From Streptomyces sp. Ncost-T10-10d (GTDB lineage: Bacteria > Actinomycetota > Actinomycetes > Streptomycetales > Streptomycetaceae), in assembly GCF_900091955.1 (NCBI RefSeq), contig NZ_FMDF01000138.1, positions 1-64,000 of the forward strand: a stretch of DNA of 64,000 bases, written 5' to 3'. The position numbers and the translations under genes are program-made. Numbering within the stretch: the stretch's first letter is position 1; every line of letters begins with the position of its first letter. Positions 1 to 64,000 of the stretch are shown piece after piece. The notes under the pieces were generated by a model. It saw nothing but the letters and a program-made list of their open reading frames with translations, had not been told where the DNA came from and ran no database searches.

Positions 1-1029
1 ACGGCCGCGGCACGGACAGCCACCGCGACCGGGGCCACGCTGGTGTGGATTCCGCGCCGGGCCGGCGAGCGCGGTGCGGTGGAGGCGGGCGCGCTCCCGT
101 CGCTGCTGCCCGGCGGCCGTCCGGCGACCGACCCGAGGGCCAGGGACGAGGTGGCGGCCGTCTGGGGCGTCGCCGAGCTCCCGTCCCGCTTCGGCCGCGA
201 CACCGGCCAGATCGTGGAGGCCGCGGCCACCGGCGAACTGGGCGCGCTGGTCGTCGCCGGGGTCGGGACCGTGGACCTGCCGGACCCGGCACGGGCCCTG
301 GAGGCTCTGGATCAGGTCGGCTTCCTGGTCTCGCTGGAGCTGCGGCCCAGCGAGGTGACCGAGCGGGCCGATGTGGTCTTCCCGGTTGCCGCGGTGGCCG
401 AGAAGGCCGGCACCTTCCTCAACTGGGAGGGCAGGGCGCGGATGTTCGAGGCGGCGCTGAAGCCCGAGCAGATGACGCGGACGCTCGCGCCGACCGATGC
501 GCGGGTGCTGCACATGCTGGCCGACGCGCTGGCCCACGCCGGAGGCGCTGATGAAGTCGGTCGCTTCGCGCTGCCGGATCTGAAGTCCGTACGCCGTGAG
601 CTGGACCGGCTCGGCGGCTGGACCGGTGAGCACGCCACCGACCCGAACGAGCCGGCGCAGCCGCTGCCCAGGCCCGGCGACGGCGAGGCGGTCCTCGCGG
701 GCCACCGGATGCTGCTCGACCTGGGCCGGCTCCAGGAGGGCGACGACGCACTGGCCGGCACCCGGCACGCCTCGGTCGCCCGGCTCTCCGCCGTCACCGC
801 GGCCGAGACGGGCGTGAAGGACGGCGATCTGCTGGCCGTCACCGGGCCGGCGGGCAGCGTCGAACTCCCGTTGAAGGTCACCGACATGCCGGACCGGGTG
901 GTCTGGGTGCCGCTGAACTCCGTCGGGCGGGGCGTCCCGGCCGACACCGGCGCCCAGCCCGGCGGTCTGGTCCGGATCGGCCCCGCCGCACCGGGCACTC
1001 CCGACGTCACACCGGAGGTGGGGGCGTGA
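1..1029 (+). CDS. nuoG: NADH-quinone oxidoreductase subunit G, C-terminal part (5' end outside window)
   Basis: The frame is open from base 1 and ends at the TGA at 1027-1029, so only the C-terminal 342 residues are present. NuoG is the large peripheral-arm subunit of complex I. It carries Fe-S clusters at its N-terminus (not in view) and a molybdopterin-oxidoreductase-like fold in the remainder. The visible part fits that C-terminal domain: there is a stretch reading [18 protein letters not shown] followed by [14 protein letters not shown], the usual signature of this fold in NuoG and formate dehydrogenases, and a final barrel-like segment with the run [12 protein letters not shown]. The next gene, nuoH, starts inside its stop codon (GTGA overlap), placing it in the nuo operon. 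The assignment is also supported by the H-I-J-K-L-M-N order that follows. Confidence 0.95.
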
Positions 1030-2426
1030 CTGCCTTCGCTCAACTGGCCGCGGCACCGCACAGTGCCGTACTCGCCGCCGAGGATCTGTCGATGTTCGGC
1101 ACCGACCCGTGGTGGCTCGTCGTCATCAAGGCGGTGTTCTGCTTCGCGTTCCTGATGGTGACCGTGCTGTTCTCCATCGTGTGGGAGCGCAAGGTCGTCG
1201 CCTGGATGCAGCTGCGCATCGGCCCCAACCGGCACGGCCCCTGGGGCATGCTCCAGTCGCTCGCCGACGGCATCAAGCTGATGCTGAAGGAAGACGTCGT
1301 CGTCAAGCGCGCCGACAAGGTCGTGTACGTGCTCGCGCCGATCGTCGCCGCCATCCCCGCGTTCATGGCGATCGCGGTGATCCCGTTCGGCCCGTCCGAC
1401 GAGGTCTCGATCTTCGGGCACCGTACGGCGATGCAGCTCACCGACCTGCCGATCGCGATGCTCTACGTCCTCGCGGTCGCCTCGGTCGGGATCTACGGCA
1501 TCGTGCTGGCGGGCTGGTCGTCCGGATCGACGTACCCGCTCCTGGGCGGTCTGCGCTCGTGCGCGCAGATGATCAGTTACGAGATCGCGATGGGCGCCGC
1601 GTTCGCCTCGGTCTTCCTCTACTCCGGGTCGATGTCGACCTCGAAGATCGTGGAGGCGCAACAGGACCGCTGGTTCATCATCCTGCTGCCGGTCTCCTTC
1701 ATCATCTACATCGTCACGATGGTCGGTGAGACCAACCGGGCCCCGTTCGACATGCCTGAGTCCGAGGGCGACCTGGTCGGCGGCTTCAACACCGAGTACT
1801 CATCGATCAAGTTCGCGATGTTCATGCTCGCCGAGTACGTCAACATGGTCACCGTCTCCGCGGTCTCCACGACTCTGTTCCTGGGCGGCTGGCGGGCCCC
1901 GTGGCCGATCAGCACCTTCTGGGAGGGCGCGAACCACGGCTGGTGGCCGATGCTCTGGTTCGTCATCAAGGTCCAGCTGCTGCTGTTCTTCTTCATCTGG
2001 CTGCGCGGCACGCTGCCCCGGGTCCGCTACGACCAGCTGATGAAGCTCGGCTGGAAGGTCCTGATCCCGGTCTCCGTGGTCTGGCTGATGCTGGTCGCGA
2101 CGGTGCGGGCGCTGCGCAACGAGGGGTACGACTTCTCGAAGATCGTGCTGTACGTGGCCGGGGCAGTGATCGCGATCCTGCTGATCTCCTTCGTCGCCGA
2201 CATCTTCCGCGACAAGAAGGGCCGCGCCGCCGAGGCGGACGCGGGACCGAAGCCGGCGTTCGACCCGATGGCGGGCGGATTCCCGGTGCCGCCGCTGCCC
2301 GGACAGACCCTGCCGCCGGTGCCGCGCCGCAGGCCGCGCAGCGAGCGGGAGCTCGTTGTCAGTGGCGGGTCGGACACTGAGAGTGACGGAAATTCGAGTG
2401 ACGGAAAGGAGGCTGACGGTGTCTGA
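1026..2426 (+). CDS. nuoH: NADH-quinone oxidoreductase subunit H (main complex I)
   Basis: This 466-residue membrane protein forms the joint between the peripheral and membrane arms and lines the quinone-binding chamber. It reads as NuoH throughout: an N-terminal helix followed by [19 protein letters not shown], the loop [19 protein letters not shown], and multiple hydrophobic helices. It is longer than the roughly 325-residue E. coli protein because of a hydrophilic, proline- and arginine-rich C-terminal tail of about 70 residues after the last helix, a common feature in actinobacteria. The GTG start at 1026 overlaps the nuoG stop, and its own last codons overlap the start of nuoI by 8 bases, so translation is probably coupled on both sides. 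Confidence 0.97.
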
Positions 2427-3045
2427 GTCATCAGAGTCCTCGGGAGAGAAGTTCCAGAACCCTGTCGCCGGCTTCGGCGTGACCTTCAAGGCCATGTTCA
2501 AGAAGCGGCTGACCGAGCAGTATCCGGAAACGCAGAAGGTGACGGCGCCGCGCTTCCACGGCCGGCATCAGCTCAACCGTCACCCGGACGGTCTGGAGAA
2601 GTGCGTCGGCTGCGAGCTGTGCGCCTGGGCATGTCCGGCGGACGCGATCTATGTGGAGGGCGCGGACAACACCGACGAGGAGCGCTACTCCCCGGGTGAG
2701 CGCTACGGCCGCGTCTATCAGATCAACTACGCGCGCTGCATTCTCTGCGGACTGTGCATCGAGGCGTGCCCGACCCGGGCGCTGACGATGACCAATGAGT
2801 TCGAGCTCGCCAACACCACCCGCGAGAGCCTCATCTACACCAAGGACGAGCTGCTCGCGGGCCTGGAGGAGGGCATGGTCGACACTCCGCACGCGATCTA
2901 CCCCGGGATGGACGAACAGGACTACTACCGGGGGCTGGTCACCGAGGCTGCGCCCGGTACGGAGCGCCAGGCCGCGGTCTCCAAGGGCGAGTCCAAGCAG
3001 GACAACGGGCACGGATGCGGCACTGCGCAGGAGGTGGACGCATGA
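2419..3045 (+). CDS. nuoI: NADH-quinone oxidoreductase subunit I (two 4Fe-4S ferredoxin domain)
   Basis: NuoI carries two [4Fe-4S] clusters that pass electrons from NuoG toward NuoB. The 208-residue product shows both motifs: cysteines 62, 65, 68 and 72 ([12 protein letters not shown]) and cysteines 107, 110, 113 and 117 ([12 protein letters not shown]). The frame is open further upstream to 2356, but GTG at 2419 is preferred. It has an ideal AAGGAGG at 2406-2412 with 6-base spacing, and the protein then begins in the family-typical place. The ATG of nuoJ overlaps the stop codon. Confidence 0.97.
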
Positions 3046-3869
3046 CCGGCCTGGCCGCAGCGGCCTCCCAGACCTCGACCGGTGAGGCCTTCCAGTTCTG
3101 GGTGCTCGGCACTGTCGCCGTGATCGGCGCGCTGTCCACCGTGCTGATGAAAAAGGCCGTGCACAGTGCTCTGAGCCTCGCCGGGACCATGATCGTCCTG
3201 GCGGTGTTCTACCTCGCCAACGGTGCCTACTTCCTGGGTGTCGTCCAGATCGTCGTCTACACCGGCGCGATCATGATGCTGTTCCTCTTCGTGGTCATGC
3301 TCGTCGGAGTCACGGCGGCCGACTCGCTGAAAGAGACCCTCAAGGGGCAGCGCTGGCTGGCAGCGGGCTGCGGGATCGGCTTCGGCATCCTGCTCATCGC
3401 GGGCATCGGCAACGCCTCGCTGCACAGCTTCAACGGGCTCGGCACCGCCAACGCCGAGCACGGCGGAAACGTCGAGGGGCTGGCCAGCCTCATCTTCACC
3501 AAGTACGTCTTCGCCTTCGAGATCACCGGCGCCCTGCTGATCACGGCGACGGTCGGCGCGATGGTGCTCACCCACCGGGAGCGCACCGAACGGGCCAAGA
3601 CCCAGCGGGAGATGTCCGAGGAGCGCGTACGCGGCAAGCAGCTGCCGCCGCTGCCCGCCCCCGGTGTCTACGCCCGGCACAACGCCGTGGACATCCCGGG
3701 TCTGCTCCCGGACGGCACACCGTCCGGGCTCACCGTCATGCAGACGCTGCGCAATCGCGGGCAGATCCGCGATGTGTCGAAGGAGTCGCTGGACCAGCTC
3801 AAGGCGCTGGAGCAGCGCTCCGAGGAGCGGCTCGGCCGTGACAACGAAGACGAGGGGGTCGCCAAGTGA
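3042..3869 (+). CDS. nuoJ: NADH-quinone oxidoreductase subunit J
   Basis: This is a proton-pumping-arm membrane subunit of 275 residues. The first 170 residues have five hydrophobic helices, including the conserved third-helix region [25 protein letters not shown] with its pi-bulge-like glycine/tyrosine pattern known from NuoJ. The remaining 100 residues are hydrophilic and extend well beyond the roughly 184-residue E. coli protein. The start at 3042 (ATGA overlap with nuoI) is chosen over an in-frame upstream GTG-type start because of this junction and the GGAGG just before it. The stop overlaps the GTG of nuoK. Confidence 0.95.
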
Positions 3870-4165
3870 ATCCGGTCAACTACCTCTATCTCGCCGCCCT
3901 GTTGTTCACCATCGGTGCGGCCGGGGTGCTGATCCGACGGAACGCGATCGTGGTGTTCATGTGCGTGGAGCTGATGCTCAACGCCTGCAATCTCGCGTTC
4001 GTGACCTTCTCCCGGATGCACGGCAATCTCGACGGGCAGATCATCGCCTTCTTCACGATGGTCGTCGCCGCCGCCGAGGTCGTGGTCGGGCTCGCGATCA
4101 TCGTGTCGGTGTTCCGTTCCCGCCACTCGGCCTCGGTCGACGACGCCAGCCTGATGAAGCTGTAA
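3866..4165 (+). CDS. nuoK: NADH-quinone oxidoreductase subunit K
   Basis: A 99-residue, three-helix membrane subunit related to MrpC of Na+/H+ antiporters. The conserved glutamate-containing helices are recognisable: [19 protein letters not shown] holds the first, and the [20 protein letters not shown] segment the second; both are known to be needed for proton pumping. The length equals that of the family. The GTG start overlaps the end of nuoJ. The spacer to nuoL is 14 bases and contains the nuoL ribosome site AGGGGA. Confidence 0.96.
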
Positions 4166-4179
4166 GGGGACGTTGAATC

Positions 4180-6075
4180 GTGGAGAACCTGATTGCGCTG
4201 CTCGTCGCGGCGCCTCTGCTCGGAGCCGCGGTCCTGCTCTGCGGCGGCCGACGGCTGGACCGCGCCGGACACTGGGTCGGAACCCTGCTCGCCGCCGTGT
4301 CGTTCGTCATCGGTGTCGTGCTCTTCCTCGACATGCTGGGGAAGGGCGCGGAGGACCGGGCGCTGCACCAGAAGCTGTTCAGCTGGATTCCGGTCGAGGG
4401 CTTCCGGGCCGATGTGGCCTTCCAGCTCGACCAGTTGTCGATGACGTTCGTGCTGCTGATCACCGGTGTGGGCACGCTGATCCACATCTACTCGATCGGC
4501 TACATGGCGCACGACGAGCGCCGGCGCCGCTTCTTCGGCTATCTGAACCTGTTCCTCGCGGCGATGCTGATCCTGGTCATCGCCGACAACTACCTGCTGC
4601 TGTACGTCGGGTGGGAGGGCGTCGGCCTGGCGTCGTACCTGCTGATCGGCTTCTGGCAGCACAAGCCCAGCGCGGCGACGGCCGCCAAGAAGGCATTCCT
4701 GGTCAACCGGGTCGGCGACATGGGCCTGTCGATCGCGATCATGCTGATGTTCACCACATTCGGCACCTTCGCCTTCGGTCCCGTACTGGGGGCGACCGGT
4801 CAGACGAGCGAGGGCAAGCTGACGGCGATCGGCCTGATGCTGCTGCTCGCGGCCTGCGGCAAGTCGGCCCAGGTGCCCCTGCAGTCCTGGCTCGGTGACG
4901 CGATGGAGGGCCCGACCCCGGTCTCGGCCCTCATCCACGCCGCGACCATGGTGACCGCGGGTGTCTACCTCATCGTCCGGTCCGGCGCGATCTTCAACGC
5001 CGCGCCGGACGCACAGCTGGCCGTCGTGGTCGTCGGTGCGGTCACGCTGCTCTTCGGTGCGATCGTCGGTTGTGCGAAGGACGACATCAAGAAGGCCCTC
5101 GCCGGGTCGACGATGTCGCAGATCGGCTACATGATCCTGGCCGCCGGGCTCGGCCCGATCGGCTACGTCTTCGCGATCATGCACCTGGTGACGCACGGCT
5201 TCTTCAAGGCCGGGCTCTTCCTCGGCGCCGGTTCGGTCATGCACGGCATGAACGACGAGGTCGACATGCGGAAGTTCGGCGGCCTCAGGAAGTACATGCC
5301 GGTCACCTTCATCACCTTCGGCCTCGGCTATCTGGCGATCATCGGCTTCCCCGGTCTGTCCGGCTTCTTCTCCAAGGACAAGATCATCGAGGCGGCCTTC
5401 GCGAAGGGCGGCACCGAGGGCTGGATCCTCGGCTCGGTCGCCCTGCTGGGCGCCGCGATCACCGCGTTCTACATGACGCGCGTGATGCTGCTGACGTTCT
5501 TCGGCGAGAAGCGCTGGCAGCCCGACGCGGAGGGGCGCGAGCCGCATCCGCACGAGTCCCCGAAGTCGATGACCATCCCCATGATCATTCTGGCGTTCGG
5601 GTCGGTCTTCGCCGGAGGTCTCTTCTCCATCGGCGACCGCTTCCTGAACTGGCTGGAGCCGGTCACCGGACACAGCCACGGACACGCCCCGGTCAGCGCC
5701 GCGACCGTCACAGCGGCCACCATGGTGGTGCTCGTCGTCGGCGTCGCCATCGCCTGGGCGATGTACGGACGAGGCCCGGTACCGGTCGTCGCCCCGCGCG
5801 GCTCGCTGCTCACCCGGGCCGCCCGCCGCGATCTCCTCCAGGACGACTTCAACCATGTGGTCCTGGTCCGCGGCGGCGAGCACCTCACCCGCTCCCTGGT
5901 CTACGTCGACCACACCCTGGTCGACGGCGTCGTCAATGGCACGGCCGCCTCGATGGGCGGGCTCTCCGGCCGGCTGCGCAAACTGCAGAACGGCTACGCC
6001 CGCTCCTACGCGGTCTCGATGTTCGGCGGTACGGCGGTCGTCATCGCCGCGACCCTGCTGATGAGGGCGGTCTGA
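4180..6075 (+). CDS. nuoL: NADH-quinone oxidoreductase subunit L
   Basis: A 631-residue antiporter-like subunit at the distal end of the membrane arm. Family signatures are clear: [21 protein letters not shown] (with the functional glutamate), [25 protein letters not shown], and the lysine-containing [17 protein letters not shown] region. The C-terminal region has the long amphipathic segment and last helix expected of NuoL. The GTG start at 4180 has AGGGGA about 10 bases upstream. It is followed closely by nuoM. Confidence 0.97.
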
Positions 6076-6079
6076 TCCC

Positions 6080-7651
6080 ATGTCCTTTCCCCTCCTGACA
6101 GCGACGGCGGCGCTTCCGGCGATCGGCGCGATCGCCACCGCCGCCGTCCCGGCCGCCCGGCGCACCACCGCCAAATGGCTGGCGCTGCTCTTCTCGCTGG
6201 CCACGCTCGTACTGGCGGGCATCGCGCTCGTCCGCTTCGAGCCCGGCGGCGCCCGCTACCAGCTCACCGAATCACACGCCTGGATCAAGGACTTCGGCGT
6301 CCGGTACGAACTGGGCGTGGACGGCATCGGGCTGGCGCTCATGGCGCTCACCGCCCTGTTGATCCCCTTCGTCATCCTGGCCGGCTGGCACGACGCCGAC
6401 CCCCTGGAGACCACGTCCTCGCGCTGGCGGCCGACTCAGGGCTTCTTCGCCCTGATCCTGATGGTCGAAGCCATGGTGATCCTCTCCTTCGAGGCCACCG
6501 ACGTCTTCCTCTTCTACATCCTCTTCGAAGCCATGCTCATCCCGATGTACTTCCTCATCGGCGGCTTCGGGGACCGGGCGCACACCGGCAGCGACGAGAA
6601 CGCGGCGGCGCAACGCTCCTATGCCGCGGTCAAGTTCCTGCTCTACAACCTGGTCGGCGGGCTCATCATGCTGGCCGCCGTGATCGGGCTCTACGTCGTC
6701 GCGGGGACGTTCTCGCTCTCCGAGATCGCCGAGGCCCGCGCGAACGGCTCGCTCTCCATGGCGACCAGCACGGAACGCTGGCTCTTCCTCGGGTTCTTCT
6801 TCGCCTTCGCGGTGAAGGCCCCGCTGTGGCCGCTGCACACCTGGCTGCCCAACGCGATGGGCGAGGCGACCTCCCCGGTCGCCGTCCTGATCACCGCGGT
6901 CGTCGACAAGGTCGGCACCTTCGCGATGCTCCGCTTCTGCCTCCAGCTCTTCCCGGAGGCCAGCAAGTGGGCGACGCCGGTGATCGTCGTCCTGGCGCTG
7001 ATCAGCATCGTGTACGGGGCGCTGCTCGCCGTCGGCCAGCGCGACATCAAGCGGCTGATCGCCTACGCGTCGATCTCGCACTTCGGCTTCATCATCCTGG
7101 GCATCTTCGCGATGACCAGCCAGGGCCAGTCGGGCGCCACGCTCTACATGGTCAACCACGGGATCTCGACCGCCGCGCTGATGCTGGTGGCGGGCTTCCT
7201 GATCACCCGGCGCGGTTCGCGGCTCATCGCCGACTACGGCGGGGTGCAGAAGGTGGCGCCGGTCCTGGCCGGCACCTTCCTGATCGGAGGTCTGGCCACC
7301 CTGTCGCTGCCCGGGCTCGCCCCGTTCGTCAGTGAGTTCCTGGTCCTTGTCGGCACGTTCAGCGCGTATCCGGCGGCGGGCATCATCGCCACGACCGGCA
7401 TCGTGCTCGCCGCGCTGTACGTCCTCGTCCTCTACCAGCGGACGATGACCGGACCGGTGAAGGCCGAAGTCCAGGGCATGGCGGACCTCAAGGTCCGGGA
7501 GCTGGCGGTGGTCCTCCCGCTGATCGCGCTGCTGCTCTTCCTGGGTGTCTATCCGAAGCCGCTGACGGAGATCGTCAACCCGGCGGTGCAGCACACCATG
7601 TCGGACGTCCAGAAGAAGGACCCCCAGCCTGAGGTGGAGGCCGCCAAGTGA
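6080..7651 (+). CDS. nuoM: NADH-quinone oxidoreductase subunit M
   Basis: A 523-residue antiporter-like proton-pumping subunit. Key stretches are [20 protein letters not shown] (with the conserved glutamate), [19 protein letters not shown] (lysine and histidine of the channel), and [20 protein letters not shown]. Length and helix pattern match NuoM. It begins with ATG four bases after the nuoL stop and ends overlapping the GTG of nuoN. Confidence 0.97.
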
Positions 7652-9312
7652 GCGCAACAGCTGTCCACAGCCTGTGGACAATGGCGGGCGGGGTGACATC
7701 GGCCGCCCCGGTCGAGAAGTTCAAGGCACCGGTCATCGAGTACGCCCAGCTGACCCCGGTCCTCATTGTGATCGGTGTCGCCGTCGTGGGCGTACTCGTC
7801 GAGGCCTTCGTGCCGCGCCGGGCCCGCTACTACACGCAGGTCTTCCTGACGGTCGTCGCCCTCGCCGCCGCGTTCGCCGCGGTCATCGGCCTGGCGGCCG
7901 GGGGGTACGGCACGACGAAGGCGCACATCGCCGCGATGGGCGCCATCGCGATCGACGGGCCGACGCTCTTCCTGCAGGGCACCATCCTGCTGACCTCACT
8001 GGTCGCCGTCTTCACCTTCGCCGAGCGGCGGCTCGACCCCGCCGCGCACGGCAACCACGTGGACTCGTTCGCCGCACAGGCGGCGTCGGTCCCCGGCAGC
8101 GACAGCGAGAAGGCCGCGGTCAGGGCCGGATTCACCACCACCGAGGTCTTCCCGCTGGTCCTCTTCTCGGTGGCCGGCATGCTGGTCTTCCCGGCGGCCA
8201 ACGATCTGCTGACGCTCTTCGTGGCCCTGGAGGTCTTCTCCCTCCCGCTCTACCTCCTGTGCGCCGTCGCCCGTCGCAAGCGGCTGATGTCGCAGGAGGC
8301 CGCGGTGAAGTACTTCCTTCTCGGCGCCTTCTCGTCGGCGTTCCTGCTCTTCGGGATCGCCCTGCTGTACGGGTACGCGGGCTCCGTCTCCTACGCCACC
8401 ATCGCGAACGTGGTCGACGGCTCCGTCACACAGATCGACCCGGCGCTCGCCGACACCATGGGCAACGACGCGCTGCTCCTGATCGGCGGGGCCATGATCC
8501 TGACCGGTCTGCTCTTCAAGGTCGGCGCCGTCCCGTTCCACATGTGGACCCCGGACGTCTACCAGGGTGCCCCGACCCCGGTCACCGGCTTCATGGCCGC
8601 GGCCACCAAGGTCGCCGCGTTCGGTGCGCTGCTGCGTCTGCTGTACGTGGTGCTGCCGGGCCTCGCCTGGGACTGGCGCCCGGTCATGTGGGCCGTCGCG
8701 ATCGTCACGATGCTGGGCGGTGCGATCGTCGCCATCACCCAGACCGACATCAAGCGGCTGCTCGCCTACTCCTCGATCGCGCACGCCGGCTTCATCCTCG
8801 CCGGTGTCATCGCGACCACCCCGGACGGCATCTCGTCGGTCCTCTTCTACCTGGGCGCGTACTCCTTCGTGACGGTCGGCGCGTTCGCCGTCGTCACCCT
8901 GGTGCGCGACGCGGGCGGCGAGGCGACGCATCTGTCGAAGTGGGCCGGGCTCGGCCGGCGCTCGCCGCTGGTCGCCGCGGTCTTCGCGGTGTTCCTGCTG
9001 GCCTTCGCCGGTATCCCGCTCACCTCAGGGTTCTCCGGAAAGTTCGCCGTCTTCAAGGCCGCGGCGGACGGGGGCGCGGGCGGCCTGGTCGTGGTCGGTG
9101 TGATCTCGTCGGCGATCGCCGCGTTCTTCTACATCCGGGTCATCGTGCTGATGTTCTTCAGCGAGCCGAAGACGGACGGCCCGACGGTCGCCGTCCCGTC
9201 CCCGCTGACGATGACGACGATCGGGGTCGGGGTCGCGGTCACGCTGGTGCTGGGCCTGGCCCCGCAGTACTTCCTGGACCTGGCGAGCCAGGCGGGAGTG
9301 TTCGTGAGGTAG
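7648..9312 (+). CDS. nuoN: NADH-quinone oxidoreductase subunit N
   Basis: The last antiporter-like subunit (554 residues) of the main operon. It has [20 protein letters not shown] (conserved glutamate helix), [20 protein letters not shown], and [20 protein letters not shown]. An internal hydrophilic insert of about 40 residues (between roughly residues 128 and 165) is rich in D/S/A and not part of the core family. The GTG start overlaps the nuoM stop (GTGA). A strong hairpin follows 22 bases after the stop. Confidence 0.97.
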
Positions 9313-9333
9313 CGCACACGCACACCAGCTGGA

Positions 9334-9377
9334 ACAACGCCGGACGGGCCCGAGAAGTCAAGCCCGTCCGGCGTTGT
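9334..9377 (+). terminator. Terminator of the main nuo operon
   Basis: A perfect 16-bp inverted repeat, 9334-9349 against 9362-9377, with a 12-base loop; the core is CGCCGGACGGGC and its complement. There is no long T-run, as is usual for GC-rich actinobacterial terminators. It lies just after nuoN and before recQ on the same strand. Confidence 0.88.
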
Positions 9378-9446
9378 CGTAGGCGGCGCCTATCGTGGCA
9401 GGGGACGGCGGCAGGACAGAACGGCACGACTTCGGGGGACAGGGCA

Positions 9447-11456
<2,010 letters not shown>

Positions 11457-11483
11457 GTGCGGGGATCGGTGGCGGCGCCGGAG

Positions 11484-12092
11484 CTACTCCGGGGCCGCTG
11501 CCCGGCGGCGCGCAGTGATGGCGGTGAGGTCCAGATCGACCGGGAAGGGGACGGAGACCTTCATCCGGTCGTGGAAGATGCCGGTGGAGGTGTAGGCCCC
11601 GGTCGACGGCTCCAGTTCGAAGACATAGACCACCGCCCTGCCGTCGTGGTTCTCCACCCGCCAGTAGTGCGGGATCCGGGCCCGCGCGTACTTCACGGGC
11701 TTGGTCTCCCGGTCCCGGGTCAGGGACTCCGGGGAGACGACCTGGATCGCCAGCCGTACGGACTCGGCGGGAAAGCGAGTCTGGTTCGGGTCCTGGATGA
11801 TCTCGCCGTCCACGACGATCACATCGGGTTCGGGCCGGTTGTAGCGGTCGATGTCGATGGTGAACTCACGCACGACTTCCAGATCATGTGGCACCAGCGA
11901 CTGCAACTGCCATTCGAAGAAGCTGACCGCCCGTGAATGGAACAGGGTCTGCGGACTCACGAAAACAAGGCTCCCGTCGATCAGCTCCGTGTGCGGAGGC
12001 AGATTCGGGAGTGTGTCCAGGTCATCGGCGGTCCAGCCGCCCACGGGCGGAACCGCCCACCGCGGCTCCGAGGCCTCGGGTTCGACGCTCAT
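11484..12092 (-). CDS. Uma2-family (DUF820) putative endonuclease-like protein
   Basis: The 202-residue product has the restriction-endonuclease-like Uma2 pattern. An N-terminal region has ELIDGSLVFVSP; a catalytic-type core has NRPEPDVIVVDGEI (the acidic PD motif) and then AIQVVSPESLTRDRETKPVKYARARIPHYWRVE (hydrophobic strand, then glutamate and lysine). Such proteins are abundant in Streptomyces, and their role is not known. ATG at 12092 is preferred to the ATG four codons upstream because GGGAG lies 6 bases before it. It is convergent with recQ with only 27 bases between stops. Confidence 0.85.
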   Translation of the reverse strand: MSVEPEASEPRWAVPPVGGWTADDLDTLPNLPPHTELIDGSLVFVSPQTLFHSRAVSFFEWQLQSLVPHDLEVVREFTIDIDRYNRPEPDVIVVDGEIIQDPNQTRFPAESVRLAIQVVSPESLTRDRETKPVKYARARIPHYWRVENHDGRAVVYVFELEPSTGAYTSTGIFHDRMKVSVPFPVDLDLTAITARRRAAAPE

Positions 12093-12282
12093 CAGTGCTC
12101 CCATGACGCAGAGTCTGGCGGGACTTTCCAGCGTATCTGCCGGGAATGGGATATGGCTCCCCCGAACGTGTGAACACCCTGCGCACCGCTGACCGCTGAC
12201 CGCCGGGCGCCCGCGCCCCGGCCGGTGTCTGCCCTGGTCAGCCGGACACCGGTCGGTCGCCGACCCGGTCATGCCGCCCGGG

Positions 12283-12960
12283 TCAGTCGTCCCCGCCTCC
12301 GCCGCCTCCCGCGCCTCCGCCGCTCCGGTTGGCCTTGTCCTGGCGTACGTTCTGGTGCACCGCGTACGCGGTCCACTCGTCGCGCACCAGGTCGCGCATC
12401 GTCGAACGGCTTCTCCAGCCGCCCTGTGCCACCGCGCCCGACAGGCCGGTGGCCGAGACCAGCGCGGCCAGGGTGCGGCTGCGCCGGTCCGGGAAGCCGG
12501 CTGCCTCGGCGGCCGCGAAGCGTTCCCGGACCGCGGCCGGGAGGGCCGGGTCCGCCGCCGGGTGACGGTGGTAGGGGAGCAGACCGAGGAGCCGGTGGGT
12601 CTCCCTGCGCAGAACCGCGCGGCCCACCAGATGCTCCAGGCACAGCTCCTCGACGTACCGGCCGGTCCGCCGGATCCACGGCTTCGCGCCGACGCCGCCC
12701 GCGAGCCCGCCTTGGTCCGGGGCCGGCAGGCTCCCCAGGACCTGCGCGAGGAGCGGGTCCTGGGGAGCCTGCGGGCTGATCACCCGTATCCGGCCGAGCT
12801 GTTCGGCGATCCGGCCGTGGAGCTCCAGCTCCGCGAGGACCGCGCCCGCCACCCCGTACTCCAGGAAACGGTTTCGGCAGTACGGCTTGCCGCGCCGCGG
12901 ATCCAGGGCGAGCAGGAGCAGTTCCTCGGGGAGCGTGGGCTCCGGGAGAGCAGGGTTCAC
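12283..12960 (-). CDS. GPP34 (GOLPH3/VPS74-like) family protein
   Basis: A 225-residue protein with the bacterial GPP34 pattern: the N-terminal LPEELLLLALDPRRGKP motif, an amphipathic alpha-helical middle (LELHGRI, LLAQVLGSL), and the late TLAALVSATGLSGAV stretch followed by a basic RSRSTMRDLVRDEW. In eukaryotes the domain binds phosphatidylinositol 4-phosphate; the bacterial role is unknown. The last 15 residues are almost pure glycine ending in DD, an odd low-complexity tail. The GTG start overlaps the stop of the upstream fumarylacetoacetase gene (GTGA), suggesting translational coupling. Confidence 0.85.
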   Translation of the reverse strand: MNPALPEPTLPEELLLLALDPRRGKPYCRNRFLEYGVAGAVLAELELHGRIAEQLGRIRVISPQAPQDPLLAQVLGSLPAPDQGGLAGGVGAKPWIRRTGRYVEELCLEHLVGRAVLRRETHRLLGLLPYHRHPAADPALPAAVRERFAAAEAAGFPDRRSRTLAALVSATGLSGAVAQGGWRSRSTMRDLVRDEWTAYAVHQNVRQDKANRSGGGAGGGGGGDD

Positions 12961-14186
12961 GACGAGGGCACGATCCGTCCCGTGACCTCACCGAGGCCGA
13001 CCCGCGTGCCGTCCGGGCCCGGTGCCCAGGCCGTCATCGTCACCGTGTCGCCGTCCTCCAGGAACGTCCGCTTGCCGTCCGGGAGGTCCAGCGGGTCGCG
13101 GCCGTTCCAGGTCAGTTCCAGGAGCGAGCCGCGCTGTCCGGGCTCGGCGCCGCTGACCGTGCCGGAGCCGTACAGATCACCGGTGCGCAGCGACGCGCCG
13201 TTCACCGTCATCTGGGCCAGCATCTGGGCCGCCGTCCAGTACATGGTGGCGAACGGCGGCTCGGCGACCAGTTGTCCGTTGATCGTGACGGAGATCCGCA
13301 GGTCGAGGCCGCCGGCCTCCTCCTCGGCCGCGTCCTCCAGGTAGGGGAGCAGCGGGAAGTCGCGGGCCGGGGGTGCGATCCGGGCTGCCTCCAGGGCTTC
13401 CAGCGGCGTCACCCAGGCGGATACGGACGTGGCGAAGGACTTGCCGAGGAACGGGCCGAGCGGGACGTACTCCCAGGCCTGGATGTCCCGTGCCGACCAG
13501 TCGTTGAGCAGGCAGAGTCCGAAGACATGGTCGCGGAAGTCGCCGAGCGGGACCGGGCGGCCCTGCTCGGAGCCCACTCCGACGACGAAGCCGACCTCGG
13601 CCTCGATGTCGAGCTTGATGGAAGGACCGAAGACGGGGGCCGCATCGGCGGGCGCCTTGCGCTGTCCGGACGGGCGCACCACGTCCGTGCCGGAGACGAC
13701 GACGGTGCCGGACCTGCCGTGGTAGCCGATCGGGAGGTGCTTCCAGTTGGGCGTCAGCGCGTCACCGTTCGGCCGGAAGATCTTTCCGACGTTGGTGGCG
13801 TGGTTCTCGCTCGCGTAGAAGTCGACGTAGTCCGCGACCTCGTACGGCAGATGGAGCGTCACGGACTCGACCGGGTGCAGCAGCGGTTCGATGTCCGCGC
13901 GGTGTGCCGGGACCGTCACCCATGCGGTCAGCGCCCGTCGGACGTCCCGCCAGGCGGTGCGGCCGGCGGCCAGCAGCGCGGTCAGGTCCGGCTGGGCGAG
14001 AAGCTGCGCGTAGGGCGATCCGAGGGCGTGTGCCGCCGCTCCGGCGTCCAGTACGTGGCTGCCGATGCGGACGCCGACCCGGCGGTCCTCGGGGTGGTCG
14101 GGGGTGGAGAACACACCGTACGGAAGGTTGTGCGGACCGAAGGGGTCGCCCTCGGCCAGATCGAGCGGGCTGCTCTGCTCGGGCAT
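12957..14186 (-). CDS. fahA: Fumarylacetoacetase
   Basis: Hydrolyses fumarylacetoacetate to fumarate and acetoacetate, the last step of tyrosine/homogentisate breakdown. The 409 residues match the family from the N-terminal NLPYGVFSTPDHPEDRRVGVRIG, through DYVDFYASENHATNVGKIFRP (the metal/active-site aspartate, histidine and asparagine) and DIEAEVGFVVG, to SARDIQAWEYVPLGPFLGKSFATS and the C-terminal GSGTVSGAEPGQRGSLLELTW. No other tyrosine pathway gene is in the window, so it appears to stand apart from hmgA and similar genes. It is followed, with a 4-base overlap, by the GPP34 gene. Confidence 0.96.
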   Translation of the reverse strand: MPEQSSPLDLAEGDPFGPHNLPYGVFSTPDHPEDRRVGVRIGSHVLDAGAAAHALGSPYAQLLAQPDLTALLAAGRTAWRDVRRALTAWVTVPAHRADIEPLLHPVESVTLHLPYEVADYVDFYASENHATNVGKIFRPNGDALTPNWKHLPIGYHGRSGTVVVSGTDVVRPSGQRKAPADAAPVFGPSIKLDIEAEVGFVVGVGSEQGRPVPLGDFRDHVFGLCLLNDWSARDIQAWEYVPLGPFLGKSFATSVSAWVTPLEALEAARIAPPARDFPLLPYLEDAAEEEAGGLDLRISVTINGQLVAEPPFATMYWTAAQMLAQMTVNGASLRTGDLYGSGTVSGAEPGQRGSLLELTWNGRDPLDLPDGKRTFLEDGDTVTMTAWAPGPDGTRVGLGEVTGRIVPSS

Positions 14187-14287
14187 GTGTTGCTGCCTCG
14201 CTTTCCAGGTCGCTTGGGGGACACGTTACGTCGGTGTTGCTACCCCGCGGGAGTGTCCCAACTGCTCCTGATGCCCGGAAAGTTCCA

Positions 14288-14315
14288 CCGTGCCCCCTGC
14301 TGTGCGGGGGCACGG
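14288..14315 (-). terminator. Terminator of the peptide-transporter/CocE operon
   Basis: A perfect 10-bp inverted repeat CCGTGCCCCC / GGGGGCACGG with an 8-base loop, starting 8 bases past the stop of the CocE-type gene on the minus strand. Confidence 0.7.
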
Positions 14316-14323
14316 CGGTGGGT

Positions 14324-16318
14324 TCACCCGGCCGTGCGCGGGATCCGCTTCTCCCAGGTCCGGTGGAAGACGACCTCGCCGCCGTCCTTGCACAGCACCT
14401 CGTCGGACGTGATGAAGTCGGTTTCGTCCACACTGATTTCGGACCGGGTCTCGATCCGTACGTCCCACGCCATCTCCGGCCGGTGCAGCCGGATCGACCA
14501 GTCGGAGCGGGTGCGTGCGGAGAGCGGTTCGTTCTCCTGGATCGTGTACGTCTCCATGGCGTCCTCGGTGAATTCCAGGCCGTCCGGGTAGACGCGGGTG
14601 CCGCCGTAGCGCGGGTCGACCTCCAGCCGCCATTCGCCCTTGGCGACATCGCGGACCACCAGGCGCTCGGGGCGCTGTCCGTCGAGTGTCACCGGGTGGA
14701 CGACACCGAGCGGCTCCGACTGCTCCGGTTCCTCGAACCGGATCGCGGGGTCCTCGGTGTGCCGGCGCACAGGCAGTTCGACGAAGCTGCCGTCGGCGTC
14801 CAGGGTGAAGCCGACCGACCCGGCCTGCGGCCAGATCCACGGCCAGTACGAGGAGGAGACCGCGAGCCTGATCCGGTGGCCGGGCGGGAAGGTGTGCCCG
14901 ATGCCGTTCAGGTCGAAGGTCACGTCCTCGGTCCCGCCCACCGGCCAGTCGTCCGCACGGTCGCGGCCGTGCCGTGCGGAGAGGTTGAGCGCGCCGCGGG
15001 TCACCAGGGTGGAGGAGCCGTCCGGTGCGATGTCGCAGAGCCGGGCGATCGCCTGGCCGCGCGGCACGTCCATCCGGATGCGCAGCTTCACCCGGGGGCG
15101 GCCCAGGATCTCGATCGGGGCTTCCTCGACCGGAAACTCGAAGCAGACCGACTTGGCGTCCTCGTCGCGCTGGTCGGGCGGCAGGTCGGCGTCGTTGCCG
15201 AACGGGAAGAAGCGCCCGGCGTCCAGACCGGTCTGCTGGGGCGAGTCGACGATCTGCGGACCGCCCTGGAGGGCGTACGCGACCGGCGCGATGTTCTCCG
15301 AGGGCCAGCCGGTCTCACCGACCCAGCGGCCGGGCAGCGTCTCGTACACCGTGGCGGGCCGGTGGGACTCGCTGATCCAGGACCGCAGCAGGGGCTCGGC
15401 CATGATGCCGGTGTCCTTGTCCTTCAGGTGCTGGTCCCACCAGCGCAGCGTCTCCTGGAGGAAGCCGATCGCCGGACCGGGCGGCAGACCCCGGTCGGGG
15501 TACTGGTGCGACCAGGGCCCGATCAGCCCGCGGACCTTGTCCGGGCGGAGGTGTTCGACGAGCCGCAGGACGGTGTCGCGGTACGGGTCGTGCCAGCCGC
15601 CCACCGCGAGGACGTTCGCTGTGATCGCGGAGTAGTCCTCGCAGACGCTGCCGTGCTTCCAGTAGTCGTCGCGGGTCTGGTGCGCCAGCCAGGTGTGGAT
15701 GAATGGTTCGACCTTTTCCAGCCGATTCAGCCACATGTCCTTCCAGCCCTCGCCGACCTGTGCCGGATCCGGCGGCCGGGCGACGAAGGCCAGCATGGTG
15801 GCCGCCCAGGCGTGCATGTCGACGGCGAGGACCGAGCCGCCCATGTAGTGGACGTCGTTGTCGTAGCGGTCGTCGGTCGAGCAGACGGTGACGACGGCCT
15901 TCAGCGGCTCGGGGGCCAGCGCCGCGATCTGGAGCGAGTTGAAGCCGCCCCAGGAGATGCCGAACATGCCGACCCGGCCGGAGCACCATTCCTGCTCGGC
16001 CAGCCAGTGGATGACGGCGACCCCGTCGGCCAGCTCCGTCGCGTCGTACTCGTCGCCCGGCATCCCCTCGCTGTTGCCGTGTCCGCGTACGTCGACCCGG
16101 ACGGAGGCGTAGCCATGGCCCGCGTACCAGGGGTGGCGCTGCCAGTCGCGTGGCGCCGTCCAGTCGCTCAGCCGGTACGGCAGATATTCGAGGAGCGCGG
16201 GGACGGGTTCGTCGGTGACCGGCCGCCAGATCCGGGCGTAGAGCCGGGTGCCGTCCGGCAGCGGGATGTAGACGTCCTCATGGGTGGTGTCATACGGAAA
16301 CGTGGTGCGGATGTGCAT
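14324..16318 (-). CDS. CocE/NonD-family alpha/beta hydrolase (X-Pro dipeptidyl-peptidase type)
   Basis: A 664-residue serine hydrolase. It has the oxyanion region LPYRLSDW, a DVRGHGNSEG stretch, the nucleophile elbow MFGISWGGFNSLQ (serine in GxSxGG), and a C-terminal jelly-roll domain from about residue 350 on (FEFPVEEAPIEILGRPRVKL and later FPPGHRIRLAVSSSYWPWIWP). This architecture is shared by cocaine esterase and X-prolyl dipeptidyl aminopeptidases. No signal peptide is seen, so it is probably cytoplasmic. It starts nine bases after the stop of a POT-family peptide transporter on the same strand, which makes a peptidase role on imported peptides attractive but unproven. GAGG lies 7 bases before the ATG. 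Confidence 0.9.
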   Translation of the reverse strand: MHIRTTFPYDTTHEDVYIPLPDGTRLYARIWRPVTDEPVPALLEYLPYRLSDWTAPRDWQRHPWYAGHGYASVRVDVRGHGNSEGMPGDEYDATELADGVAVIHWLAEQEWCSGRVGMFGISWGGFNSLQIAALAPEPLKAVVTVCSTDDRYDNDVHYMGGSVLAVDMHAWAATMLAFVARPPDPAQVGEGWKDMWLNRLEKVEPFIHTWLAHQTRDDYWKHGSVCEDYSAITANVLAVGGWHDPYRDTVLRLVEHLRPDKVRGLIGPWSHQYPDRGLPPGPAIGFLQETLRWWDQHLKDKDTGIMAEPLLRSWISESHRPATVYETLPGRWVGETGWPSENIAPVAYALQGGPQIVDSPQQTGLDAGRFFPFGNDADLPPDQRDEDAKSVCFEFPVEEAPIEILGRPRVKLRIRMDVPRGQAIARLCDIAPDGSSTLVTRGALNLSARHGRDRADDWPVGGTEDVTFDLNGIGHTFPPGHRIRLAVSSSYWPWIWPQAGSVGFTLDADGSFVELPVRRHTEDPAIRFEEPEQSEPLGVVHPVTLDGQRPERLVVRDVAKGEWRLEVDPRYGGTRVYPDGLEFTEDAMETYTIQENEPLSARTRSDWSIRLHRPEMAWDVRIETRSEISVDETDFITSDEVLCKDGGEVVFHRTWEKRIPRTAG

Positions 16319-16327
16319 GGCGGTACC

Positions 16328-17827
16328 TCAGTGGACGGGGTGCATGGTGCGCTTGAGCCAGGGTGCGGCGGCGATGACGGCCACACCGGCCACCACTGCG
16401 ATTGCACCATTGATACCGAAGTAGGCGGGGTTGGACACCTCGCCGTACAGCTTCACGACCTGTGCCTGGATGCCGTTGGCGAGGGCCAGCGAGAGGAACC
16501 AGAGCGCCATGGTCTGGCTGGCGAACGCCTTGGGTGCGAGCTTCGTGGTCGCGGACATGCCGGAGGTCTCCAGCAGGATGTCGCCGAGGCCGAGCAGCAG
16601 ATACGAGCCGACGATCCACCAGGCGGCCATCCTGTAGGTGTCGCCGGAGTGTCCGGAGGTCGGCAGCACCATCAGCAGGAACGACAGTCCGCCCAGGATC
16701 ACCCCGATCGCGATCTTGTTGGAGGCGTGCGGCTGACGCGGGCCCATCCGGGCCCAGACGGCGGCGACCACCGGGGCGAGCGCGACCTCGAAGGCGCCGA
16801 GCGCGGAGGCGTACCAGCTCGCCGGGAAGTGGAAGCCGAGGATCTCGGTACGGGCGTTGGTCGACGCGAGCAGAATCATCGTCGAGTACGCCTGGAAGAG
16901 GATGAAGTTGAAGACGACGGAGGCCAGGAACAGCACCACGTACGGGCGCAGCCTGCCACGTTCCTCGCCGGTGACCCGCGGGCTGCGGAACATCACCACG
17001 AAGTACACGACCGGTGCGATCACCGAGACGAGCGTGAGCAGGTCGACGAAACGGCCCATGGTCAGCCACCCCGCAAGGGCCAGCGCGGTGGCGACGGCGG
17101 CGACCACGACGGCACCGGCCACGATCAGCCGGACGGCGCGGCGCATCGGCTCCGGAGCCAGCGCGAATTCGGCGCTGTGCTTTCGCCCGGCCAGGTGACG
17201 CCGGCCGAGTACGTACTGGATCAGACCGAGCGTCATACCGAAGGCGGCGGCCGAGAATCCCCAGTGCCAGCTCGCATGGTCCCCGAGCCAGCCGGTGACC
17301 AGCGGGCCGAGGAACGCCCCGATGTTGATGCCCATGTAGTAGAGCGCGAAGCCGGCGTCGCGGCGCTCGTCCTCGGTGCGGTAGAGCTTGCCGACCATGG
17401 TCGCCACATTGGGCTTGAGCAGACCGGTTCCGGCGCTGATCAGACCGAGGCCGGTCCAGGTCATGACGTCGGTGGGCACCGCCATGGCGTAATGCCCGCA
17501 CGCGATGAGAATTCCGCCGTACAGGACGGCTCGGTACGAGCCGAGGATCCGGTCGGCCAGCCAGCCGCCGGCCACGGAGACCAGGTAGACCAGGGTGCCG
17601 TAGGCGGCCGAGACGGACGCCGCGGTGCCCACATCCATACCCATGCCGCCGTGGGCGACGGTGTCGGCGAAGTAGAGGACCAGGATCGCCTGCATGCCGA
17701 GGAACGAGAACCGTTCCCAGACCTCCAGGCCGGACAGGGTCATCAGGCCCCGTGGCTGGCCGAAAAAGGCATGGTCGTCGCCGGGCGGCGGCTGAGTCGG
17801 TTCGGTGTCGGTTGCCGTGAGGGACAA
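16328..17827 (-). CDS. POT/PTR2-family proton-coupled peptide transporter
   Basis: A 499-residue major-facilitator transporter for di- and tripeptides. The family signatures are present: LEVWERFSFLGMQAILVLYF (the ExxERFxYY-like helix 1 motif), LADRILGSYRAVLYGG, and YYMGINIGAFLGPLVTGWLG (PTR2 signature). About 14 hydrophobic helices are apparent. The start is TTG at 17827: it has AGGAG 7 bases upstream and gives the usual short polar N-terminus (SLTATDTEPTQPPPGDD), although the frame stays open for another 500 codons through the neighbouring gene. It forms an operon with the downstream CocE-type hydrolase. Confidence 0.92.
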   Translation of the reverse strand: MSLTATDTEPTQPPPGDDHAFFGQPRGLMTLSGLEVWERFSFLGMQAILVLYFADTVAHGGMGMDVGTAASVSAAYGTLVYLVSVAGGWLADRILGSYRAVLYGGILIACGHYAMAVPTDVMTWTGLGLISAGTGLLKPNVATMVGKLYRTEDERRDAGFALYYMGINIGAFLGPLVTGWLGDHASWHWGFSAAAFGMTLGLIQYVLGRRHLAGRKHSAEFALAPEPMRRAVRLIVAGAVVVAAVATALALAGWLTMGRFVDLLTLVSVIAPVVYFVVMFRSPRVTGEERGRLRPYVVLFLASVVFNFILFQAYSTMILLASTNARTEILGFHFPASWYASALGAFEVALAPVVAAVWARMGPRQPHASNKIAIGVILGGLSFLLMVLPTSGHSGDTYRMAAWWIVGSYLLLGLGDILLETSGMSATTKLAPKAFASQTMALWFLSLALANGIQAQVVKLYGEVSNPAYFGINGAIAVVAGVAVIAAAPWLKRTMHPVH

Positions 17828-17983
17828 AGGGAGAACTCCTGATCGTATGAGCTGATCCCGAACATACCGGCGGTGGCGGGAAGGCGCCCACGGTGATCGA
17901 AAGGGGACCGGATACGCTGACTTGAGTGATGACAGCGACAGATCGACATTCCGTGTGATCGTCAGCAGACAGGAGATCCCCTC

Positions 17984-18994
17984 GTGACCGTCGTCGGGCC
18001 GTTCGGACTGAGCGTGCGGGACCACGCTCTTGAGGCCGATGTCCAGGCCGGTTTGGCTGCTGTCGAGTCGGGGCTGCTCGATGCCACCAAGAGCGGCGTG
18101 CCCTTCATCACGGAGGCCGCGCAGCATCTCGTACGCGCCGGGGGCAAGCGATTCCGGCCGCTGCTGGCCATACTGGCCGCCCAGTTCGGCGACCCCGACG
18201 CGCCGGGCGTCGTGCCCGCCGCCGTTGTCGTCGAGCTGACCCATCTCGCGACGCTCTACCACGACGACGTGATGGACGAGGCGGACGTACGCCGCGGCGT
18301 CGACAGCGCCAACACCCGCTGGGGCAACTCGGTGGCCGTCCTGACCGGCGACTTCCTCTTCGCCCGCGCCTCGCACATACTGGCCGACCTCGGTCCGGAG
18401 GCCGTACGCATCCAGGCGGAGGCGTTCGAGCGGCTGGTCACCGGCCAGATCCTGGAGACCGCGGGCCCGGGCGACGGGCGCGACCCGGTCGAGCACTACC
18501 TCGAAGTGATGCGCGGCAAGACCGGCTCGCTGGTCGCGGTGGCCTGCCGGTTCGGCGCGATGACGGCCGGCGCGGACGAGTCGGCCGTCGACATCCTCAC
18601 CCAGTACGGGGAGCGGCTCGGCGTCGCCTTCCAGCTCGCCGACGATGTGCTCGACATCGCCTCCGACTCCCACGAGTCCGGCAAGACCCCCGGCACCGAC
18701 CTGCGCGAAGGCATCCCGACGCTCCCCGTGCTCCATCTGCGGGCCCGGGCCGCGGCCGACGGAAAGCCGGACGACCTGGAACTCGTCGAGCTGCTCGACG
18801 GCGACCTGAGCGACGACGCCCGGCACGCCGAGGCGCTGCGCAGGCTGCGCGCGCACCCGGCGCTGGCGCAGGCGCGACGGGACGCCGTCCGGTACGCGCA
18901 GGAGGCGCGTGCGACGCTGGCGCCGCTGCCCGCGGGCTACGCGAAGGCCGCGCTGGAGGAGCTGTGCGACGCGGTGGTGCACCGGGCGGGCTGA
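17984..18994 (+). CDS. Polyprenyl (trans-isoprenyl) diphosphate synthase
   Basis: Elongates allylic diphosphates with isopentenyl diphosphate. The product is 336 residues. The first aspartate-rich motif is DDVMD at 94-98 and the second DDVLD at 220-224; the KRFRP motif is at 55-59. The bulky residues before the first motif (HLATLYHDD) are small or aromatic in the pattern of long-chain (C40-C50 type) synthases. In Streptomyces such a gene near nuo is a reasonable source of the menaquinone side chain; this is inference. AGGAG lies 8 bases before the GTG start. It is divergent from the POT gene, with 156 bases between the two starts. Confidence 0.93.
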   Translation: MTVVGPFGLSVRDHALEADVQAGLAAVESGLLDATKSGVPFITEAAQHLVRAGGKRFRPLLAILAAQFGDPDAPGVVPAAVVVELTHLATLYHDDVMDEADVRRGVDSANTRWGNSVAVLTGDFLFARASHILADLGPEAVRIQAEAFERLVTGQILETAGPGDGRDPVEHYLEVMRGKTGSLVAVACRFGAMTAGADESAVDILTQYGERLGVAFQLADDVLDIASDSHESGKTPGTDLREGIPTLPVLHLRARAAADGKPDDLELVELLDGDLSDDARHAEALRRLRAHPALAQARRDAVRYAQEARATLAPLPAGYAKAALEELCDAVVHRAG

Positions 18995-19406
18995 GCCCGT
19001 CTTTGCTTTTGGCGTGCCGCCTACGCGGTGGTCGGGTGAGCCCCGAGACCGAACGTGTTGGTCACCGGCCCGGGACGCGGTCCGGAGGTGCCTTCGGCCG
19101 AACCGGATCCGGGCCGGTGGCGCCTCGCCCGTCCCGGGCCGGGGCCCGGCAGGTCCCGCTGGTACGACCCGCCCGGAAGAGGGCGCCCCTGGCGCCGCAT
19201 CCCGGGCACATCCGTACCTCGGCCCCGGCCCGGCGGAACCTCCCCCGTTGCCCGCGGCGCGGCGCACCGGGGGCTGCGGGTTGTGTCGCCCCAGGTGCGC
19301 CGAGGGCGTACGCGGTCCTTGCCGACGGTCGTCCGCGGATGTCCCGGGCGGCAACTGAGAAAGCCCGCACCCGGGCACGTTCGTACCCCGGTGCGGGCCG
19401 CTCGGG
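18995..19406. other. Convergent intergenic region without a gene
   Basis: About 410 bases between two convergent genes. It is extremely GC-rich and open in several frames, but the translations are arginine/proline/glycine runs with no coherent codon bias, so I call no gene. Its right end carries the terminator hairpin at 19363-19398. Confidence 0.6.
19363..19398 (-). terminator. Terminator of the FGGY-kinase catabolic operon
   Basis: Inverted repeat GCCCGCACCCGGG against CCCCGGTGCGGGC (12 of 13 pairs) with a 10-base loop, placed directly after the stop of the last operon gene on the minus strand. Confidence 0.8.
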
Positions 19407-20654
19407 TCAGCGCAGGCCGATGGTGACCGGGCCGCCCTGGGCGCTGAGGCCCTTCATCACGGACCACGGCACGCGGAAGACGCGGCCGGGCGCGGCAGGC
19501 CAGGGCAGGGTCCGTTCCGAGACGACCCGCCCGTTCTGGCTGACGATCACGTGCGGGAACCGGATGGACCGGTCCGTCCACAGCAGCAGGCGCCCACGCG
19601 GGGGAGCCGGGTCACCCGGGCGCAACAGCCCCGGCGCCACCCAGCGCAGCGGCGCCTCGGCGAGGATGCGCAGGCCCGGGGCAGGCTCGCCGGCCCCGGT
19701 CAGCCAGGCCTCGACCTGGTCCGCGACGTGCAGGCCGTCGAGGGCTGCGACATCGGCGGTGTCGACCGGGTGGAGGAGGTTGCCCGCGGCGAAGACGCCG
19801 GGGCGGCTGGTCCGCAGGGCGGTGTCGGTCAGCGGGCCGAGGGTTCCCGGGTCCAGGTCGAGTCCGCCGCTGCGGACGAGTTCGTGGTCGGGGATCCAGT
19901 CTCCGGTGAAGACCACGGTGTCGCAGGCGACGGTGCGCCGGGCGTGGGTGTCGAGATTCTCGATCTCGACGGCCTCGACCCGGCCCTTGCCGATGATGCG
20001 GGTGACCCGGCTGCGGTTGGCGACGGGAACGCGCAGCAGTGCGCGGCCGGCGACGTTGAAAGCTGCGTACGACTCGGTCCTGGGGTATTGGCTGACCATC
20101 AGCCCGGTGGCGCAGCCGGCTTCGCGGAGGGTGACGGCGGCGGACCAGCTGACCAGTTCCCCTCCGACGATGACGGCCCGGCTGCCGACCTCGCTGTGGT
20201 GGAGGTGGACGGCGTTCTGCAGCTGGCCGGTGGTGTAGACGCCCTGCGGCCGGTCGCCGGGGATGCGCCGGGCCGCGCGGGGCCGTTCGCGGGCGCCGGT
20301 CGCGAGCACGACGGCCTTGGCCTCCACGCGCAGCCGCCCCTGCGGACCGGTGACCTCCACGGCCCGGTCGCCCGCCCAGTGGGTGACCATGGTCTCGGTG
20401 CGGATGGTGGCCCCGGCCGAAGTGGCCTGTTCGACGAGGTGGCGTGCGTACTTCGGACCGGTCATGACCCGGCGCAGGTCCCGCAGGCCGTATCCGGTGT
20501 GGTCGCTGTGGCGGGGGATGCCTCCGGCGTCCTTCTCCCGGTCGAGCACCAGGACCTCGCCGCGGATGCGGGGTGCGAGGGCGGCGGCAGCCGTGAGCCC
20601 GGCGGGGCCGCCCCCGATGATCAGGACGTCCGGTGTGAGTGTGGTGGTGGTCAT
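19407..20654 (-). CDS. FAD/NAD(P)-dependent oxidoreductase paired with GlpA-like dehydrogenase
   Basis: A 415-residue pyridine-nucleotide-disulfide-type flavoprotein. The FAD motif GGGPAG is at 14-19. A second dinucleotide fold includes SRAVIVGGELVSWSAAVTLREAG, and VFAAGNLLHPVDTADVAALDG is the late FAD-binding region. A C-terminal beta-rich stretch of about 90 residues follows. There is no redox CxxC near the flavin, so it is not a thioredoxin-reductase-like disulfide enzyme. It is the last of four co-directional genes and starts within the stop of the GlpA-like gene (TGATG). Similar FAD pairs accompany glycerol-3-phosphate oxidation genes in other bacteria, where this subunit would hand electrons to an acceptor; the exact reaction here is unknown. 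Confidence 0.8.
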   Translation of the reverse strand: MTTTTLTPDVLIIGGGPAGLTAAAALAPRIRGEVLVLDREKDAGGIPRHSDHTGYGLRDLRRVMTGPKYARHLVEQATSAGATIRTETMVTHWAGDRAVEVTGPQGRLRVEAKAVVLATGARERPRAARRIPGDRPQGVYTTGQLQNAVHLHHSEVGSRAVIVGGELVSWSAAVTLREAGCATGLMVSQYPRTESYAAFNVAGRALLRVPVANRSRVTRIIGKGRVEAVEIENLDTHARRTVACDTVVFTGDWIPDHELVRSGGLDLDPGTLGPLTDTALRTSRPGVFAAGNLLHPVDTADVAALDGLHVADQVEAWLTGAGEPAPGLRILAEAPLRWVAPGLLRPGDPAPPRGRLLLWTDRSIRFPHVIVSQNGRVVSERTLPWPAAPGRVFRVPWSVMKGLSAQGGPVTIGLR

Positions 20655-22096
20655 CAGGAGTTCACCTCGGGCCGCGTCGGCGCGGCGGCAGTGCCGCCGC
20701 AACCGTTTTCGTTCAGGAGTCGGTTGACAGCCGCGCCGCAGAAGAAGCCCTGGCAGCGGCCGTTCATGACCCGGGTGCGGCGGCGCAGGCCCTCCAGGTT
20801 GCGTGCGGGCAGCGGAGACCGGAAGGCGTCGCGGATCTCACCGGCGGTGACGCGCTCGCAGAAGCAGACGACCTTGCCGTACTCGGGATCGGCGGCGATG
20901 CGGTCGGCGTCCTGGTAGGGACGTACGGTCGCCTCGCCGATGTTGGCCATCCGCGGAGGGCCGGGCAGGTCGGTGCGTGCGGTGAGGACGAGTCCGGCCT
21001 CTTCGAGCACCTCGTGGACGTGCTCGGCGATGGCCATGCCGGAGGTCAACCCGGTCGAGCGGATTCCGCCGACGAGGAGGTACCGCTGCGAGGGGGTGGG
21101 CTCGATGAGATAGTCCCCGTGGTCGATGGCGGCCCGCAGTCCCGCGTAGGAGGCGGTCACCTCCTCGGCGAGCAGCCGGGGCATGAGGCGCTCGCCCTTG
21201 TCCAGCAGGAAGGCGAATCCGTCCTCGGACGTTCCGGTCGCGGTGCGGTCGGTGAGGTCCTCCGAGGTGGGCCCCAGCATGACGTTGCCGTAGATGGTGG
21301 GAGAGATGAGCACCCCCTTGCCCCGGGACGTGGGCACCGGCAGGACGATCTTGTCGACCAGCGGGCGGGCGAGCTTGTCGAAGACGAACAGTTCACCGCG
21401 GCGCGGGGTGACGGTGAACCGCTCGTGGCCGAAGAGCCGGTCGATGCGGTCGGCACCGAGGCCCGCCGCGTTGACCACCCAACGGGCCTGTACGGAGCCG
21501 CCCGTGGTGGTCAGCGTGGTGGACCGGGTGTTCACCGACACCGCGGTGACGGCGTGGTTGAGCAGGACCTCGGCGCCGCGCCGCCTCGCGTCCGTGGCCA
21601 GGGCCAGGTTCGTGGTCCAGGTGCAGATGATCGACTCGTCGGGGACCGTGAGTCCGCCGAGCGCTCCCTCGCCGAGGGAAGGGATCAGCTCGTAGACCTC
21701 GTCGGCGCCGACGAGCCGGCACCGGTCGTAACCGTTCTGCTCGGCCTTCTCCTTGAGGCCGGGCAGGGCGGCCAGCTCCTCCGCGTTCCACGCGACGAGG
21801 ATCGCGCCCGTGTGCTCGACCGGGATGCCGGTCGAGCGGGCGTACTCCGACAGCAGGTGATATCCGCGCTTGACGAGCCTGGACTCCAGCGTGCCCGGCT
21901 TCGCGTCGAATCCGGTGTGCAGGATCGCGGTGTTCGCCTTGCTGGTTCCGTCGCCGACGTCGTCGCGCGCCTCGACGAGCGCGACCGACAGCTGGTGGCC
22001 GGACAGATCGCGGGCGATTGCCGAGCCGACGATGCCTGCGCCGATGACGACGACGTCGTAGACATGGTCCGGCTCGCGTGGTGTGGTGTCGGTCAT
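20654..22096 (-). CDS. GlpA-like FAD-dependent dehydrogenase with C-terminal [2Fe-2S] BFD-type domain
   Basis: A 480-residue flavoprotein of the D-amino-acid-oxidase/glycerol-3-phosphate dehydrogenase family. The FAD motif GAGIVG is at 19-24, with RYLLVGGIRSTGLTSGMAIAEHV in the late flavin region. After about residue 385 there is a bacterioferritin-associated-ferredoxin-like domain with CFCERVTAGEIRDAF and NGRCQGFFCGAAV, giving four cysteines for a [2Fe-2S] cluster. This domain order is that of GlpA. The substrate is probably a phosphorylated polyol or hydroxyacid made by the kinase encoded just upstream. The ATG overlaps the kinase stop (ATGA). An L-2-hydroxyglutarate-oxidase-like activity is an alternative. 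Confidence 0.85.
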   Translation of the reverse strand: MTDTTPREPDHVYDVVVIGAGIVGSAIARDLSGHQLSVALVEARDDVGDGTSKANTAILHTGFDAKPGTLESRLVKRGYHLLSEYARSTGIPVEHTGAILVAWNAEELAALPGLKEKAEQNGYDRCRLVGADEVYELIPSLGEGALGGLTVPDESIICTWTTNLALATDARRRGAEVLLNHAVTAVSVNTRSTTLTTTGGSVQARWVVNAAGLGADRIDRLFGHERFTVTPRRGELFVFDKLARPLVDKIVLPVPTSRGKGVLISPTIYGNVMLGPTSEDLTDRTATGTSEDGFAFLLDKGERLMPRLLAEEVTASYAGLRAAIDHGDYLIEPTPSQRYLLVGGIRSTGLTSGMAIAEHVHEVLEEAGLVLTARTDLPGPPRMANIGEATVRPYQDADRIAADPEYGKVVCFCERVTAGEIRDAFRSPLPARNLEGLRRRTRVMNGRCQGFFCGAAVNRLLNENGCGGTAAAPTRPEVNS

Positions 22097-23526
22097 CCGA
22101 GTTCTCCCTTGCGGGCGGTGGCCTCGGCGGCCGCCGCCCATGTACTGCGGTAGTGCGCGGCCCGGTCGGCCGACCAGACCGGTTCGTAGACGGTGACCGG
22201 GTTCCAGTCACCGACGGCTTCCGCCAGGTCCATGCCCGGGGTGAGGGCCAGCCTGGCCAGCGCGGCCGCGCCGAGCGGGGTGGCGTGCGAGGACGGGTAG
22301 ATGTCGACAGGTACCTGGGCCAGATCGGCCTGGGCCTGCATCAGGGTGCGGCTGCGGGTCAGCCCGCCGTCCGCGCGCAGTCGGCTGAGCGGCGTACCGA
22401 GGTCGGACTCGACCAGGCCGCACAGGGCGGCGACCTGGGCGGCGATGCCCTGCAGTACGGCGAGGACCAGGTGCTCCCTGCCGGTGGCCAGGGTCATTCC
22501 GGTGAACGTGGCGGTCGCGTCGGGACGCCACCACGGTGCCGCGAGGCCCGCCAGGGCCGGTACGCACAGGGTGCCGTCGGACTCCTTCGCCGCTACGGCA
22601 TCCAGTTCGCTCGCGGACCCGATGAATCCCAGGTCCCGGATCCAGCGGACGGCCGACGCCGCCGTGTACACCTGGCCGTCCACGCAGTACGGCGTCTGCG
22701 CCGCGGTCCGCCAGGCCACCGAGGAGGTGAGCCCGGCCCGTGAACGCAGGGCGGTGTCACCGGTGTTGGCCAGCAGGAACGCTCCCGTGCCGTAGGTGCA
22801 CTTCGCGGTTCCCCGCTCCAGGCAGCCCTCGGCGAGCAGCGCGGCCTGCTGATCGACGATCAGGCCGGCGACCGGTACCTCGCGTCCGAAGGCACCGGTC
22901 GTGCCGATGATCTCGTCGCAGCCCACGATCCGTGGCAGCTTCTCGGCGCCCAGACCGAACAGATCCAGCAGCTCCGGGTCCCAGGAGACATGGTCGAGGT
23001 CCATCAGCAGCGACCGGCTCGCGGTCGAGGCATCGGTGACGTACTCGCCGGTCAGCTGGTGCAGCAGCCAGGTGTCGGTGGTCGTCACCACCCCTTCGGT
23101 GGTGACGTGTCGTCGCAGCCAGGCCATCTTCGGCGCCGAGAAGTACGAGTCGAGCACGAGCCCACTGCGCCGGGCCACCCACGCGGCGTGCTCGGCCAGA
23201 CCGGTGCAGATCGTTTCCGCCCTGCGGTCCTGCCAGACGATCGCCGGGGACAGCGGGGTGCCGGTGTGCGGGTCCCAGGCAAGTACGGTCTCGCCCTGGT
23301 TGGCCAGGGCCACCGCGTCGACGGACCGGCCCGAGGCGGCGACGGCGCGCCGCCCGGCGGTGAGGACCGAGTCGAGCAGTTCTTGCGGATCCTGTTCGAC
23401 GCCCCCGCCGGCGAGGTAGGCCGGCCGCAGCTCCTCCTCGGCGATGGCGATGGTCTCGCCCCGCTCGTCGACCACGATTGCCTTCGTACCGGAGGTTCCC
23501 TGGTCGATGGCCAGAATGGTGCTCAT
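22093..23526 (-). CDS. FGGY-family carbohydrate/polyol kinase (glycerol-kinase-like)
   Basis: A 477-residue sugar kinase of the FGGY family. The N-terminal phosphate-binding loop is LAIDQGTSGTKAIVVDERG, and KCTYGTGAFLLANTG and LRADGGLTRSRTLMQ correspond to later FGGY motifs. Canonical glycerol kinases have a different loop (DQGTTSSRA), so the substrate may be glycerol, another small polyol or a related compound. It is flanked in one tight operon by an APC permease (upstream) and a GlpA-like dehydrogenase (downstream), with 4-base ATGA overlaps at both junctions. Together they suggest import, phosphorylation and oxidation of one substrate. Confidence 0.87.
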   Translation of the reverse strand: MSTILAIDQGTSGTKAIVVDERGETIAIAEEELRPAYLAGGGVEQDPQELLDSVLTAGRRAVAASGRSVDAVALANQGETVLAWDPHTGTPLSPAIVWQDRRAETICTGLAEHAAWVARRSGLVLDSYFSAPKMAWLRRHVTTEGVVTTTDTWLLHQLTGEYVTDASTASRSLLMDLDHVSWDPELLDLFGLGAEKLPRIVGCDEIIGTTGAFGREVPVAGLIVDQQAALLAEGCLERGTAKCTYGTGAFLLANTGDTALRSRAGLTSSVAWRTAAQTPYCVDGQVYTAASAVRWIRDLGFIGSASELDAVAAKESDGTLCVPALAGLAAPWWRPDATATFTGMTLATGREHLVLAVLQGIAAQVAALCGLVESDLGTPLSRLRADGGLTRSRTLMQAQADLAQVPVDIYPSSHATPLGAAALARLALTPGMDLAEAVGDWNPVTVYEPVWSADRAAHYRSTWAAAAEATARKGELG

Positions 23527-25073
23527 CGGTTGCTTTCCTTGGCGGTCGTGCCCACCGCGCCCGGCGCAGCGGGGTCTGCGGTGACGTCGAGGGTCTCGTC
23601 GATGTTGATCATGTCCGGCATCGACATGCCGGACACGCCGCGCCGGACCAGCAGGCAAGCGAGGTAGGCGGCCCCGAGGGCGAAGAGGACGAGGACGTAC
23701 AGCCAGGGGTCGCGGAACGACTGGTCACGGAAGATGAGGAGTTCGTATCCCAGCCACACGGACGCGACCACGATGACCGGTATCTCCCAGCGGCCGAGGG
23801 AGAAACCCTGCGTCGGCGGCAGCGACTTCCGCTTGACGATGTACATGAGCACCGTGCCGGCGTAGATGATGGCGGGCAGCAGAGTGGCGGCGGAGAAGAG
23901 CGAGAACAGAGCGTCGGTCGAGCCGGAGAAGCTGGCGAGGATCAGCTGCGCGATGACGAAGATGAACAGCGTGGCGTTCAGCGGGGTGCCACGGGAGGGG
24001 CTGACCTTGCGCAGCGCCTGCCACCCGGGGAAGCGCTCGTCGCGGGACATCGCCCACACCAGCCGGGTGCCGCTCATGGTGATGACCAGACCGCAGGAGA
24101 AGATCGAGACCACGACGAGGACCAGGAGCGCCTTGCCGACCGTCGATCCGAGCACGGCGGTGATCACGGTCGCCACGGGGGTGGCGGACGTGGCGAGTTT
24201 CGCCGGGTCGTCGATGAGGGCGGTGATGGCCACGAGGAACAGGAATCCGAGGACGCCGAGGGAGAGCACGGCCTGGGCCATGGCCTTGGGGATCACCCGT
24301 GCCGGGTCCTTGGTCTCCTCCGCCAGGTTGGCCGCGGACTCGAACCCGACGATGGTGAAGGCGCCCAGGAGGAACGCGAGGGCGAACGGACCCGCCTCGG
24401 TGGCGGTGCCCAGGCTGTAGTAGCCGTCGTTCGCGGCGGGCGCGGCGCTGAACAGCGTGGAGAAGTCGAGCTTGCCCGTGAACGCTCCGACGACGAAGAG
24501 CAGCACGGTCAACGAGATCATGCCGACGAGCTGCACGGTCACGGCGACCTTGTTGACCCGGTGTGTCAGATGCGTCGAGGCGGCTACGAGGATCGCCTGG
24601 AGCAGGATGACGACGGCGGTGATCGCCCAGGCGTTCTGCGTCGTCCCCCGGTACTGGAGAAGCTCCGGCAGGATGGTCGCGGCGACGGTGTAGTCCACCG
24701 CGACCACCACGACTCCGAGGAAGGAGAACGAGATCCAGCCCATGACCCAGCCCCAGACCGGGTTCACCAGTCGGGAAACCCACTGGTAGGCGTATCCGTT
24801 GATGGGGATACGGGCGGCGAGAGCGCCGAAGACGAGCGCGACCGACAGCTGGCCGATGACGCTGACCGGCCAGGCGAAGATGCCGCGCGGGCCCGAGCTG
24901 TTCAGCACGGAGCCGTAGGTCGTGAAGATGCCCGTGGCGATCGAGACGAAGCCGAAGGCCATGGCGAAAGAGGCGTACCGGCTCAGCTCCCGGCGCATCT
25001 CCTGCTTGTAGCCGGAGCCCGGCGTGGATTGGGGGTCGTCACCTTGTACGACATCGGTGTTCGTCGTGGCCAT
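23523..25073 (-). CDS. APC-superfamily permease of the kinase operon
   Basis: A 516-residue transporter with about 12 hydrophobic helices. It belongs to the amino acid/polyamine/organocation superfamily: the N-terminal half has the FGFVSIATGIFTTYG unwound helix 1 and the middle has GFESAANLAEETKDPARVIPKAM, the usual APC signature. It is the first gene of the four-gene operon; AAAGGACAG lies before the ATG. An APC permease is an unexpected partner for a glycerol-type kinase and dehydrogenase, which normally go with GlpF, so the imported compound may carry an amine or be a larger polyol. The leader carries a 19-bp tandem repeat. Confidence 0.88.
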   Translation of the reverse strand: MATTNTDVVQGDDPQSTPGSGYKQEMRRELSRYASFAMAFGFVSIATGIFTTYGSVLNSSGPRGIFAWPVSVIGQLSVALVFGALAARIPINGYAYQWVSRLVNPVWGWVMGWISFSFLGVVVVAVDYTVAATILPELLQYRGTTQNAWAITAVVILLQAILVAASTHLTHRVNKVAVTVQLVGMISLTVLLFVVGAFTGKLDFSTLFSAAPAANDGYYSLGTATEAGPFALAFLLGAFTIVGFESAANLAEETKDPARVIPKAMAQAVLSLGVLGFLFLVAITALIDDPAKLATSATPVATVITAVLGSTVGKALLVLVVVSIFSCGLVITMSGTRLVWAMSRDERFPGWQALRKVSPSRGTPLNATLFIFVIAQLILASFSGSTDALFSLFSAATLLPAIIYAGTVLMYIVKRKSLPPTQGFSLGRWEIPVIVVASVWLGYELLIFRDQSFRDPWLYVLVLFALGAAYLACLLVRRGVSGMSMPDMINIDETLDVTADPAAPGAVGTTAKESNR

Positions 25074-25089
25074 GGCGGTGCTGTCCTTT

Positions 25090-25127
25090 CAGAAACTGCC
25101 GCTCGTTACAGAAACTGCCGTTCGTTG
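25090..25127 (-). repeat. Tandem 19-bp repeat in the operon leader, candidate regulator-binding site
   Basis: Two adjacent 19-base copies on the plus strand, CAGAAACTGCCGCTCGTTA (25090-25108) and CAGAAACTGCCGTTCGTTG (25109-25127), identical at 17 of 19 positions. They lie 17 bases upstream of the permease ATG and just after the DeoR-type regulator gene. Position and repeat length suit an operator for the adjacent regulator. Confidence 0.65.
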
Positions 25128-25188
25128 CACGGGGCGGGTCTCACACGGAGACATCGCCGGGGAGAGAGCGCCGCGGCGCTCAGGAGTG

Positions 25189-25962
25189 TCAGGCCGAGAT
25201 CACCACTGCGCCCGACTGCTCGATGGCCGAAGCCAGCGACGGTTCGGGGGTCTGATCGGTGATCAGGCCGGTGCAGTCGTCGAATCCACAGACGCGGTGC
25301 GGAGCCACCCGGCCGAGCTTGCTTCCGTCGGCCAGCACATAGGTGAGCGCGCTGCGAGCGAGGATCGCGCGCTTGGTCGCGTTCTCCTCGAAGTAGAAGT
25401 CGGTCATCCCGGCGGAGCTGTCGACACCGCCGGAGCCGAGGAACGCCATGTCGGCGTAGAGGCCGTTGAAGAAGTCCACTGTCAGCGGGCCGGAGCAGAC
25501 CAGGTCGCCGCCCCGGATCCGTCCGCCGGGAACCAGCACGTCGACATGGGGACGGGTGGACAGCTCGGCCGCGACGAGCAGGGACGGGGTCGCCACCGTC
25601 CCCCGGAAGTCCGGCGCCAGGGCGCAGGCGACCTGCAGAGCCGTCGTGCCGACGTCGATCACGACGGTCATGCCGGAGCGGACCAGGTCCGCCGCGGCCC
25701 GCCCGATCGCCGTCTTGGCCTGCTGCTGCGAGGCGGACCGCTCCGTGAAGGATGCCTCTTCGCCGCTCAGGCCGCGGACGACGGACAGCGCTGCCGCGCC
25801 GCCGCGCACCCGCATGAGATGCCCCTGCTTCTCCATCTGCGCCAGATCCCGGCGCACGGTCTCGGCCGATACGCCGAGCTGCTCCGCCAGGCTTTCGGTG
25901 CTGATCGTGCCGATGCGCTCCACGGCGGTGGAGATTCGACGGTGACGTTCGGCTGGCAGCAT
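25189..25962 (-). CDS. DeoR/GlpR-family transcriptional regulator
   Basis: A 257-residue DeoR-type repressor. The N-terminal winged helix is RRISTAVERIGTISTESLAEQLGVSAETVRRDLAQMEKQGHLMRVRGGA. The effector domain has the DeoR sugar-phosphate-binding pattern VIDVGTTALQVACAL, followed by GGVDSSAGMTDFYFEENATKRAIL and YVLADGSKLGRVAP. DeoR proteins usually sense the phosphorylated intermediate of the pathway they control, here plausibly the product of the FGGY kinase. ATG at 25962 gives the standard start; an in-frame TTG at 26043 would add 27 non-conserved residues. It is transcribed toward the permease operon, which begins 115 bases after its stop. Confidence 0.92.
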   Translation of the reverse strand: MLPAERHRRISTAVERIGTISTESLAEQLGVSAETVRRDLAQMEKQGHLMRVRGGAAALSVVRGLSGEEASFTERSASQQQAKTAIGRAAADLVRSGMTVVIDVGTTALQVACALAPDFRGTVATPSLLVAAELSTRPHVDVLVPGGRIRGGDLVCSGPLTVDFFNGLYADMAFLGSGGVDSSAGMTDFYFEENATKRAILARSALTYVLADGSKLGRVAPHRVCGFDDCTGLITDQTPEPSLASAIEQSGAVVISA

Positions 25963-26357
25963 CCCGGCAACCTCGCTGACTGGTTTCGTGGAAAAGTGAC
26001 TGGAGATGCCTGAAAGTGTGGATGCGTGACCGAAAATCGTCAAGAGTTGGGGTGTAAATCACCTGTCTCCCCGCGCCGTGACCCGATTGGCGGGCATGTG
26101 ACGCGGTTCCCCCCGGCCCGGCCCGGCCGGCGTGTCGGTCCTGGGGTCGGGTGTCCACCCCTACGGGACGGTGGGCGCCCGGGTGGGTGGCGTCATACCG
26201 AAGAGGTAGGCGGAGTTGCTCCCCGGGAGTGACGATTCCGCGCCGCAGGTTTGGTCAGATGGAGAACAACCACTCCTGAACAAATCGGTGAGAATGGCGG
26301 CACGGAGTGGACGAGTGCATCCGGACGGAAGCCGCCGACCACGGAGGTAGGGCACAC
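25963..26357. other. Divergent intergenic region upstream of regulator and LolA-like gene
   Basis: About 395 bases with locally lower GC (around 26000-26060 and 26250-26300). I see the candidate minus-strand promoter at 26015-26043 and the ribosome site of the plus-strand gene (GGAGG at 26343-26347). No further gene has coherent codon bias here. Confidence 0.5.
26015..26043 (-). promoter_or_regulatory. Candidate promoter of the DeoR-type regulator
   Basis: On the minus strand, TTGACG (26043-26038) and CACACT (26020-26015) are separated by 17 bases, about 50 bases before the regulator ATG. The -35 is close to consensus; the -10 is weak. Confidence 0.35.
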
Positions 26358-27614
26358 ATGGCACCGAACGACAGCGAAGAGACCAACGGCGGGAACACCA
26401 CCGCCGGCCGTCGAAAGGCGGCACGCTACATCGTCCCGGTCGCGGTGGCGGGAGTGGCGGCCGCGACGATCGGGCTCGTTCCGGCGCTCGCGAGCACCGG
26501 CGACCCCGATCTGCCGGAGATCACCGCACAGCAGCTCATCGAGAAGATCGCCGCTTCGGACACCCAGCAGCTCTCCGGCACGGTGAAGATCAGCACGGAC
26601 CTCGGTATCCCGTCGCTCGGCGGTCTGGCCGGCTCCTTCGCCCCCGGCGGCAGCCACGGCGACACCGGCGGCGACAAGGGCGATTCGACCGCCGACCCGC
26701 AGACGAAGATGACGGAGCTGGCGTCCGGCACGCACACCCTGCGGGTGGCCGGCGACGGCCCCGACAAGCAGCGGGTGTCGATCCTGGAAAACGCGGCGGA
26801 GTACAGCCTGATCCGCAACGGTGATCAGGTCTGGGCGTACGACAGCAGGACCAACCAGGCCTACCACGCCACCGAGGACGGGAGCGGGAAGGAGTCCGGG
26901 CACTCGACCAGGGCCCCCGAGGGCGTGCCGACCACGCCGAAGGCGCTCGCCGAACAGGTCCTGAAGGCTGCGGGCCCCACCACATCGGTGACGGTCGACG
27001 GCACGGCGCAGGTCGCCGGACGTGACGCGTACAAGCTGCTCATCAAGCCCAGGCAGAGCGGCTCCACGATCGGCTCGGTCACGGTCGCGGTCGACGCGAA
27101 GAACGGTGTGCCGCTGAAGTTCACGCTGCTTCCGAGCAGCGGTGGCAAGGCCGTGGTCGACGCCGGCTTCACCCAGGTCGACTTCGCGAAGCCGGCCGCC
27201 TCCTCGTTCACGTTCAGCCCGCCCAAGGGTGCCGAGGTGACCGAGGCCGACGACGCGAAGGCACCGCAGAAGACCGACGGGGCAGGTGGCCTGGGGATGT
27301 TCCCGGGCGCCGAGGGACTGGGCGCCGGGGGTCGGGGTTCCAAGGACACGAAGGTCATCGGCGAGGGCTGGAACGCGATCGCCGAGATCAGGACCCCGGG
27401 CGGCACCGGACTCCCCACGAAGTCGTCGGGTGACGTACCGGCCGAGGCGCAGCAGTTCCTGGACTCGCTGGGCGACAAGGTCTCCGGAAAGTTCGGCTCG
27501 GGCACGGTCTTCAAGACTCGCCTGGTCAACGCGCTGATGACGGACGACGGCAAGGTGTACGTCGGCGCGGTCACGCCGGACGCGCTGGTCAAGGCGGCTG
27601 ACAACGCCGCCTGA
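26358..27614 (+). CDS. LolA-like secreted/membrane-anchored lipoprotein-carrier-type protein
   Basis: The 418-residue product begins with a polar stretch, then one hydrophobic segment (YIVPVAVAGVAAATIGLVPALA, about residues 29-50) acting as a signal sequence or anchor. The exported part resembles the LolA/DUF2092 fold: TAQQLIEKIAASDTQQLSGTVKIS, then THTLRVAGDGPDKQRVSILENAAEYSLIRNGDQVWAYDSRTNQAYH, DAYKLLIKPRQSGSTIGSVTVAVDAKNGVPLKF and DAGFTQVDFAKPAASSFTFSPPKGAEV. Gram-positive members are often annotated as sigma-factor regulators or outer-membrane lipoprotein-sorting homologues; the role is unknown. ATG at 26358 has GGAGG 10 bases upstream. It sits ahead of an ABC exporter pair but has its own terminator. 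Confidence 0.82.
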   Translation: MAPNDSEETNGGNTTAGRRKAARYIVPVAVAGVAAATIGLVPALASTGDPDLPEITAQQLIEKIAASDTQQLSGTVKISTDLGIPSLGGLAGSFAPGGSHGDTGGDKGDSTADPQTKMTELASGTHTLRVAGDGPDKQRVSILENAAEYSLIRNGDQVWAYDSRTNQAYHATEDGSGKESGHSTRAPEGVPTTPKALAEQVLKAAGPTTSVTVDGTAQVAGRDAYKLLIKPRQSGSTIGSVTVAVDAKNGVPLKFTLLPSSGGKAVVDAGFTQVDFAKPAASSFTFSPPKGAEVTEADDAKAPQKTDGAGGLGMFPGAEGLGAGGRGSKDTKVIGEGWNAIAEIRTPGGTGLPTKSSGDVPAEAQQFLDSLGDKVSGKFGSGTVFKTRLVNALMTDDGKVYVGAVTPDALVKAADNAA

Positions 27615-27643
27615 CGCCGGGGTGCGTCGCGCTTCCCGCCGCC

Positions 27644-27680
27644 GACCGCCCCGCCGTACCCTCCGTACGGCGGGGCGGTC
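27644..27680 (+). terminator. Terminator after the LolA-like gene
   Basis: A perfect 16-bp inverted repeat, GACCGCCCCGCCGTAC against GTACGGCGGGGCGGTC, with a 5-base loop, 29 bases past the stop codon. Confidence 0.88.
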
Positions 27681-27748
27681 CGCTGAGGCACCGTCCGGCC
27701 CTGATCCGCCGGACAGGCCCTACCCACCCGACCCATGGGGGAGTACGC

Positions 27749-28732
27749 ATGACAGAGCCTGGGACCGTGACCGAACCGAGGGCGGTGACCGGCCCCGGGG
27801 CCGTGATCGAGACACGGGGCCTCACCAAGCGGTACCGCGGCGGCCAACTCGCCGTCGACGGCCTCGACCTCAGCGTCCCCGGCGGCAGTGTCTTCGGATT
27901 CCTCGGCCCCAACGGCTCGGGGAAGACCACGACCATCCGGATGCTGATGGGTCTGATCGACCCGACGTCCGGCACCGCGCAGGTCCTCGGCCACCCCATG
28001 CCGGGCGCGGCCCGTGCCGTACTCCCGCAGGTCGGAGCCCTGATCGAGGGGCCCGCGCTGTACGGCTTCCTGAGTGGCCGGGACAATCTGCTGCGCTACG
28101 ACTCCGCCGACCCGACCGCCGATCCGCGCACCCGCCGGGACCGGGTCGGGCAGGCCCTGGACCGGGTCGGGCTCGCCGCGGCGGCCGGCAAGAAGGCCAA
28201 GGCGTACTCGCTCGGCATGAAGCAGCGCCTCGGTCTCGCCGCCGCCCTGCTCCAGCCACGTCGCCTGCTCGTCCTGGACGAGCCGACAAACGGCCTGGAC
28301 CCGCAGGGCATGCGCGAGATCCGTGCCCTGGTCAGAGAACTGGCGGCGGAGGGCACCACCGTCTTCCTCTCCTCCCACCTCCTCGACGAGATCGAGCAGG
28401 TCTGCACACATGCCGCGGTGATGGCCAGGGGCCGGCTGATCACCCAGGGCGCGGTCGCGGATCTGGCGGCCGGGGCGCACGGCCGGCTGGCCGTCACCAC
28501 CCCCGACCCGGGGGAAGCCGCCCGCCTCCTCAAGGAGCTGGGTGTCACCGGTATCACCGTCGACGGCGACCGGGTGAGCGCCGAGGCCCCGCCGGGCGAC
28601 GTCGAGCTCGCGGACCTCAGCGCGGCGCTGGTGCACGCCGGTGTACGCCTGCGGTCCTTCGGCGTCGAACGGGCCTCGCTGGAGGACGCCTTTGTCGCAC
28701 TCACCGGAGAGGGTTTCGATGTCGCAGGCTGA
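27749..28732 (+). CDS. ABC transporter ATP-binding protein
   Basis: A 327-residue ABC ATPase of the exporter type. Walker A is GPNGSGKTT at 53-61, the signature is YSLGMKQRLGLAAAL, Walker B is LLVLDEPTNGLDP and the H-loop is LSSHLLDE. The last 90 residues form the small C-terminal domain often seen in CcmA/DrrA-like export ATPases. ATG has GGGGGAG close upstream. The permease gene begins 14 bases before its stop, so the two are co-translated. The substrate is not evident. Confidence 0.93.
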   Translation: MTEPGTVTEPRAVTGPGAVIETRGLTKRYRGGQLAVDGLDLSVPGGSVFGFLGPNGSGKTTTIRMLMGLIDPTSGTAQVLGHPMPGAARAVLPQVGALIEGPALYGFLSGRDNLLRYDSADPTADPRTRRDRVGQALDRVGLAAAAGKKAKAYSLGMKQRLGLAAALLQPRRLLVLDEPTNGLDPQGMREIRALVRELAAEGTTVFLSSHLLDEIEQVCTHAAVMARGRLITQGAVADLAAGAHGRLAVTTPDPGEAARLLKELGVTGITVDGDRVSAEAPPGDVELADLSAALVHAGVRLRSFGVERASLEDAFVALTGEGFDVAG

Positions 28733-29603
28733 AGCCGGAATCGTAGGGGCGGGCACGCGCAATCCGCTGTGGACCTTCGGAATCCTTCGTTCCGAACTGA
28801 CGACCACGCTCCGCCGCTGGCGCACCCTCGCACTGCTCGGGGTGCTGGCCGCCGTTCCCGTGCTGATCGGGATCGCGGTGAAGATCGAGACGAATCACGG
28901 CTCCTCGCCCGGACCGGGCGGTGGCGGGGGAGGCCCCGCTTTCCTCTCCCAGGTCACCAACAACGGCCTGTTCCTGGTCTTCGCGGCCCTGGCCGTGACG
29001 CTCCCGGTCTTCCTGCCGATGGCCGTCGGCGTCGTCGCGGGCGACTCGATCGCGGGCGAGGCCAACGCCGGCACCCTGCGCTATCTGCTGGTCGCCCCGG
29101 CGGGCCGGACCCGGCTGCTGCTGACGAAGTATGCCTCCGTCCTCACGTTCTGCCTGGTCGCGACCCTGGTCGTGGCCCTCTCGGCGCTCGCCGTGGGCGC
29201 GCTGCTGTTCCCGGTGGGTGAGGTCACCACCATCTCGGGGACCCGGATCGGGTTCGGCGAAGGGCTGCTGCGGGCCGGACTGATCGCGGTGGTGGTCGCG
29301 GCGTCACTGATCGGATTCGCGGCGATCGGCCTGTTCATCTCGACTCTCACCAGCAGTGGGATCGCGGCCATGGCCGCCACTGTCGGGATGCTGATCACCG
29401 TGCAGATCGTGGACACGATCCCGCAACTGAGCGGCATCCATCCGTATCTCTTCCCGCACTACTGGATGTCGTACGCGGACCTGCTGCGCGACCCCGTGTA
29501 CTGGGACGAGGTGGTCAAGAACCTGGGACTGCAGGGCTTGTACGCGGTGGTGTTCGGCTCGGCGGCCTGGGCCCGCTTCACGGCGAAGGACATCACCGCC
29601 TGA
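28719..29603 (+). CDS. ABC transporter permease (ABC-2 type)
   Basis: A 294-residue membrane protein with six likely helices and the ABC-2 pattern: an N-terminal RSELTTTLRRWRTLALLGVLA, the middle GDSIAGEANAGTLRYLLVAPAGRTRLLLTKY motif, and hydrophobic helices to the C-terminus. The ATG at 28719 overlaps the ATPase gene; an in-frame start at 28641 would add residues with no hydrophobic character. It forms an exporter with the ATPase. Confidence 0.9.
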   Translation: MSQAEAGIVGAGTRNPLWTFGILRSELTTTLRRWRTLALLGVLAAVPVLIGIAVKIETNHGSSPGPGGGGGGPAFLSQVTNNGLFLVFAALAVTLPVFLPMAVGVVAGDSIAGEANAGTLRYLLVAPAGRTRLLLTKYASVLTFCLVATLVVALSALAVGALLFPVGEVTTISGTRIGFGEGLLRAGLIAVVVAASLIGFAAIGLFISTLTSSGIAAMAATVGMLITVQIVDTIPQLSGIHPYLFPHYWMSYADLLRDPVYWDEVVKNLGLQGLYAVVFGSAAWARFTAKDITA

Positions 29604-29664
29604 CGCGCGGCGCTTCGCACTCGTGCCGTCGGCCGGGCGAGCCGTCCCCCGATCGGCTCGTCGC

Positions 29665-29700
29665 GGCACGAACGGCACGAATGGTGCGAACAGCAGGAAC
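29665..29700. repeat. Four tandem 9-bp repeats upstream of the TetR gene
   Basis: GGCACGAAC, GGCACGAAT, GGTGCGAAC and AGCAGGAAC follow each other without spacer. They lie about 100 bases upstream of the TetR ATG, between it and the ABC permease, and could be protein-binding repeats. Confidence 0.5.
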
Positions 29701-29798
29701 GATACGACACGGCACGTTCCGTTTCCGCCTCAGTATTGTTCGACTTCTGGCGACGGACTGTCAACAAGGATTGGCTCAAATACACCTATGCTCACCGA

Positions 29799-30413
29799 AT
29801 GATCACATCGCCGAGTTCACTGCGTCGCAGCGAGAGATCACGACGGGCGATCCTGGAGGCCGCCCTCGAACTGTGCACGGAGAAGGGGTACGGCCGGGTC
29901 ACGGTCGAGGCCATCGCGGCCAGGGCGGGTGTCAGCAAGAAGACGATCTACCGCTGGTGGCCCTCGAAGAGTGCGGTGATGCTGGAGGCTTTCACCGACG
30001 CGCTGGTCGGCACGACGCCGTTCGTCGACACCGGCGACATCGCCGCCGACCTGCGGGCCAATGTGATGGGCGCGGTGAAGCTGCTCTCCACACCGCCCTA
30101 CGGCCCCGCGTACGCCGGGATTCTCTCCGAGGTCCACCACGACGACGCACTCGCGGAAACGGTCAGAACGAAGCTGATCGACCCCCGTTTCGACGAGGCG
30201 GTCGCCCGCCTGCGCCGGGCCCAGGAGCAGGGCCAGATCCCACCGGGCGCCGATCTTCCGCTGGCGGTGGAGATGCTGTACGGCCCGGTGTACTACCGCC
30301 ATGTGCTGCGCAAGCCGGTGCAGGACGAGGAGACGATCGCGGCACTGGTCGCGCATGTGCTGCGGGCGCTGGGGGCGCCGGAGGTGCTCCCGCCGGGGGG
30401 CGGGAACTGCTGA
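29799..30413 (+). CDS. TetR/AcrR-family transcriptional regulator
   Basis: A 204-residue repressor with the TetR helix-turn-helix near the N-terminus: RRAILEAALELCTEKGYGRVTVEAIAARAGVSKKTIYRWWPSK. The C-terminal ligand domain includes ADLRANVMGAVKLLSTPPYGPAYAGILSE and resembles the TetR_C subgroup found with many efflux systems. The ATG at 29799 is closest to the conserved region; an in-frame start at 29736 would add 21 residues. It is transcribed in the same direction as the ABC exporter but after a 195-base gap, so control of that exporter is possible but not shown. Confidence 0.92.
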   Translation: MITSPSSLRRSERSRRAILEAALELCTEKGYGRVTVEAIAARAGVSKKTIYRWWPSKSAVMLEAFTDALVGTTPFVDTGDIAADLRANVMGAVKLLSTPPYGPAYAGILSEVHHDDALAETVRTKLIDPRFDEAVARLRRAQEQGQIPPGADLPLAVEMLYGPVYYRHVLRKPVQDEETIAALVAHVLRALGAPEVLPPGGGNC

Positions 30414-30431
30414 GAACTGCTTGCGGAACGA

Positions 30432-31244
30432 TCAACGGGATCCGTACACCCGCTCCAGCACTTCCGCCACCCCGTCGCCCTCGTTCGACGACGTCACCTC
30501 GTCCGCCGCGGCCCGGAGGTCCGGATGGGCGTTGGCCATGGCGACGCCGTAACCGGCCGCGCGGAACATCGGCAGGTCGTTGGGCATGTCCCCGAAGGCG
30601 ATCGTGGTGCCCGCGTCCACGCCCAGGAACTCGGCCGCCAGCGCGAGCCCGCTGCCCTTGTCGACACCGTACGGCTGCAGTTCGACGGTGCCGGGGCCGG
30701 AGAGCGTGACGGAGGCGAGATCACCGACCGCCGTACGGGCCGCCTCGGCCAGCGCGTCGTCCGTGAGCTCCGGGTGCCGGATGAGGACCTTGATGACGGG
30801 TGCGGACCACAACTCGTGCCGATGACGCGTCCGTTGGGCGGGAAGCGTGGGGTGGGGCATCCGATATCCCGGCTCGATCAGTGTCCGGCCCTCGGTCCCG
30901 TCCTGGTCCACGGCCGCGTGGACCGGTCCCACCTGGGCCTCGATCTTGCCGAGCGCGGTGTCGGCCGCCTCCCGGTCCAGGGGGAGCGTGCGTACCATCC
31001 GCCCGGACCCGGCGTCGTACAGCTGAGTCCCCTGCCCGCAGACCACCGGCCCCCGGTAGCCCAGCCCGTCGAGCAGCCCCCGTATGCCGGGCACGGGCCG
31101 CCCGGTGACCACGAGATGCCGCGCCCCGGCCCGTACGGCCAGGGCGAGCGCGGCGCGGGTGCGGGGGCTCACGGTGTCGTCGCGGCGCAGCAGGGTGCCG
31201 TCCAGGTCCGTGGCGACGAGGGCATATGCGGGTGGGATGGTCAT
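30432..31244 (-). CDS. HAD-superfamily Cof-type phosphatase
   Basis: A 270-residue haloacid-dehalogenase hydrolase of the IIB (Cof) group. Motif I is ATDLDGTLLRRDD with the nucleophile aspartate at 13, motif II is LVVTGRP, and motif IV is TIAFGDMPNDLPMFRAAGYGVAMANA, with the lysine motif in GVDKGSGLALAAEFLGV. Members dephosphorylate sugar phosphates and related compounds. It is convergent with the TetR gene and has no evident partner. Confidence 0.93.
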   Translation of the reverse strand: MTIPPAYALVATDLDGTLLRRDDTVSPRTRAALALAVRAGARHLVVTGRPVPGIRGLLDGLGYRGPVVCGQGTQLYDAGSGRMVRTLPLDREAADTALGKIEAQVGPVHAAVDQDGTEGRTLIEPGYRMPHPTLPAQRTRHRHELWSAPVIKVLIRHPELTDDALAEAARTAVGDLASVTLSGPGTVELQPYGVDKGSGLALAAEFLGVDAGTTIAFGDMPNDLPMFRAAGYGVAMANAHPDLRAAADEVTSSNEGDGVAEVLERVYGSR

Positions 31245-31285
31245 GGATCAAGCCTAAGGTCCGCCCGGGGGCGCGCACTTCGGCG

Positions 31286-31314
31286 TTGACAGGCGATGGC
31301 CGACTGCGTGTAAT
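31286..31314 (+). promoter_or_regulatory. Near-consensus vegetative promoter
   Basis: TTGACA at 31286-31291 and TGTAAT at 31309-31314, spaced 17 bases, is one mismatch away from a perfect housekeeping promoter, which is unusual in this GC-rich sequence. It points toward the decayed CGNR gene at 31526. There is no intact gene within the first 200 bases, only a 39-codon open frame from the ATG at 31313. Confidence 0.6.
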
Positions 31315-31525
31315 GAGATCGGTGTCGCGTGACGCTGGCCAAAGAGCAGTGGGCCGGCCGGTGGTCGGGCGAACACCCTTCATCCGAGGGGTCCGTGATG
31401 AGTTCATACTCCGCGCCCTGTACATGACGTAGCGCAGCAGCCGCACGCCATCATCTGCCGTTCGCACGTCCCGGCGCCGTCATGTGCGCCGCCCCGACGC
31501 CAAGTCCGGTGATCGCGAACCGTAG

Positions 31526-31849
31526 TTGCCGCCGGGCCGAGTCCGGCGGTCGGCCGTGCGGTGGCTCCGTTCCGTGCGCAGCGCGATCAGTGTCGCCGTG
31601 GACTCCGGCACCCTCGCCTGGGGCCCGGATGTCACGGGAACGGCCCTTCTGCCGACCGTCGCCCGCGATGCGGTGGAGCTGTTCGTCGGCCCGTACGCCG
31701 ACCGCATCCGTGAATGCGGCTCCGAGAGCCGCAAGTTGCCCTTCGTCGACACCTCACGGCCGGGCAGGCGGCGGTGGTGTGCGATGGAGCGTTGCGGAAA
31801 CCTCCACAAGGTACGGGCCCACCGCGCCAGGCATGCCGGGACCGACTGA
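31526..31849 (+). pseudogene. CGNR zinc-finger protein remnant (C-terminal part)
   Basis: The 107-codon frame encodes the C-terminal half of a CGNR zinc-finger regulator: ARDAVELFVGPYADRIREC, then LPFVDTSRPGRRRWCAMERCGNLHKVRAHRAR, which is diagnostic. Normal members are about 190-220 residues with an N-terminal ABATE-type domain; here a TAG stands immediately before the frame and nothing like the N-terminal domain is visible upstream. The zinc-site cysteine expected just before LPFVD is replaced (SESRK), another sign of decay. It could alternatively be a short expressed product from the TTG at 31526. Confidence 0.65.
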
Positions 31850-31938
31850 GGACTCATGCCGATGCCTCGGCTGTCCTACGCCGTTCAGCCGGGCCCTGGA
31901 GGCACCTCGCGCCGTGTGCGAATGTGACGGTCGGCCCT

Positions 31939-32325
31939 TTATGTGTCACGTTTTCGCGCGAGGGCGGGTCGGTCGGCTGTCCGCAACGGGCAACCGGTGC
32001 CGACGCGCGCGGTGAGTTCGGTTCGCAGGGTGGCGAGTTCGGCCATGCGTGCGTCGATGACCTGGATCTTCTCCTCGAACAGCGCGGACAGCGCTTCCGC
32101 GGTGTCCGGCGCTTCGCGTAGCTCCTCGCCATGCCGCGCGATCTCCGCGAGTGAGAATCCGAGTGTCTGCGCGGTGCGGACATACTGCAGCCAGGCCAGT
32201 GTCTCGGGCGGGAAGTCACGGTAGCCATTGGCCAGCCGCCGGCCTGTGACGAGGCCGACCTTCTCGTAGAACCGGATGGCGTCCCTGGTCATGCCCGCCT
32301 GTGCGGCCAACTCCCCGATACGCAT
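31939..32325 (-). CDS. MerR-family transcriptional regulator
   Basis: A 128-residue MerR protein. The winged helix is MRIGELAAQAGMTRDAIRFYEKVGLVTGRRLANGYRDFPPETL, followed by the linker SLAEIARHGEELREAPDTAEALSALFEEK and a coiled-coil dimerisation helix with IDARMAELATLRTEL. The C-terminal tail has one cysteine (residue context GTGCPL) and no heavy-metal cysteine set, so it is not an obvious metal sensor. The start at 32325 is the family position. It is divergent from a small membrane protein whose promoter has a MerR-type operator, its likely target. Confidence 0.92.
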   Translation of the reverse strand: MRIGELAAQAGMTRDAIRFYEKVGLVTGRRLANGYRDFPPETLAWLQYVRTAQTLGFSLAEIARHGEELREAPDTAEALSALFEEKIQVIDARMAELATLRTELTARVGTGCPLRTADRPALARKRDT

Positions 32326-32347
32326 GACCCTCCGTCGGACGATGGGC

Positions 32348-32379
32348 TTGACCTTGGAGCGTACTCCACTGTTTACCGT
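32348..32379 (+). promoter_or_regulatory. MerR-type operator/promoter of the divergent membrane protein
   Basis: TTGACC (32348-32353) and TACCGT (32374-32379) are separated by 20 bases, the over-long spacer typical of MerR-activated promoters. The spacer holds the dyad TGGAG-CGTA-CTCCA at 32355-32368. It lies between the divergent MerR gene and the plus-strand gene at 32419. Confidence 0.75.
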
Positions 32380-32418
32380 GAGGCGCATCGCTGCCCCGAG
32401 ACCAACAGGAGCCTCACA

Positions 32419-32892
32419 GTGATCCGTCTCCCAGCCCCCTCGCGTCCCGCCCGTCTCCGCGAAGTGCGCGCGAGCGCTTGGTACGACCTCGTAGTCACGG
32501 CGGGATTCGCGACGCCGTGGACGTATGCGCTGGTGCACGATGCGCTGTCTTCGTTGGGTCACGCATGGGGGCTGGGTGTCCTGCCCGAACTCGACCCGGT
32601 GCAGACCCTGTACGCGAATCTGATGGGTTCGGTCGTGGTCGTCTGGGCCGTCCTGCGCATCGTCAGGCCGCTGCCGGTGCACGGACTGCTCGACGGCATC
32701 GCGCGCACACTGTTTGCGGCGTGGCAGGCCTACGCGCTCGCCCACGGCGCCACGCAGCTGCTGTGGCTGTTCCTCGGTGTCGAGGTGGCATTCGGAATCG
32801 TTCAGCTCGTGCCGTGGTGGCGGAACCGGCGCACCGAGTCGGCGGACGGGCATGGGGAGGTCATCACCGGCCCGGAGGGTGTACGCCTCTGA
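32419..32892 (+). CDS. Small integral membrane protein of unknown function
   Basis: A 157-residue protein with about four hydrophobic helices (around residues 22-45, 65-82, 92-110 and 114-132), short polar ends and no motif I recognise. The GTG start has CAGGAG 7 bases upstream. The promoter in front is of MerR type, and the MerR gene is divergent, so expression is probably switched by that regulator. It could be a DoxX-like or other small membrane protein; I cannot assign it. Confidence 0.8.
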   Translation: MIRLPAPSRPARLREVRASAWYDLVVTAGFATPWTYALVHDALSSLGHAWGLGVLPELDPVQTLYANLMGSVVVVWAVLRIVRPLPVHGLLDGIARTLFAAWQAYALAHGATQLLWLFLGVEVAFGIVQLVPWWRNRRTESADGHGEVITGPEGVRL

Positions 32893-33095
32893 CTCGGCCT
32901 GGACGCCGAGCTGCCGGCGGAGAAGAGTGCTCCGTGCCGTACGGCCGACGGCGTCGAGAGCGAGACCCGCATCAACCGCAGGTGGTCCAGATCGTTGGCC
33001 ACTGCACCGACACTGTCGGCCGTGAGGTACCTTCGCGCAGGTCAGCCAGTGGTGACGACAACACCCACTGCCCCGCCGTTCAGAACAGGCGCCCT

Positions 33096-33707
33096 GTGAC
33101 CAACCCGCCCGGCCTCAGCCGGTCCATACGTTCCGCCAAGACCTCGACGTCCCGGACCCGTAGGGGCCCGGCCCTCACCGCCGTCCTTCTGGCCGCTCTG
33201 CTCAGCGCCTGCGGCAGCCCCGCCGCGCCCAGCGGCTCCGCCGCGCCCAGTGGTCCGGCCGTACCCGTCGACGGCGGCAGCCCCGCCGACTCGGGGCTGC
33301 GCGACGGAACCGCATCGAGCCCGCCCGACCGCACCGTCTCGGGATTGCGCGACGACATCCGCCACATCACGCGGAAGACCGCCACGGGTACCCGGCCGCG
33401 CACGGTCGAGCGCTGCACCACGCGCGTCAGGAAGGTCAAGCACACCTCCAGCACCGGCAGCACCAGGAAGACCCGGACCTGGTACACCAACGACTCCTAC
33501 AAGGACTGCGAGAAAGTCCAGCAGGGCACCAGGAGTTACACCCGCGTCGTGCGTCCGGCACGCTGGTGCGTCGAACTCGACAATGTCGGGGGCAACCCCG
33601 CCGAGGACGATGTCTGGTACGAGGTCGAATCGGCCGTCTACCACAAGGCCACGCAGATCGAGGAAGGCAGCAAGCTGTCCTTCACCCCGTTGCGCAGGGG
33701 CTGTTGA
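33096..33707 (+). CDS. Putative lipoprotein of unknown function
   Basis: A 203-residue protein from the GTG at 33096. The N-terminus has basic residues (RTRR), a hydrophobic run (ALTAVLLAALL) and a lipobox LSAC with the modified cysteine at 39, so it is probably anchored on the outer face of the membrane. A Pro/Ala/Gly/Ser linker follows. The rest is basic and threonine/tyrosine-rich with four more cysteines, including ERCTTRVRKVK, KDCEKVQQGTRSYTRVVRPARWCVELDNVGG and a final cysteine at the C-terminus, compatible with disulfides. No known domain is recognised. The frame is open further upstream, but only from 33096 is a signal peptide well placed. Confidence 0.7.
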   Translation: MTNPPGLSRSIRSAKTSTSRTRRGPALTAVLLAALLSACGSPAAPSGSAAPSGPAVPVDGGSPADSGLRDGTASSPPDRTVSGLRDDIRHITRKTATGTRPRTVERCTTRVRKVKHTSSTGSTRKTRTWYTNDSYKDCEKVQQGTRSYTRVVRPARWCVELDNVGGNPAEDDVWYEVESAVYHKATQIEEGSKLSFTPLRRGC

Positions 33708-33760
33708 CCCACCCGCCTGCCGTCCGGGTGGGCGGCAGGCGGACGGAGCTCGGCCGGTGG

Positions 33761-33994
33761 CTAATCGACGGCGTGGACGCGATACAGAGCGATCGTGTGA
33801 TCGGTGCGGCGTACGTCGGCCGTCGCACCGGAGCGCAGGGAATCGGGGCCGGACGGGTGGACCTGCTCCACGCTGTCGTCCGTGTGCGTGGTGGGCGAGG
33901 TTCCGCAGACGAAGAAGGACAGCGTGGACAGGGCCGCGGTGGCGGTGCGCAGGAGCACGCGGGAGTTCCCGGACGTGCGCGTAAATCGGCTCAT
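33761..33994 (-). CDS. Small secreted or lipoprotein-like hypothetical protein
   Basis: A 77-residue product whose codons have the strong G/C third-position bias of real Streptomyces genes. The N-terminus (basic start, then VLLRTATAALSTLSFFVCG) looks like a signal peptide, possibly with a lipobox-like FVCG. The mature part is polar and has no known domain. No clear ribosome site precedes the ATG; the upstream bases are unusually AT-rich (ATATTTTCC), so a promoter very close to the start is possible. Confidence 0.6.
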   Translation of the reverse strand: MSRFTRTSGNSRVLLRTATAALSTLSFFVCGTSPTTHTDDSVEQVHPSGPDSLRSGATADVRRTDHTIALYRVHAVD

Positions 33995-34051
33995 AACATG
34001 TCAGGAAAATATGAGCATGCGGTAGTTCCGGGATTGCCCGCCGTGACGCGC

Positions 34052-35617
34052 TCAAAGCCGCCTGAATGCCGTACCGCTCAGGTGGTCCAGGTAGTCCATG
34101 ACAGCCCGGCCGTCGTCGGCCGGCGCGATCAGCCCCACGTGGTTGTCCGGGCGGACCAGGACGAGGGTGTCGGCGCCCGTCTCGATGCCGTACGCCGAGC
34201 GGGCGTGGCCCTCGTCGTCGGTCAGGCCGTGCCGTGCTTCCGCGTCCACCCCGTACGCCCGCACCGCGTTGCCGTACGTCGCTTCCGTCGCCCGCAGCGC
34301 GTCCGTCGTGGCCGGGCCGAAGCCCAGCAGGGTGAAGTGCGGTCCGGCGAACGCCTCGAACAGCCGGGCCGGTGCGCCCGTCCCGGCGTCGCGGCAGGGG
34401 GCGTCCGGGGCGCGGTCGCCCGCTCGCAGACGGGCGGTGGAGCCTGCGGGGGAGAGCGAGCTCCAGCGGTAGCCCAGGCCCAGGCCCGTGGTCTCCCCGG
34501 TGACCGCCGAGTCCAGGCCGCCGCCCGGCCGTCTGATCGCGTCGAGCGTGACCCGCAGCCGCTCGGAGCTGATGTCCAGCGCCCAGGAGGCCACGGGCAA
34601 TCGCTCCTCCTCGTACGTGTCCAGCAGGCCGGGATCAGCCTGGCCGGTGACGACCCGGGCGAGCTTCCAGCCCAGGTTGAACGCGTCCTGGATTCCGGTG
34701 TTCATGCCCAGTCCGCCCGCGATGGAGTGCACATGCGCGGCGTCCCCGGCCAGCAGTACGCGACCCACCCGGTAGCGGTCGGCCATGCGCTCGTTGACCC
34801 GGTACGTGGACAGCAGGGTGGCCTGCGTCAGATGGGTGGCCGGCAGTCCGGTGTGCTTGGCGAAGAGCCGCCGGAAGCTCTCCAGCGAGGGCGGTACGGG
34901 GGCTCCCGCCCGGTCCCGCTCCGGCCCCGCCTGGAACCACCAGCCCGACCGCGTACCCGGGATCGGGCACATCATCACGGCGCCGTCCTCGTCGAACCAC
35001 TGGTGCCAGTAGCCGCGGTCGGGGCCGTCCGCCTCCACGTCCCCGCAGACCATCACCTGCTCCTCGGTCGTCTTCCCCTCGAATGGGACGCCGAGCAACT
35101 TGCGCACCGGGCTGTGGCCGCCGTCGCAGCCCACCACGTACCGCGCCTCGATGCTCCGGCCGTCTGCGAGCCCGACCGTCACCGAGTCGGAGCCTGCCGT
35201 CAACCGATCGGCTTCCGCGTCGAGTTCGACGTGTACTCCGTACTCCGCCAGGCGGTCCCGCAGGATCTCCTCCAGCCGCCACTGGGCGATCAGCCACCCA
35301 CGGTCGTACGGGGTGTCCGGCGTCGGGTGTGATGCCTCGAACGGGTCGGTGTCGGCGATCGGCAGCCCGTTCCGGTACTTGCGCATGGGCAGCGGCGCCG
35401 AGCCCGCGGCCAGAACCCTGTCCACGACGCCGAGGTCCTCCAGGACCTCAAGGGAGCGGGGGTTGGGGCCCTTGGCCCGTGAACTGCGCGGAAAGTCCGG
35501 GGACTTGTCGATGATCCGTACGTCGATGGAGCGCCGGGCCAGATCGCAGGCCAGGGTCAGGCCGGTCGGCCCCGAGCCGACGATCAGTACATGGGTGGTG
35601 GGCGCGGATGCGGGCAT
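34052..35617 (-). CDS. FAD-dependent aromatic monooxygenase (PHBH-fold)
   Basis: A 521-residue class A flavoprotein monooxygenase. Visible motifs are the FAD Rossmann site VLIVGSGPTGLTLA (glycines 14-19), the DG motif VVGCDGGHSPVRKLLG, and the GD motif VLLAGDAAHVHSIAGGLGMNTGIQDAFNLGWKLA. A C-terminal thioredoxin-like domain of about 140 residues is the pattern of phenol hydroxylase/MhpA/PgaE-type and rifampicin monooxygenases. The substrate cannot be told from sequence. ATG at 35617 has AGGAG at good spacing. The upstream 60 bases include an AT-rich block (35665-35695) that probably holds its promoter. Confidence 0.9.
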   Translation of the reverse strand: MPASAPTTHVLIVGSGPTGLTLACDLARRSIDVRIIDKSPDFPRSSRAKGPNPRSLEVLEDLGVVDRVLAAGSAPLPMRKYRNGLPIADTDPFEASHPTPDTPYDRGWLIAQWRLEEILRDRLAEYGVHVELDAEADRLTAGSDSVTVGLADGRSIEARYVVGCDGGHSPVRKLLGVPFEGKTTEEQVMVCGDVEADGPDRGYWHQWFDEDGAVMMCPIPGTRSGWWFQAGPERDRAGAPVPPSLESFRRLFAKHTGLPATHLTQATLLSTYRVNERMADRYRVGRVLLAGDAAHVHSIAGGLGMNTGIQDAFNLGWKLARVVTGQADPGLLDTYEEERLPVASWALDISSERLRVTLDAIRRPGGGLDSAVTGETTGLGLGYRWSSLSPAGSTARLRAGDRAPDAPCRDAGTGAPARLFEAFAGPHFTLLGFGPATTDALRATEATYGNAVRAYGVDAEARHGLTDDEGHARSAYGIETGADTLVLVRPDNHVGLIAPADDGRAVMDYLDHLSGTAFRRL

Positions 35618-35865
35618 GGAGGCTCCTCGGCTGCGGTTCCGTGGACCTTCAGAGAATCGCAACCAGGTTAAAAAAGCAACTCAGTAACTAAAGTCCGGGC
35701 TGCTGCACACCTCGACCCGGTTCGGCTCCGCGGTCGGGATCTCGGCGGTGACGGCGGTGCACGGGATCGCGTAGGCGGGTACGGACGGCTCGCCCGGAGC
35801 CACCCTGGCGGCCTGTCGGGCGGCGCTCGTCGTCCCGGTGGTGATGGTGGCGGCGGGGGCGCCGG

Positions 35866-36852
35866 TCACTTCGCTGGGGTTGCGGCGGAGGAAGGCGAAG
35901 CGGAATCCCCGGCCGTCGGTGTCTGCTGCGCCGCCAGCCGCACCGCACGAGTCTGCGCCTGCGCCCTCGTCCGCCGCGCCGCCCGGAACGCGTCCCACGT
36001 CAGCAGGGTGAGCGCCAGCCACACCAGGGCGAACCCGGCCCACCGCTCCGGCGGCATCTCCTCGTGGAAGTACAGGATTCCGAGGATGAACTGGAAGACC
36101 GGCGCCAGATACTGCAGCAGGCCCAGTGTGGAGAGCGGTACGCGGATGGCCGCCGCCCCGAAAAGGACGAGGGGCGTGGCCGTGACGACACCCGTCGCGG
36201 CCAGCAGTGCCGCATGGCCGAAGCCCTCGGAGGTGAACGTCGCATCGCCCTGCGCGCCCAGCCACAGCAGATAGCCGAGCGCGGGCACGAACAGCACGGC
36301 GGTCTCGGCGGTGAGCGACTCCAGGCCGCCCATGTTGACCTTCTTCTTCACCAGGCCGTATGTCGCGAAGGAGAACGCCAGCGTCAACGAGATCCACGGC
36401 GGCCGTCCGTAACCGATCGCCAGCACGAGCACCGCCGCGACACCGGTGCCGACCGCCACCCACTGCGCGGGGCGCAGCCGTTCACCGAGGAGCAGAACGC
36501 CCATGGCGATGGTGACCAGCGGATTGATGAAGTAGCCGAGCGAGGCCTCGACGACATGGCCGTTGTTCACGGACCAGATGTACAGACCCCAGTTGACCGT
36601 GATCACGGCCGCGGCGACCGATATCAGGCCGAGCTTCTTCGGCTGCCGTATCAGCTCACCGATCCAGGACCAGCGGCGCAGCACCAGCAGTGCGATGCCG
36701 ACGACCCCGAGGGACCAGACCATGCGGTGGGCGAGGATCTCGATCGCGCCGGCGGGCTTCAGCAGCGGCCAGAACAGCGGGACGATGCCCCACAGGCCGT
36801 AGGCGCCGATGCCGGACAGCAGTCCGGCCCGTTGTTCATTTGTTCCCTTCAC
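35866..36852 (-). CDS. rarD: RarD-type EamA-family permease
   Basis: A 328-residue protein with ten predicted helices in two EamA repeats. The RarD pattern is strong: GLLSGIGAYGLWGIVPLFWPLLKPAGAIEILAHRMVWS, NWGLYIWSVNNGHVVEASLGYFINPLVTIAMGVLLLGERL, and GLLQYLAPVFQFILGILYFHEEM. These are transporters of small metabolites with unproven substrates. The start is uncertain: GTG at 36852 has GGGAGG a short distance upstream, while ATG at 36867 lacks a well-placed site. The 50-residue C-terminal tail is Ala/Thr/Gln-rich. A large palindrome lies 60 bases upstream. Confidence 0.9.
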   Translation of the reverse strand: MKGTNEQRAGLLSGIGAYGLWGIVPLFWPLLKPAGAIEILAHRMVWSLGVVGIALLVLRRWSWIGELIRQPKKLGLISVAAAVITVNWGLYIWSVNNGHVVEASLGYFINPLVTIAMGVLLLGERLRPAQWVAVGTGVAAVLVLAIGYGRPPWISLTLAFSFATYGLVKKKVNMGGLESLTAETAVLFVPALGYLLWLGAQGDATFTSEGFGHAALLAATGVVTATPLVLFGAAAIRVPLSTLGLLQYLAPVFQFILGILYFHEEMPPERWAGFALVWLALTLLTWDAFRAARRTRAQAQTRAVRLAAQQTPTAGDSASPSSAATPAK

Positions 36853-36912
36853 GGGCCCTCCCGGCATGTCTGTGTCAACTGCTCCGCCGACTGCACGACG
36901 GTAGCGCCGGGA

Positions 36913-36960
36913 GGGCCCCATGTCATAGCCGTATCGCCATACGGTCATGACATGGGGCCC
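36913..36960. repeat. 48-bp near-perfect inverted repeat between rarD and the NmrA-like gene
   Basis: The outer arms are perfect 14-mers (36913-36926 GGGCCCCATGTCAT and 36947-36960 ATGACATGGGGCCC). After a two-base mismatch, the inner arms CCGTAT/ATACGG enclose the loop CGCC. It lies 57 bases after the stop of the upstream NmrA-like gene and 60 bases before rarD on the same strand. It may serve as a terminator, an operator, or both. Confidence 0.75.
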
Positions 36961-37016
36961 GCGGGGTGCGGGGAGCGGAGCTGCGGCGCATCCGCCGTCC
37001 CGGTGACGGGGCGGAG

Positions 37017-37877
37017 TTACGCCGCGGCCACCGCCGCGGCCACCGTCTCGGCGAGCGGCGTCGTCGGCCGGCCGATCAGCCGGGCCAGGTCACCGCTCGT
37101 ACCGGCGAGCAGTCCGCGCTCGATCGCGGCATCGACGTCGACGAGGATCGCCGCGAAACCCTCGGGCAGACCGGCGCCGACCAGGATCTCCTGGTGTACG
37201 GCGGCCGGGACGTTCTTGTGCACGATCTCCTTGCCGGTGGCCTTGGCGAGCTGCGCCGCGTAGTCCGCGAACGACCAGGCGACATCGCCGCTCAGCTCGT
37301 AGACCGCGCCGATGTGACCCTCGCCGGTCAGTACGGCGGCTGCTGCGGCGGCGTAGTCGGCGCGGGTGGCGGAGGCGACCCGTCCGTCGCCCGCGTTGGA
37401 GACGACGGCGCCGTGCTCCAGGACGGGGGCGAGGTTGGCGGTGTAGTTCTCGGTGTACCAGCCGTTGCGCAGGAAGGTGTGCGGCAGCCCGGAGTCGAGG
37501 ATCAGCTGCTCGGTGGTCTTGTGCTCGTCGGCCAGCTCGAAGTCGGCGTCGGGGCCGCCCAGCACGCCGGTGTACGCGAGCTGCGCGACGCCCGCCGCCT
37601 TGGCCGCGTCGATGACGGCGGCGTGCTGCGGTACGCGCTTGCCGACCTCGCTGCCGGAGATGAGCAGGACCCGGTCACCGGCCCGGAAGGCGTCCTTGAG
37701 GGACTCGGGGCGGTCGTAGTCGGCGACGCGGAGCTCGACGCCGCGGGCGGCGAGCGGGGCGGCCTTCTCCTCGTTGCGGACGACGGCGGCGATCTCGGTC
37801 GCGGGCACGGCGGTCAGCAGCTGGTCGATGACGAGACGGCCGAGTTCTCCGGTGGCTCCGGTGACAACGATGCTCAT
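37017..37877 (-). CDS. NmrA/QorB-like NAD(P)H-binding reductase
   Basis: A 286-residue atypical short-chain dehydrogenase. The nucleotide-binding loop is VTGATGELGRLVIDQLL at the N-terminus, and later stretches HTFLRNGWYTENYTANLAPVLEHGAVVSNAGDGRVASATRADYAAAAAAVL are characteristic of the E. coli QorB (YtfG) quinone oxidoreductase group. It is divergent from an HxlR-type regulator, the same arrangement known for the E. coli qorB-ytfH pair, so it probably reduces quinones or other electrophiles under control of that regulator. The ATG has GGAG about 10 bases upstream. Confidence 0.9.
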   Translation of the reverse strand: MSIVVTGATGELGRLVIDQLLTAVPATEIAAVVRNEEKAAPLAARGVELRVADYDRPESLKDAFRAGDRVLLISGSEVGKRVPQHAAVIDAAKAAGVAQLAYTGVLGGPDADFELADEHKTTEQLILDSGLPHTFLRNGWYTENYTANLAPVLEHGAVVSNAGDGRVASATRADYAAAAAAVLTGEGHIGAVYELSGDVAWSFADYAAQLAKATGKEIVHKNVPAAVHQEILVGAGLPEGFAAILVDVDAAIERGLLAGTSGDLARLIGRPTTPLAETVAAAVAAA

Positions 37878-37957
37878 GGGGGGTTTCTCCTCTTTGGTGG
37901 CACTGGTCCTTGTTTGGGTTCGCAGACTCACTGTACGGGGTGCACTAACCATTCGAA

Positions 37958-37982
37958 AGTACCCACTTTGAAGTAAGGTACT
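37958..37982. promoter_or_regulatory. Candidate HxlR operator
   Basis: A 25-bp dyad with outer halves AGTACC/GGTACT and inner halves ACTT/AAGT centred near 37970. It sits in the 108-base gap between the divergent reductase and HxlR genes and ends three bases before the HxlR ATG. GTAC-containing dyads are typical for HxlR-family regulators. Confidence 0.7.
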
Positions 37983-37985
37983 GGC

Positions 37986-38384
37986 ATGAGCGTGAGTGAC
38001 CTGAGCAGGAAGCCCGATGTGAACCGGCAGATGTGCCCCTCCCGGCTGGTGCTCGAACATGTCACCAGCCGCTGGGGCGTCCTGGTCCTCGCCGCCCTGC
38101 TGGAGCGCTCGTACCGCTTCAGCGAACTGCGTCGCGAGGTCGGCGGCGTCAGCGAGAAGATGCTGGCCCAGACCCTCCAGACGCTGGAGCGTGACGGCTT
38201 CGTGCACCGGGACGCGAAGCCGGTGATCCCGCCGCGGGTGGACTATTCGCTCACCGGGCTGGGCCGGGAGGCCGCCGAGCAGGTGTGGGCGCTGGCCCGC
38301 TGGACGGAGCGGCGCCTGGACGCCGTGCACGCGGCGCGCGAGACGTATGACGCCGAGAAGAAGGAGCAGGTTCAGTCCGGCTGA
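37986..38384 (+). CDS. HxlR-family transcriptional regulator
   Basis: A 132-residue HxlR protein. The conserved N-terminal cysteine is in VNRQMCPSRLVLEHVTSRWGVLVLAAL, followed by the winged helix RFSELRREVGGVSEKMLAQTLQTLERDGFVHRD and VDYSLTGLGREAAEQVWAL. Several members with this cysteine sense quinones or electrophiles by thiol chemistry. No ribosome site is visible before the ATG, and the candidate operator almost touches it, so a leaderless transcript is possible. Its 3' end overlaps the convergent transporter gene by 13 bases. Confidence 0.93.
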   Translation: MSVSDLSRKPDVNRQMCPSRLVLEHVTSRWGVLVLAALLERSYRFSELRREVGGVSEKMLAQTLQTLERDGFVHRDAKPVIPPRVDYSLTGLGREAAEQVWALARWTERRLDAVHAARETYDAEKKEQVQSG

Positions 38385-40327
38385 GGCGCGCCCCCCTCCT
38401 CCAGCGTCCGCAGCGCCCGCGAGACATCGAACGGCAGGATCGTCACCGCCACATGCGGCAGCTGCGCCAGCGTCTTCGCCATCTGCTCACCCGTGCCCCG
38501 GTGCAGCATCTTCCCGAGCACGTTCCTGTACGTCCGCCGGGGCACCAGCACCGTCAGCCAGGTGTTCCCGTCCTCCGTGGTCCGGGATGCGAGCTCTTTC
38601 ATCGCATGGCGCAGCCTCCTGTCCGGGCACTGCACCAGCTCCAGGGACACGGATGTGGCGGCCGTCGCCTCCCACCGGGCTGCCAGCCGCCGGCCGTACG
38701 CCTCGTCGATCGCGAAGTGCACCGCCCGGATCTCGTCCGGGCGCAGCTCATGGGCGTACCGCAGGGCCTTCAGTGTCGCCAGGTCGAGCGTCTCGACGAG
38801 GACGAAGACCAGGTGGCGGCGGAACCGTGCCCGGTCGGCGCCCGGGGCCTGGATGCTCTGCAGCACGGCGGCCTCGCGCCGGTACTCGCGGTTGATCCGC
38901 ATCAGCGCCCACACCCCGAGCGGGAAGACCACCACGACCAGCCAGGCACCCTCCGTGAACTTGGTGACGGCGAAGATCAGCACCACGGCGGCGGAGATGC
39001 CCGCGGCGGTCCCATTGACCGCGATCTTGAGCCGGCGGTACGGCTCGCGACGCCGCAGGTGGTACGCGGTGAGGCCGGCCCCGGCCATGGTGAAGGCGGT
39101 GAACACGCCGATCGCGTACAGCGCCACCAGCTTGTCCACGCTGGCGCCGGTCACCAGCAGCAGCGCCAGGGAGACGACGGCCAGCGAGATGATGCCGTTG
39201 GAGAACGCCAGCCGGTGCCCGCGCCGGGTCAGCACCCGCGGCAGGAACCGGTCCTTGGCGACGAAACTCGCCAGGTACGGAAAGCCGGTGAACGGGGTGT
39301 TGGCGCCGGTGTAGAGGACCAGCGCGGTCGCCAGTTGCACGAAGACCAGCCCGGCCGTACCGAGCGGCCCGCCGCCGAACGCGAGATGGGCCTCCTGCGC
39401 GATGACGGTGGGTGTGCCGTCGGTGTACGGGACGGCATGGGTGAAGTGCGCCAGCGTGGAGACGCCGAGCACGAGAATGCCGAGCACCGTGCTCATGACG
39501 ATGAGGGTGCGGCGGGCGTTGCGGCCCTGGGGTTCACGGAACGTGGAGATGCCGTTGGAGATCGCTTCGAGCCCGGTGAGGGACGAGCCGCCGTTGGCGA
39601 ACGAGCGCAGCACGATGAAGAGCGAGGCGCCGTAGAGCCAGCCGTTGCCCGGGGTGCCGACCGGCACGACCCCGGCGGCGTGCAGATCGGCGCGCGGCAG
39701 CTCGCCCGTGAGCCCGCGCACCGCCGCGACGAGAAGCACGAGGCCGACGGCGGCCATGAAGAGATAGGCGGGCAGCGCGAAGGCCCGGCCCGCCTCGCGG
39801 ACCCCGCGCAGATTTCCGTATGCGAGCAGCACGATGACGGCGACGGAGACCGGGAGCTGGAGATGGTCGAGCCCGGTGAAGTTGCCGCCGACCAGATGGG
39901 CGAGCGAGATCAGGGCGTTGGTGCCGGCCGAGACCTGCACGGCGACGGTGACGATGTAGTCGACGAGCAGTGCCACGGCGGCGATCTGCGCGATGTTGGG
40001 CCCGAAGTTCTCCCGGGCGACGACATACGACCCGCCCGCCCGGGTGTAGATCATCACGACATCGCTGTAGCAGAGCGTGAGAAGCAGCAGTACGAGCAGG
40101 ATCGCGCCGGTCACCGGCATGAGCAGGGTGAACGCGGCGGCGCCGACGACGGGTACGAGGACCCGGAGCATCTCCTCGGAGCCGTACGCGGACGAACTGA
40201 TGCAGTCGGAGGCGAGCACCCCGAGCGCCGTCCGGTTGTTCAGCTTCTCCTCGCTGATGCGCTCGGTGGTGAGCGCTCTGCCGAGCAGACGCCGCTTGAT
40301 GCGGTACGCGGGGCGGTCCAGGGCCAT
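38372..40327 (-). CDS. KimA-like APC-superfamily transporter with C-terminal cytoplasmic domain
   Basis: A 651-residue transporter with about 12 helices in the first 460 residues and a soluble C-terminal domain of some 180 residues. The N-terminal LGVLASDCISSSAYGSEEMLRVLVP and VMIYTRAGGSYVVARENFGPNIAQIAAVALLVDYIVTVAVQVSAGT stretches match the APC subgroup that includes the potassium importer KimA. The C-terminal domain (HLVFVLVETLDLATLKALRYAHELRPDEIRAVHFAIDE) looks like a universal-stress-protein fold, as in KimA. The start is uncertain: ATG at 40327 is chosen, but no good ribosome site is seen. K+ uptake is inference from family. Confidence 0.83.
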   Translation of the reverse strand: MALDRPAYRIKRRLLGRALTTERISEEKLNNRTALGVLASDCISSSAYGSEEMLRVLVPVVGAAAFTLLMPVTGAILLVLLLLTLCYSDVVMIYTRAGGSYVVARENFGPNIAQIAAVALLVDYIVTVAVQVSAGTNALISLAHLVGGNFTGLDHLQLPVSVAVIVLLAYGNLRGVREAGRAFALPAYLFMAAVGLVLLVAAVRGLTGELPRADLHAAGVVPVGTPGNGWLYGASLFIVLRSFANGGSSLTGLEAISNGISTFREPQGRNARRTLIVMSTVLGILVLGVSTLAHFTHAVPYTDGTPTVIAQEAHLAFGGGPLGTAGLVFVQLATALVLYTGANTPFTGFPYLASFVAKDRFLPRVLTRRGHRLAFSNGIISLAVVSLALLLVTGASVDKLVALYAIGVFTAFTMAGAGLTAYHLRRREPYRRLKIAVNGTAAGISAAVVLIFAVTKFTEGAWLVVVVFPLGVWALMRINREYRREAAVLQSIQAPGADRARFRRHLVFVLVETLDLATLKALRYAHELRPDEIRAVHFAIDEAYGRRLAARWEATAATSVSLELVQCPDRRLRHAMKELASRTTEDGNTWLTVLVPRRTYRNVLGKMLHRGTGEQMAKTLAQLPHVAVTILPFDVSRALRTLEEGGAPQPD

Positions 40328-40370
40328 GGCCACATGGTGCGCGGTGACCGGTCGCACGACTGACCGCAAT

Positions 40371-40403
40371 CGCCGGACGGGCCGAAATTCAGCCCGTCCG
40401 GCG
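40371..40403 (-). terminator. Terminator after korB
   Basis: Perfect 12-bp arms CGCCGGACGGGC / GCCCGTCCGGCG with a 9-base loop, between the korB stop (40457) and the next minus-strand gene. The stem has the same core as the nuo terminator at 9334. Confidence 0.85.
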
Positions 40404-40456
40404 AGGGGAAGTACCCCTGAGGGGTGCCGTCGGTCGACGTACCCCTGGGGTATCGG

Positions 40457-41507
<1,051 letters not shown>

Positions 41508-41515
<8 letters not shown>

Positions 41516-43463
41516 CGATGGCCTCCTTGAGAGCCGTCGCAAGCTGCTCGGCCTTGAACGGCATACCGTTGACCTGGTTGTAACTGCGCGCGTCCACCAG
41601 GTACTTGGCCCGGATGAGCGTGGCCAGCTGGCCGAGGTTCATCTCCGGTACCACCACCTTGTCGTAACGCTTCAGCACCTCGCCGAGATTCCTCGGGAAG
41701 GGGTTGAGGTTGCGCAGATGGGCCTGGGCGATGGGCTGTCCGGCGGCGCGCAGCCGGCGGACGGCGGCGGTGATGGGGCCGTAGGTGGAACCCCAGCCGA
41801 GGACGAGTGTCCGCGCCTCGCCCGGATCGTCGACTTCGAGGTCGGGGACCTCGATGCCGTCGACCTTGGCCTGACGGGTGCGGACCATGAAGTCGTGGTT
41901 CGCGGGGTCGTACGAGATGTTGCCGCTGCCGTCCTGCTTCTCGATGCCGCCGATGCGGTGTTCGAGACCGGGGGTGCCGGGGACGGCCCACGGGCGGGCC
42001 AGGGTCTGCGGGTCGCGCTTGTACGGCCAGAAGACCTCGGTGCCGTCGGCCAGTTCATGGTTCGTACCGGTGGCGAACTGGACGCGCAGGTCGGGGAGTT
42101 CGTCGATCTCGGGGATCTTCCACGGCTCGGAGCCGTTGGCGAGATAGCCGTCCGAGAGCAGGAACACCGGAGTGCGGTACGTCAGCGCGATCCGGGCGGC
42201 GTCGAGCGCGGCGTCGAAGCAGTCCGCCGGGGTCTTCGGGGCCACGATCGGGACCGGGGCCTCGCCGTTGCGCCCGTACATCGCCTGGAGCAGGTCGGCC
42301 TGCTCGGTCTTGGTGGGCAGACCGGTGGACGGGCCGCCGCGCTGGATGTCGACGACGATCAGTGGCAGTTCGAGGGAGACGGCGAGCCCGATGGTCTCCG
42401 ACTTCAGGGCCACTCCGGGCCCGGACGTCGTCGTCACCGCGAGCGATCCGCCGAACGCGGCGCCCAGCGCGGCACCGATGCCCGCGATCTCGTCCTCGGC
42501 CTGGAAGGTGCGTACACCGAAGTTCTTGTGCTTGCTGAGCTCGTGCAGGATGTCGGAGGCCGGGGTGATCGGGTACGAGCCCAGGTAGAGTGGCAGATCC
42601 GCCTGCCGACCTGCGGCGATCAGCCCGTAGGACAGCGCCAGGTTCCCGGAGATGTTGCGGTACGTACCCGGCGGGAAGGCCTGCGAGGCGGGTGCCACCT
42701 CGTAGCTGACCGCGAAGTCCTCCGTCGTCTCCCCGAAATTCCACCCGGCGCGGAACGCCGTCACGTTCGCCTCGGCGATCTGCGGCTTCTTCGCGAACTT
42801 GGCGCGAAGGAACGCCTCGGTTCCCTCGGTCGGCCGGTGGTACATCCAGGAGAGCAGCCCGAGCGCGAACATGTTCTTCGAGCGCTCGGCCTCCTTGCGG
42901 GAGAGCCCGAACTCCTTCAGCGCCTCGATCGTGAGGGTGGTCAGCGGCACCGGGTGGACGTTGTACGCGTCCAGCGAGCCGTCCTCCAGGGGACTGGTCT
43001 CGTAGCCGACCTTCGCCATCGGGCGCTTGGTGAACTCATCGGTGTTGACGATGATTTCGGCGCCGCGCGGCACATCGCCGATGTTGGCCTTGAGGGCGGC
43101 CGGGTTCATCGCGACCAGGACGTTGGGCGCGTCGCCCGGCGTCAGGATGTCGTGGTCGGCGAAATGCAGCTGGAACGACGAAACCCCCGGCAGGGTGCCT
43201 GCGGGGGCGCGGATCTCGGCGGGGAAGTTCGGCAGCGTGGAGAGATCGTTCCCGAAGGACGCGGTCTCCGAGGTGAACCGGTCACCGGTGAGCTGCATAC
43301 CGTCTCCGGAGTCACCCGCGAAGCGGATGATCACCCGGTCCAGGCGGCGGATCTCCTTCTCGCCGGCGCCCGCGTGATCGGGATGGGAGGCACGCGGCCC
43401 CCCGACGAGCGCCTCGCTGGCCTCATCGGCCTGTTCGGCTGTGCTACTGACCTGGCTGGTCAC
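41508..43463 (-). CDS. korA: 2-oxoglutarate:ferredoxin oxidoreductase, alpha subunit (fused gamma-alpha)
   Basis: A 651-residue fused subunit. Residues from about 40 to 230 form the gamma domain (RVIIRFAGDSGDGMQLTGDRFTSETAS, then APNVLVAMNPAALKANIGDVPRGAEIIVNTDEF). The rest is the alpha pyrimidine-type domain (GNLALSYGLIAAGRQADLPLYLGSYPITPASDILHELSKHKNFGVRTFQAEDEIAGIGAALGAAFGG) and the C-terminal transketolase-like part ending in VVVPEMNLGQLATLIRAKYL. The first 40 residues are polar and variable. GTG at 43463 has GGGAGG 9 bases upstream. It is co-transcribed with korB. Confidence 0.95.
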
Positions 43464-43768
43464 TGAACTGGACCTCCCTCGGGGCGGCGGCTCGGGACCG
43501 GCCGGCCCGCCGACGGTCCCAAGGCCCACCCTACGTCGGTAAGGGTCGCCTTCCCTGGACCGATCATATGGTGGACGTCGTTTTGAGACGCGATTTGATG
43601 CCGCTTTGTCATGTTTCGCAAGCCCCTCAGCCGTTCGGTGAAGACGCTGTGCACTCATTCTTTGGGTCTAGGACCCCGATCGGCCCTCGTTCGGGGCGCG
43701 GGTCACCGCGACGGCCGCATCCGGCCCCGCAGTGACCTCCACCCGGCATCTGACAGGGTGTCAGCTCG
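43464..43768. other. Intergenic region upstream of korA
   Basis: About 305 bases between korA and the response regulator, both on the minus strand. It contains a lower-GC block (43560-43670) with the candidate korA promoter; I see no gene in it. Confidence 0.55.
43593..43621 (-). promoter_or_regulatory. Candidate korAB promoter
   Basis: On the minus strand TTGCGA (43621-43616) and TCAAAT (43598-43593) are separated by 17 bases, in the AT-richer part of the gap and about 130 bases before the korA GTG. Confidence 0.45.
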
Positions 43769-44443
43769 TCAGGAGTTCAGATAGGTGAGCACCGCCAGTA
43801 CCCGGCGGTGATCCCCGTCACTGGGGGACAGGCCCAGTTTCAGGAAGATATTGCTGACGTGCTTCTCCACGGCCCCGTCGCTCACCACCAGCTGCCTGGC
43901 CACCGCGGAGTTCGTCCGGCCCTCCGCCATCAGGCCGAGCACCTCGCGCTCGCGCGGCGTCAGCCCGGCCAGGACGTCCTGTTTACGGCTTCGCCCCAGC
44001 AGCTGCGCCACGACTTCCGGGTCCAGTGCCGTCCCGCCCTGCGCCACCCTGACCACCGCGTCCACGAACTCCCGGACCTCGGCGACCCGGTCCTTCAGCA
44101 GGTACCCCACACCTCGGCTGGATCCGGCCAGCAGCTCGGTCGCGTACTGCTCCTCGACGTACTGCGAAAGGACCAGTACCCCGATTCCGGGATAGTCCTT
44201 GCGCAGCCGCACCGCCGCCCGCACGCCCTCGTCGGTGTGGGTGGGCGGCATCCGCACATCGGCGACCACCACATCGGGCAGCGCATCCTGTCCGGCGAGA
44301 TCATGCACCGTCTTGATCAGCGCCTCGGCATCCCCCACCCCGGCGACGACGTCATGCCCGAGATCGGTCAGCAGCCGGGTGAGCCCCTCCCGAAGCAGTA
44401 CCGAATCCTCGGCGATGACTACTCGCACCCTGTCCTCCACCAT
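43769..44443 (-). CDS. NarL/LuxR-family response regulator
   Basis: A 224-residue two-component response regulator. The receiver domain has the acidic pair in VVIAEDS, the phosphoacceptor aspartate at about 62 ([10 protein letters not shown]) and GYLLKDRV. The C-terminal LuxR-type domain is [46 protein letters not shown] at 44443 is likely, with GGGGGA 9 bases upstream; GTG three bases later is possible. Its probable partners are the two kinases encoded just upstream. Confidence 0.93.
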
Positions 44444-44514
44444 GACGCTGTATCCCCCACTGCTCGCTGGTCCCGTTTGTATGACGTCCAGCATCCCAGT
44501 ATCGGCAGTGCCGT

Positions 44515-44566
44515 GTCCCCGGCCGCCGGACCGGCTCGAGATCAAGCCGGTCCGGCGGTCGGGGAC
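44515..44566 (-). terminator. Large hairpin between histidine kinase 1 and the response regulator
   Basis: A 22-bp stem (44515-44536 against 44545-44566) with a single G/T mismatch and an 8-base loop. It starts 60 bases after the stop of kinase 1 on the minus strand and lies 72 bases before the regulator start, so it should reduce or block read-through from the kinase genes. Confidence 0.8.
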
Positions 44567-44625
44567 GAGGGGGGGAGCAGTGAGGGTGGGGGCTTCCTGT
44601 CACGGCTCCGTTCGTGCGGGTGTGT

Positions 44626-45981
44626 TCAGCCGCGCCACGGCAGCTCGGCCGTGATCCGGGTCGGGCCGCCCTGCGGGGAATCCACGACGAGTACGCCGTC
44701 CACCGCGTCCAGCCGCTCGGTCAGCCCGGCCAGCCCGCTGCCCGAGGACACATCGGCGCCGCCGCGCCCGTCGTCCGTGACCTGGAGCATCAGCCGGTCC
44801 GCCGACCGCCACACATCGACCGACGCACGGGTCGCGCGTGCATGCTTGCTCACGTTCTGCAACAGCTCCGAGACCGTGAAGTAGGCGATTCCCTCGATGG
44901 CCTGGGCCGGCCTGGACGCCAGGTCCACTTCGACCGTCACGGGGACGGTGCAGCGGGAGGCGATGGCGGAGAGTGCGGCGTCGAGGCCTCGGTCGGTGAG
45001 GACGGCGGGGTGGATGCCGCGGGCGAGGTCGCGGAGTTCCTGGAGGGCGACCTTGACCTCTCCGTGGGCCTCGTCGACCATGCGGGCGGCGGCCTCGGGG
45101 TCGTCGGTCAGCTTCTCCTTCGCCAGGCCGAGATCCATGGCGAGGGCGACGAGCCGGGCCTGTGCGCCGTCGTGCAGGTCGCGTTCGATGCGGCGCAGGT
45201 CGGCGGCGGCCGTGTCGACGACCACCCCGCGGTCCGACTCCAGTTCGGAGACGCGCGTCGCCAGCCGGGACGGCCCGAGGAGCCCCGCCACCATCACCCG
45301 GTCCACGCCCGCCAGACCACGGATGATCCACGGTGTGACGAGGACGAGTATCAGGCCGCACACGCTGGTCGCAGCCAGCTCGAAGGGGGAGTCGAGATAG
45401 ACGTGGTGGCCGTCGTCCCCGTACAGCTGGATGCCGCCGGTCCCCACGGACGCCGGGAAGACCCACTGCCACAGCGGGTAGGTGAGGGTGGCCCACCCGC
45501 ACGACCAGAGCGTCAGCGAAAGGGTGAAGGCGAAGATCGCCCACGGGAGGTGCAGCAGCGCGTAGAGCAGATGCCGCCAGGACGCCCCGCTCTTGAGGAC
45601 CGCGCCCACCCAGGACAGCAGGCCGCCGGTCCTGCCGTGCACCGGTGCCGGGTCCGCCACGTCCAGCTTCAGCAGCCCGCGCGCCCGGGCGCGCTCCATG
45701 GCGCCGAAACCGCGGCACATGGCCAGCGCGCCGGCCAGGATCGGAACCCCGAGGAAGGTGATCAGCATGCCGATGCCCAGCGTCGTCAGGGTGATCGAGA
45801 GGCTGAACAGGACCACGCTGATGGGCAGGCTCAGCAGCAGATAGCCGAACTCGCGCCAGGTCCTGCCCTCGAAAGGCGCGCGCAGCGCGGCCGGGAAGAA
45901 GTGCTTCACCGGGGGAGGGTCCCCGAAACCGGCTCCGGACCGCTGGTGGTCCCGAGTGTCCGGTCCATATGCCGTGGCCAT
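44626..45981 (-). CDS. Sensor histidine kinase (copy 1)
   Basis: A 451-residue NarL-type kinase. The N-terminal sensor part has four hydrophobic helices (about residues 45-95 and 130-235) of the putative-sensor type. The phosphoacceptor region is DLRRIERDLHDGAQARLVALAMDLG (histidine in LHDG). The ATPase domain has VSELLQNVSKHARATRASVDVW, QVTDDGRGGADVSSGSGLAGLTERL. A 310-bp stretch (44933-45242), covering the histidine box and following helices, is identical at the DNA level to the next kinase. ATG at 45981 is a plausible but not certain start. Confidence 0.9.
   Translation of the reverse strand: MATAYGPDTRDHQRSGAGFGDPPPVKHFFPAALRAPFEGRTWREFGYLLLSLPISVVLFSLSITLTTLGIGMLITFLGVPILAGALAMCRGFGAMERARARGLLKLDVADPAPVHGRTGGLLSWVGAVLKSGASWRHLLYALLHLPWAIFAFTLSLTLWSCGWATLTYPLWQWVFPASVGTGGIQLYGDDGHHVYLDSPFELAATSVCGLILVLVTPWIIRGLAGVDRVMVAGLLGPSRLATRVSELESDRGVVVDTAAADLRRIERDLHDGAQARLVALAMDLGLAKEKLTDDPEAAARMVDEAHGEVKVALQELRDLARGIHPAVLTDRGLDAALSAIASRCTVPVTVEVDLASRPAQAIEGIAYFTVSELLQNVSKHARATRASVDVWRSADRLMLQVTDDGRGGADVSSGSGLAGLTERLDAVDGVLVVDSPQGGPTRITAELPWRG
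44933..45242. repeat. 310-bp identical segment, copy 1 (in kinase 1)
   Basis: Base-for-base identical to 46557-46866 over the whole 310 bp in direct orientation, 1624 bp apart, as far as I can compare by eye. The identity includes third codon positions. A further 56-bp identical block lies nearby (around 44843-44899 and the matching part of kinase 2). Outside these blocks the two genes differ clearly. Confidence 0.93.
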
Positions 45982-46207
45982 GGGTGCAGTCCGTTTCTTC
46001 TCATGGAGCCGGTTTCTCCGGTGGTTTCGGGGTTCCGGCCGGTACATCAAGGGTGCTGGGTCGCGGGTCGGCGGACCATGAGGGCGGTATCCCTCTTCGA
46101 CCGGGGGTTTTCCCCACCTTGCCAGGGGGCTCAGGGGGCTGGGCCCGGCGGGCCGGTCCTCTGGGGCGCTGGGCCCAGGTGTGCTGGGCCTTTGGGGTCC
46201 TGGGCCT
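45982..46207. other. Spacer between the two kinase genes with GGGCC-rich repeats
   Basis: About 225 non-coding bases. The part from 46130 to 46205 contains several copies of CTGGGCC/GGGGCGCTGGGCC-type words, with GGGCCC palindromes, which could fold into several alternative stems; I cannot define one terminator. No gene with normal codon bias is seen. Confidence 0.5.
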
Positions 46208-47413
46208 CTAGGGACGCTTGGCCGCCCCGGTACGGTTCGGCTCCCTCTCCCGGTCCCGCCAGGGCAGTTCCGCGGTGACCGTCGTAGGACCGCCGACCGG
46301 CGAGTCGAGGACGAACAGCCCATCCACGGCGCCCAGCCGTTCGGCCAGCCCGGCCATGCCCGTACCGCCGTCCATCCGGGCCCCGCCCTGTCCGTCGTCG
46401 GTGACCTGGATCAGCAGCCGGTCCGCCGACCGCCACACCTCGACGGACGCCGAACGTGCCGCACTGTGCTTGCTCACGTTCTGCAACAGCTCCGAGACCG
46501 TGAAGTAGGCGATTCCCTCGATCGCCTCCGCGGGACGCGCAGGCAGATCCACCCCCACCGTCACGGGGACGGTGCAGCGGGAGGCGATGGCGGAGAGTGC
46601 GGCGTCGAGGCCTCGGTCGGTGAGGACGGCGGGGTGGATGCCGCGGGCGAGGTCGCGGAGTTCCTGGAGGGCGACCTTGACCTCTCCGTGGGCCTCGTCG
46701 ACCATGCGGGCGGCGGCCTCGGGGTCGTCGGTCAGCTTCTCCTTCGCCAGGCCGAGATCCATGGCGAGGGCGACGAGCCGGGCCTGTGCGCCGTCGTGCA
46801 GGTCGCGTTCGATGCGGCGCAGGTCGGCGGCGGCCGTGTCGACGACCACCCCGCGGTCCGACTCCAACTCGGCGATCCTGCGCTCCAGCTCGTCGGACGG
46901 CGAGAGCAGCCCGCGCACCATCGCCCGGTCGGCGTGGGTGAGAAGCCGCGCGATATAAGGGAGCACCGGCCACAGCACGATGAGGCTCACGAGCGTCACG
47001 GCGAAGGTGAGTACGCCCCAGGGCAGGCGTACGAAGGAGTACAGCACCGCCCGCCAGCCCACCGGGTCCGCGAGGCTCGACCACAGCCAGGGGAAGAACC
47101 CCTGTTCCCGGCGGGACAGAACCATGGGGCTCGGTTCGTCGATCCGCACCCCGAGCATCGCCCGCGCCCGGCCCCGCTCGGCCCTCCCGATCAGCCGCGC
47201 CCCGTGCAGTCCGGCGGCGAGCAGAGGCAGACCGATCACCGTGACCGCAAGCCCCACGCCGATGCCGATCATGAACACTGTGCAAACAAACCCGGCGATG
47301 GTCATGGGGAGATTGGCCAGGAGATGGGCGATCTCCTTCCACGTCCACCGATCGAGGGCGAAGCGGGCGGGCGGTGGCCGGTCGTTGTCGGGCACCAGTG
47401 GGCTCATGGTCAT
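46208..47413 (-). CDS. Sensor histidine kinase (copy 2)
   Basis: A 401-residue paralogue of kinase 1. The N-terminal sensor half has four helices but differs from copy 1 in sequence. The kinase core contains the same DLRRIERDLHDGAQARLVALAMDLG box. The ATPase end has SELLQNVSKHSAARSASVEVWRSADRLLIQVTDDGQGGARMDGGTGMAGLAERL. Both kinases are on the same strand as the single response regulator, so the two may feed different signals into it. It is divergent from the second nuo cluster. Confidence 0.9.
   Translation of the reverse strand: MTMSPLVPDNDRPPPARFALDRWTWKEIAHLLANLPMTIAGFVCTVFMIGIGVGLAVTVIGLPLLAAGLHGARLIGRAERGRARAMLGVRIDEPSPMVLSRREQGFFPWLWSSLADPVGWRAVLYSFVRLPWGVLTFAVTLVSLIVLWPVLPYIARLLTHADRAMVRGLLSPSDELERRIAELESDRGVVVDTAAADLRRIERDLHDGAQARLVALAMDLGLAKEKLTDDPEAAARMVDEAHGEVKVALQELRDLARGIHPAVLTDRGLDAALSAIASRCTVPVTVGVDLPARPAEAIEGIAYFTVSELLQNVSKHSAARSASVEVWRSADRLLIQVTDDGQGGARMDGGTGMAGLAERLGAVDGLFVLDSPVGGPTTVTAELPWRDREREPNRTGAAKRP
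46557..46866. repeat. 310-bp identical segment, copy 2 (in kinase 2)
   Basis: Partner of 44933-45242 in direct orientation; ends where the two sequences change from CTCCAACTC to CTCCAGTTC. See copy 1. Confidence 0.93.
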
Positions 47414-47528
47414 ACGCCCCAGCCTGCCGGGCGGGGCCTGCGCACGCCATGGGGCTCGTGGGTGGGGTGAAGTAGGGATAACCCCACCCGTTGTCCGATG
47501 CGACTGCTTACCCTCTCTTTAACAGGGC

Positions 47529-47534
47529 CTAGAC
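47529..47534 (+). promoter_or_regulatory. Possible -10 element of the second nuo operon
   Basis: TAGACT with a weak CTTACC 17 bases upstream, about 50 bases before the nuoA2 start, in the divergent gap between kinase 2 and nuoA2. The -35 is poor. Confidence 0.3.
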
Positions 47535-47583
47535 TCCCGTGCGTACAGATCGTCGAACAGGTTTGAGGGAGCGAGGGACGGAC

Positions 47584-47985
47584 GTGGCGGACCTGCCGGA
47601 ATCGACCGTTCTCGCGTCGGACTACTTCCACAGCTATTCAGTGGTCGGACTGCTCGCTGTGATCGGCGTGCTGTTCGTCGCCGTCGCCTTCGGCGCCGGC
47701 CGACTGCTGCGACCCGTGGTTCCCACGCCGGAAAAGCTCCTGACGTACGAGTGCGGCGTGGACCCGGTGGGTGAAGGATGGGCACATACCCAGGTCCGTT
47801 ATTACGTGTATGCCTTCCTGTACGTGATCTTCGCCGTCGACTCGATCTTCCTGTTTCCGTGGGCGACCGTATTCGCCGCACCGGGATATGGGGCGACGAC
47901 TCTGGCGGAAATGTTCATCTTCCTCGGTTTCCTGGCCGTAGGACTGCTCTACGCATGGAAGAAGGGCGTCCTCGAATGGACGTGA
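47584..47985 (+). CDS. nuoA2: Complex I-like subunit A, second cluster
   Basis: A 133-residue, three-helix membrane protein of the NuoA family: helix 1 ([20 protein letters not shown]), the loop [20 protein letters not shown] with the conserved E-C-G, then [24 protein letters not shown] and [25 protein letters not shown]. The loop has the cysteine exposed in the deactive enzyme of other species. GTG at 47584 has AGGGACGG just upstream; an upstream in-frame GTG at 47539 would add 15 polar residues. The nuoB2 gene begins 10 bases before its end. Confidence 0.93.
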
Positions 47986-48680
47986 CGAGCCCGCCGCCCC
48001 CCGAGCATCGGCCCGCAGCGCAATCGGGACCGGAGCCGACGCCCGGGGCGGAGTCCGGACCGCAGCCCGGCCCGGGGTCCGAACCGCAGCCCGTTCCGAC
48101 GTTCCTGCCGGAGCCCAAGCGGCTCGGTGTCCTGTCGCGCCTGGCTCCCGAGCCGATGAAGGTGATCCTGAACTGGGGCCGCCGCTACAGCCTCTGGGTC
48201 TTCAACTTCGGACTCGCCTGCTGCGCGATCGAATTCATCGCCGCCTCCATGGCCCGGCACGACTTCATCCGGCTCGGCGTGATCCCGTTCGCCCCCGGCC
48301 CGCGGCAGGCCGACCTCATGATCGTTTCCGGTACGGTGACGGACAAGATGGCTCCGGCCGTGAAGCGGCTGTACGAGCAGATGCCCGAGCCCAAGTACGT
48401 CATCTCCTTCGGCGCCTGCTCCAACTGCGGCGGCCCGTACTGGGACTCGTACTCCGTGACGAAGGGCGTCGACCAGATCATTCCGGTCGATGTCTATGTC
48501 CCCGGCTGCCCGCCCCGGCCCGAGGCGCTCCTCCAGGGCATCCTCAAGCTGCAGGAGAAGATCGCCCGCGAGTCGCTGGGTGAGCGGTACGCGACGGGCG
48601 GCGGCAGCCGTCCCTCCACCGCCGCACTGCGCAGCGGCCTGGTCGCCGCCCCGCCGACACCGGGGGAGGGGCAGAAGTGA
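47976..48680 (+). CDS. nuoB2: Complex I-like subunit B (cluster N2), second cluster
   Basis: A 234-residue NuoB. The ligands of the terminal [4Fe-4S] cluster N2 are all there: the tandem cysteines 82-83 (LACCAIEF), cysteine 148 (GACSNCGG) and cysteine 178 ([11 protein letters not shown]). It differs from standard NuoB in a proline-rich N-terminal extension of about 50 residues. Intact cluster ligands imply a working electron-transfer subunit, although no NuoD partner is encoded in this cluster. It overlaps nuoA2 by 10 bases and nuoC2 by 4. Confidence 0.93.
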
Positions 48681-49804
48681 CCGGCACCGACAGCCAGGGC
48701 CGGGAAAGCTACGACCGGCTTCCGGACGCCGCCGCCGAGCTCTTCGGCGAGGACGCGACGGCCGAGTACGCCTACGACCTGCTGACCGTCGACGTACCGG
48801 CCTCCTCCTGGACCGCCGCTCTCGAAACGGCCCGCGACCGGCTGGGGTGCACCTATTTCGACTGGCTGAGCGCTGTCGACGAACCGGGCACCGGCTTCCG
48901 GGTCTGTGCCCATGTCGCCTCCCTGGCCGAGGGCAAGGTCCGTCGGCTCCTGATCCGTACGACCGTTCCGCACGAGGCGGCGGTCCTTCCCACCGCCATC
49001 GACATCTACGCGGGCGCCGCCTGGCACGAGCGCGAGACACACGAGATGTTCGGCATCGGTTTCGAGGGCCACCCGCACCTGGTGCCGCTGCTGCTGCCCG
49101 AAGGCTTCGAGGGCCACCCGCTGCGCAAGGACTTCGTGCTGGCGGCACGCGTCGCGAAGGCCTGGCCGGGCGCGAAGGAGCCGGGCGAGTCGGAGCACGG
49201 CGGCCCGAAGCGGCGCACGATGCTGCCGCCCGGCGTCCCCGACCCGAACGAATGGGGCCCGCTCAAGGGCCAGCTCCCGCCCGCCCCGTCCCGCCCGGCC
49301 CGCACCCCGCGTGCGGCGGGCGACCGCCCGGTACGCCGTGCCCGCAGCGTGAGCGAGGGCTCGGCCGGCCAGCAGCCGAAGACGGCAGCTGCGGCCACCG
49401 AGCCCGCACCTCCCGCAACCCCGCGCCGTACCCGCAGCGCGTCCCAGGGCTCGGCCAGCCAGCAGCGCGAGGCGGCGAAGCCGGGGACGGCCGGGGCCGG
49501 GGCACAGGAACAGGCAGGACCGAACACGTCGGCGACGGGGACGGCAGAGTCGAACCCCAGAAGCAGCGACGCTCCCTGGCACCACGCCCGCCCGGCCTTC
49601 GGCACCACCGAGGGCCCGGGGACGGAGCCCCCGGTCGGGGAGGGGGCGGCCCGGGGAGAGGCCCCGCGCAGCGACACCCCCGTCCCCGCGACCACGCCCA
49701 CCCCCGACACCACCACGGACACCCCCGACCAGCCCGAGCTCCCGGCCCAGGACCCCACACCCGAGCCGGCCCCCGACCGTCCCGCCGGAGGCGATACCGC
49801 GTGA
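48677..49804 (+). CDS. nuoC2: Complex I-like subunit C with long low-complexity tail, second cluster
   Basis: The first roughly 175 residues are a NuoC (30-kDa) domain, ending in the family signature [23 protein letters not shown] and [12 protein letters not shown]. The remaining 200 residues are Pro/Ala/Thr/Gly-rich and probably disordered. Inside the tail a unit [14 protein letters not shown] is repeated as [14 protein letters not shown] with similar DNA, an evident internal duplication. The family is usually about 200-250 residues. There is no NuoD sequence fused to it. GTG start overlaps nuoB2; the end overlaps nuoH2 (GTGA). Confidence 0.9.
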
Positions 49805-50769
49805 ACGACGCACTGGACGCCGCCCTCCGGCTCGTCATCGTCTTCGCCGTGTTCATGGTCCTCCCCCTCGTCGTGGGGCAGACCGAGCACAAGGTGATGG
49901 CCCATATGCAGGGCCGCCTCGGACCCATGTACGCGGGCGGCTTCCACGGCTGGGCCCAGCTCGTCGCGGACGGCGTGAAGTTCGCGCAGAAGGAAGACAT
50001 CGTCCCGGCCGAGGCCGACCGCCGTATCTTCCAGCTCGCGCCGGCCGTCGCGCTGCTCCCGTACCTCCTCGTGCTCGTCGCCATCCCGATCGGCCCCAGC
50101 GAGGGCGCGGTCGGACAGATCGTCGACGCGGGCATCTTCTTCGTGCTCGCCGTGATGGGCGTCGGAGTGCTCGGCTCGTTGATGGCGGGCTGGGCCTCGG
50201 CCAACAAGTTCTCCCTCCTCGGGGGTCTGCGCACGGCCGCCCAGCTGCTCGCGTACGAACTGCCGATGCTGCTCGCCGCCGCGTCCGTCGCGATGGCGGC
50301 AGGCACCGTCTCCCTCCCGGGCATCCTCAACGCCTTCGAGTGGTGGTGGCTGCCCTGGCAGATCGTCGGCGCCCTGGTCTTCTTCGTGGCCGGACTCGCC
50401 GAGCTGCAGCGCCCGCCGTTCGACATGCCGGTCGCCGACTCGGAGATCATCTTCGGCGCGTACACCGAGTACACCGGCCTCCGTTTCGCACTGTTCCTGC
50501 TCGCCGAGTACGCGGGCATCGTCGTCCTGTGCGGACTGACCACCGTCCTCTTCCTCGGCGGCTGGCACGGCCCGTTCGGCGCCGACGGACTCGGCTGGGT
50601 CTGGACGCTCCTCAAGGTCGCGGTCCTCGCCTTCGTCGTCATCTGGCTGCGCGTGAGCTACCCCCGGCTCCGGGAGGACCAGCTGCAGAAGCTCGCCTGG
50701 ACCACCCTCATCCCGCTCGCTCTCGCGCAGATCGCGCTCACCGGCATCGTGAAGGTGGCGATCAACTGA
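49801..50769 (+). CDS. nuoH2: Complex I-like subunit H, second cluster
   Basis: A 322-residue NuoH of normal bacterial length, without the C-terminal tail of the copy at 1026. It has [43 protein letters not shown], the quinone-site loop [37 protein letters not shown] and eight or so helices. Its sequence differs substantially from the main NuoH (for instance [15 protein letters not shown] against [15 protein letters not shown]), so the clusters are old paralogues and not a recent copy. GTG start in the nuoC2 stop; end overlaps nuoI2 (TGATG). Confidence 0.95.
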
Positions 50770-51401
50770 TGGCTGCATCGCTCCCGCCCTCGCGGCCCCG
50801 CATCCCCGGCACAGGCCTGGCCAAGGGCCTGGCCGTCACCCTGCGGACGATGACGAGGAAGACGGTCACCGCGCAGTACCCGGACGTCCAGCCCGAGCTC
50901 CCGCCCCGCTCCCGCGGTGTCATCGCACTGTTCGAGGAGAACTGCACGGTCTGCATGCTCTGCGCCCGTGAGTGCCCGGACTGGTGCATCTACATCGACT
51001 CCCACAAGGAGACGGTGCCTGCCGCCGCCCCGGGCGGGCGCGAGCGCAGCCGCAACGTCCTCGACCGCTTCGCGATCGACTTCTCGCTCTGCATGTACTG
51101 CGGTATCTGTATCGAGGTGTGTCCCTTCGACGCACTGTTCTGGTCGCCGGAGTTCGAGTACGCGGAGACGGACATCCTCGAACTCACTCATGAGCGCGAC
51201 AAGCTCCGCGAATGGATGTGGACGGTGCCGGAGCCGCCCGCGCTCGACCCCGGCGCCGAGGAGCCGAAGGAGATCGCCGCCGCCCGAAAGACGGCGGAGA
51301 AACTCGAAGCCCAGCGCGCCAAGGAGGCGCAGGAAGCCCAGCAGGCCCAGCAGGCCCAAGAGACCCAGCAGGTTCAGAGCAGAGAAGAGGGGGAGGAGTG
51401 A
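50769..51401 (+). CDS. nuoI2: Complex I-like subunit I (two 4Fe-4S), second cluster
   Basis: A 210-residue 8Fe ferredoxin-like subunit with both cluster motifs complete: cysteines 59, 62, 65 and 69 ([12 protein letters not shown]) and 108, 111, 114 and 118 ([12 protein letters not shown]). The last 50 residues are a charged Glu/Ala/Gln tail with repeated AQQAQ/AQE units, not present in the main copy. In a complex lacking E, F and G this subunit would be the natural entry point for electrons from ferredoxin. ATG at 50769 overlaps the nuoH2 stop. Confidence 0.93.
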
Positions 51402-51961
51402 CACTCGCAGCCGCCGCGGCCCACTCCGCCCACTCAGGCTTCCTCTCCCCGACCGGCATCGAGATCGCTTTCGTCCTCGTCGGCATCGCCACCTTCGGCG
51501 CAGCCCTCGTCACGGTCACGACCAGGCAACTGGTGCATGCCGCCCTCTGGCTGGTCGTGGCGCTCGGCGGCCTCGCCGTCGAGTACCTCCTGCTCACCGC
51601 GGAGTTCATCGCCTGGGTGCAGGTACTGATCTACGTCGGTTCCGTGGTCGTCCTCCTTCTCTTCGGGCTGATGCTCACCAAGGCACCCATCGGCCGCTCC
51701 CCGGACGCCGACTCGGGCAACCGCTGGGCTGCCCTCGGCGTGGCGGTCGCCGCCGCAGGCGTGCTCGTCTGGGTCGTGGTCGACGCCTTCCGCACCACCT
51801 GGATCGACCTGGACGGACCGGCCCAGGGCTCCACCGAGGTGACCGGCGCCTTCCTCTTCCGGCACTGGGTGCTGCCGTTCGAAGCACTCTCCGTCCTGCT
51901 GCTCGCCGCCCTCGTCGGTGCGATCGTCCTGTCCCGCAAGCGCAGTAAGGAGCAGAGCTGA
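51398..51961 (+). CDS. nuoJ2: Complex I-like subunit J, second cluster
   Basis: A 187-residue NuoJ with five helices, including [25 protein letters not shown] (third helix of the family). It lacks the long hydrophilic tail of the main NuoJ and is close to the E. coli length. The GTG start is in the nuoI2 stop and has GGGAGGA directly upstream; the end overlaps nuoK2 (TGATG). Confidence 0.92.
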
Positions 51962-52374
51962 TGCACCTCGCCTATCCCGCCGTGCTCGCCGCCCTCCTCT
52001 TCTGCACCGGGCTGTACGGAGTGCTCGCCCGCCGCAACGCGATCCTGGTCCTGATGTCCGTCGAGCTGATGCTCAACGCCGTCAACCTCAACCTGGTCGC
52101 CTTCGACGTCTGGCTCCGCGACACCCTGCACTCCGGCCAGGCCCTCACCCTCTTCACCATCGCCATCGCGGCGGCGGAGATCGGCATCGGCCTGGCGATC
52201 GTCCTCGCCGTCCACCGCAACCGAGGCAGCTCGGACATCGACCGCCTCCGCGACACCGCCGAGACCGACGCCGCCGAAACCCTCCCCGTCGATGAGGCCG
52301 ACGAGAACCGCGGCACCGAAGACCAGGCCACTGCTCCGGCAGGGAAGGCAAAGAAGGCAGAGGCCACCACGTGA
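51961..52374 (+). CDS. nuoK2: Complex I-like subunit K, second cluster
   Basis: A NuoK of three helices with the conserved glutamates ([21 protein letters not shown] and [19 protein letters not shown]). It is 137 residues because of an acidic C-terminal tail of about 38 residues after the last helix, absent from the 99-residue main copy. Joined to nuoJ2 and nuoL2 by overlapping start/stop codons. Confidence 0.93.
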
Positions 52375-54371
52375 CGACCACGACCCTCGCCGTCCTCGTC
52401 CCCCTCCTTCCGTTCCTGGGCGCCGCGGCCGGTCTCCTTCTCGGACGCAACGCCCCCGGATACGTACGCCCCCTCGCCGTACTGCCCACCCTCGCCGCCT
52501 TCGTGCTCGCCGTCGTCGTCGCCTCGGACCAGGGCGGCGGCCGGGCCATCGACGCCGCGACCCGGCTCACCCCCACCGGCTCGGTCCCGATCGACCTCGC
52601 CCTGCACCTCGACGGCTTCGCGGTCCTCGTCGCCGTCCTGGTCGGGCTCGTCGCGACCTGTGTGCAGATCTACTCGACCGCCTATCTGCGCGACGACCCC
52701 CGATACCCCTCGTACGCGGCTCTCGTCTCCCTCTTCACCGCCGCGATGCTGCTCGTCGTCTACTCCGGTGACCTGATGGTGCTCCTGGTCGGCTGGGAGA
52801 TCATGGGCATCTGCTCCTACTTCCTCGTCGGCCACTACTGGGAGACGCCCGAAGCCCGCGCCGCCTCCCTCAAGGCCTTCCTGGTGACCAAGCTCGGCGA
52901 CGTCCCCTTCCTGATCGGTCTGTTCGCGCTCGCCGCCGACACCGGCACGTTCCGCATCACCGGCATCCTGGGCGCCGTCGCGAACGGCGGCCTGGACCAC
53001 CCCACCGTCGTCGCCCTGCTGCTCCTCGCGGGCGTCGCGGGCAAGTCCGCGCAGTTCCCCCTGCACACCTGGCTGCCCGACGCGATGGCCGGCCCCACCC
53101 CCGTCTCCGCGCTGATCCACGCCGCGACGATGGTCGCCGCCGGTATCTACTTCGTGGCCCGGCTCCTCCCCGTCTTCGCCCAGTCCGGCGCGGCCCTCGT
53201 CGTCCTCGCCGTGATGGCGGCGATCACGATGATCGGCTCGGGACTCGCCGCCCTCGCCCAGGACGACATCAAGCGCGTCCTCGCCTACTCGACGATCGGC
53301 CAGCTCGGCTACATGGCCGGCGCCCTGGCCGTCGGCGACCGAGGTGCCGCCGTCTTCCACCTCCTCTCCCACGGTGCGTTCAAGGCCGTCCTCTTCCTCG
53401 CGGCGGGCGTCGTCATCCACGCCGCCGGGACCAACTCGCTGGCCGCCATGTCCCGAATGGGCGGCCTGACGAAGCGCATCCCGGACGCCTACTGGACGAT
53501 GACCGTCGCCCTCCTCGCGCTCGCCGCCATCCCGCCGTTCGCCGGCTTCTTCTCCAAGGAAGCCGTCCTCGTCGCCGCCGAACACACCGCACTCGGGGAA
53601 CGGCACGTCGCCCCGGCCGCCGCCGGCTGGACCGTCCTCGTCGCCGGGCTGCTCGCCGCCGTCCTCACTGCCGCGTACGCCACCCGTCTGTGGCTCCTCG
53701 CCTTCCGGGGCCGCGGCGCCGAGGTCCCCGACCACGGCAGGCAGCCCGTCGCGATGACCGCCGTCCTCTGGGTGCTCGCCGTCCCCACCATCGCCTTCGG
53801 ACTGACCGTCGGCGCGATCACCGACTGGTTCGACGGCCACAGCCTCACCCCGTCCCTGACCACCGCCGTCCTCTCTACGGGCGTCGGCCTCGTCGGCGGC
53901 CTCGTCACCTACGGCGCCTGGCGCCACACATCGGCACTCGCCGCCCGCACCCCCGTCGGCACCGTCGTCGCCCACCCCGACGCCGAACCCGCTCTCGTCG
54001 AGGCCGAGGCCATGACCCACCACACCGCCGGCTACGGCGACACCCCGGGCACCCCCGACCCGGCCGACCCGGGCCGCCTCCTGCTCGGCCCGCTCCACCG
54101 CCACGCCGCCACGGGCTTCCACCTGGACGCCCTGTACACGGCCCTGTTCGTCCGCCCCGTCCAGGCCGCGGCGAGCCTCGTCCGCTTCCTGGACCGCGAG
54201 GTCGTCGACACCTACGTACGGGGCTCCGGCACCGGCGCGCGCTGGCTCGGCACCGCCGTCCGCCGTGCCCAGACCGGCAACGTGCAGACCTACCTCAGCG
54301 CACTGCTCGCCGGTTCCCTGGTCCTGGCGATCGCCGCCGTCGTTTTTTCCAACGTCAACGCCGGGTCGTGA
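52371..54371 (+). CDS. nuoL2: Complex I-like subunit L, second cluster
   Basis: A 666-residue antiporter-like subunit: [62 protein letters not shown] and [21 protein letters not shown] are the diagnostic stretches. The carboxyl part includes the NuoL-specific long segment with a region rich in His/Pro/Asp around residues 535-580, then a final helix. The glutamate and lysine residues needed for pumping are kept. GTG start in the nuoK2 stop. Confidence 0.95.
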
Positions 54372-54374
54372 GCC

Positions 54375-55949
54375 GTGATCGATATCAGCGAATCCGTGAT
54401 GCAGTTCCTTCTCGCGTTCATCGTCGTCGTCCCGATCGTCGGCGCCGTGGCCGCTCTGTTGCCGGCCCCGCCCGGGCTGAAGGGAAAGAGCCCCGACCAG
54501 GCCGTGCTCCGCCACGGCGTGACCGTCACCGGCGCGGTCCTCATCGCCGCGATCGTGCTGGCCGTCGGCTTCGACCACGCCCACCCCTCGAAGATGCAGG
54601 CCACCACCGACATCAACTGGATCCCGGCGCTCGACGTCCGCATCCACCTCGGCATCGACGGCATTTCGCTCCCCCTTGTCGTGATGACCGCGCTGCTGAC
54701 CTTCCTCTGCGCGCTCTACAGCTACTTCAAGATGCCTGCGGGCCCCTCCCCGAAGGCCTTCGTCGCACTCGTCCTCGTCCTGGAGTCCGGCACCCTCGCG
54801 ACCTTCGCCGTCCTCGATCTGCTGCTGTTCTTCCTGGCGTTCGAGATGGTGCTCATCCCGATGTACTTCCTGATCGCCCGCTGGGGCGGTGCACAGAAGC
54901 AGGCCGCCGCCTGGAAGTTCATCCTCTACACGCTGCTCGGCTCGGTGGTCATGCTGCTGGGCCTGCTCCTCATCGGACTGAAGAGCGGCACCTTCGACAT
55001 GGTGGCACTCGCCACTGACAACGGCCGTGGGCTCACCTCGTCCGTGCAGGGCATCGCCGTTCTGGCGATCGGCATCGGGCTCGCCGTGAAGACCCCGATG
55101 TGGCCGCTGCACAGCTGGCTCCCGGACGCCCACACCGCCGCCCCGACCGTCGGTTCGGTCCTGCTCGCGGGTGTCCTGCTGAAGATGGGCACGTACGGAT
55201 TCATCCGCATCCTGCTTCCCATCGCCCCCGACGGGATGCACACCTTCGCGCCCTACCTCGCCGCCTTCGCGGTCGTCGGCATCGTCTACGGATCGCTCGC
55301 CTGCCTGGCGCTGGCCCGCCCGGGCTCCAAGGGCGACCTCAAGCGCCTGATCGCGTACTCCTCCGTCGGGCACATGGGCTTCGTACTCCTCGGCATCGCG
55401 AGCATGACCCCCACCGGAGTCAACGGCGCGCTCTTCGCCAACATCGCCCACGGACTCATCACCGGCCTGCTGTTCTTCCTGGTCGGCGCGGTCAAGGACC
55501 GGTACGGCACCGCCGACCTCGACACCCTCTCCGGCGCCACCGGGGCCGCGCTCTACGGCCGCGCCCCCCGCCTCGGCGGCCTCCTCGCCTTCGCCGCCGT
55601 CGCCTCCCTGGGCCTGCCCGGGCTCGCCGGGTTCTGGGGCGAGATGCTCGCCCTGTTCGGCTCCTTCGACCCCGCCGACGGCCTCAGCCGCCCCGCCTTC
55701 CTCACCTTCATGTCGATCGCCGCGTTCGGCACCCTGCTCACCGCCGCGTACATGCTGATCGTCGTGCGCCGGGTCTGCATGGGCGAGAAGCGGGAAGAGC
55801 CGCAGCGACTGGCCGATGTCCAGACGTACGAATTCGCCGCCTGGACCCCGCTCGTCGCCCTCACCGTCCTCGCCGGCCTGTGGCCCGCCGTCCTCCTCGG
55901 CCTCACCGACCCGGCCGTGCAGAAGCTCCTCGCAGGAGGCAAGTCGTGA
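54375..55949 (+). CDS. nuoM2: Complex I-like subunit M, second cluster
   Basis: A 524-residue Nuo[21 protein letters not shown] (glutamate helix), VKTPMWPLHSWLPDAHTAAPTVGSVLLAGVLLKMGTYGFIRI, and LKRLIAYSSVGHMGFVLLGIASM. Length and helix pattern are normal for the family. GTG at 54375, three bases after the nuoL2 stop; the stop overlaps nuoN2. Confidence 0.95.
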   Translation: MIDISESVMQFLLAFIVVVPIVGAVAALLPAPPGLKGKSPDQAVLRHGVTVTGAVLIAAIVLAVGFDHAHPSKMQATTDINWIPALDVRIHLGIDGISLPLVVMTALLTFLCALYSYFKMPAGPSPKAFVALVLVLESGTLATFAVLDLLLFFLAFEMVLIPMYFLIARWGGAQKQAAAWKFILYTLLGSVVMLLGLLLIGLKSGTFDMVALATDNGRGLTSSVQGIAVLAIGIGLAVKTPMWPLHSWLPDAHTAAPTVGSVLLAGVLLKMGTYGFIRILLPIAPDGMHTFAPYLAAFAVVGIVYGSLACLALARPGSKGDLKRLIAYSSVGHMGFVLLGIASMTPTGVNGALFANIAHGLITGLLFFLVGAVKDRYGTADLDTLSGATGAALYGRAPRLGGLLAFAAVASLGLPGLAGFWGEMLALFGSFDPADGLSRPAFLTFMSIAAFGTLLTAAYMLIVVRRVCMGEKREEPQRLADVQTYEFAAWTPLVALTVLAGLWPAVLLGLTDPAVQKLLAGGKS

Positions 55950-57520
55950 CCACAGCCGTCGTCACCCCGGCCGTCGTCACCACAGCGGCCGAGAACACCA
56001 CCAGCCTCATCCAGTCCGTCGACTGGCTCGCGATCGCGCCCCCGGTCGTCGTCGCGTCCGTCGCCCTGATCGTCCTGGTCGCCGACCTCTTCCTGCCCGA
56101 GGAGCGCAAGCCGCTCCTCGGCCGGGTCACCATCGCCGGACTCGTGGCCGCACTCGCCCTCCTCGTCCCGCTGCGCGACGGCGACCGCTCCACCTTCTGC
56201 CTCACCGCGGCAACCACCGGCACCGGGACCACCGGGGCCTGCAGCTACACCGCCGACCACTTCGCCCTCGTCATCCAGGCCCTCGTACTCGGCGGTGCCC
56301 TGCTGACCGCCCTGCTCTCCCTCGGCGACACACGCAAGCTCCCCGCGGGCGAGTTCTGGTTCCTCCTGCTGTCCTCCGCGTCGGGCGCCGCACTCCTGCC
56401 CGCCGCCCGCGACCTCGCCACCCTCGTCGTCGCCCTCGAAGTCGCCTCGCTGCCCGCCTTCGCCCTCGTCGGCATCAAGCGCGGCGACCGGCGCTCCTCC
56501 GAGGCCGCGCTGAAGTTCTTCCTCTCCTCCGTCGTCGCGACCGCCGTCATGCTGCTCGGCGTCAGCTTCGTGTACGCCACCACCGGCACCCTGCACCTCA
56601 CGGAGATCGCCGCCCGGCTCGACGACGTACCCGGTCAGCTCGACACCCTCGCCAAGGCGGGTGTCGTCCTCACCCTGGTCGGCTTCGCCTTCAAGACGGC
56701 CGCCGCACCGTTCCACTTCTGGGTTCCCGACACCTACGTCGGCGCACCCCTGCCGGTCGCCGCCTACCTTTCGGTCGTCGGCAAGGCGGTCGGCTTCTCC
56801 GGCCTCATCCTCGTCACCGTGATCGCGTTCCCGGCGTACGCCGACGTCTGGGGACCGGCCCTCGCCGTCCTTGCCGCGCTCACCATGACGGCCGGGAACG
56901 TCGCCGCCCTGCGCCAGGACGCCACCCGCGTCCGCAGCGCCGTACGCCTGCTCGCCTGGTCGTCCGTCGCCCAGGCCGGCTACCTCCTGGTGCCGATCGC
57001 CGCCGCCGCGTACGCCAGCGACGAGCACATCGGCTCCACCGTCGCGTACGCCCTCATGTACGCCGTCGTGAACCTCGGCGCATTCGCGGTCGCGGCCCTC
57101 GTCGCGCGTACGAACCCCGGAAACCGGATCTCCGACTACCGCGGCCTGTACGCCACCCGCCCCCTGACCGCCCTCGCGATGGCCTTCTTCCTGCTCTGCC
57201 TGGCCGGCCTGCCGCCCGGCATCATCGGCCTCTTCGCCAAGGTCACGGTCTTCTCCGCGGCCGTCGACGCGGGACTCGGCTGGCTCGCCGTCGTCATGGC
57301 CGTCAATGTCGTGATCGCGCTCTACTACTACCTGCAGTGGACCGCGGCGCTCTTCCGTGCCCCGGAAGAGACCGCGACGGACGAGGCCGCACCCGCCCCC
57401 ACCAGGCACCGCGCCCCGGCCTCCCTCACCGCCGCGATCGCCCTCACCGCCGTCGCAGGCGTCGTACTCTCCGGTGCCCCGCAGACGGTCCTCAGGTTCG
57501 CCGCCGTCAATCTCTTCTGA
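55946..57520 (+). CDS. nuoN2: Complex I-like subunit N, second cluster
   Basis: A 524-residue NuoN: VVALEVASLPAFALVGIKRGDRRSSEAALKFFLSSVVATAVMLLG, then FAFKTAAAPFHFWVPDTYVGAPLPVAAYLSVVGKA. The position normally reading KRLLAYSS is here RSAVRLLAWSSVAQAGYLL, so one lysine/serine environment is changed relative to the main NuoN. The start at 55946 overlaps nuoM2; the frame itself remains open upstream in nuoM2. It is the last gene of the cluster; no D, E, F or G subunit follows. Confidence 0.93.
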   Translation: MTTAVVTPAVVTTAAENTTSLIQSVDWLAIAPPVVVASVALIVLVADLFLPEERKPLLGRVTIAGLVAALALLVPLRDGDRSTFCLTAATTGTGTTGACSYTADHFALVIQALVLGGALLTALLSLGDTRKLPAGEFWFLLLSSASGAALLPAARDLATLVVALEVASLPAFALVGIKRGDRRSSEAALKFFLSSVVATAVMLLGVSFVYATTGTLHLTEIAARLDDVPGQLDTLAKAGVVLTLVGFAFKTAAAPFHFWVPDTYVGAPLPVAAYLSVVGKAVGFSGLILVTVIAFPAYADVWGPALAVLAALTMTAGNVAALRQDATRVRSAVRLLAWSSVAQAGYLLVPIAAAAYASDEHIGSTVAYALMYAVVNLGAFAVAALVARTNPGNRISDYRGLYATRPLTALAMAFFLLCLAGLPPGIIGLFAKVTVFSAAVDAGLGWLAVVMAVNVVIALYYYLQWTAALFRAPEETATDEAAPAPTRHRAPASLTAAIALTAVAGVVLSGAPQTVLRFAAVNLF

Positions 57521-57617
57521 CGTACGCAAGATCGGTTTGCCCGGGACGGCCCGTACAGGGCAAGGTCATGCCCGCACATCCCCACACACGTACGCATGTC
57601 CCAGAGGAGCAAGAGCA

Positions 57618-58076
57618 GTGCTGAACGGGTTCAAGGACTTCATCCTGCGCGGGAACGTCATCTCGATGGCCATCGGGCTGGCTGTCGGAGCCGCGTTCAC
57701 CGCAGTCGTCACCGGATTCAGCACCGCCTTCATCACCCCGCTGATCGGCCTCGCAACCGGTTCCGTCGGAGACTTCAGCGCGGCGGAGTTCTCGATCGAG
57801 GGCGCCATCTTCCCGTACGGGAAGTTCCTCGCCGCCGCCATCGCCTTCCTGATCACCGCGACGGTGCTCTACTTCTGCGTCGTCGTCCCCATGACGAAGG
57901 TGCAGAACCGCTTCGCCAAGGCGGACGAGAAGGTCGACATCAAGGCCGCCGTGCGCGACTGCCCCCGCTGCTACACCGAGATCCCGGCCATCGCCTCCCG
58001 CTGTGCCCACTGCACCAGCGAGATCAAGCCGGACCCCGAGGCCCTCGCACTCGCCGGCCTCCCCGCCCAGCGCTGA
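57618..58076 (+). CDS. mscL: Large-conductance mechanosensitive channel with C-terminal zinc ribbon
   Basis: The 152-residue product has the MscL core: GFKDFILRGNVISMAIGLAVGAAFTAVVTGF (first helix), an extracellular loop, and FLAAAIAFLITATVLYFCVVVPM (second helix). Where the classical protein has a charged helical bundle, this one has cysteines 115, 118, 129 and 132 in a CPRC...CAHC zinc-ribbon pattern. MscL opens under high membrane tension in osmotic downshock. GTG at 57618 has AGGAGC 8 bases upstream; the frame is open further up, in the nuoN2 gene, but without MscL similarity. Confidence 0.92.
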   Translation: MLNGFKDFILRGNVISMAIGLAVGAAFTAVVTGFSTAFITPLIGLATGSVGDFSAAEFSIEGAIFPYGKFLAAAIAFLITATVLYFCVVVPMTKVQNRFAKADEKVDIKAAVRDCPRCYTEIPAIASRCAHCTSEIKPDPEALALAGLPAQR

Positions 58077-58124
58077 GCGGCCCGGCGCCGACCGGCACAC
58101 GCCGACCCCTCCACCCGTACGGCC

Positions 58125-58162
58125 CAGGGCCTGATCCGGCCGCACATGCCGGACAGGCCCTG
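58125..58162 (+). terminator. Terminator after mscL
   Basis: Arms CAGGGCCTGATCCGGC and GCCGGACAGGCCCTG pair with one mismatch and one bulge around a 7-base loop, 48 bases past the mscL stop. Confidence 0.78.
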
Positions 58163-58225
58163 TGTCCACGGCCACGCGCACAAGGGAACTAGCTCTCCTC
58201 GCCTGGCGTTGACCAGTACGGGAGG

Positions 58226-58244
58226 CTCCACTGGGGGAGTGGAG
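58226..58244. promoter_or_regulatory. Short dyad upstream of htpX
   Basis: CTCCACT-GGGGG-AGTGGAG, perfect 7-bp arms, about 50 bases before the htpX start and 11 bases after a TTGACC (58209-58214) that could be a -35. It may be an operator; there is no direct evidence for it. Confidence 0.35.
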
Positions 58245-58291
58245 ACCACCAAGCAAAGGGTTCCCCTGCCGCACCATTTGGAGGGCGTACC

Positions 58292-59155
58292 GTGCACCGC
58301 CGGCACAACGGGCTGAGAACCGCCGTACTCCTCGGGGGCCTGTCCGCACTCATCATCGTCATCGGAAGCTTCTTCGGACGTACGGGCCTGATCGTCGCGC
58401 TTCTCGTAGCCGTCGGCACCAACGCCTACGCGTACTGGAACAGCGACAAGCTGGCGCTCAGGGCCATGCGCGCCCGCCCCGTCAGCGAATTCGAGGCGCC
58501 ACAGCTCTACCGCATGGTCCGCGAGCTCTCAACAGCAGCCCGCCAGCCCATGCCCCGGCTCTACATCTCCCCGACACAGGCCCCCAACGCCTTCGCCACC
58601 GGCCGCAATCCGCGCAATGCGGCGGTCTGTTGCACCGAGGGCATCCTGCAGATTCTGGACGAGCGAGAGCTGCGCGGAGTCCTCGGCCACGAGCTGAGCC
58701 ATGTCTACAACCGCGACATCCTGATCTCGTCCGTCGCCGGAGCGCTCGCCTCCGTCGTCATGTTCCTGGTCAACTTCGCCTGGCTGATCCCGGTGGGCCG
58801 GTCCGAGGACGACGAGGGCCCCGGCATCCTCGGCATGCTGCTGATCATGATCCTCGGCCCGCTGGCCGCCTCCGTCATCCAACTGGCCGTAAGCCGCTCC
58901 CGCGAATACGAGGCGGATGCCTCGGGTGCCCAGCTGACCGGCGACCCACTGGCCCTCGCCGGCGCCCTGCGGAAGCTCGAAGCCGGTACGAAACAACTCC
59001 CTCTGCCCCCCGAGCCGAGGATCGAGACCGCGAGCCACATGATGATCGCGAATCCCTTCCGCCCCGGCCAGGGCATCTCCAAGATGTTCTCGACACACCC
59101 GCCGATGGCGGAGCGCATCGCACGCCTGGAGCAGATGGCAGGTCGTCGTCCGTGA
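58292..59155 (+). CDS. htpX: HtpX-type zinc metalloprotease
   Basis: A 287-residue M48B membrane protease for quality control of membrane proteins. Two N-terminal helices, then the zinc site [15 protein letters not shown] (HExxH) with the third ligand glutamate in [17 protein letters not shown], two further helices between, and the C-terminal [15 protein letters not shown] typical of HtpX. GTG has GGAGG 7 bases upstream. It is expressed separately from mscL. Confidence 0.95.
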
Positions 59156-59176
59156 GGACGATCGGTGCGGACGCCC

Positions 59177-59320
59177 CTAGTGGAAGTCGGAGAAGAGCAG
59201 ACCGAAGAAAATCCACAGAGGGATGCCGAGCACGGCGAGCACGGTGATCGCCAGCCCGGCCAGGCAGCCGCACCCCGTCAGCCGGTTGCTGGTTCTCGCG
59301 TACTCATCGTCGTCCCCCAC
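59177..59320 (-). CDS. Small single-pass membrane protein (47 residues)
   Basis: A short frame from GTG at 59320 to TAG at 59177. It has an acidic N-terminus (GDDDEYARTSNR), a GCGCLAG turn, then a strong hydrophobic helix (LAITVLAVLGIPLWIFFGLL) and a short end (FSDFH). Codon third positions are mostly G/C. It follows the YccF-type gene on the same strand, 45 bases after its stop, and the hydrophobic/acidic pattern is not random. No family assignment; the start could lie further upstream because no good ribosome site is seen. Confidence 0.55.
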   Translation of the reverse strand: MGDDDEYARTSNRLTGCGCLAGLAITVLAVLGIPLWIFFGLLFSDFH

Positions 59321-59364
59321 GCCGCCATTGAACCGCGTCCCCTGCCAGGGGACGACGACAGTTC

Positions 59365-59766
59365 CTAGCGGGATCCGAACGCTTCATCGGTCGGGACCAC
59401 CTCTCGGCCCAGCGGCATGAGCGAGATGGGGATCATCTTCAGGTTTGCCCAGCCGAAAGGGATTCCGATGATCGATACGAACAGCGGGATGCTCGTGATC
59501 AGGTGCCCCAGCGCGAGCCACCACCCGGCGAAGACGAGCCAGATCACGTTACCGACGCACGAGGGCGCACCCGCGTCGGGCCGCTCCACGGTGGTCCGCC
59601 CGAATGGCCACAGCACGTAGCCGGCGATTCTCAGCGAGGCGATGCCGAACGGGATCGTCACGATCAGGACGAAGCAGATGATCGCAGCGAGCAGGTAGCC
59701 AAGGGCCATCCAGAACCCACAGAACACCACCCACAAGACGTTCAGGATCAGCTGTACGAGCTTCAT
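59365..59766 (-). CDS. YccF-domain membrane protein
   Basis: A 133-residue protein with two YccF-like repeats, each a helix pair ending in a glycine/proline turn: NVLWVVFCGFWMALGYLLAAIICFVLIVTIPFGIASLRIAGYVLWPFGR and NVIWLVFAGWWLALGHLITSIPLFVSIIGIPFGWANLKMIPISLMPLGR. Function is unknown. ATG at 59766 has GGAAGG 10 bases upstream; GTG at 59772 is possible. The gene is convergent with htpX. Confidence 0.9.
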   Translation of the reverse strand: MKLVQLILNVLWVVFCGFWMALGYLLAAIICFVLIVTIPFGIASLRIAGYVLWPFGRTTVERPDAGAPSCVGNVIWLVFAGWWLALGHLITSIPLFVSIIGIPFGWANLKMIPISLMPLGREVVPTDEAFGSR

Positions 59767-59877
59767 GATCACTAGCCTTCCGCGAGTTTCGCCTGTCAGG
59801 GCTGTTCAAAGCCAGTATCGGTCCCGGAACCCGAGAGGGCTCGCCTGACTGTCAGTGCCGGCGTCCACCATGAATCC

Positions 59878-60288
59878 ATGAACGACACCGAGCAGTTGCC
59901 GGCAGCCGCGGAGAAGACCGCACGCACCACCCCGCGCTGGGAGAAGTACCCCCTCCCGGAGCCTCTGACCGCCGAGGGCGTCGCGTGTGCCGAGGCCGCC
60001 CTCGGCTTCGCCCTGCCGCCGCTGCTCACCGCCCTGCACACCCGGATCGCCGACGGCGGCTTCGGACCGGAGTACGGTCCGAAGCCACTGATCGGCGACC
60101 GGGCTCCGGACGGGGAGGAGTCCTTCGAGCCGAACGCCGACGAGCCGGAGCACGCCTGGTACGTGGACCAGCCCGACCTCGCACAGCGGCTGCGCAGCTG
60201 GCTGGACGGCACCGCGTGGTACTCCGAGGAGTCCGAGGACGAAGGGGCCGATCTGGCACCCTGGCCGGATTTCAGCGCCCGCGTATGA
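59878..60288 (+). CDS. SMI1/KNR4 (SUKH)-like small protein
   Basis: A 136-residue acidic protein whose middle, ACAEAALGFALPPLLTALHTRIADGGFGPEYGPKPL, has the SMI1/KNR4 (SUKH-superfamily) pattern of an early helix, LPP turn and NGGFGP-like loop. SUKH proteins often act as immunity proteins to toxins, but no toxin gene is present beside it, so the role is open. The rest is short compared with the family (130-180 residues). Confidence 0.65.
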   Translation: MNDTEQLPAAAEKTARTTPRWEKYPLPEPLTAEGVACAEAALGFALPPLLTALHTRIADGGFGPEYGPKPLIGDRAPDGEESFEPNADEPEHAWYVDQPDLAQRLRSWLDGTAWYSEESEDEGADLAPWPDFSARV

Positions 60289-60394
60289 CCCATGGACGGG
60301 CAGGTGTGGCGCACTCGCGGACCGCGCACTGCAACCGCCCGACCGGCAGGAACGTCTTGGATTCCAAGACCGAGTGACGGGTAGGTTCGCACGC

Positions 60395-60667
60395 ATGAGC
60401 ATCATTGGCTGGATCATTCTCGGACTGCTTGCCGGCGCCATCGCCAAGGTCCTGCTCCCGGGCCGAGACCCGGGCGGCCTGGTCGGCACCACCCTCATAG
60501 GGATCATCGGTGCCTTCCTCGGCGGCTGGATATCGTCGCGCTTCCTCGACCGACCGATCTCCAACGACTTCTACGACACGGCCACTTGGGTCGCGGCCAT
60601 CGGCGGTTCGCTGGTCCTGCTGATCGTCTACCGGCTGCTCTTCGGGAACTCCCGCGAACGCCGCTGA
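60395..60667 (+). CDS. GlsB/YeaQ/YmgE-family small membrane protein
   Basis: A 90-residue protein with three helices and the transglycosylase-associated-protein pattern: IIGWIILGLLAGAIAKVLLPGRDPGGLVGTTLIGIIGAFLGGWI and TWVAAIGGSLVLLIVYRLLFG. Members are stress-induced in many bacteria; the mechanism is unknown. Its end overlaps the convergent alkB gene by 40 bases. Confidence 0.92.
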   Translation: MSIIGWIILGLLAGAIAKVLLPGRDPGGLVGTTLIGIIGAFLGGWISSRFLDRPISNDFYDTATWVAAIGGSLVLLIVYRLLFGNSRERR

Positions 60668-61341
60668 CGCCCGTCAGCGCCTGGGGTGCCCAACCCCGTC
60701 TCGCGCAGGGTCAGATTGAGCCGGCCACGGCTCATCCCCGACGCAGGATCGCCCGTCCCCGGACGGACCTTCGGTACACCGTGGAACGCGAAGCGTGAAG
60801 GGCCGCCGAAGACGAACAGGTCACCGGAGGCCAACTCCACGTCCGTGTAGGGCTTTCCGCGGTTCTCCGTGTTCCCGAAGCGGAAGACACAGGTGTCTCC
60901 GATGCTGAGCGAGACCACCGGAGCGCCGGACCGCTCCTCCTTGTCCTGGTGCATGCCCATCCGCGCCGCGCCGTCGTAGAAGTTGATGAGGGCGGCGTCC
61001 GGCGCGTACATCCGGGCCGCGCTCTCGTCCCCGTACGCCTCTGCCAGTGCCTCCCGTCCCAACTCCGCCAGCCAGTCGGGGAATTCGGCGACCCGCGCAC
61101 CGTTCACATCGTCGGCCGTGCGTGAATACCGGTACGGCTGCCAGTGCCACCCCAGGCAGACCGTCTGTACGGACATCACCCCGCCACCCGGCACCACCGT
61201 GTGCCGCAGCGGCACAGGCCCGCACGCCCATTCCCGGCAGGCCGCCACCAACTTCCTTCGGCGCTCCGGCGGCAGCCACTCGGGCACATGCACGGCCCCC
61301 GGCGCGACGACGGCCCGCGGCCTCGGAAAGAGCCCGGACAT
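60628..61341 (-). CDS. alkB: AlkB-type 2-oxoglutarate/Fe(II) DNA dioxygenase
   Basis: A 237-residue oxidative demethylase of alkylated bases. The iron ligands are the H and D in MGMHQDKEE and a later histidine (FAFHGVPKVRPGTG); the 2-oxoglutarate-binding arginines are in GRLNLTLRE. The substrate loop QTVCLGWHWQPYRYSRTADD matches the AlkB N-terminal part. It starts one base after the stop of ogt, so the two alkylation-repair genes form an operon. Confidence 0.93.
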   Translation of the reverse strand: MSGLFPRPRAVVAPGAVHVPEWLPPERRRKLVAACREWACGPVPLRHTVVPGGGVMSVQTVCLGWHWQPYRYSRTADDVNGARVAEFPDWLAELGREALAEAYGDESAARMYAPDAALINFYDGAARMGMHQDKEERSGAPVVSLSIGDTCVFRFGNTENRGKPYTDVELASGDLFVFGGPSRFAFHGVPKVRPGTGDPASGMSRGRLNLTLRETGLGTPGADGRQRRSREFPKSSR

Positions 61342-61342
61342 G

Positions 61343-61852
61343 TCAGCGCACCGCCAGGGCGCCTTCCAGCCCCAGAAGCTGTTCCTTGCGCTCCAGGCCA
61401 CCCGCGTACCCCCGCAAGGCCCCGTCCGCGCCGATCACCCGATGGCACGGCCGCACGACCAGCAGGGGATTGCGCCCGATCGCCGTACCCACCGCCCGCA
61501 CGCCCGCCCCCGGCGTACCGATCCGTTCGGCGATCTGCCCGTACGACACGGTCTCCCCGTACGGGACAGTGTCCAGCGCCGCCCAGACCCGGCGCTGGAA
61601 GTCTGTGCCCAGGCCGTCCGCGTACACGATGTCGAAGCGGGTCAGCCGCCCCTCGAAGTACTCCCGCAGCTGTGCGGCGATCCCCGCGAAGGCCTCCGGC
61701 GCGTGGACCCAGCCGTCCTGGACGACTGCGGCGCCCTTCTGGCCGGGCAGCGAGAGCGAGGCGAGCGCGACTCCACCGTCCGTGCCGGTGGCCTTCTCGC
61801 CGACCAGCAGCAGCTCACCCAGCGGGCTGTCGACCGTTGCGTACATGGTCAT
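61343..61852 (-). CDS. ogt: Methylated-DNA-protein-cysteine methyltransferase
   Basis: A 169-residue suicide enzyme that removes alkyl groups from O6-methylguanine. The active-site motif is VVRPCHRVIG with cysteine at 136; the DNA-reading helix is FQRRVWAALDTVPYGETVSYGQIAERIG and the asparagine hinge is IGRNPLLV. ATG at 61852 has AGGGACG just upstream. It is the first gene of the ogt-alkB operon. No Ada regulator is nearby. Confidence 0.95.
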   Translation of the reverse strand: MTMYATVDSPLGELLLVGEKATGTDGGVALASLSLPGQKGAAVVQDGWVHAPEAFAGIAAQLREYFEGRLTRFDIVYADGLGTDFQRRVWAALDTVPYGETVSYGQIAERIGTPGAGVRAVGTAIGRNPLLVVRPCHRVIGADGALRGYAGGLERKEQLLGLEGALAVR

Positions 61853-61875
61853 GACTCGTCCCTCTCCTTGCCCGG

Positions 61876-61910
61876 CATGCCGGATATCGACAGGATCGTC
61901 GTCCGGCATG
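61876..61910 (-). promoter_or_regulatory. Inverted repeat in the ogt leader
   Basis: Outer arms CATGCCGGA/TCCGGCATG, then inner arms CGAC/GTCG (three bulged bases on one side), forming a 13-bp interrupted stem directly upstream of the ogt ribosome site. It could be an operator or an mRNA hairpin affecting translation. Confidence 0.5.
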
Positions 61911-62038
61911 GACAAGTCTGCGTCCCCCGCTCCGCCGCGACCGGCGGTATTCGGACATTGCGTCCCGGGTACGGGGCGGGGCGGCGCATCCCGCTCCGCG
62001 CCACCCCGTGCCCGGAAGGCGCACGGCCTGCCGGAGGC

Positions 62039-62527
62039 CTACCGGTAGTTCACGAACTGCACGGCGAAGTCGAAGTCCTGGCCCTTCAGCAGCGCCTGCA
62101 CGGCCTGCAGATCGTCCCGGCTCTTCGAGCTGACCCGCAGCTCATCGCCCTGGACCTGCGCCTTGACGCCCTTCGGGCCCTCATCGCGAATGATCTTCGC
62201 CACCTTCTTGGCGTTCTCCTGGGAGATGCCTTCCTCGATCGTGGCGAAGATCTTGTACTCCTTGCCGGACAGCTGCGGCTCGCCCGCGTCCAGAGACTTC
62301 AGCGAGATGCCGCGCTTGATCAGCTTGGACTGGAAGATGTCGAGGATCGCCTTGACCCGCTCCTCGCCGTTCGCCTCCATCAGGATCTTCTCGCCGGACC
62401 AGGAGATCGAGGCGCCGGTGCCCTTGAAGTCGTAACGCTGCGAGATTTCCTTGGCGGCCTGGTTGAGGGCGTTGTCGACCTCCTGCCGCTCGACCTTCGA
62501 GACGATGTCGAAACTGGAGTCGGCCAT
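62039..62527 (-). CDS. yajQ: YajQ-family nucleotide/cyclic di-GMP-binding protein
   Basis: A 162-residue protein matching YajQ along its length: [94 protein letters not shown]. Some relatives bind cyclic di-GMP and RNA. The ATG at 62527 is the family start; the frame is open upstream without conservation. It is codirectional with ogt-alkB but separated by about 185 bases. Confidence 0.95.
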
Positions 62528-62741
62528 GACGTGTGGCTCCTTGTATCGGGGGTGCTGGGAAACGGGGTGCATGCGGGCGGCTGCGGGCCTGTCGGCCCCG
62601 CGCCGCCGATCAAAGCCTAGCCACCCACGCCCGATCGGGCCGCTGATCAATCCAGTGGCGTAGCACCCCCGGGCATCGGGTATCGTTTACGTCGTTGCCA
62701 CGGAGCACCGCCGAAAAGCGGTTCTCACGGCAGCAATCCCC

Positions 62742-62823
<82 letters not shown>

Positions 62824-62829
62824 CATAGT

Positions 62830-62867
62830 AAGGCCCCTGTCCTAAGACAGGGGCCTTCTTTGTTTTT
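62830..62867 (+). terminator. Terminator of the tRNA-Tyr transcript
   Basis: Arms AAGGCCCCTGTC / GACAGGGGCCTT, 4-base loop, then a T-rich run (CTTTGTTTTT). It is a textbook intrinsic terminator, unusual among the T-less hairpins of this window. Confidence 0.95.
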
Positions 62868-62898
62868 GCTGCGAGAGGTCGTGAAGAGGCTTGTGAAC

Positions 62899-63348
62899 AT
62901 GGAACCTGTGCTGGTCAGCGCCTGTCTGCAGGGCGTGCCCTGCCGCTTCGACGGTCGCGGCAAGGCCTCCGCCGCAGTGACCGGGGCCGTCGGAGACCGC
63001 CGCCCCGTCGCCTTCTGTCCCGAGGTCGCGGCCGGACTGCCCACCCCGCGCCGCCCCGCCGAGATCGTCGGCGGCGACGGCCACGACGTGCTGGACGGCC
63101 GCGCCCGCGTCGTCGACGACACCGGGCACGATGTGACGGAGGAGTTCGTGGACGGCGCCCGGCGGGCGCTGGAGGCCGCGCGCAGGGCCGGGTGCACCGA
63201 AGCGCTGCTGATGGCGCGCAGCCCTTCCTGCGGGCGTGGCACGGTCTATGACGGTACGTTCACGGGCGAGCTCCGCGAGGGCGACGGTGTCACCGCCGCC
63301 CTGCTGGAGCGTCACGGCATCACGGTCCGCCCGGCGCCGGGCGGCTGA
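62899..63348 (+). CDS. DUF523-family protein
   Basis: A 149-residue protein with DUF523 hallmarks: LVSACLQGVPCRFDG at the N-terminus, FCPEVAAGLPTPRRPAEIVGGDG in the middle and ALLMARSPSCGRGTVYDGTFTG near the C-terminus, giving conserved cysteines that may bind a metal or cluster. The function is unknown. ATG at 62899 with GAAGAGG 9 bases upstream; GTG at 62893 is an alternative. Confidence 0.9.
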   Translation: MEPVLVSACLQGVPCRFDGRGKASAAVTGAVGDRRPVAFCPEVAAGLPTPRRPAEIVGGDGHDVLDGRARVVDDTGHDVTEEFVDGARRALEAARRAGCTEALLMARSPSCGRGTVYDGTFTGELREGDGVTAALLERHGITVRPAPGG

Positions 63349-63349
63349 A

Positions 63350-63374
63350 CCGGGGCGGCGGGCCGCCGCCCCGG
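63350..63374. terminator. Bidirectional hairpin between convergent genes
   Basis: A near-perfect GC palindrome, CCGGGGCGGCG and CGCCGCCCCGG around GGC, two bases after the DUF523 stop and 37 bases from the stop of the convergent reductase. Confidence 0.75.
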
Positions 63375-63411
63375 ACCGGGCGTGCAGTCGTCGGAAAGCC
63401 GAACCAACGGC

Positions 63412-64000
63412 TCAGTTCCCCGCCACGTCCTTCACGGCGACCGACACCGGCATGTTGCCCGAGATGAGTTCCAGGGTCAGCCCCGCCGTCGCAGGGGTCT
63501 CCAGCAGCTCCAGCAGCGCTGCCGCCACATCGTCGCGCGGCACCGGTCCGCGGCCGGTCGAGGCGGTCAGGAGGACCATCCCGGTGCCCGCGTCGTTCGT
63601 CAGCATTCCGGGGCGCAGGATCGTCCAGTCGAGTGCGGTCCTGGAGCGCACGTACGCGTCCGCGGCGCCCTTCGCCCGCAGGTAGGCGTCGAAGACCTCG
63701 TCGCCCGGGTGCTCGGGGTCGGCACCCATCGACGAGACCACTACGTAGCGCCGTACGCCTGCCCGTTCCGCCGCGTCCGCGAACAGCACCGCCGCGCCGC
63801 GATCCACCGTCTCCTTGCGTTCCGAGCCGCTGTTCGGGCCCGCGCCGGCCGCGAAGACCGCCGCGTCGGCGCCGCGCAGCACCTCCGCCACCTCCTCCAC
63901 GGAGGCCGATTCGAGGTCCAGGACGACCGGCTCGGCGCCTGCCGCCCGGAGGTCCTGGATCTGTTCCGGATTCCGGATGACGCCTACGGCCTCGTCCCCG
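63412..64000 (-). CDS. NmrA/SDR-type NAD(P)-binding protein, C-terminal part (5' end outside window)
   Basis: The frame is open to the window edge, so the N-terminal nucleotide-binding loop is missing; about 195 residues are present. The visible part matches the YwnB-like atypical SDR group: DEAVGVIRNPEQIQDLRAAGAEPVVLDL, GADAAVFAAGAGPNSGSERKETVDRGAAVLFADAAERAGVRRYVVVSSMGAD, YLRAKGAADAYVRSRTALDWTILRPGMLTNDAGTG and the C-terminal VPRDDVAAALLELLE. Probable NAD(P)H-dependent epimerase/reductase of unknown substrate. Confidence 0.9.
   Translation of the reverse strand, partial: GDEAVGVIRNPEQIQDLRAAGAEPVVLDLESASVEEVAEVLRGADAAVFAAGAGPNSGSERKETVDRGAAVLFADAAERAGVRRYVVVSSMGADPEHPGDEVFDAYLRAKGAADAYVRSRTALDWTILRPGMLTNDAGTGMVLLTASTGRGPVPRDDVAAALLELLETPATAGLTLELISGNMPVSVAVKDVAGN

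Follow-up and report, generated by a model that had tools for sequence, protein, structure and literature searches.

How can two neighbouring histidine kinase genes, clearly diverged at both ends, share a segment that is identical base for base? The question arises from the window, a stretch of 64,000 nucleotides of Streptomyces sp. Ncost-T10-10d. The genome is a draft assembly of 243 contigs, and both kinase copies lie on one contig. Our analysis indicates that the answer is very probably recurrent gene conversion between the cores of an old pair of kinases, with selection holding a single residue, number 283, apart.

The window locus

Two kinases and a single response regulator lie on the minus strand in the order kinase B, kinase A, regulator. 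Kinase B (46208..47413, 401 aa) combines a PF13796 Sensor domain with HisKA_3, its HATPase_c score of 22.8 falling below the Pfam cut-off of 26.4. Kinase A (44626..45981), which counts 451 aa from the ATG of MATAYGPD, carries the PF13796 Sensor, HisKA_3 and HATPase_c. The regulator, with Response_reg and GerE domains, occupies 43769..44545 as its ORF is listed, the real start being probably inside. Judged by their ORF translations, the neighbours are presumably genes for nuo subunits and a 2-oxoacid:ferredoxin oxidoreductase.

By way of S. coelicolor gene numbers and published texts, we identify the trio as the orthologues of AbrC1 (SCO4598; kinase B), AbrC2 (SCO4597; kinase A) and AbrC3 (SCO4596); the compared loci comprise species other than S. 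coelicolor. The arrangement is that of AbrC, with two kinases and one regulator as in S. coelicolor, and the kinases of Sensor and HisKA_3 type together with a regulator bearing receiver and LuxR-type domains agree with the domain make-up that characterises the system. The phosphorylated histidine of kinase A is residue 270 (codon 45172..45174, minus strand), the number published for AbrC2 (PMC4428217); its counterpart is His206 of the window B protein (46796-46798, minus strand).

According to passages of PMC3098853, the system was present in all Streptomyces sequenced at that time, and the S. coelicolor kinases AbrC1 and AbrC2 are 57% identical. In our sample of the genus, 337 of 344 genomes contain a relative of the regulator at E <= 1e-100. 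Parts of PMC4428217 describe similar expression and common transcription of the AbrC kinases. Deleting abrC1 increases antibiotic output in that species; for deletion of abrC2 the same paper reports no clear effect. The authors suggest that AbrC2 phosphorylates AbrC3 better, i.e. that it is the better kinase, and propose that AbrC1 acts probably via phosphatase activity (PMC4428217).

An earlier note on this DNA had drawn attention to a 310-bp identity between the two kinases, with flanks clearly diverged; both observations are confirmed, and the identity is exact. The tract of kinase A (44933..45242, minus strand) and that of kinase B (46557..46866, minus strand) agree at 310/310 positions, and the match is maximal at either end. 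In A, the tract runs from inside codon 247 to inside codon 350 and comprises the DHp helix pair and the start of the ATPase domain. Just upstream (45243-45282), only 19 of 40 positions are identical, and over 44632-44826 the copies agree at 145/195 (74%). A second near-identical patch of A (44843..44903, minus strand) matches 46467-46527 of B at 60/61 positions, and between patch and block (44904-44932) 13 of 29 positions differ, which gives a mosaic pattern. The next-best DNA match in the genome reaches 74% over 225 nt. When the cross-genome codon identities are multiplied for 100 block codons, treated as independent, the product is ~10^-23, so that chance combined with protein constraint cannot yield the block.

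Loci compared

Eighty loci were the best 80 of 577 listed, and 80 more were chosen by hand among the matches listed, mostly from genomes of at most five contigs, with some drafts whose regulators were the most window-like. With the window this makes 161 loci, or 157 unique ones after removal of four duplicates, 141 having two kinases and 16 lacking the pair. Among these 16, seven contigs end before the kinases, L009, L051 and L073 are cut by contig ends, L010 and L032 contain N runs, and L013, L070 and L159 have a single kinase; at L157, a genome of one contig, no kinase was found. L112, with two remote kinases, was set aside, leaving 140 pairs for silent identity and exact-run statistics. Removal of L053, L101 and L028 (cut or mis-joined) left 137 pairs for profiles, trees and residue information. 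L041, from the same genome as L193, was moved to the sister genera, which leaves 136 Streptomyces pairs. The family was represented by 17 loci: eight have two full kinases, of which seven were used together with L041, and the remaining nine have one kinase or a partial second one. Eight further loci served only for a look at remoter systems.

Conversion of the kinase core across Streptomyces

If the two copies exchange sequence, they should resemble each other more within a genome than between genomes at silent sites. This is what is found in the core (residues 247-399), where silent identity between A and B is.801 in their own genome and.635 in cross comparisons of the 140 pairs, a level that 0/5000 permutations reach. 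The linker (236-246) displays nothing of the kind (.539 own vs.544 cross). Restriction to the 67 genomes of at most five contigs gives.799/.630 for the core and.529/.540 for the linker. In the 140 pairs, small excesses also exist in the sensor (.595 own vs.575 cross) and in the C-terminal tail (.583 vs.546), again with 0/5000 permutations; with 67 pairs, the sensor excess is reached by 110/10,000 permutations. We take these excesses as genome-wide codon bias with a little conversion in the tail. Recent conversion centred on the phosphotransfer core, as the earlier note had proposed, is thus well supported by the own-over-cross excess at silent sites. The comparison is the one that the note had suggested as a check, and the excess is strong in this segment and absent from the linker that precedes it.

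Exact runs lead in the same direction. The longest run shared by A and B has a median of 69 nt within genomes and 26 nt across them; the cross-genome maximum, 128 nt among 19,460 comparisons, is exceeded by 23 of the 140 own pairs. The longest runs are those of L065 (496 nt, or 559 by direct comparison), L166 (492) and L118 (492), and the 310-nt run of the window ranks seventh.

In profiles of 137 pairs, protein identity between the copies jumps from.34 to.98 at residue 247, and the own-genome excess starts at residues 247-252 and fades from about 397. The upstream edge of conversion is therefore the edge of homology, and no purpose is needed to explain it. Trees of the same pairs tell the history of each part. 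The sensor tree needs one change of A/B label and the C-terminal tail 14, whereas residues 305-397 need 40 and residues 247-281 as many as 84, against a shuffled mean of 91.5. The tandem AbrC kinases are old duplicates, whose sensors have been apart since before the sampled Streptomyces diverged, and the segment formed by DHp and ATPase start has repeatedly been made alike within genomes. The flanking sensors keep the old A/B split, and at silent sites the paralogues of one species resemble each other more than do those of different species; both are marks of concerted evolution by interlocus gene conversion. We read the whole as repeated and recent exchange centred on the shared kinase core, through Streptomyces.

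A search of titles and abstracts, with subscription literature mostly outside its scope, found no earlier report of conversion between histidine kinases or in AbrC, nor a paper joining AbrC1 with gene conversion; the parts of PMC4428217 and PMC3098853 consulted contain no mention of conversion between the AbrC kinases. Conversion in the ntrX regulator gene of another bacterium is reported in PMC9937504.

Residue 283 and its surroundings

Inside the homogenised helix, one residue tells the copies apart. Residue 283, thirteen positions after the phosphorylated histidine (H+13; codon 45133..45135 of A and 46757..46759 of B, both minus strand), is Asp in A in 128/137 pairs and Gly in B in 128/137, and an alignment-free count on the 137 pairs gave the same counts. 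The A/B states of the 136 Streptomyces pairs are D/G in 119, G/G in 9, D/D in 7 and D/E in one; S. coelicoflavus (L033) is D/G. Information on copy identity, on average.007 bits over residues 247-282, rises to.66 bits at 283 (137 pairs).

The silent sites around this residue are affected too. The conversion index is.71 at codons 276-280, falls to.33 at 281 and 287 and is.02 at codons 284-285 (bootstrap -.05 to.12; -.02 and.08 for the two codons singly, all 137 pairs). Such a narrow peak of silent divergence round a fixed replacement difference is the pattern defined by Teshima and Innan. Of the 119 D/G pairs, 39 agree at codon 284, where CTG is commonest in A and CTC in B; a codon-pair preference after GAT or GGG could alone make this codon differ. 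The converted fraction at codons 272-280 is estimated at.72, and only 16/136 pairs are alike at 283. A thinned set of 41 pairs gives.74 and 9/41; there, codon 284 agrees in 18/41 (cross.42) and codon 285 in 18/40 (cross.31), which makes the notch weaker. Since 16 of 136 pairs are alike at 283, selection on this residue would not be absolute.

Pairs of the sister genera behave differently. In all eight, the two copies agree at residue 283, as Asp in seven pairs and as Glu in L196, and the notch is absent, codon 284 agreeing in 6/8 own pairs (cross.43) and codon 285 in 8/8 (cross.75). For this reason Gly seems to have arisen in B around the base of Streptomyces, although it is also present in L200, a remoter B-like kinase that lacks a full A partner.

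On the trees, pairs alike at 283 sit almost always on single tips, with the exception of L118 and L120, which group as one Gly/Gly pair when the sister genera are added. Tip-only overwriting gives a p value of about.002 on one tree and about.001 on another, for 17 events that include L041. Sites 292, 300 and 311 show 10-13 changes for 38-43 alike pairs. Sites 351, 399, 415 and 425, with 14, 22-25, 17-18 and 22-23 changes for 22, 48, 27 and 46 alike pairs, are also rich in tip changes, so that the contrast of 283 with other sites is not uniform.

Two other places merit attention. The hairpin 291-302 is a second, broader resistant stretch that keeps copy-specific residues, the index being about 0 at codon 302. 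Residue 279, on the same helix as 283, differs in 52/136 pairs, mostly as Ala in A and Asn in B; in these pairs the index is lowered to.31 at codon 278 and.35 at 280, so this residue may have a similar but weaker notch of its own.

Mechanism and alternatives

The exchange would proceed by RecA-dependent recombination between direct repeats ~1.6 kb apart, beginning and stopping inside the stretch similar enough to pair. Its usual resolution would be gene conversion, in either direction; an occasional crossover would delete the tail of B and the sensor of A and leave one chimeric kinase. Within Streptomyces, exchanges that cover residue 283 would mostly be removed, A working better with Asp and B with Gly, and such removal would leave a narrow notch of silent divergence round codon 283. 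This residue adjoins the position equivalent to Leu200 (H+12) of DesK, a central residue for docking of the regulator, and for that reason may tune the balance of phosphotransfer and phosphatase between the kinases rather than the choice of partner.

Several other accounts of the identical block can be confronted with these data. A collapsed short-read repeat, its consensus written into both genes, is a natural worry for a draft such as the window genome, and N runs do occur at L053 and L101, inside the kinases or in the space that separates them. Yet the two copies share one contig, have different flanks and form a mosaic of identical and diverged patches. Besides, among the 67 genomes of at most five contigs, 22 contain runs over 100 nt (maximum 492) and 10 exceed 128 nt. 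The assembly caution of the earlier note is in this way lifted for the phenomenon and stays in force for the window's own 243-contig draft, an artefact being very unlikely on the whole. The tandem arrangement would also suit a whole kinase duplicated very recently, with sensors and tails that then diverged fast, an account to which we give practically no credence: the sensor tree parts A from B in 137 genomes with its single change, and full kinase pairs occur in sister genera too. Hardly any more room is left for purifying selection that would act strongly on protein sequence and codon usage without DNA exchange. Protein identity across species is indeed 0.90-1.00 over residues 247-282, but this account is at odds with the gap between own and cross silent identity of the core and its permutation test.

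Accounts of why the core is alike, and why 283 is not, are closer to our own. The earlier note had supposed that homogenisation is itself favoured, since it keeps both kinases matched to one regulator. Both kinases do serve one regulator, and residues 247-282 form one protein pool, amino acid identity being about the same within and between copies. However, sequence similarity alone permits conversion in the core, the upstream edge follows homology, and the best protected difference, kept in 119 of 136 pairs, adjoins the docking residue; we consider such a benefit rather improbable. We judge about equally improbable a purely mechanical notch, in which mismatches at 283, or those in the hairpin beyond it, would terminate the converted tracts without selection. 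The poor conversion of hairpin 291-302 speaks for it, as does residue 279: where it differs (by 1-3 bases), the index beside it drops to.31-.35 from.81-.86, although picking differing pairs already favours unconverted ones. Beside 279, however, the signal is lowered and not lost, whereas at 284/285 it is about zero. Moreover, a mechanical barrier alone does not make Asp stay in A and Gly in B genus-wide, and both alike kinds, D/D and G/G, occur. Recurrent conversion of the core with selection at residue 283 is thus the reading that we retain.

Beyond it, we tentatively raise a scenario that is possible though on balance doubtful. When Streptomyces was young, a Gly at H+13 would have given AbrC1, until then redundant with its twin, a different output, for example a phosphatase-leaning one; selection would have excised this position from the converting core, and the D/D and G/G species would be natural losses of the division of labour. 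If this is true, D/D species (as the window) and G/G species should show altered AbrC3 output.

The event in the window

The window is an exception to the usual D/G state, with GAT (Asp) at residue 283 in both copies: its kinase B differs from the usual AbrC1 in carrying the H+13 residue usual for A. Ranked by sensor identity, its 14 nearest relatives comprise nine D/G, two D/D and three G/G pairs. Because the window is D/D while most of these relatives are D/G, its last copying event most likely ran from A (AbrC2-like) to B (AbrC1-like) over ~310 bp, the tract of B with its Asp at the diagnostic residue being the putative recipient; the 61-bp patch was perhaps copied along. Identities of the tract to the A and B copies of relatives are too close to fix the direction by themselves. 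T292 and R300 were considered as direction markers and rejected, as most near relatives have both residues in both copies; the direction is therefore read from residue 283. In L101, the closest relative as judged from the regulator, both kinases contain N runs.

Related systems

The red and green opsin genes studied by Teshima and Innan present the same signature as the AbrC pair, frequent conversion of neighbouring duplicates with a local divergence peak at functionally different residues (passages of PMC3924837). A divergence peak under conversion is known from these genes. The AbrC case differs from theirs in being bacterial, in concerning tandem signalling kinases in 136 Streptomyces pairs, and in a peak of only a few codons with a candidate residue. 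What is new here is a copy-specific H+13 in a homogenised helix, the conversion signal being lost at the next two codons.

DesK belongs to the same HisKA_3 class and its core can be matched (E 1.4e-14) without a gap from the histidine to H+13. In the DesK-DesR complex, a pocket of the regulator receives Leu200 (H+12) of the kinase (part of PMC5231405). At H+13, Lys of DesK stands against Asp or Gly of the AbrC copies, and at H+5 Gln against Ala. For EnvZ, whose histidine we take to be His243, residues T250, L254 and A255 would correspond to H+7, +11 and +12. These residues, on the helix below the histidine, set the partner (passages of PMC2991266). EnvZ is of HisKA and not HisKA_3 type, and the AbrC difference lies between two kinases of one regulator. 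At H+13, seven related HisKA_3 kinases encoded in the genome of the window show Arg, Asn, Met, Asn, Arg, Leu and Arg, and at H+12 Met in 7/7; variety at H+13 with a constant H+12 is as expected of a position that would set individual behaviour. The Asp/Gly difference beside the docking site would be, judging from sequence, a natural candidate for the asymmetry of AbrC1 and AbrC2.

This is a bacterial case spanning over 100 species, in which conversion erases the differences of two kinases while one residue seems to be kept distinct by selection. The AbrC pair offers a natural experiment on selection working against gene conversion, and residue 283 marks a position that may govern the sharing of one regulator by its two kinases. 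Kinase-core trees mislead in converting pairs of this kind.

Single-kinase loci

Contig ends near the regulator were considered as a trace of a long repeat; among the matches listed, inspection by eye shows five towards the kinases and five in the opposite direction, and we make no claim from them. The lone A-type kinase of L070 was rejected as a deletion product, since it adjoins a different gene. L013 (a draft) and L159 (a genome of two contigs) each have, at the place of AbrC, one kinase with a B-type sensor and linker and an A-like tail. In both, amino acid identity of the linker is.97 to B and.45 to A; over residues 400-425, it is.82 to A vs.68 to B in L013 and.77 vs.64 in L159. These chimeras terminate like A, directly after the PWR motif, and agree with what a crossover between direct repeats would leave. 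Upstream of them lies an ORF that at its start resembles the nuoA-like gene of the window, clearly in L013 and less so in L159, and AbrC3 follows.

Residues following the phospho-accepting histidine

The two kinases of the window, the AbrC2-like A and the AbrC1-like B, have in common a Gln at H+4, four residues after the phospho-His (270 in A, whose numbering we follow), and an Ala at H+5 (residue 275; codons 45157-45159 in A and 46781-46783 in B, both on the minus strand). This Ala is found in 137/137 A copies and 137/137 B copies of the 137 pairs compared. In DesK, by contrast, H+5 is occupied by the phosphatase Gln193 (PMC5231405), whereas the Gln of the AbrC kinases lies at H+4. Such an Ala is odd for an AbrC kinase with a proposed phosphatase role (PMC4428217).

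Residue 279 (H+9; minus-strand codons 45145-45147 in A and 46769-46771 in B) differs between the copies in 52/136 pairs; in most of these, A carries Ala and B carries Asn. In these pairs, the conversion signal beside it, i.e. within-genome silent-codon likeness of A and B above the between-genome level, shows a weaker loss.

Variant loci

The longest exact run seen between two kinases, 636 nt, belongs to L203, from another genus of the family; the stretch fetched around this pair contained no AbrC3 match. In a single-contig Streptomyces genome (G012, locus L157), neither kinase was found in the 5.5 kb upstream of the regulator, and at L112 (G095) the usual pair before the regulator is replaced by two distant kinases that match kinase B of the window at about 35%. 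At L070 (3881-5603), a single A-type kinase precedes the regulator. The adjoining ORF resembles a chorismate mutase, and no nuo gene was seen beside the kinase; this looks like an AbrC-like system, either relocated or second. Finally, in L001 and L002 the N-terminal part of kinase A matches in a different reading frame from the rest, reflecting either a frameshift or a sequencing error in the sensor.
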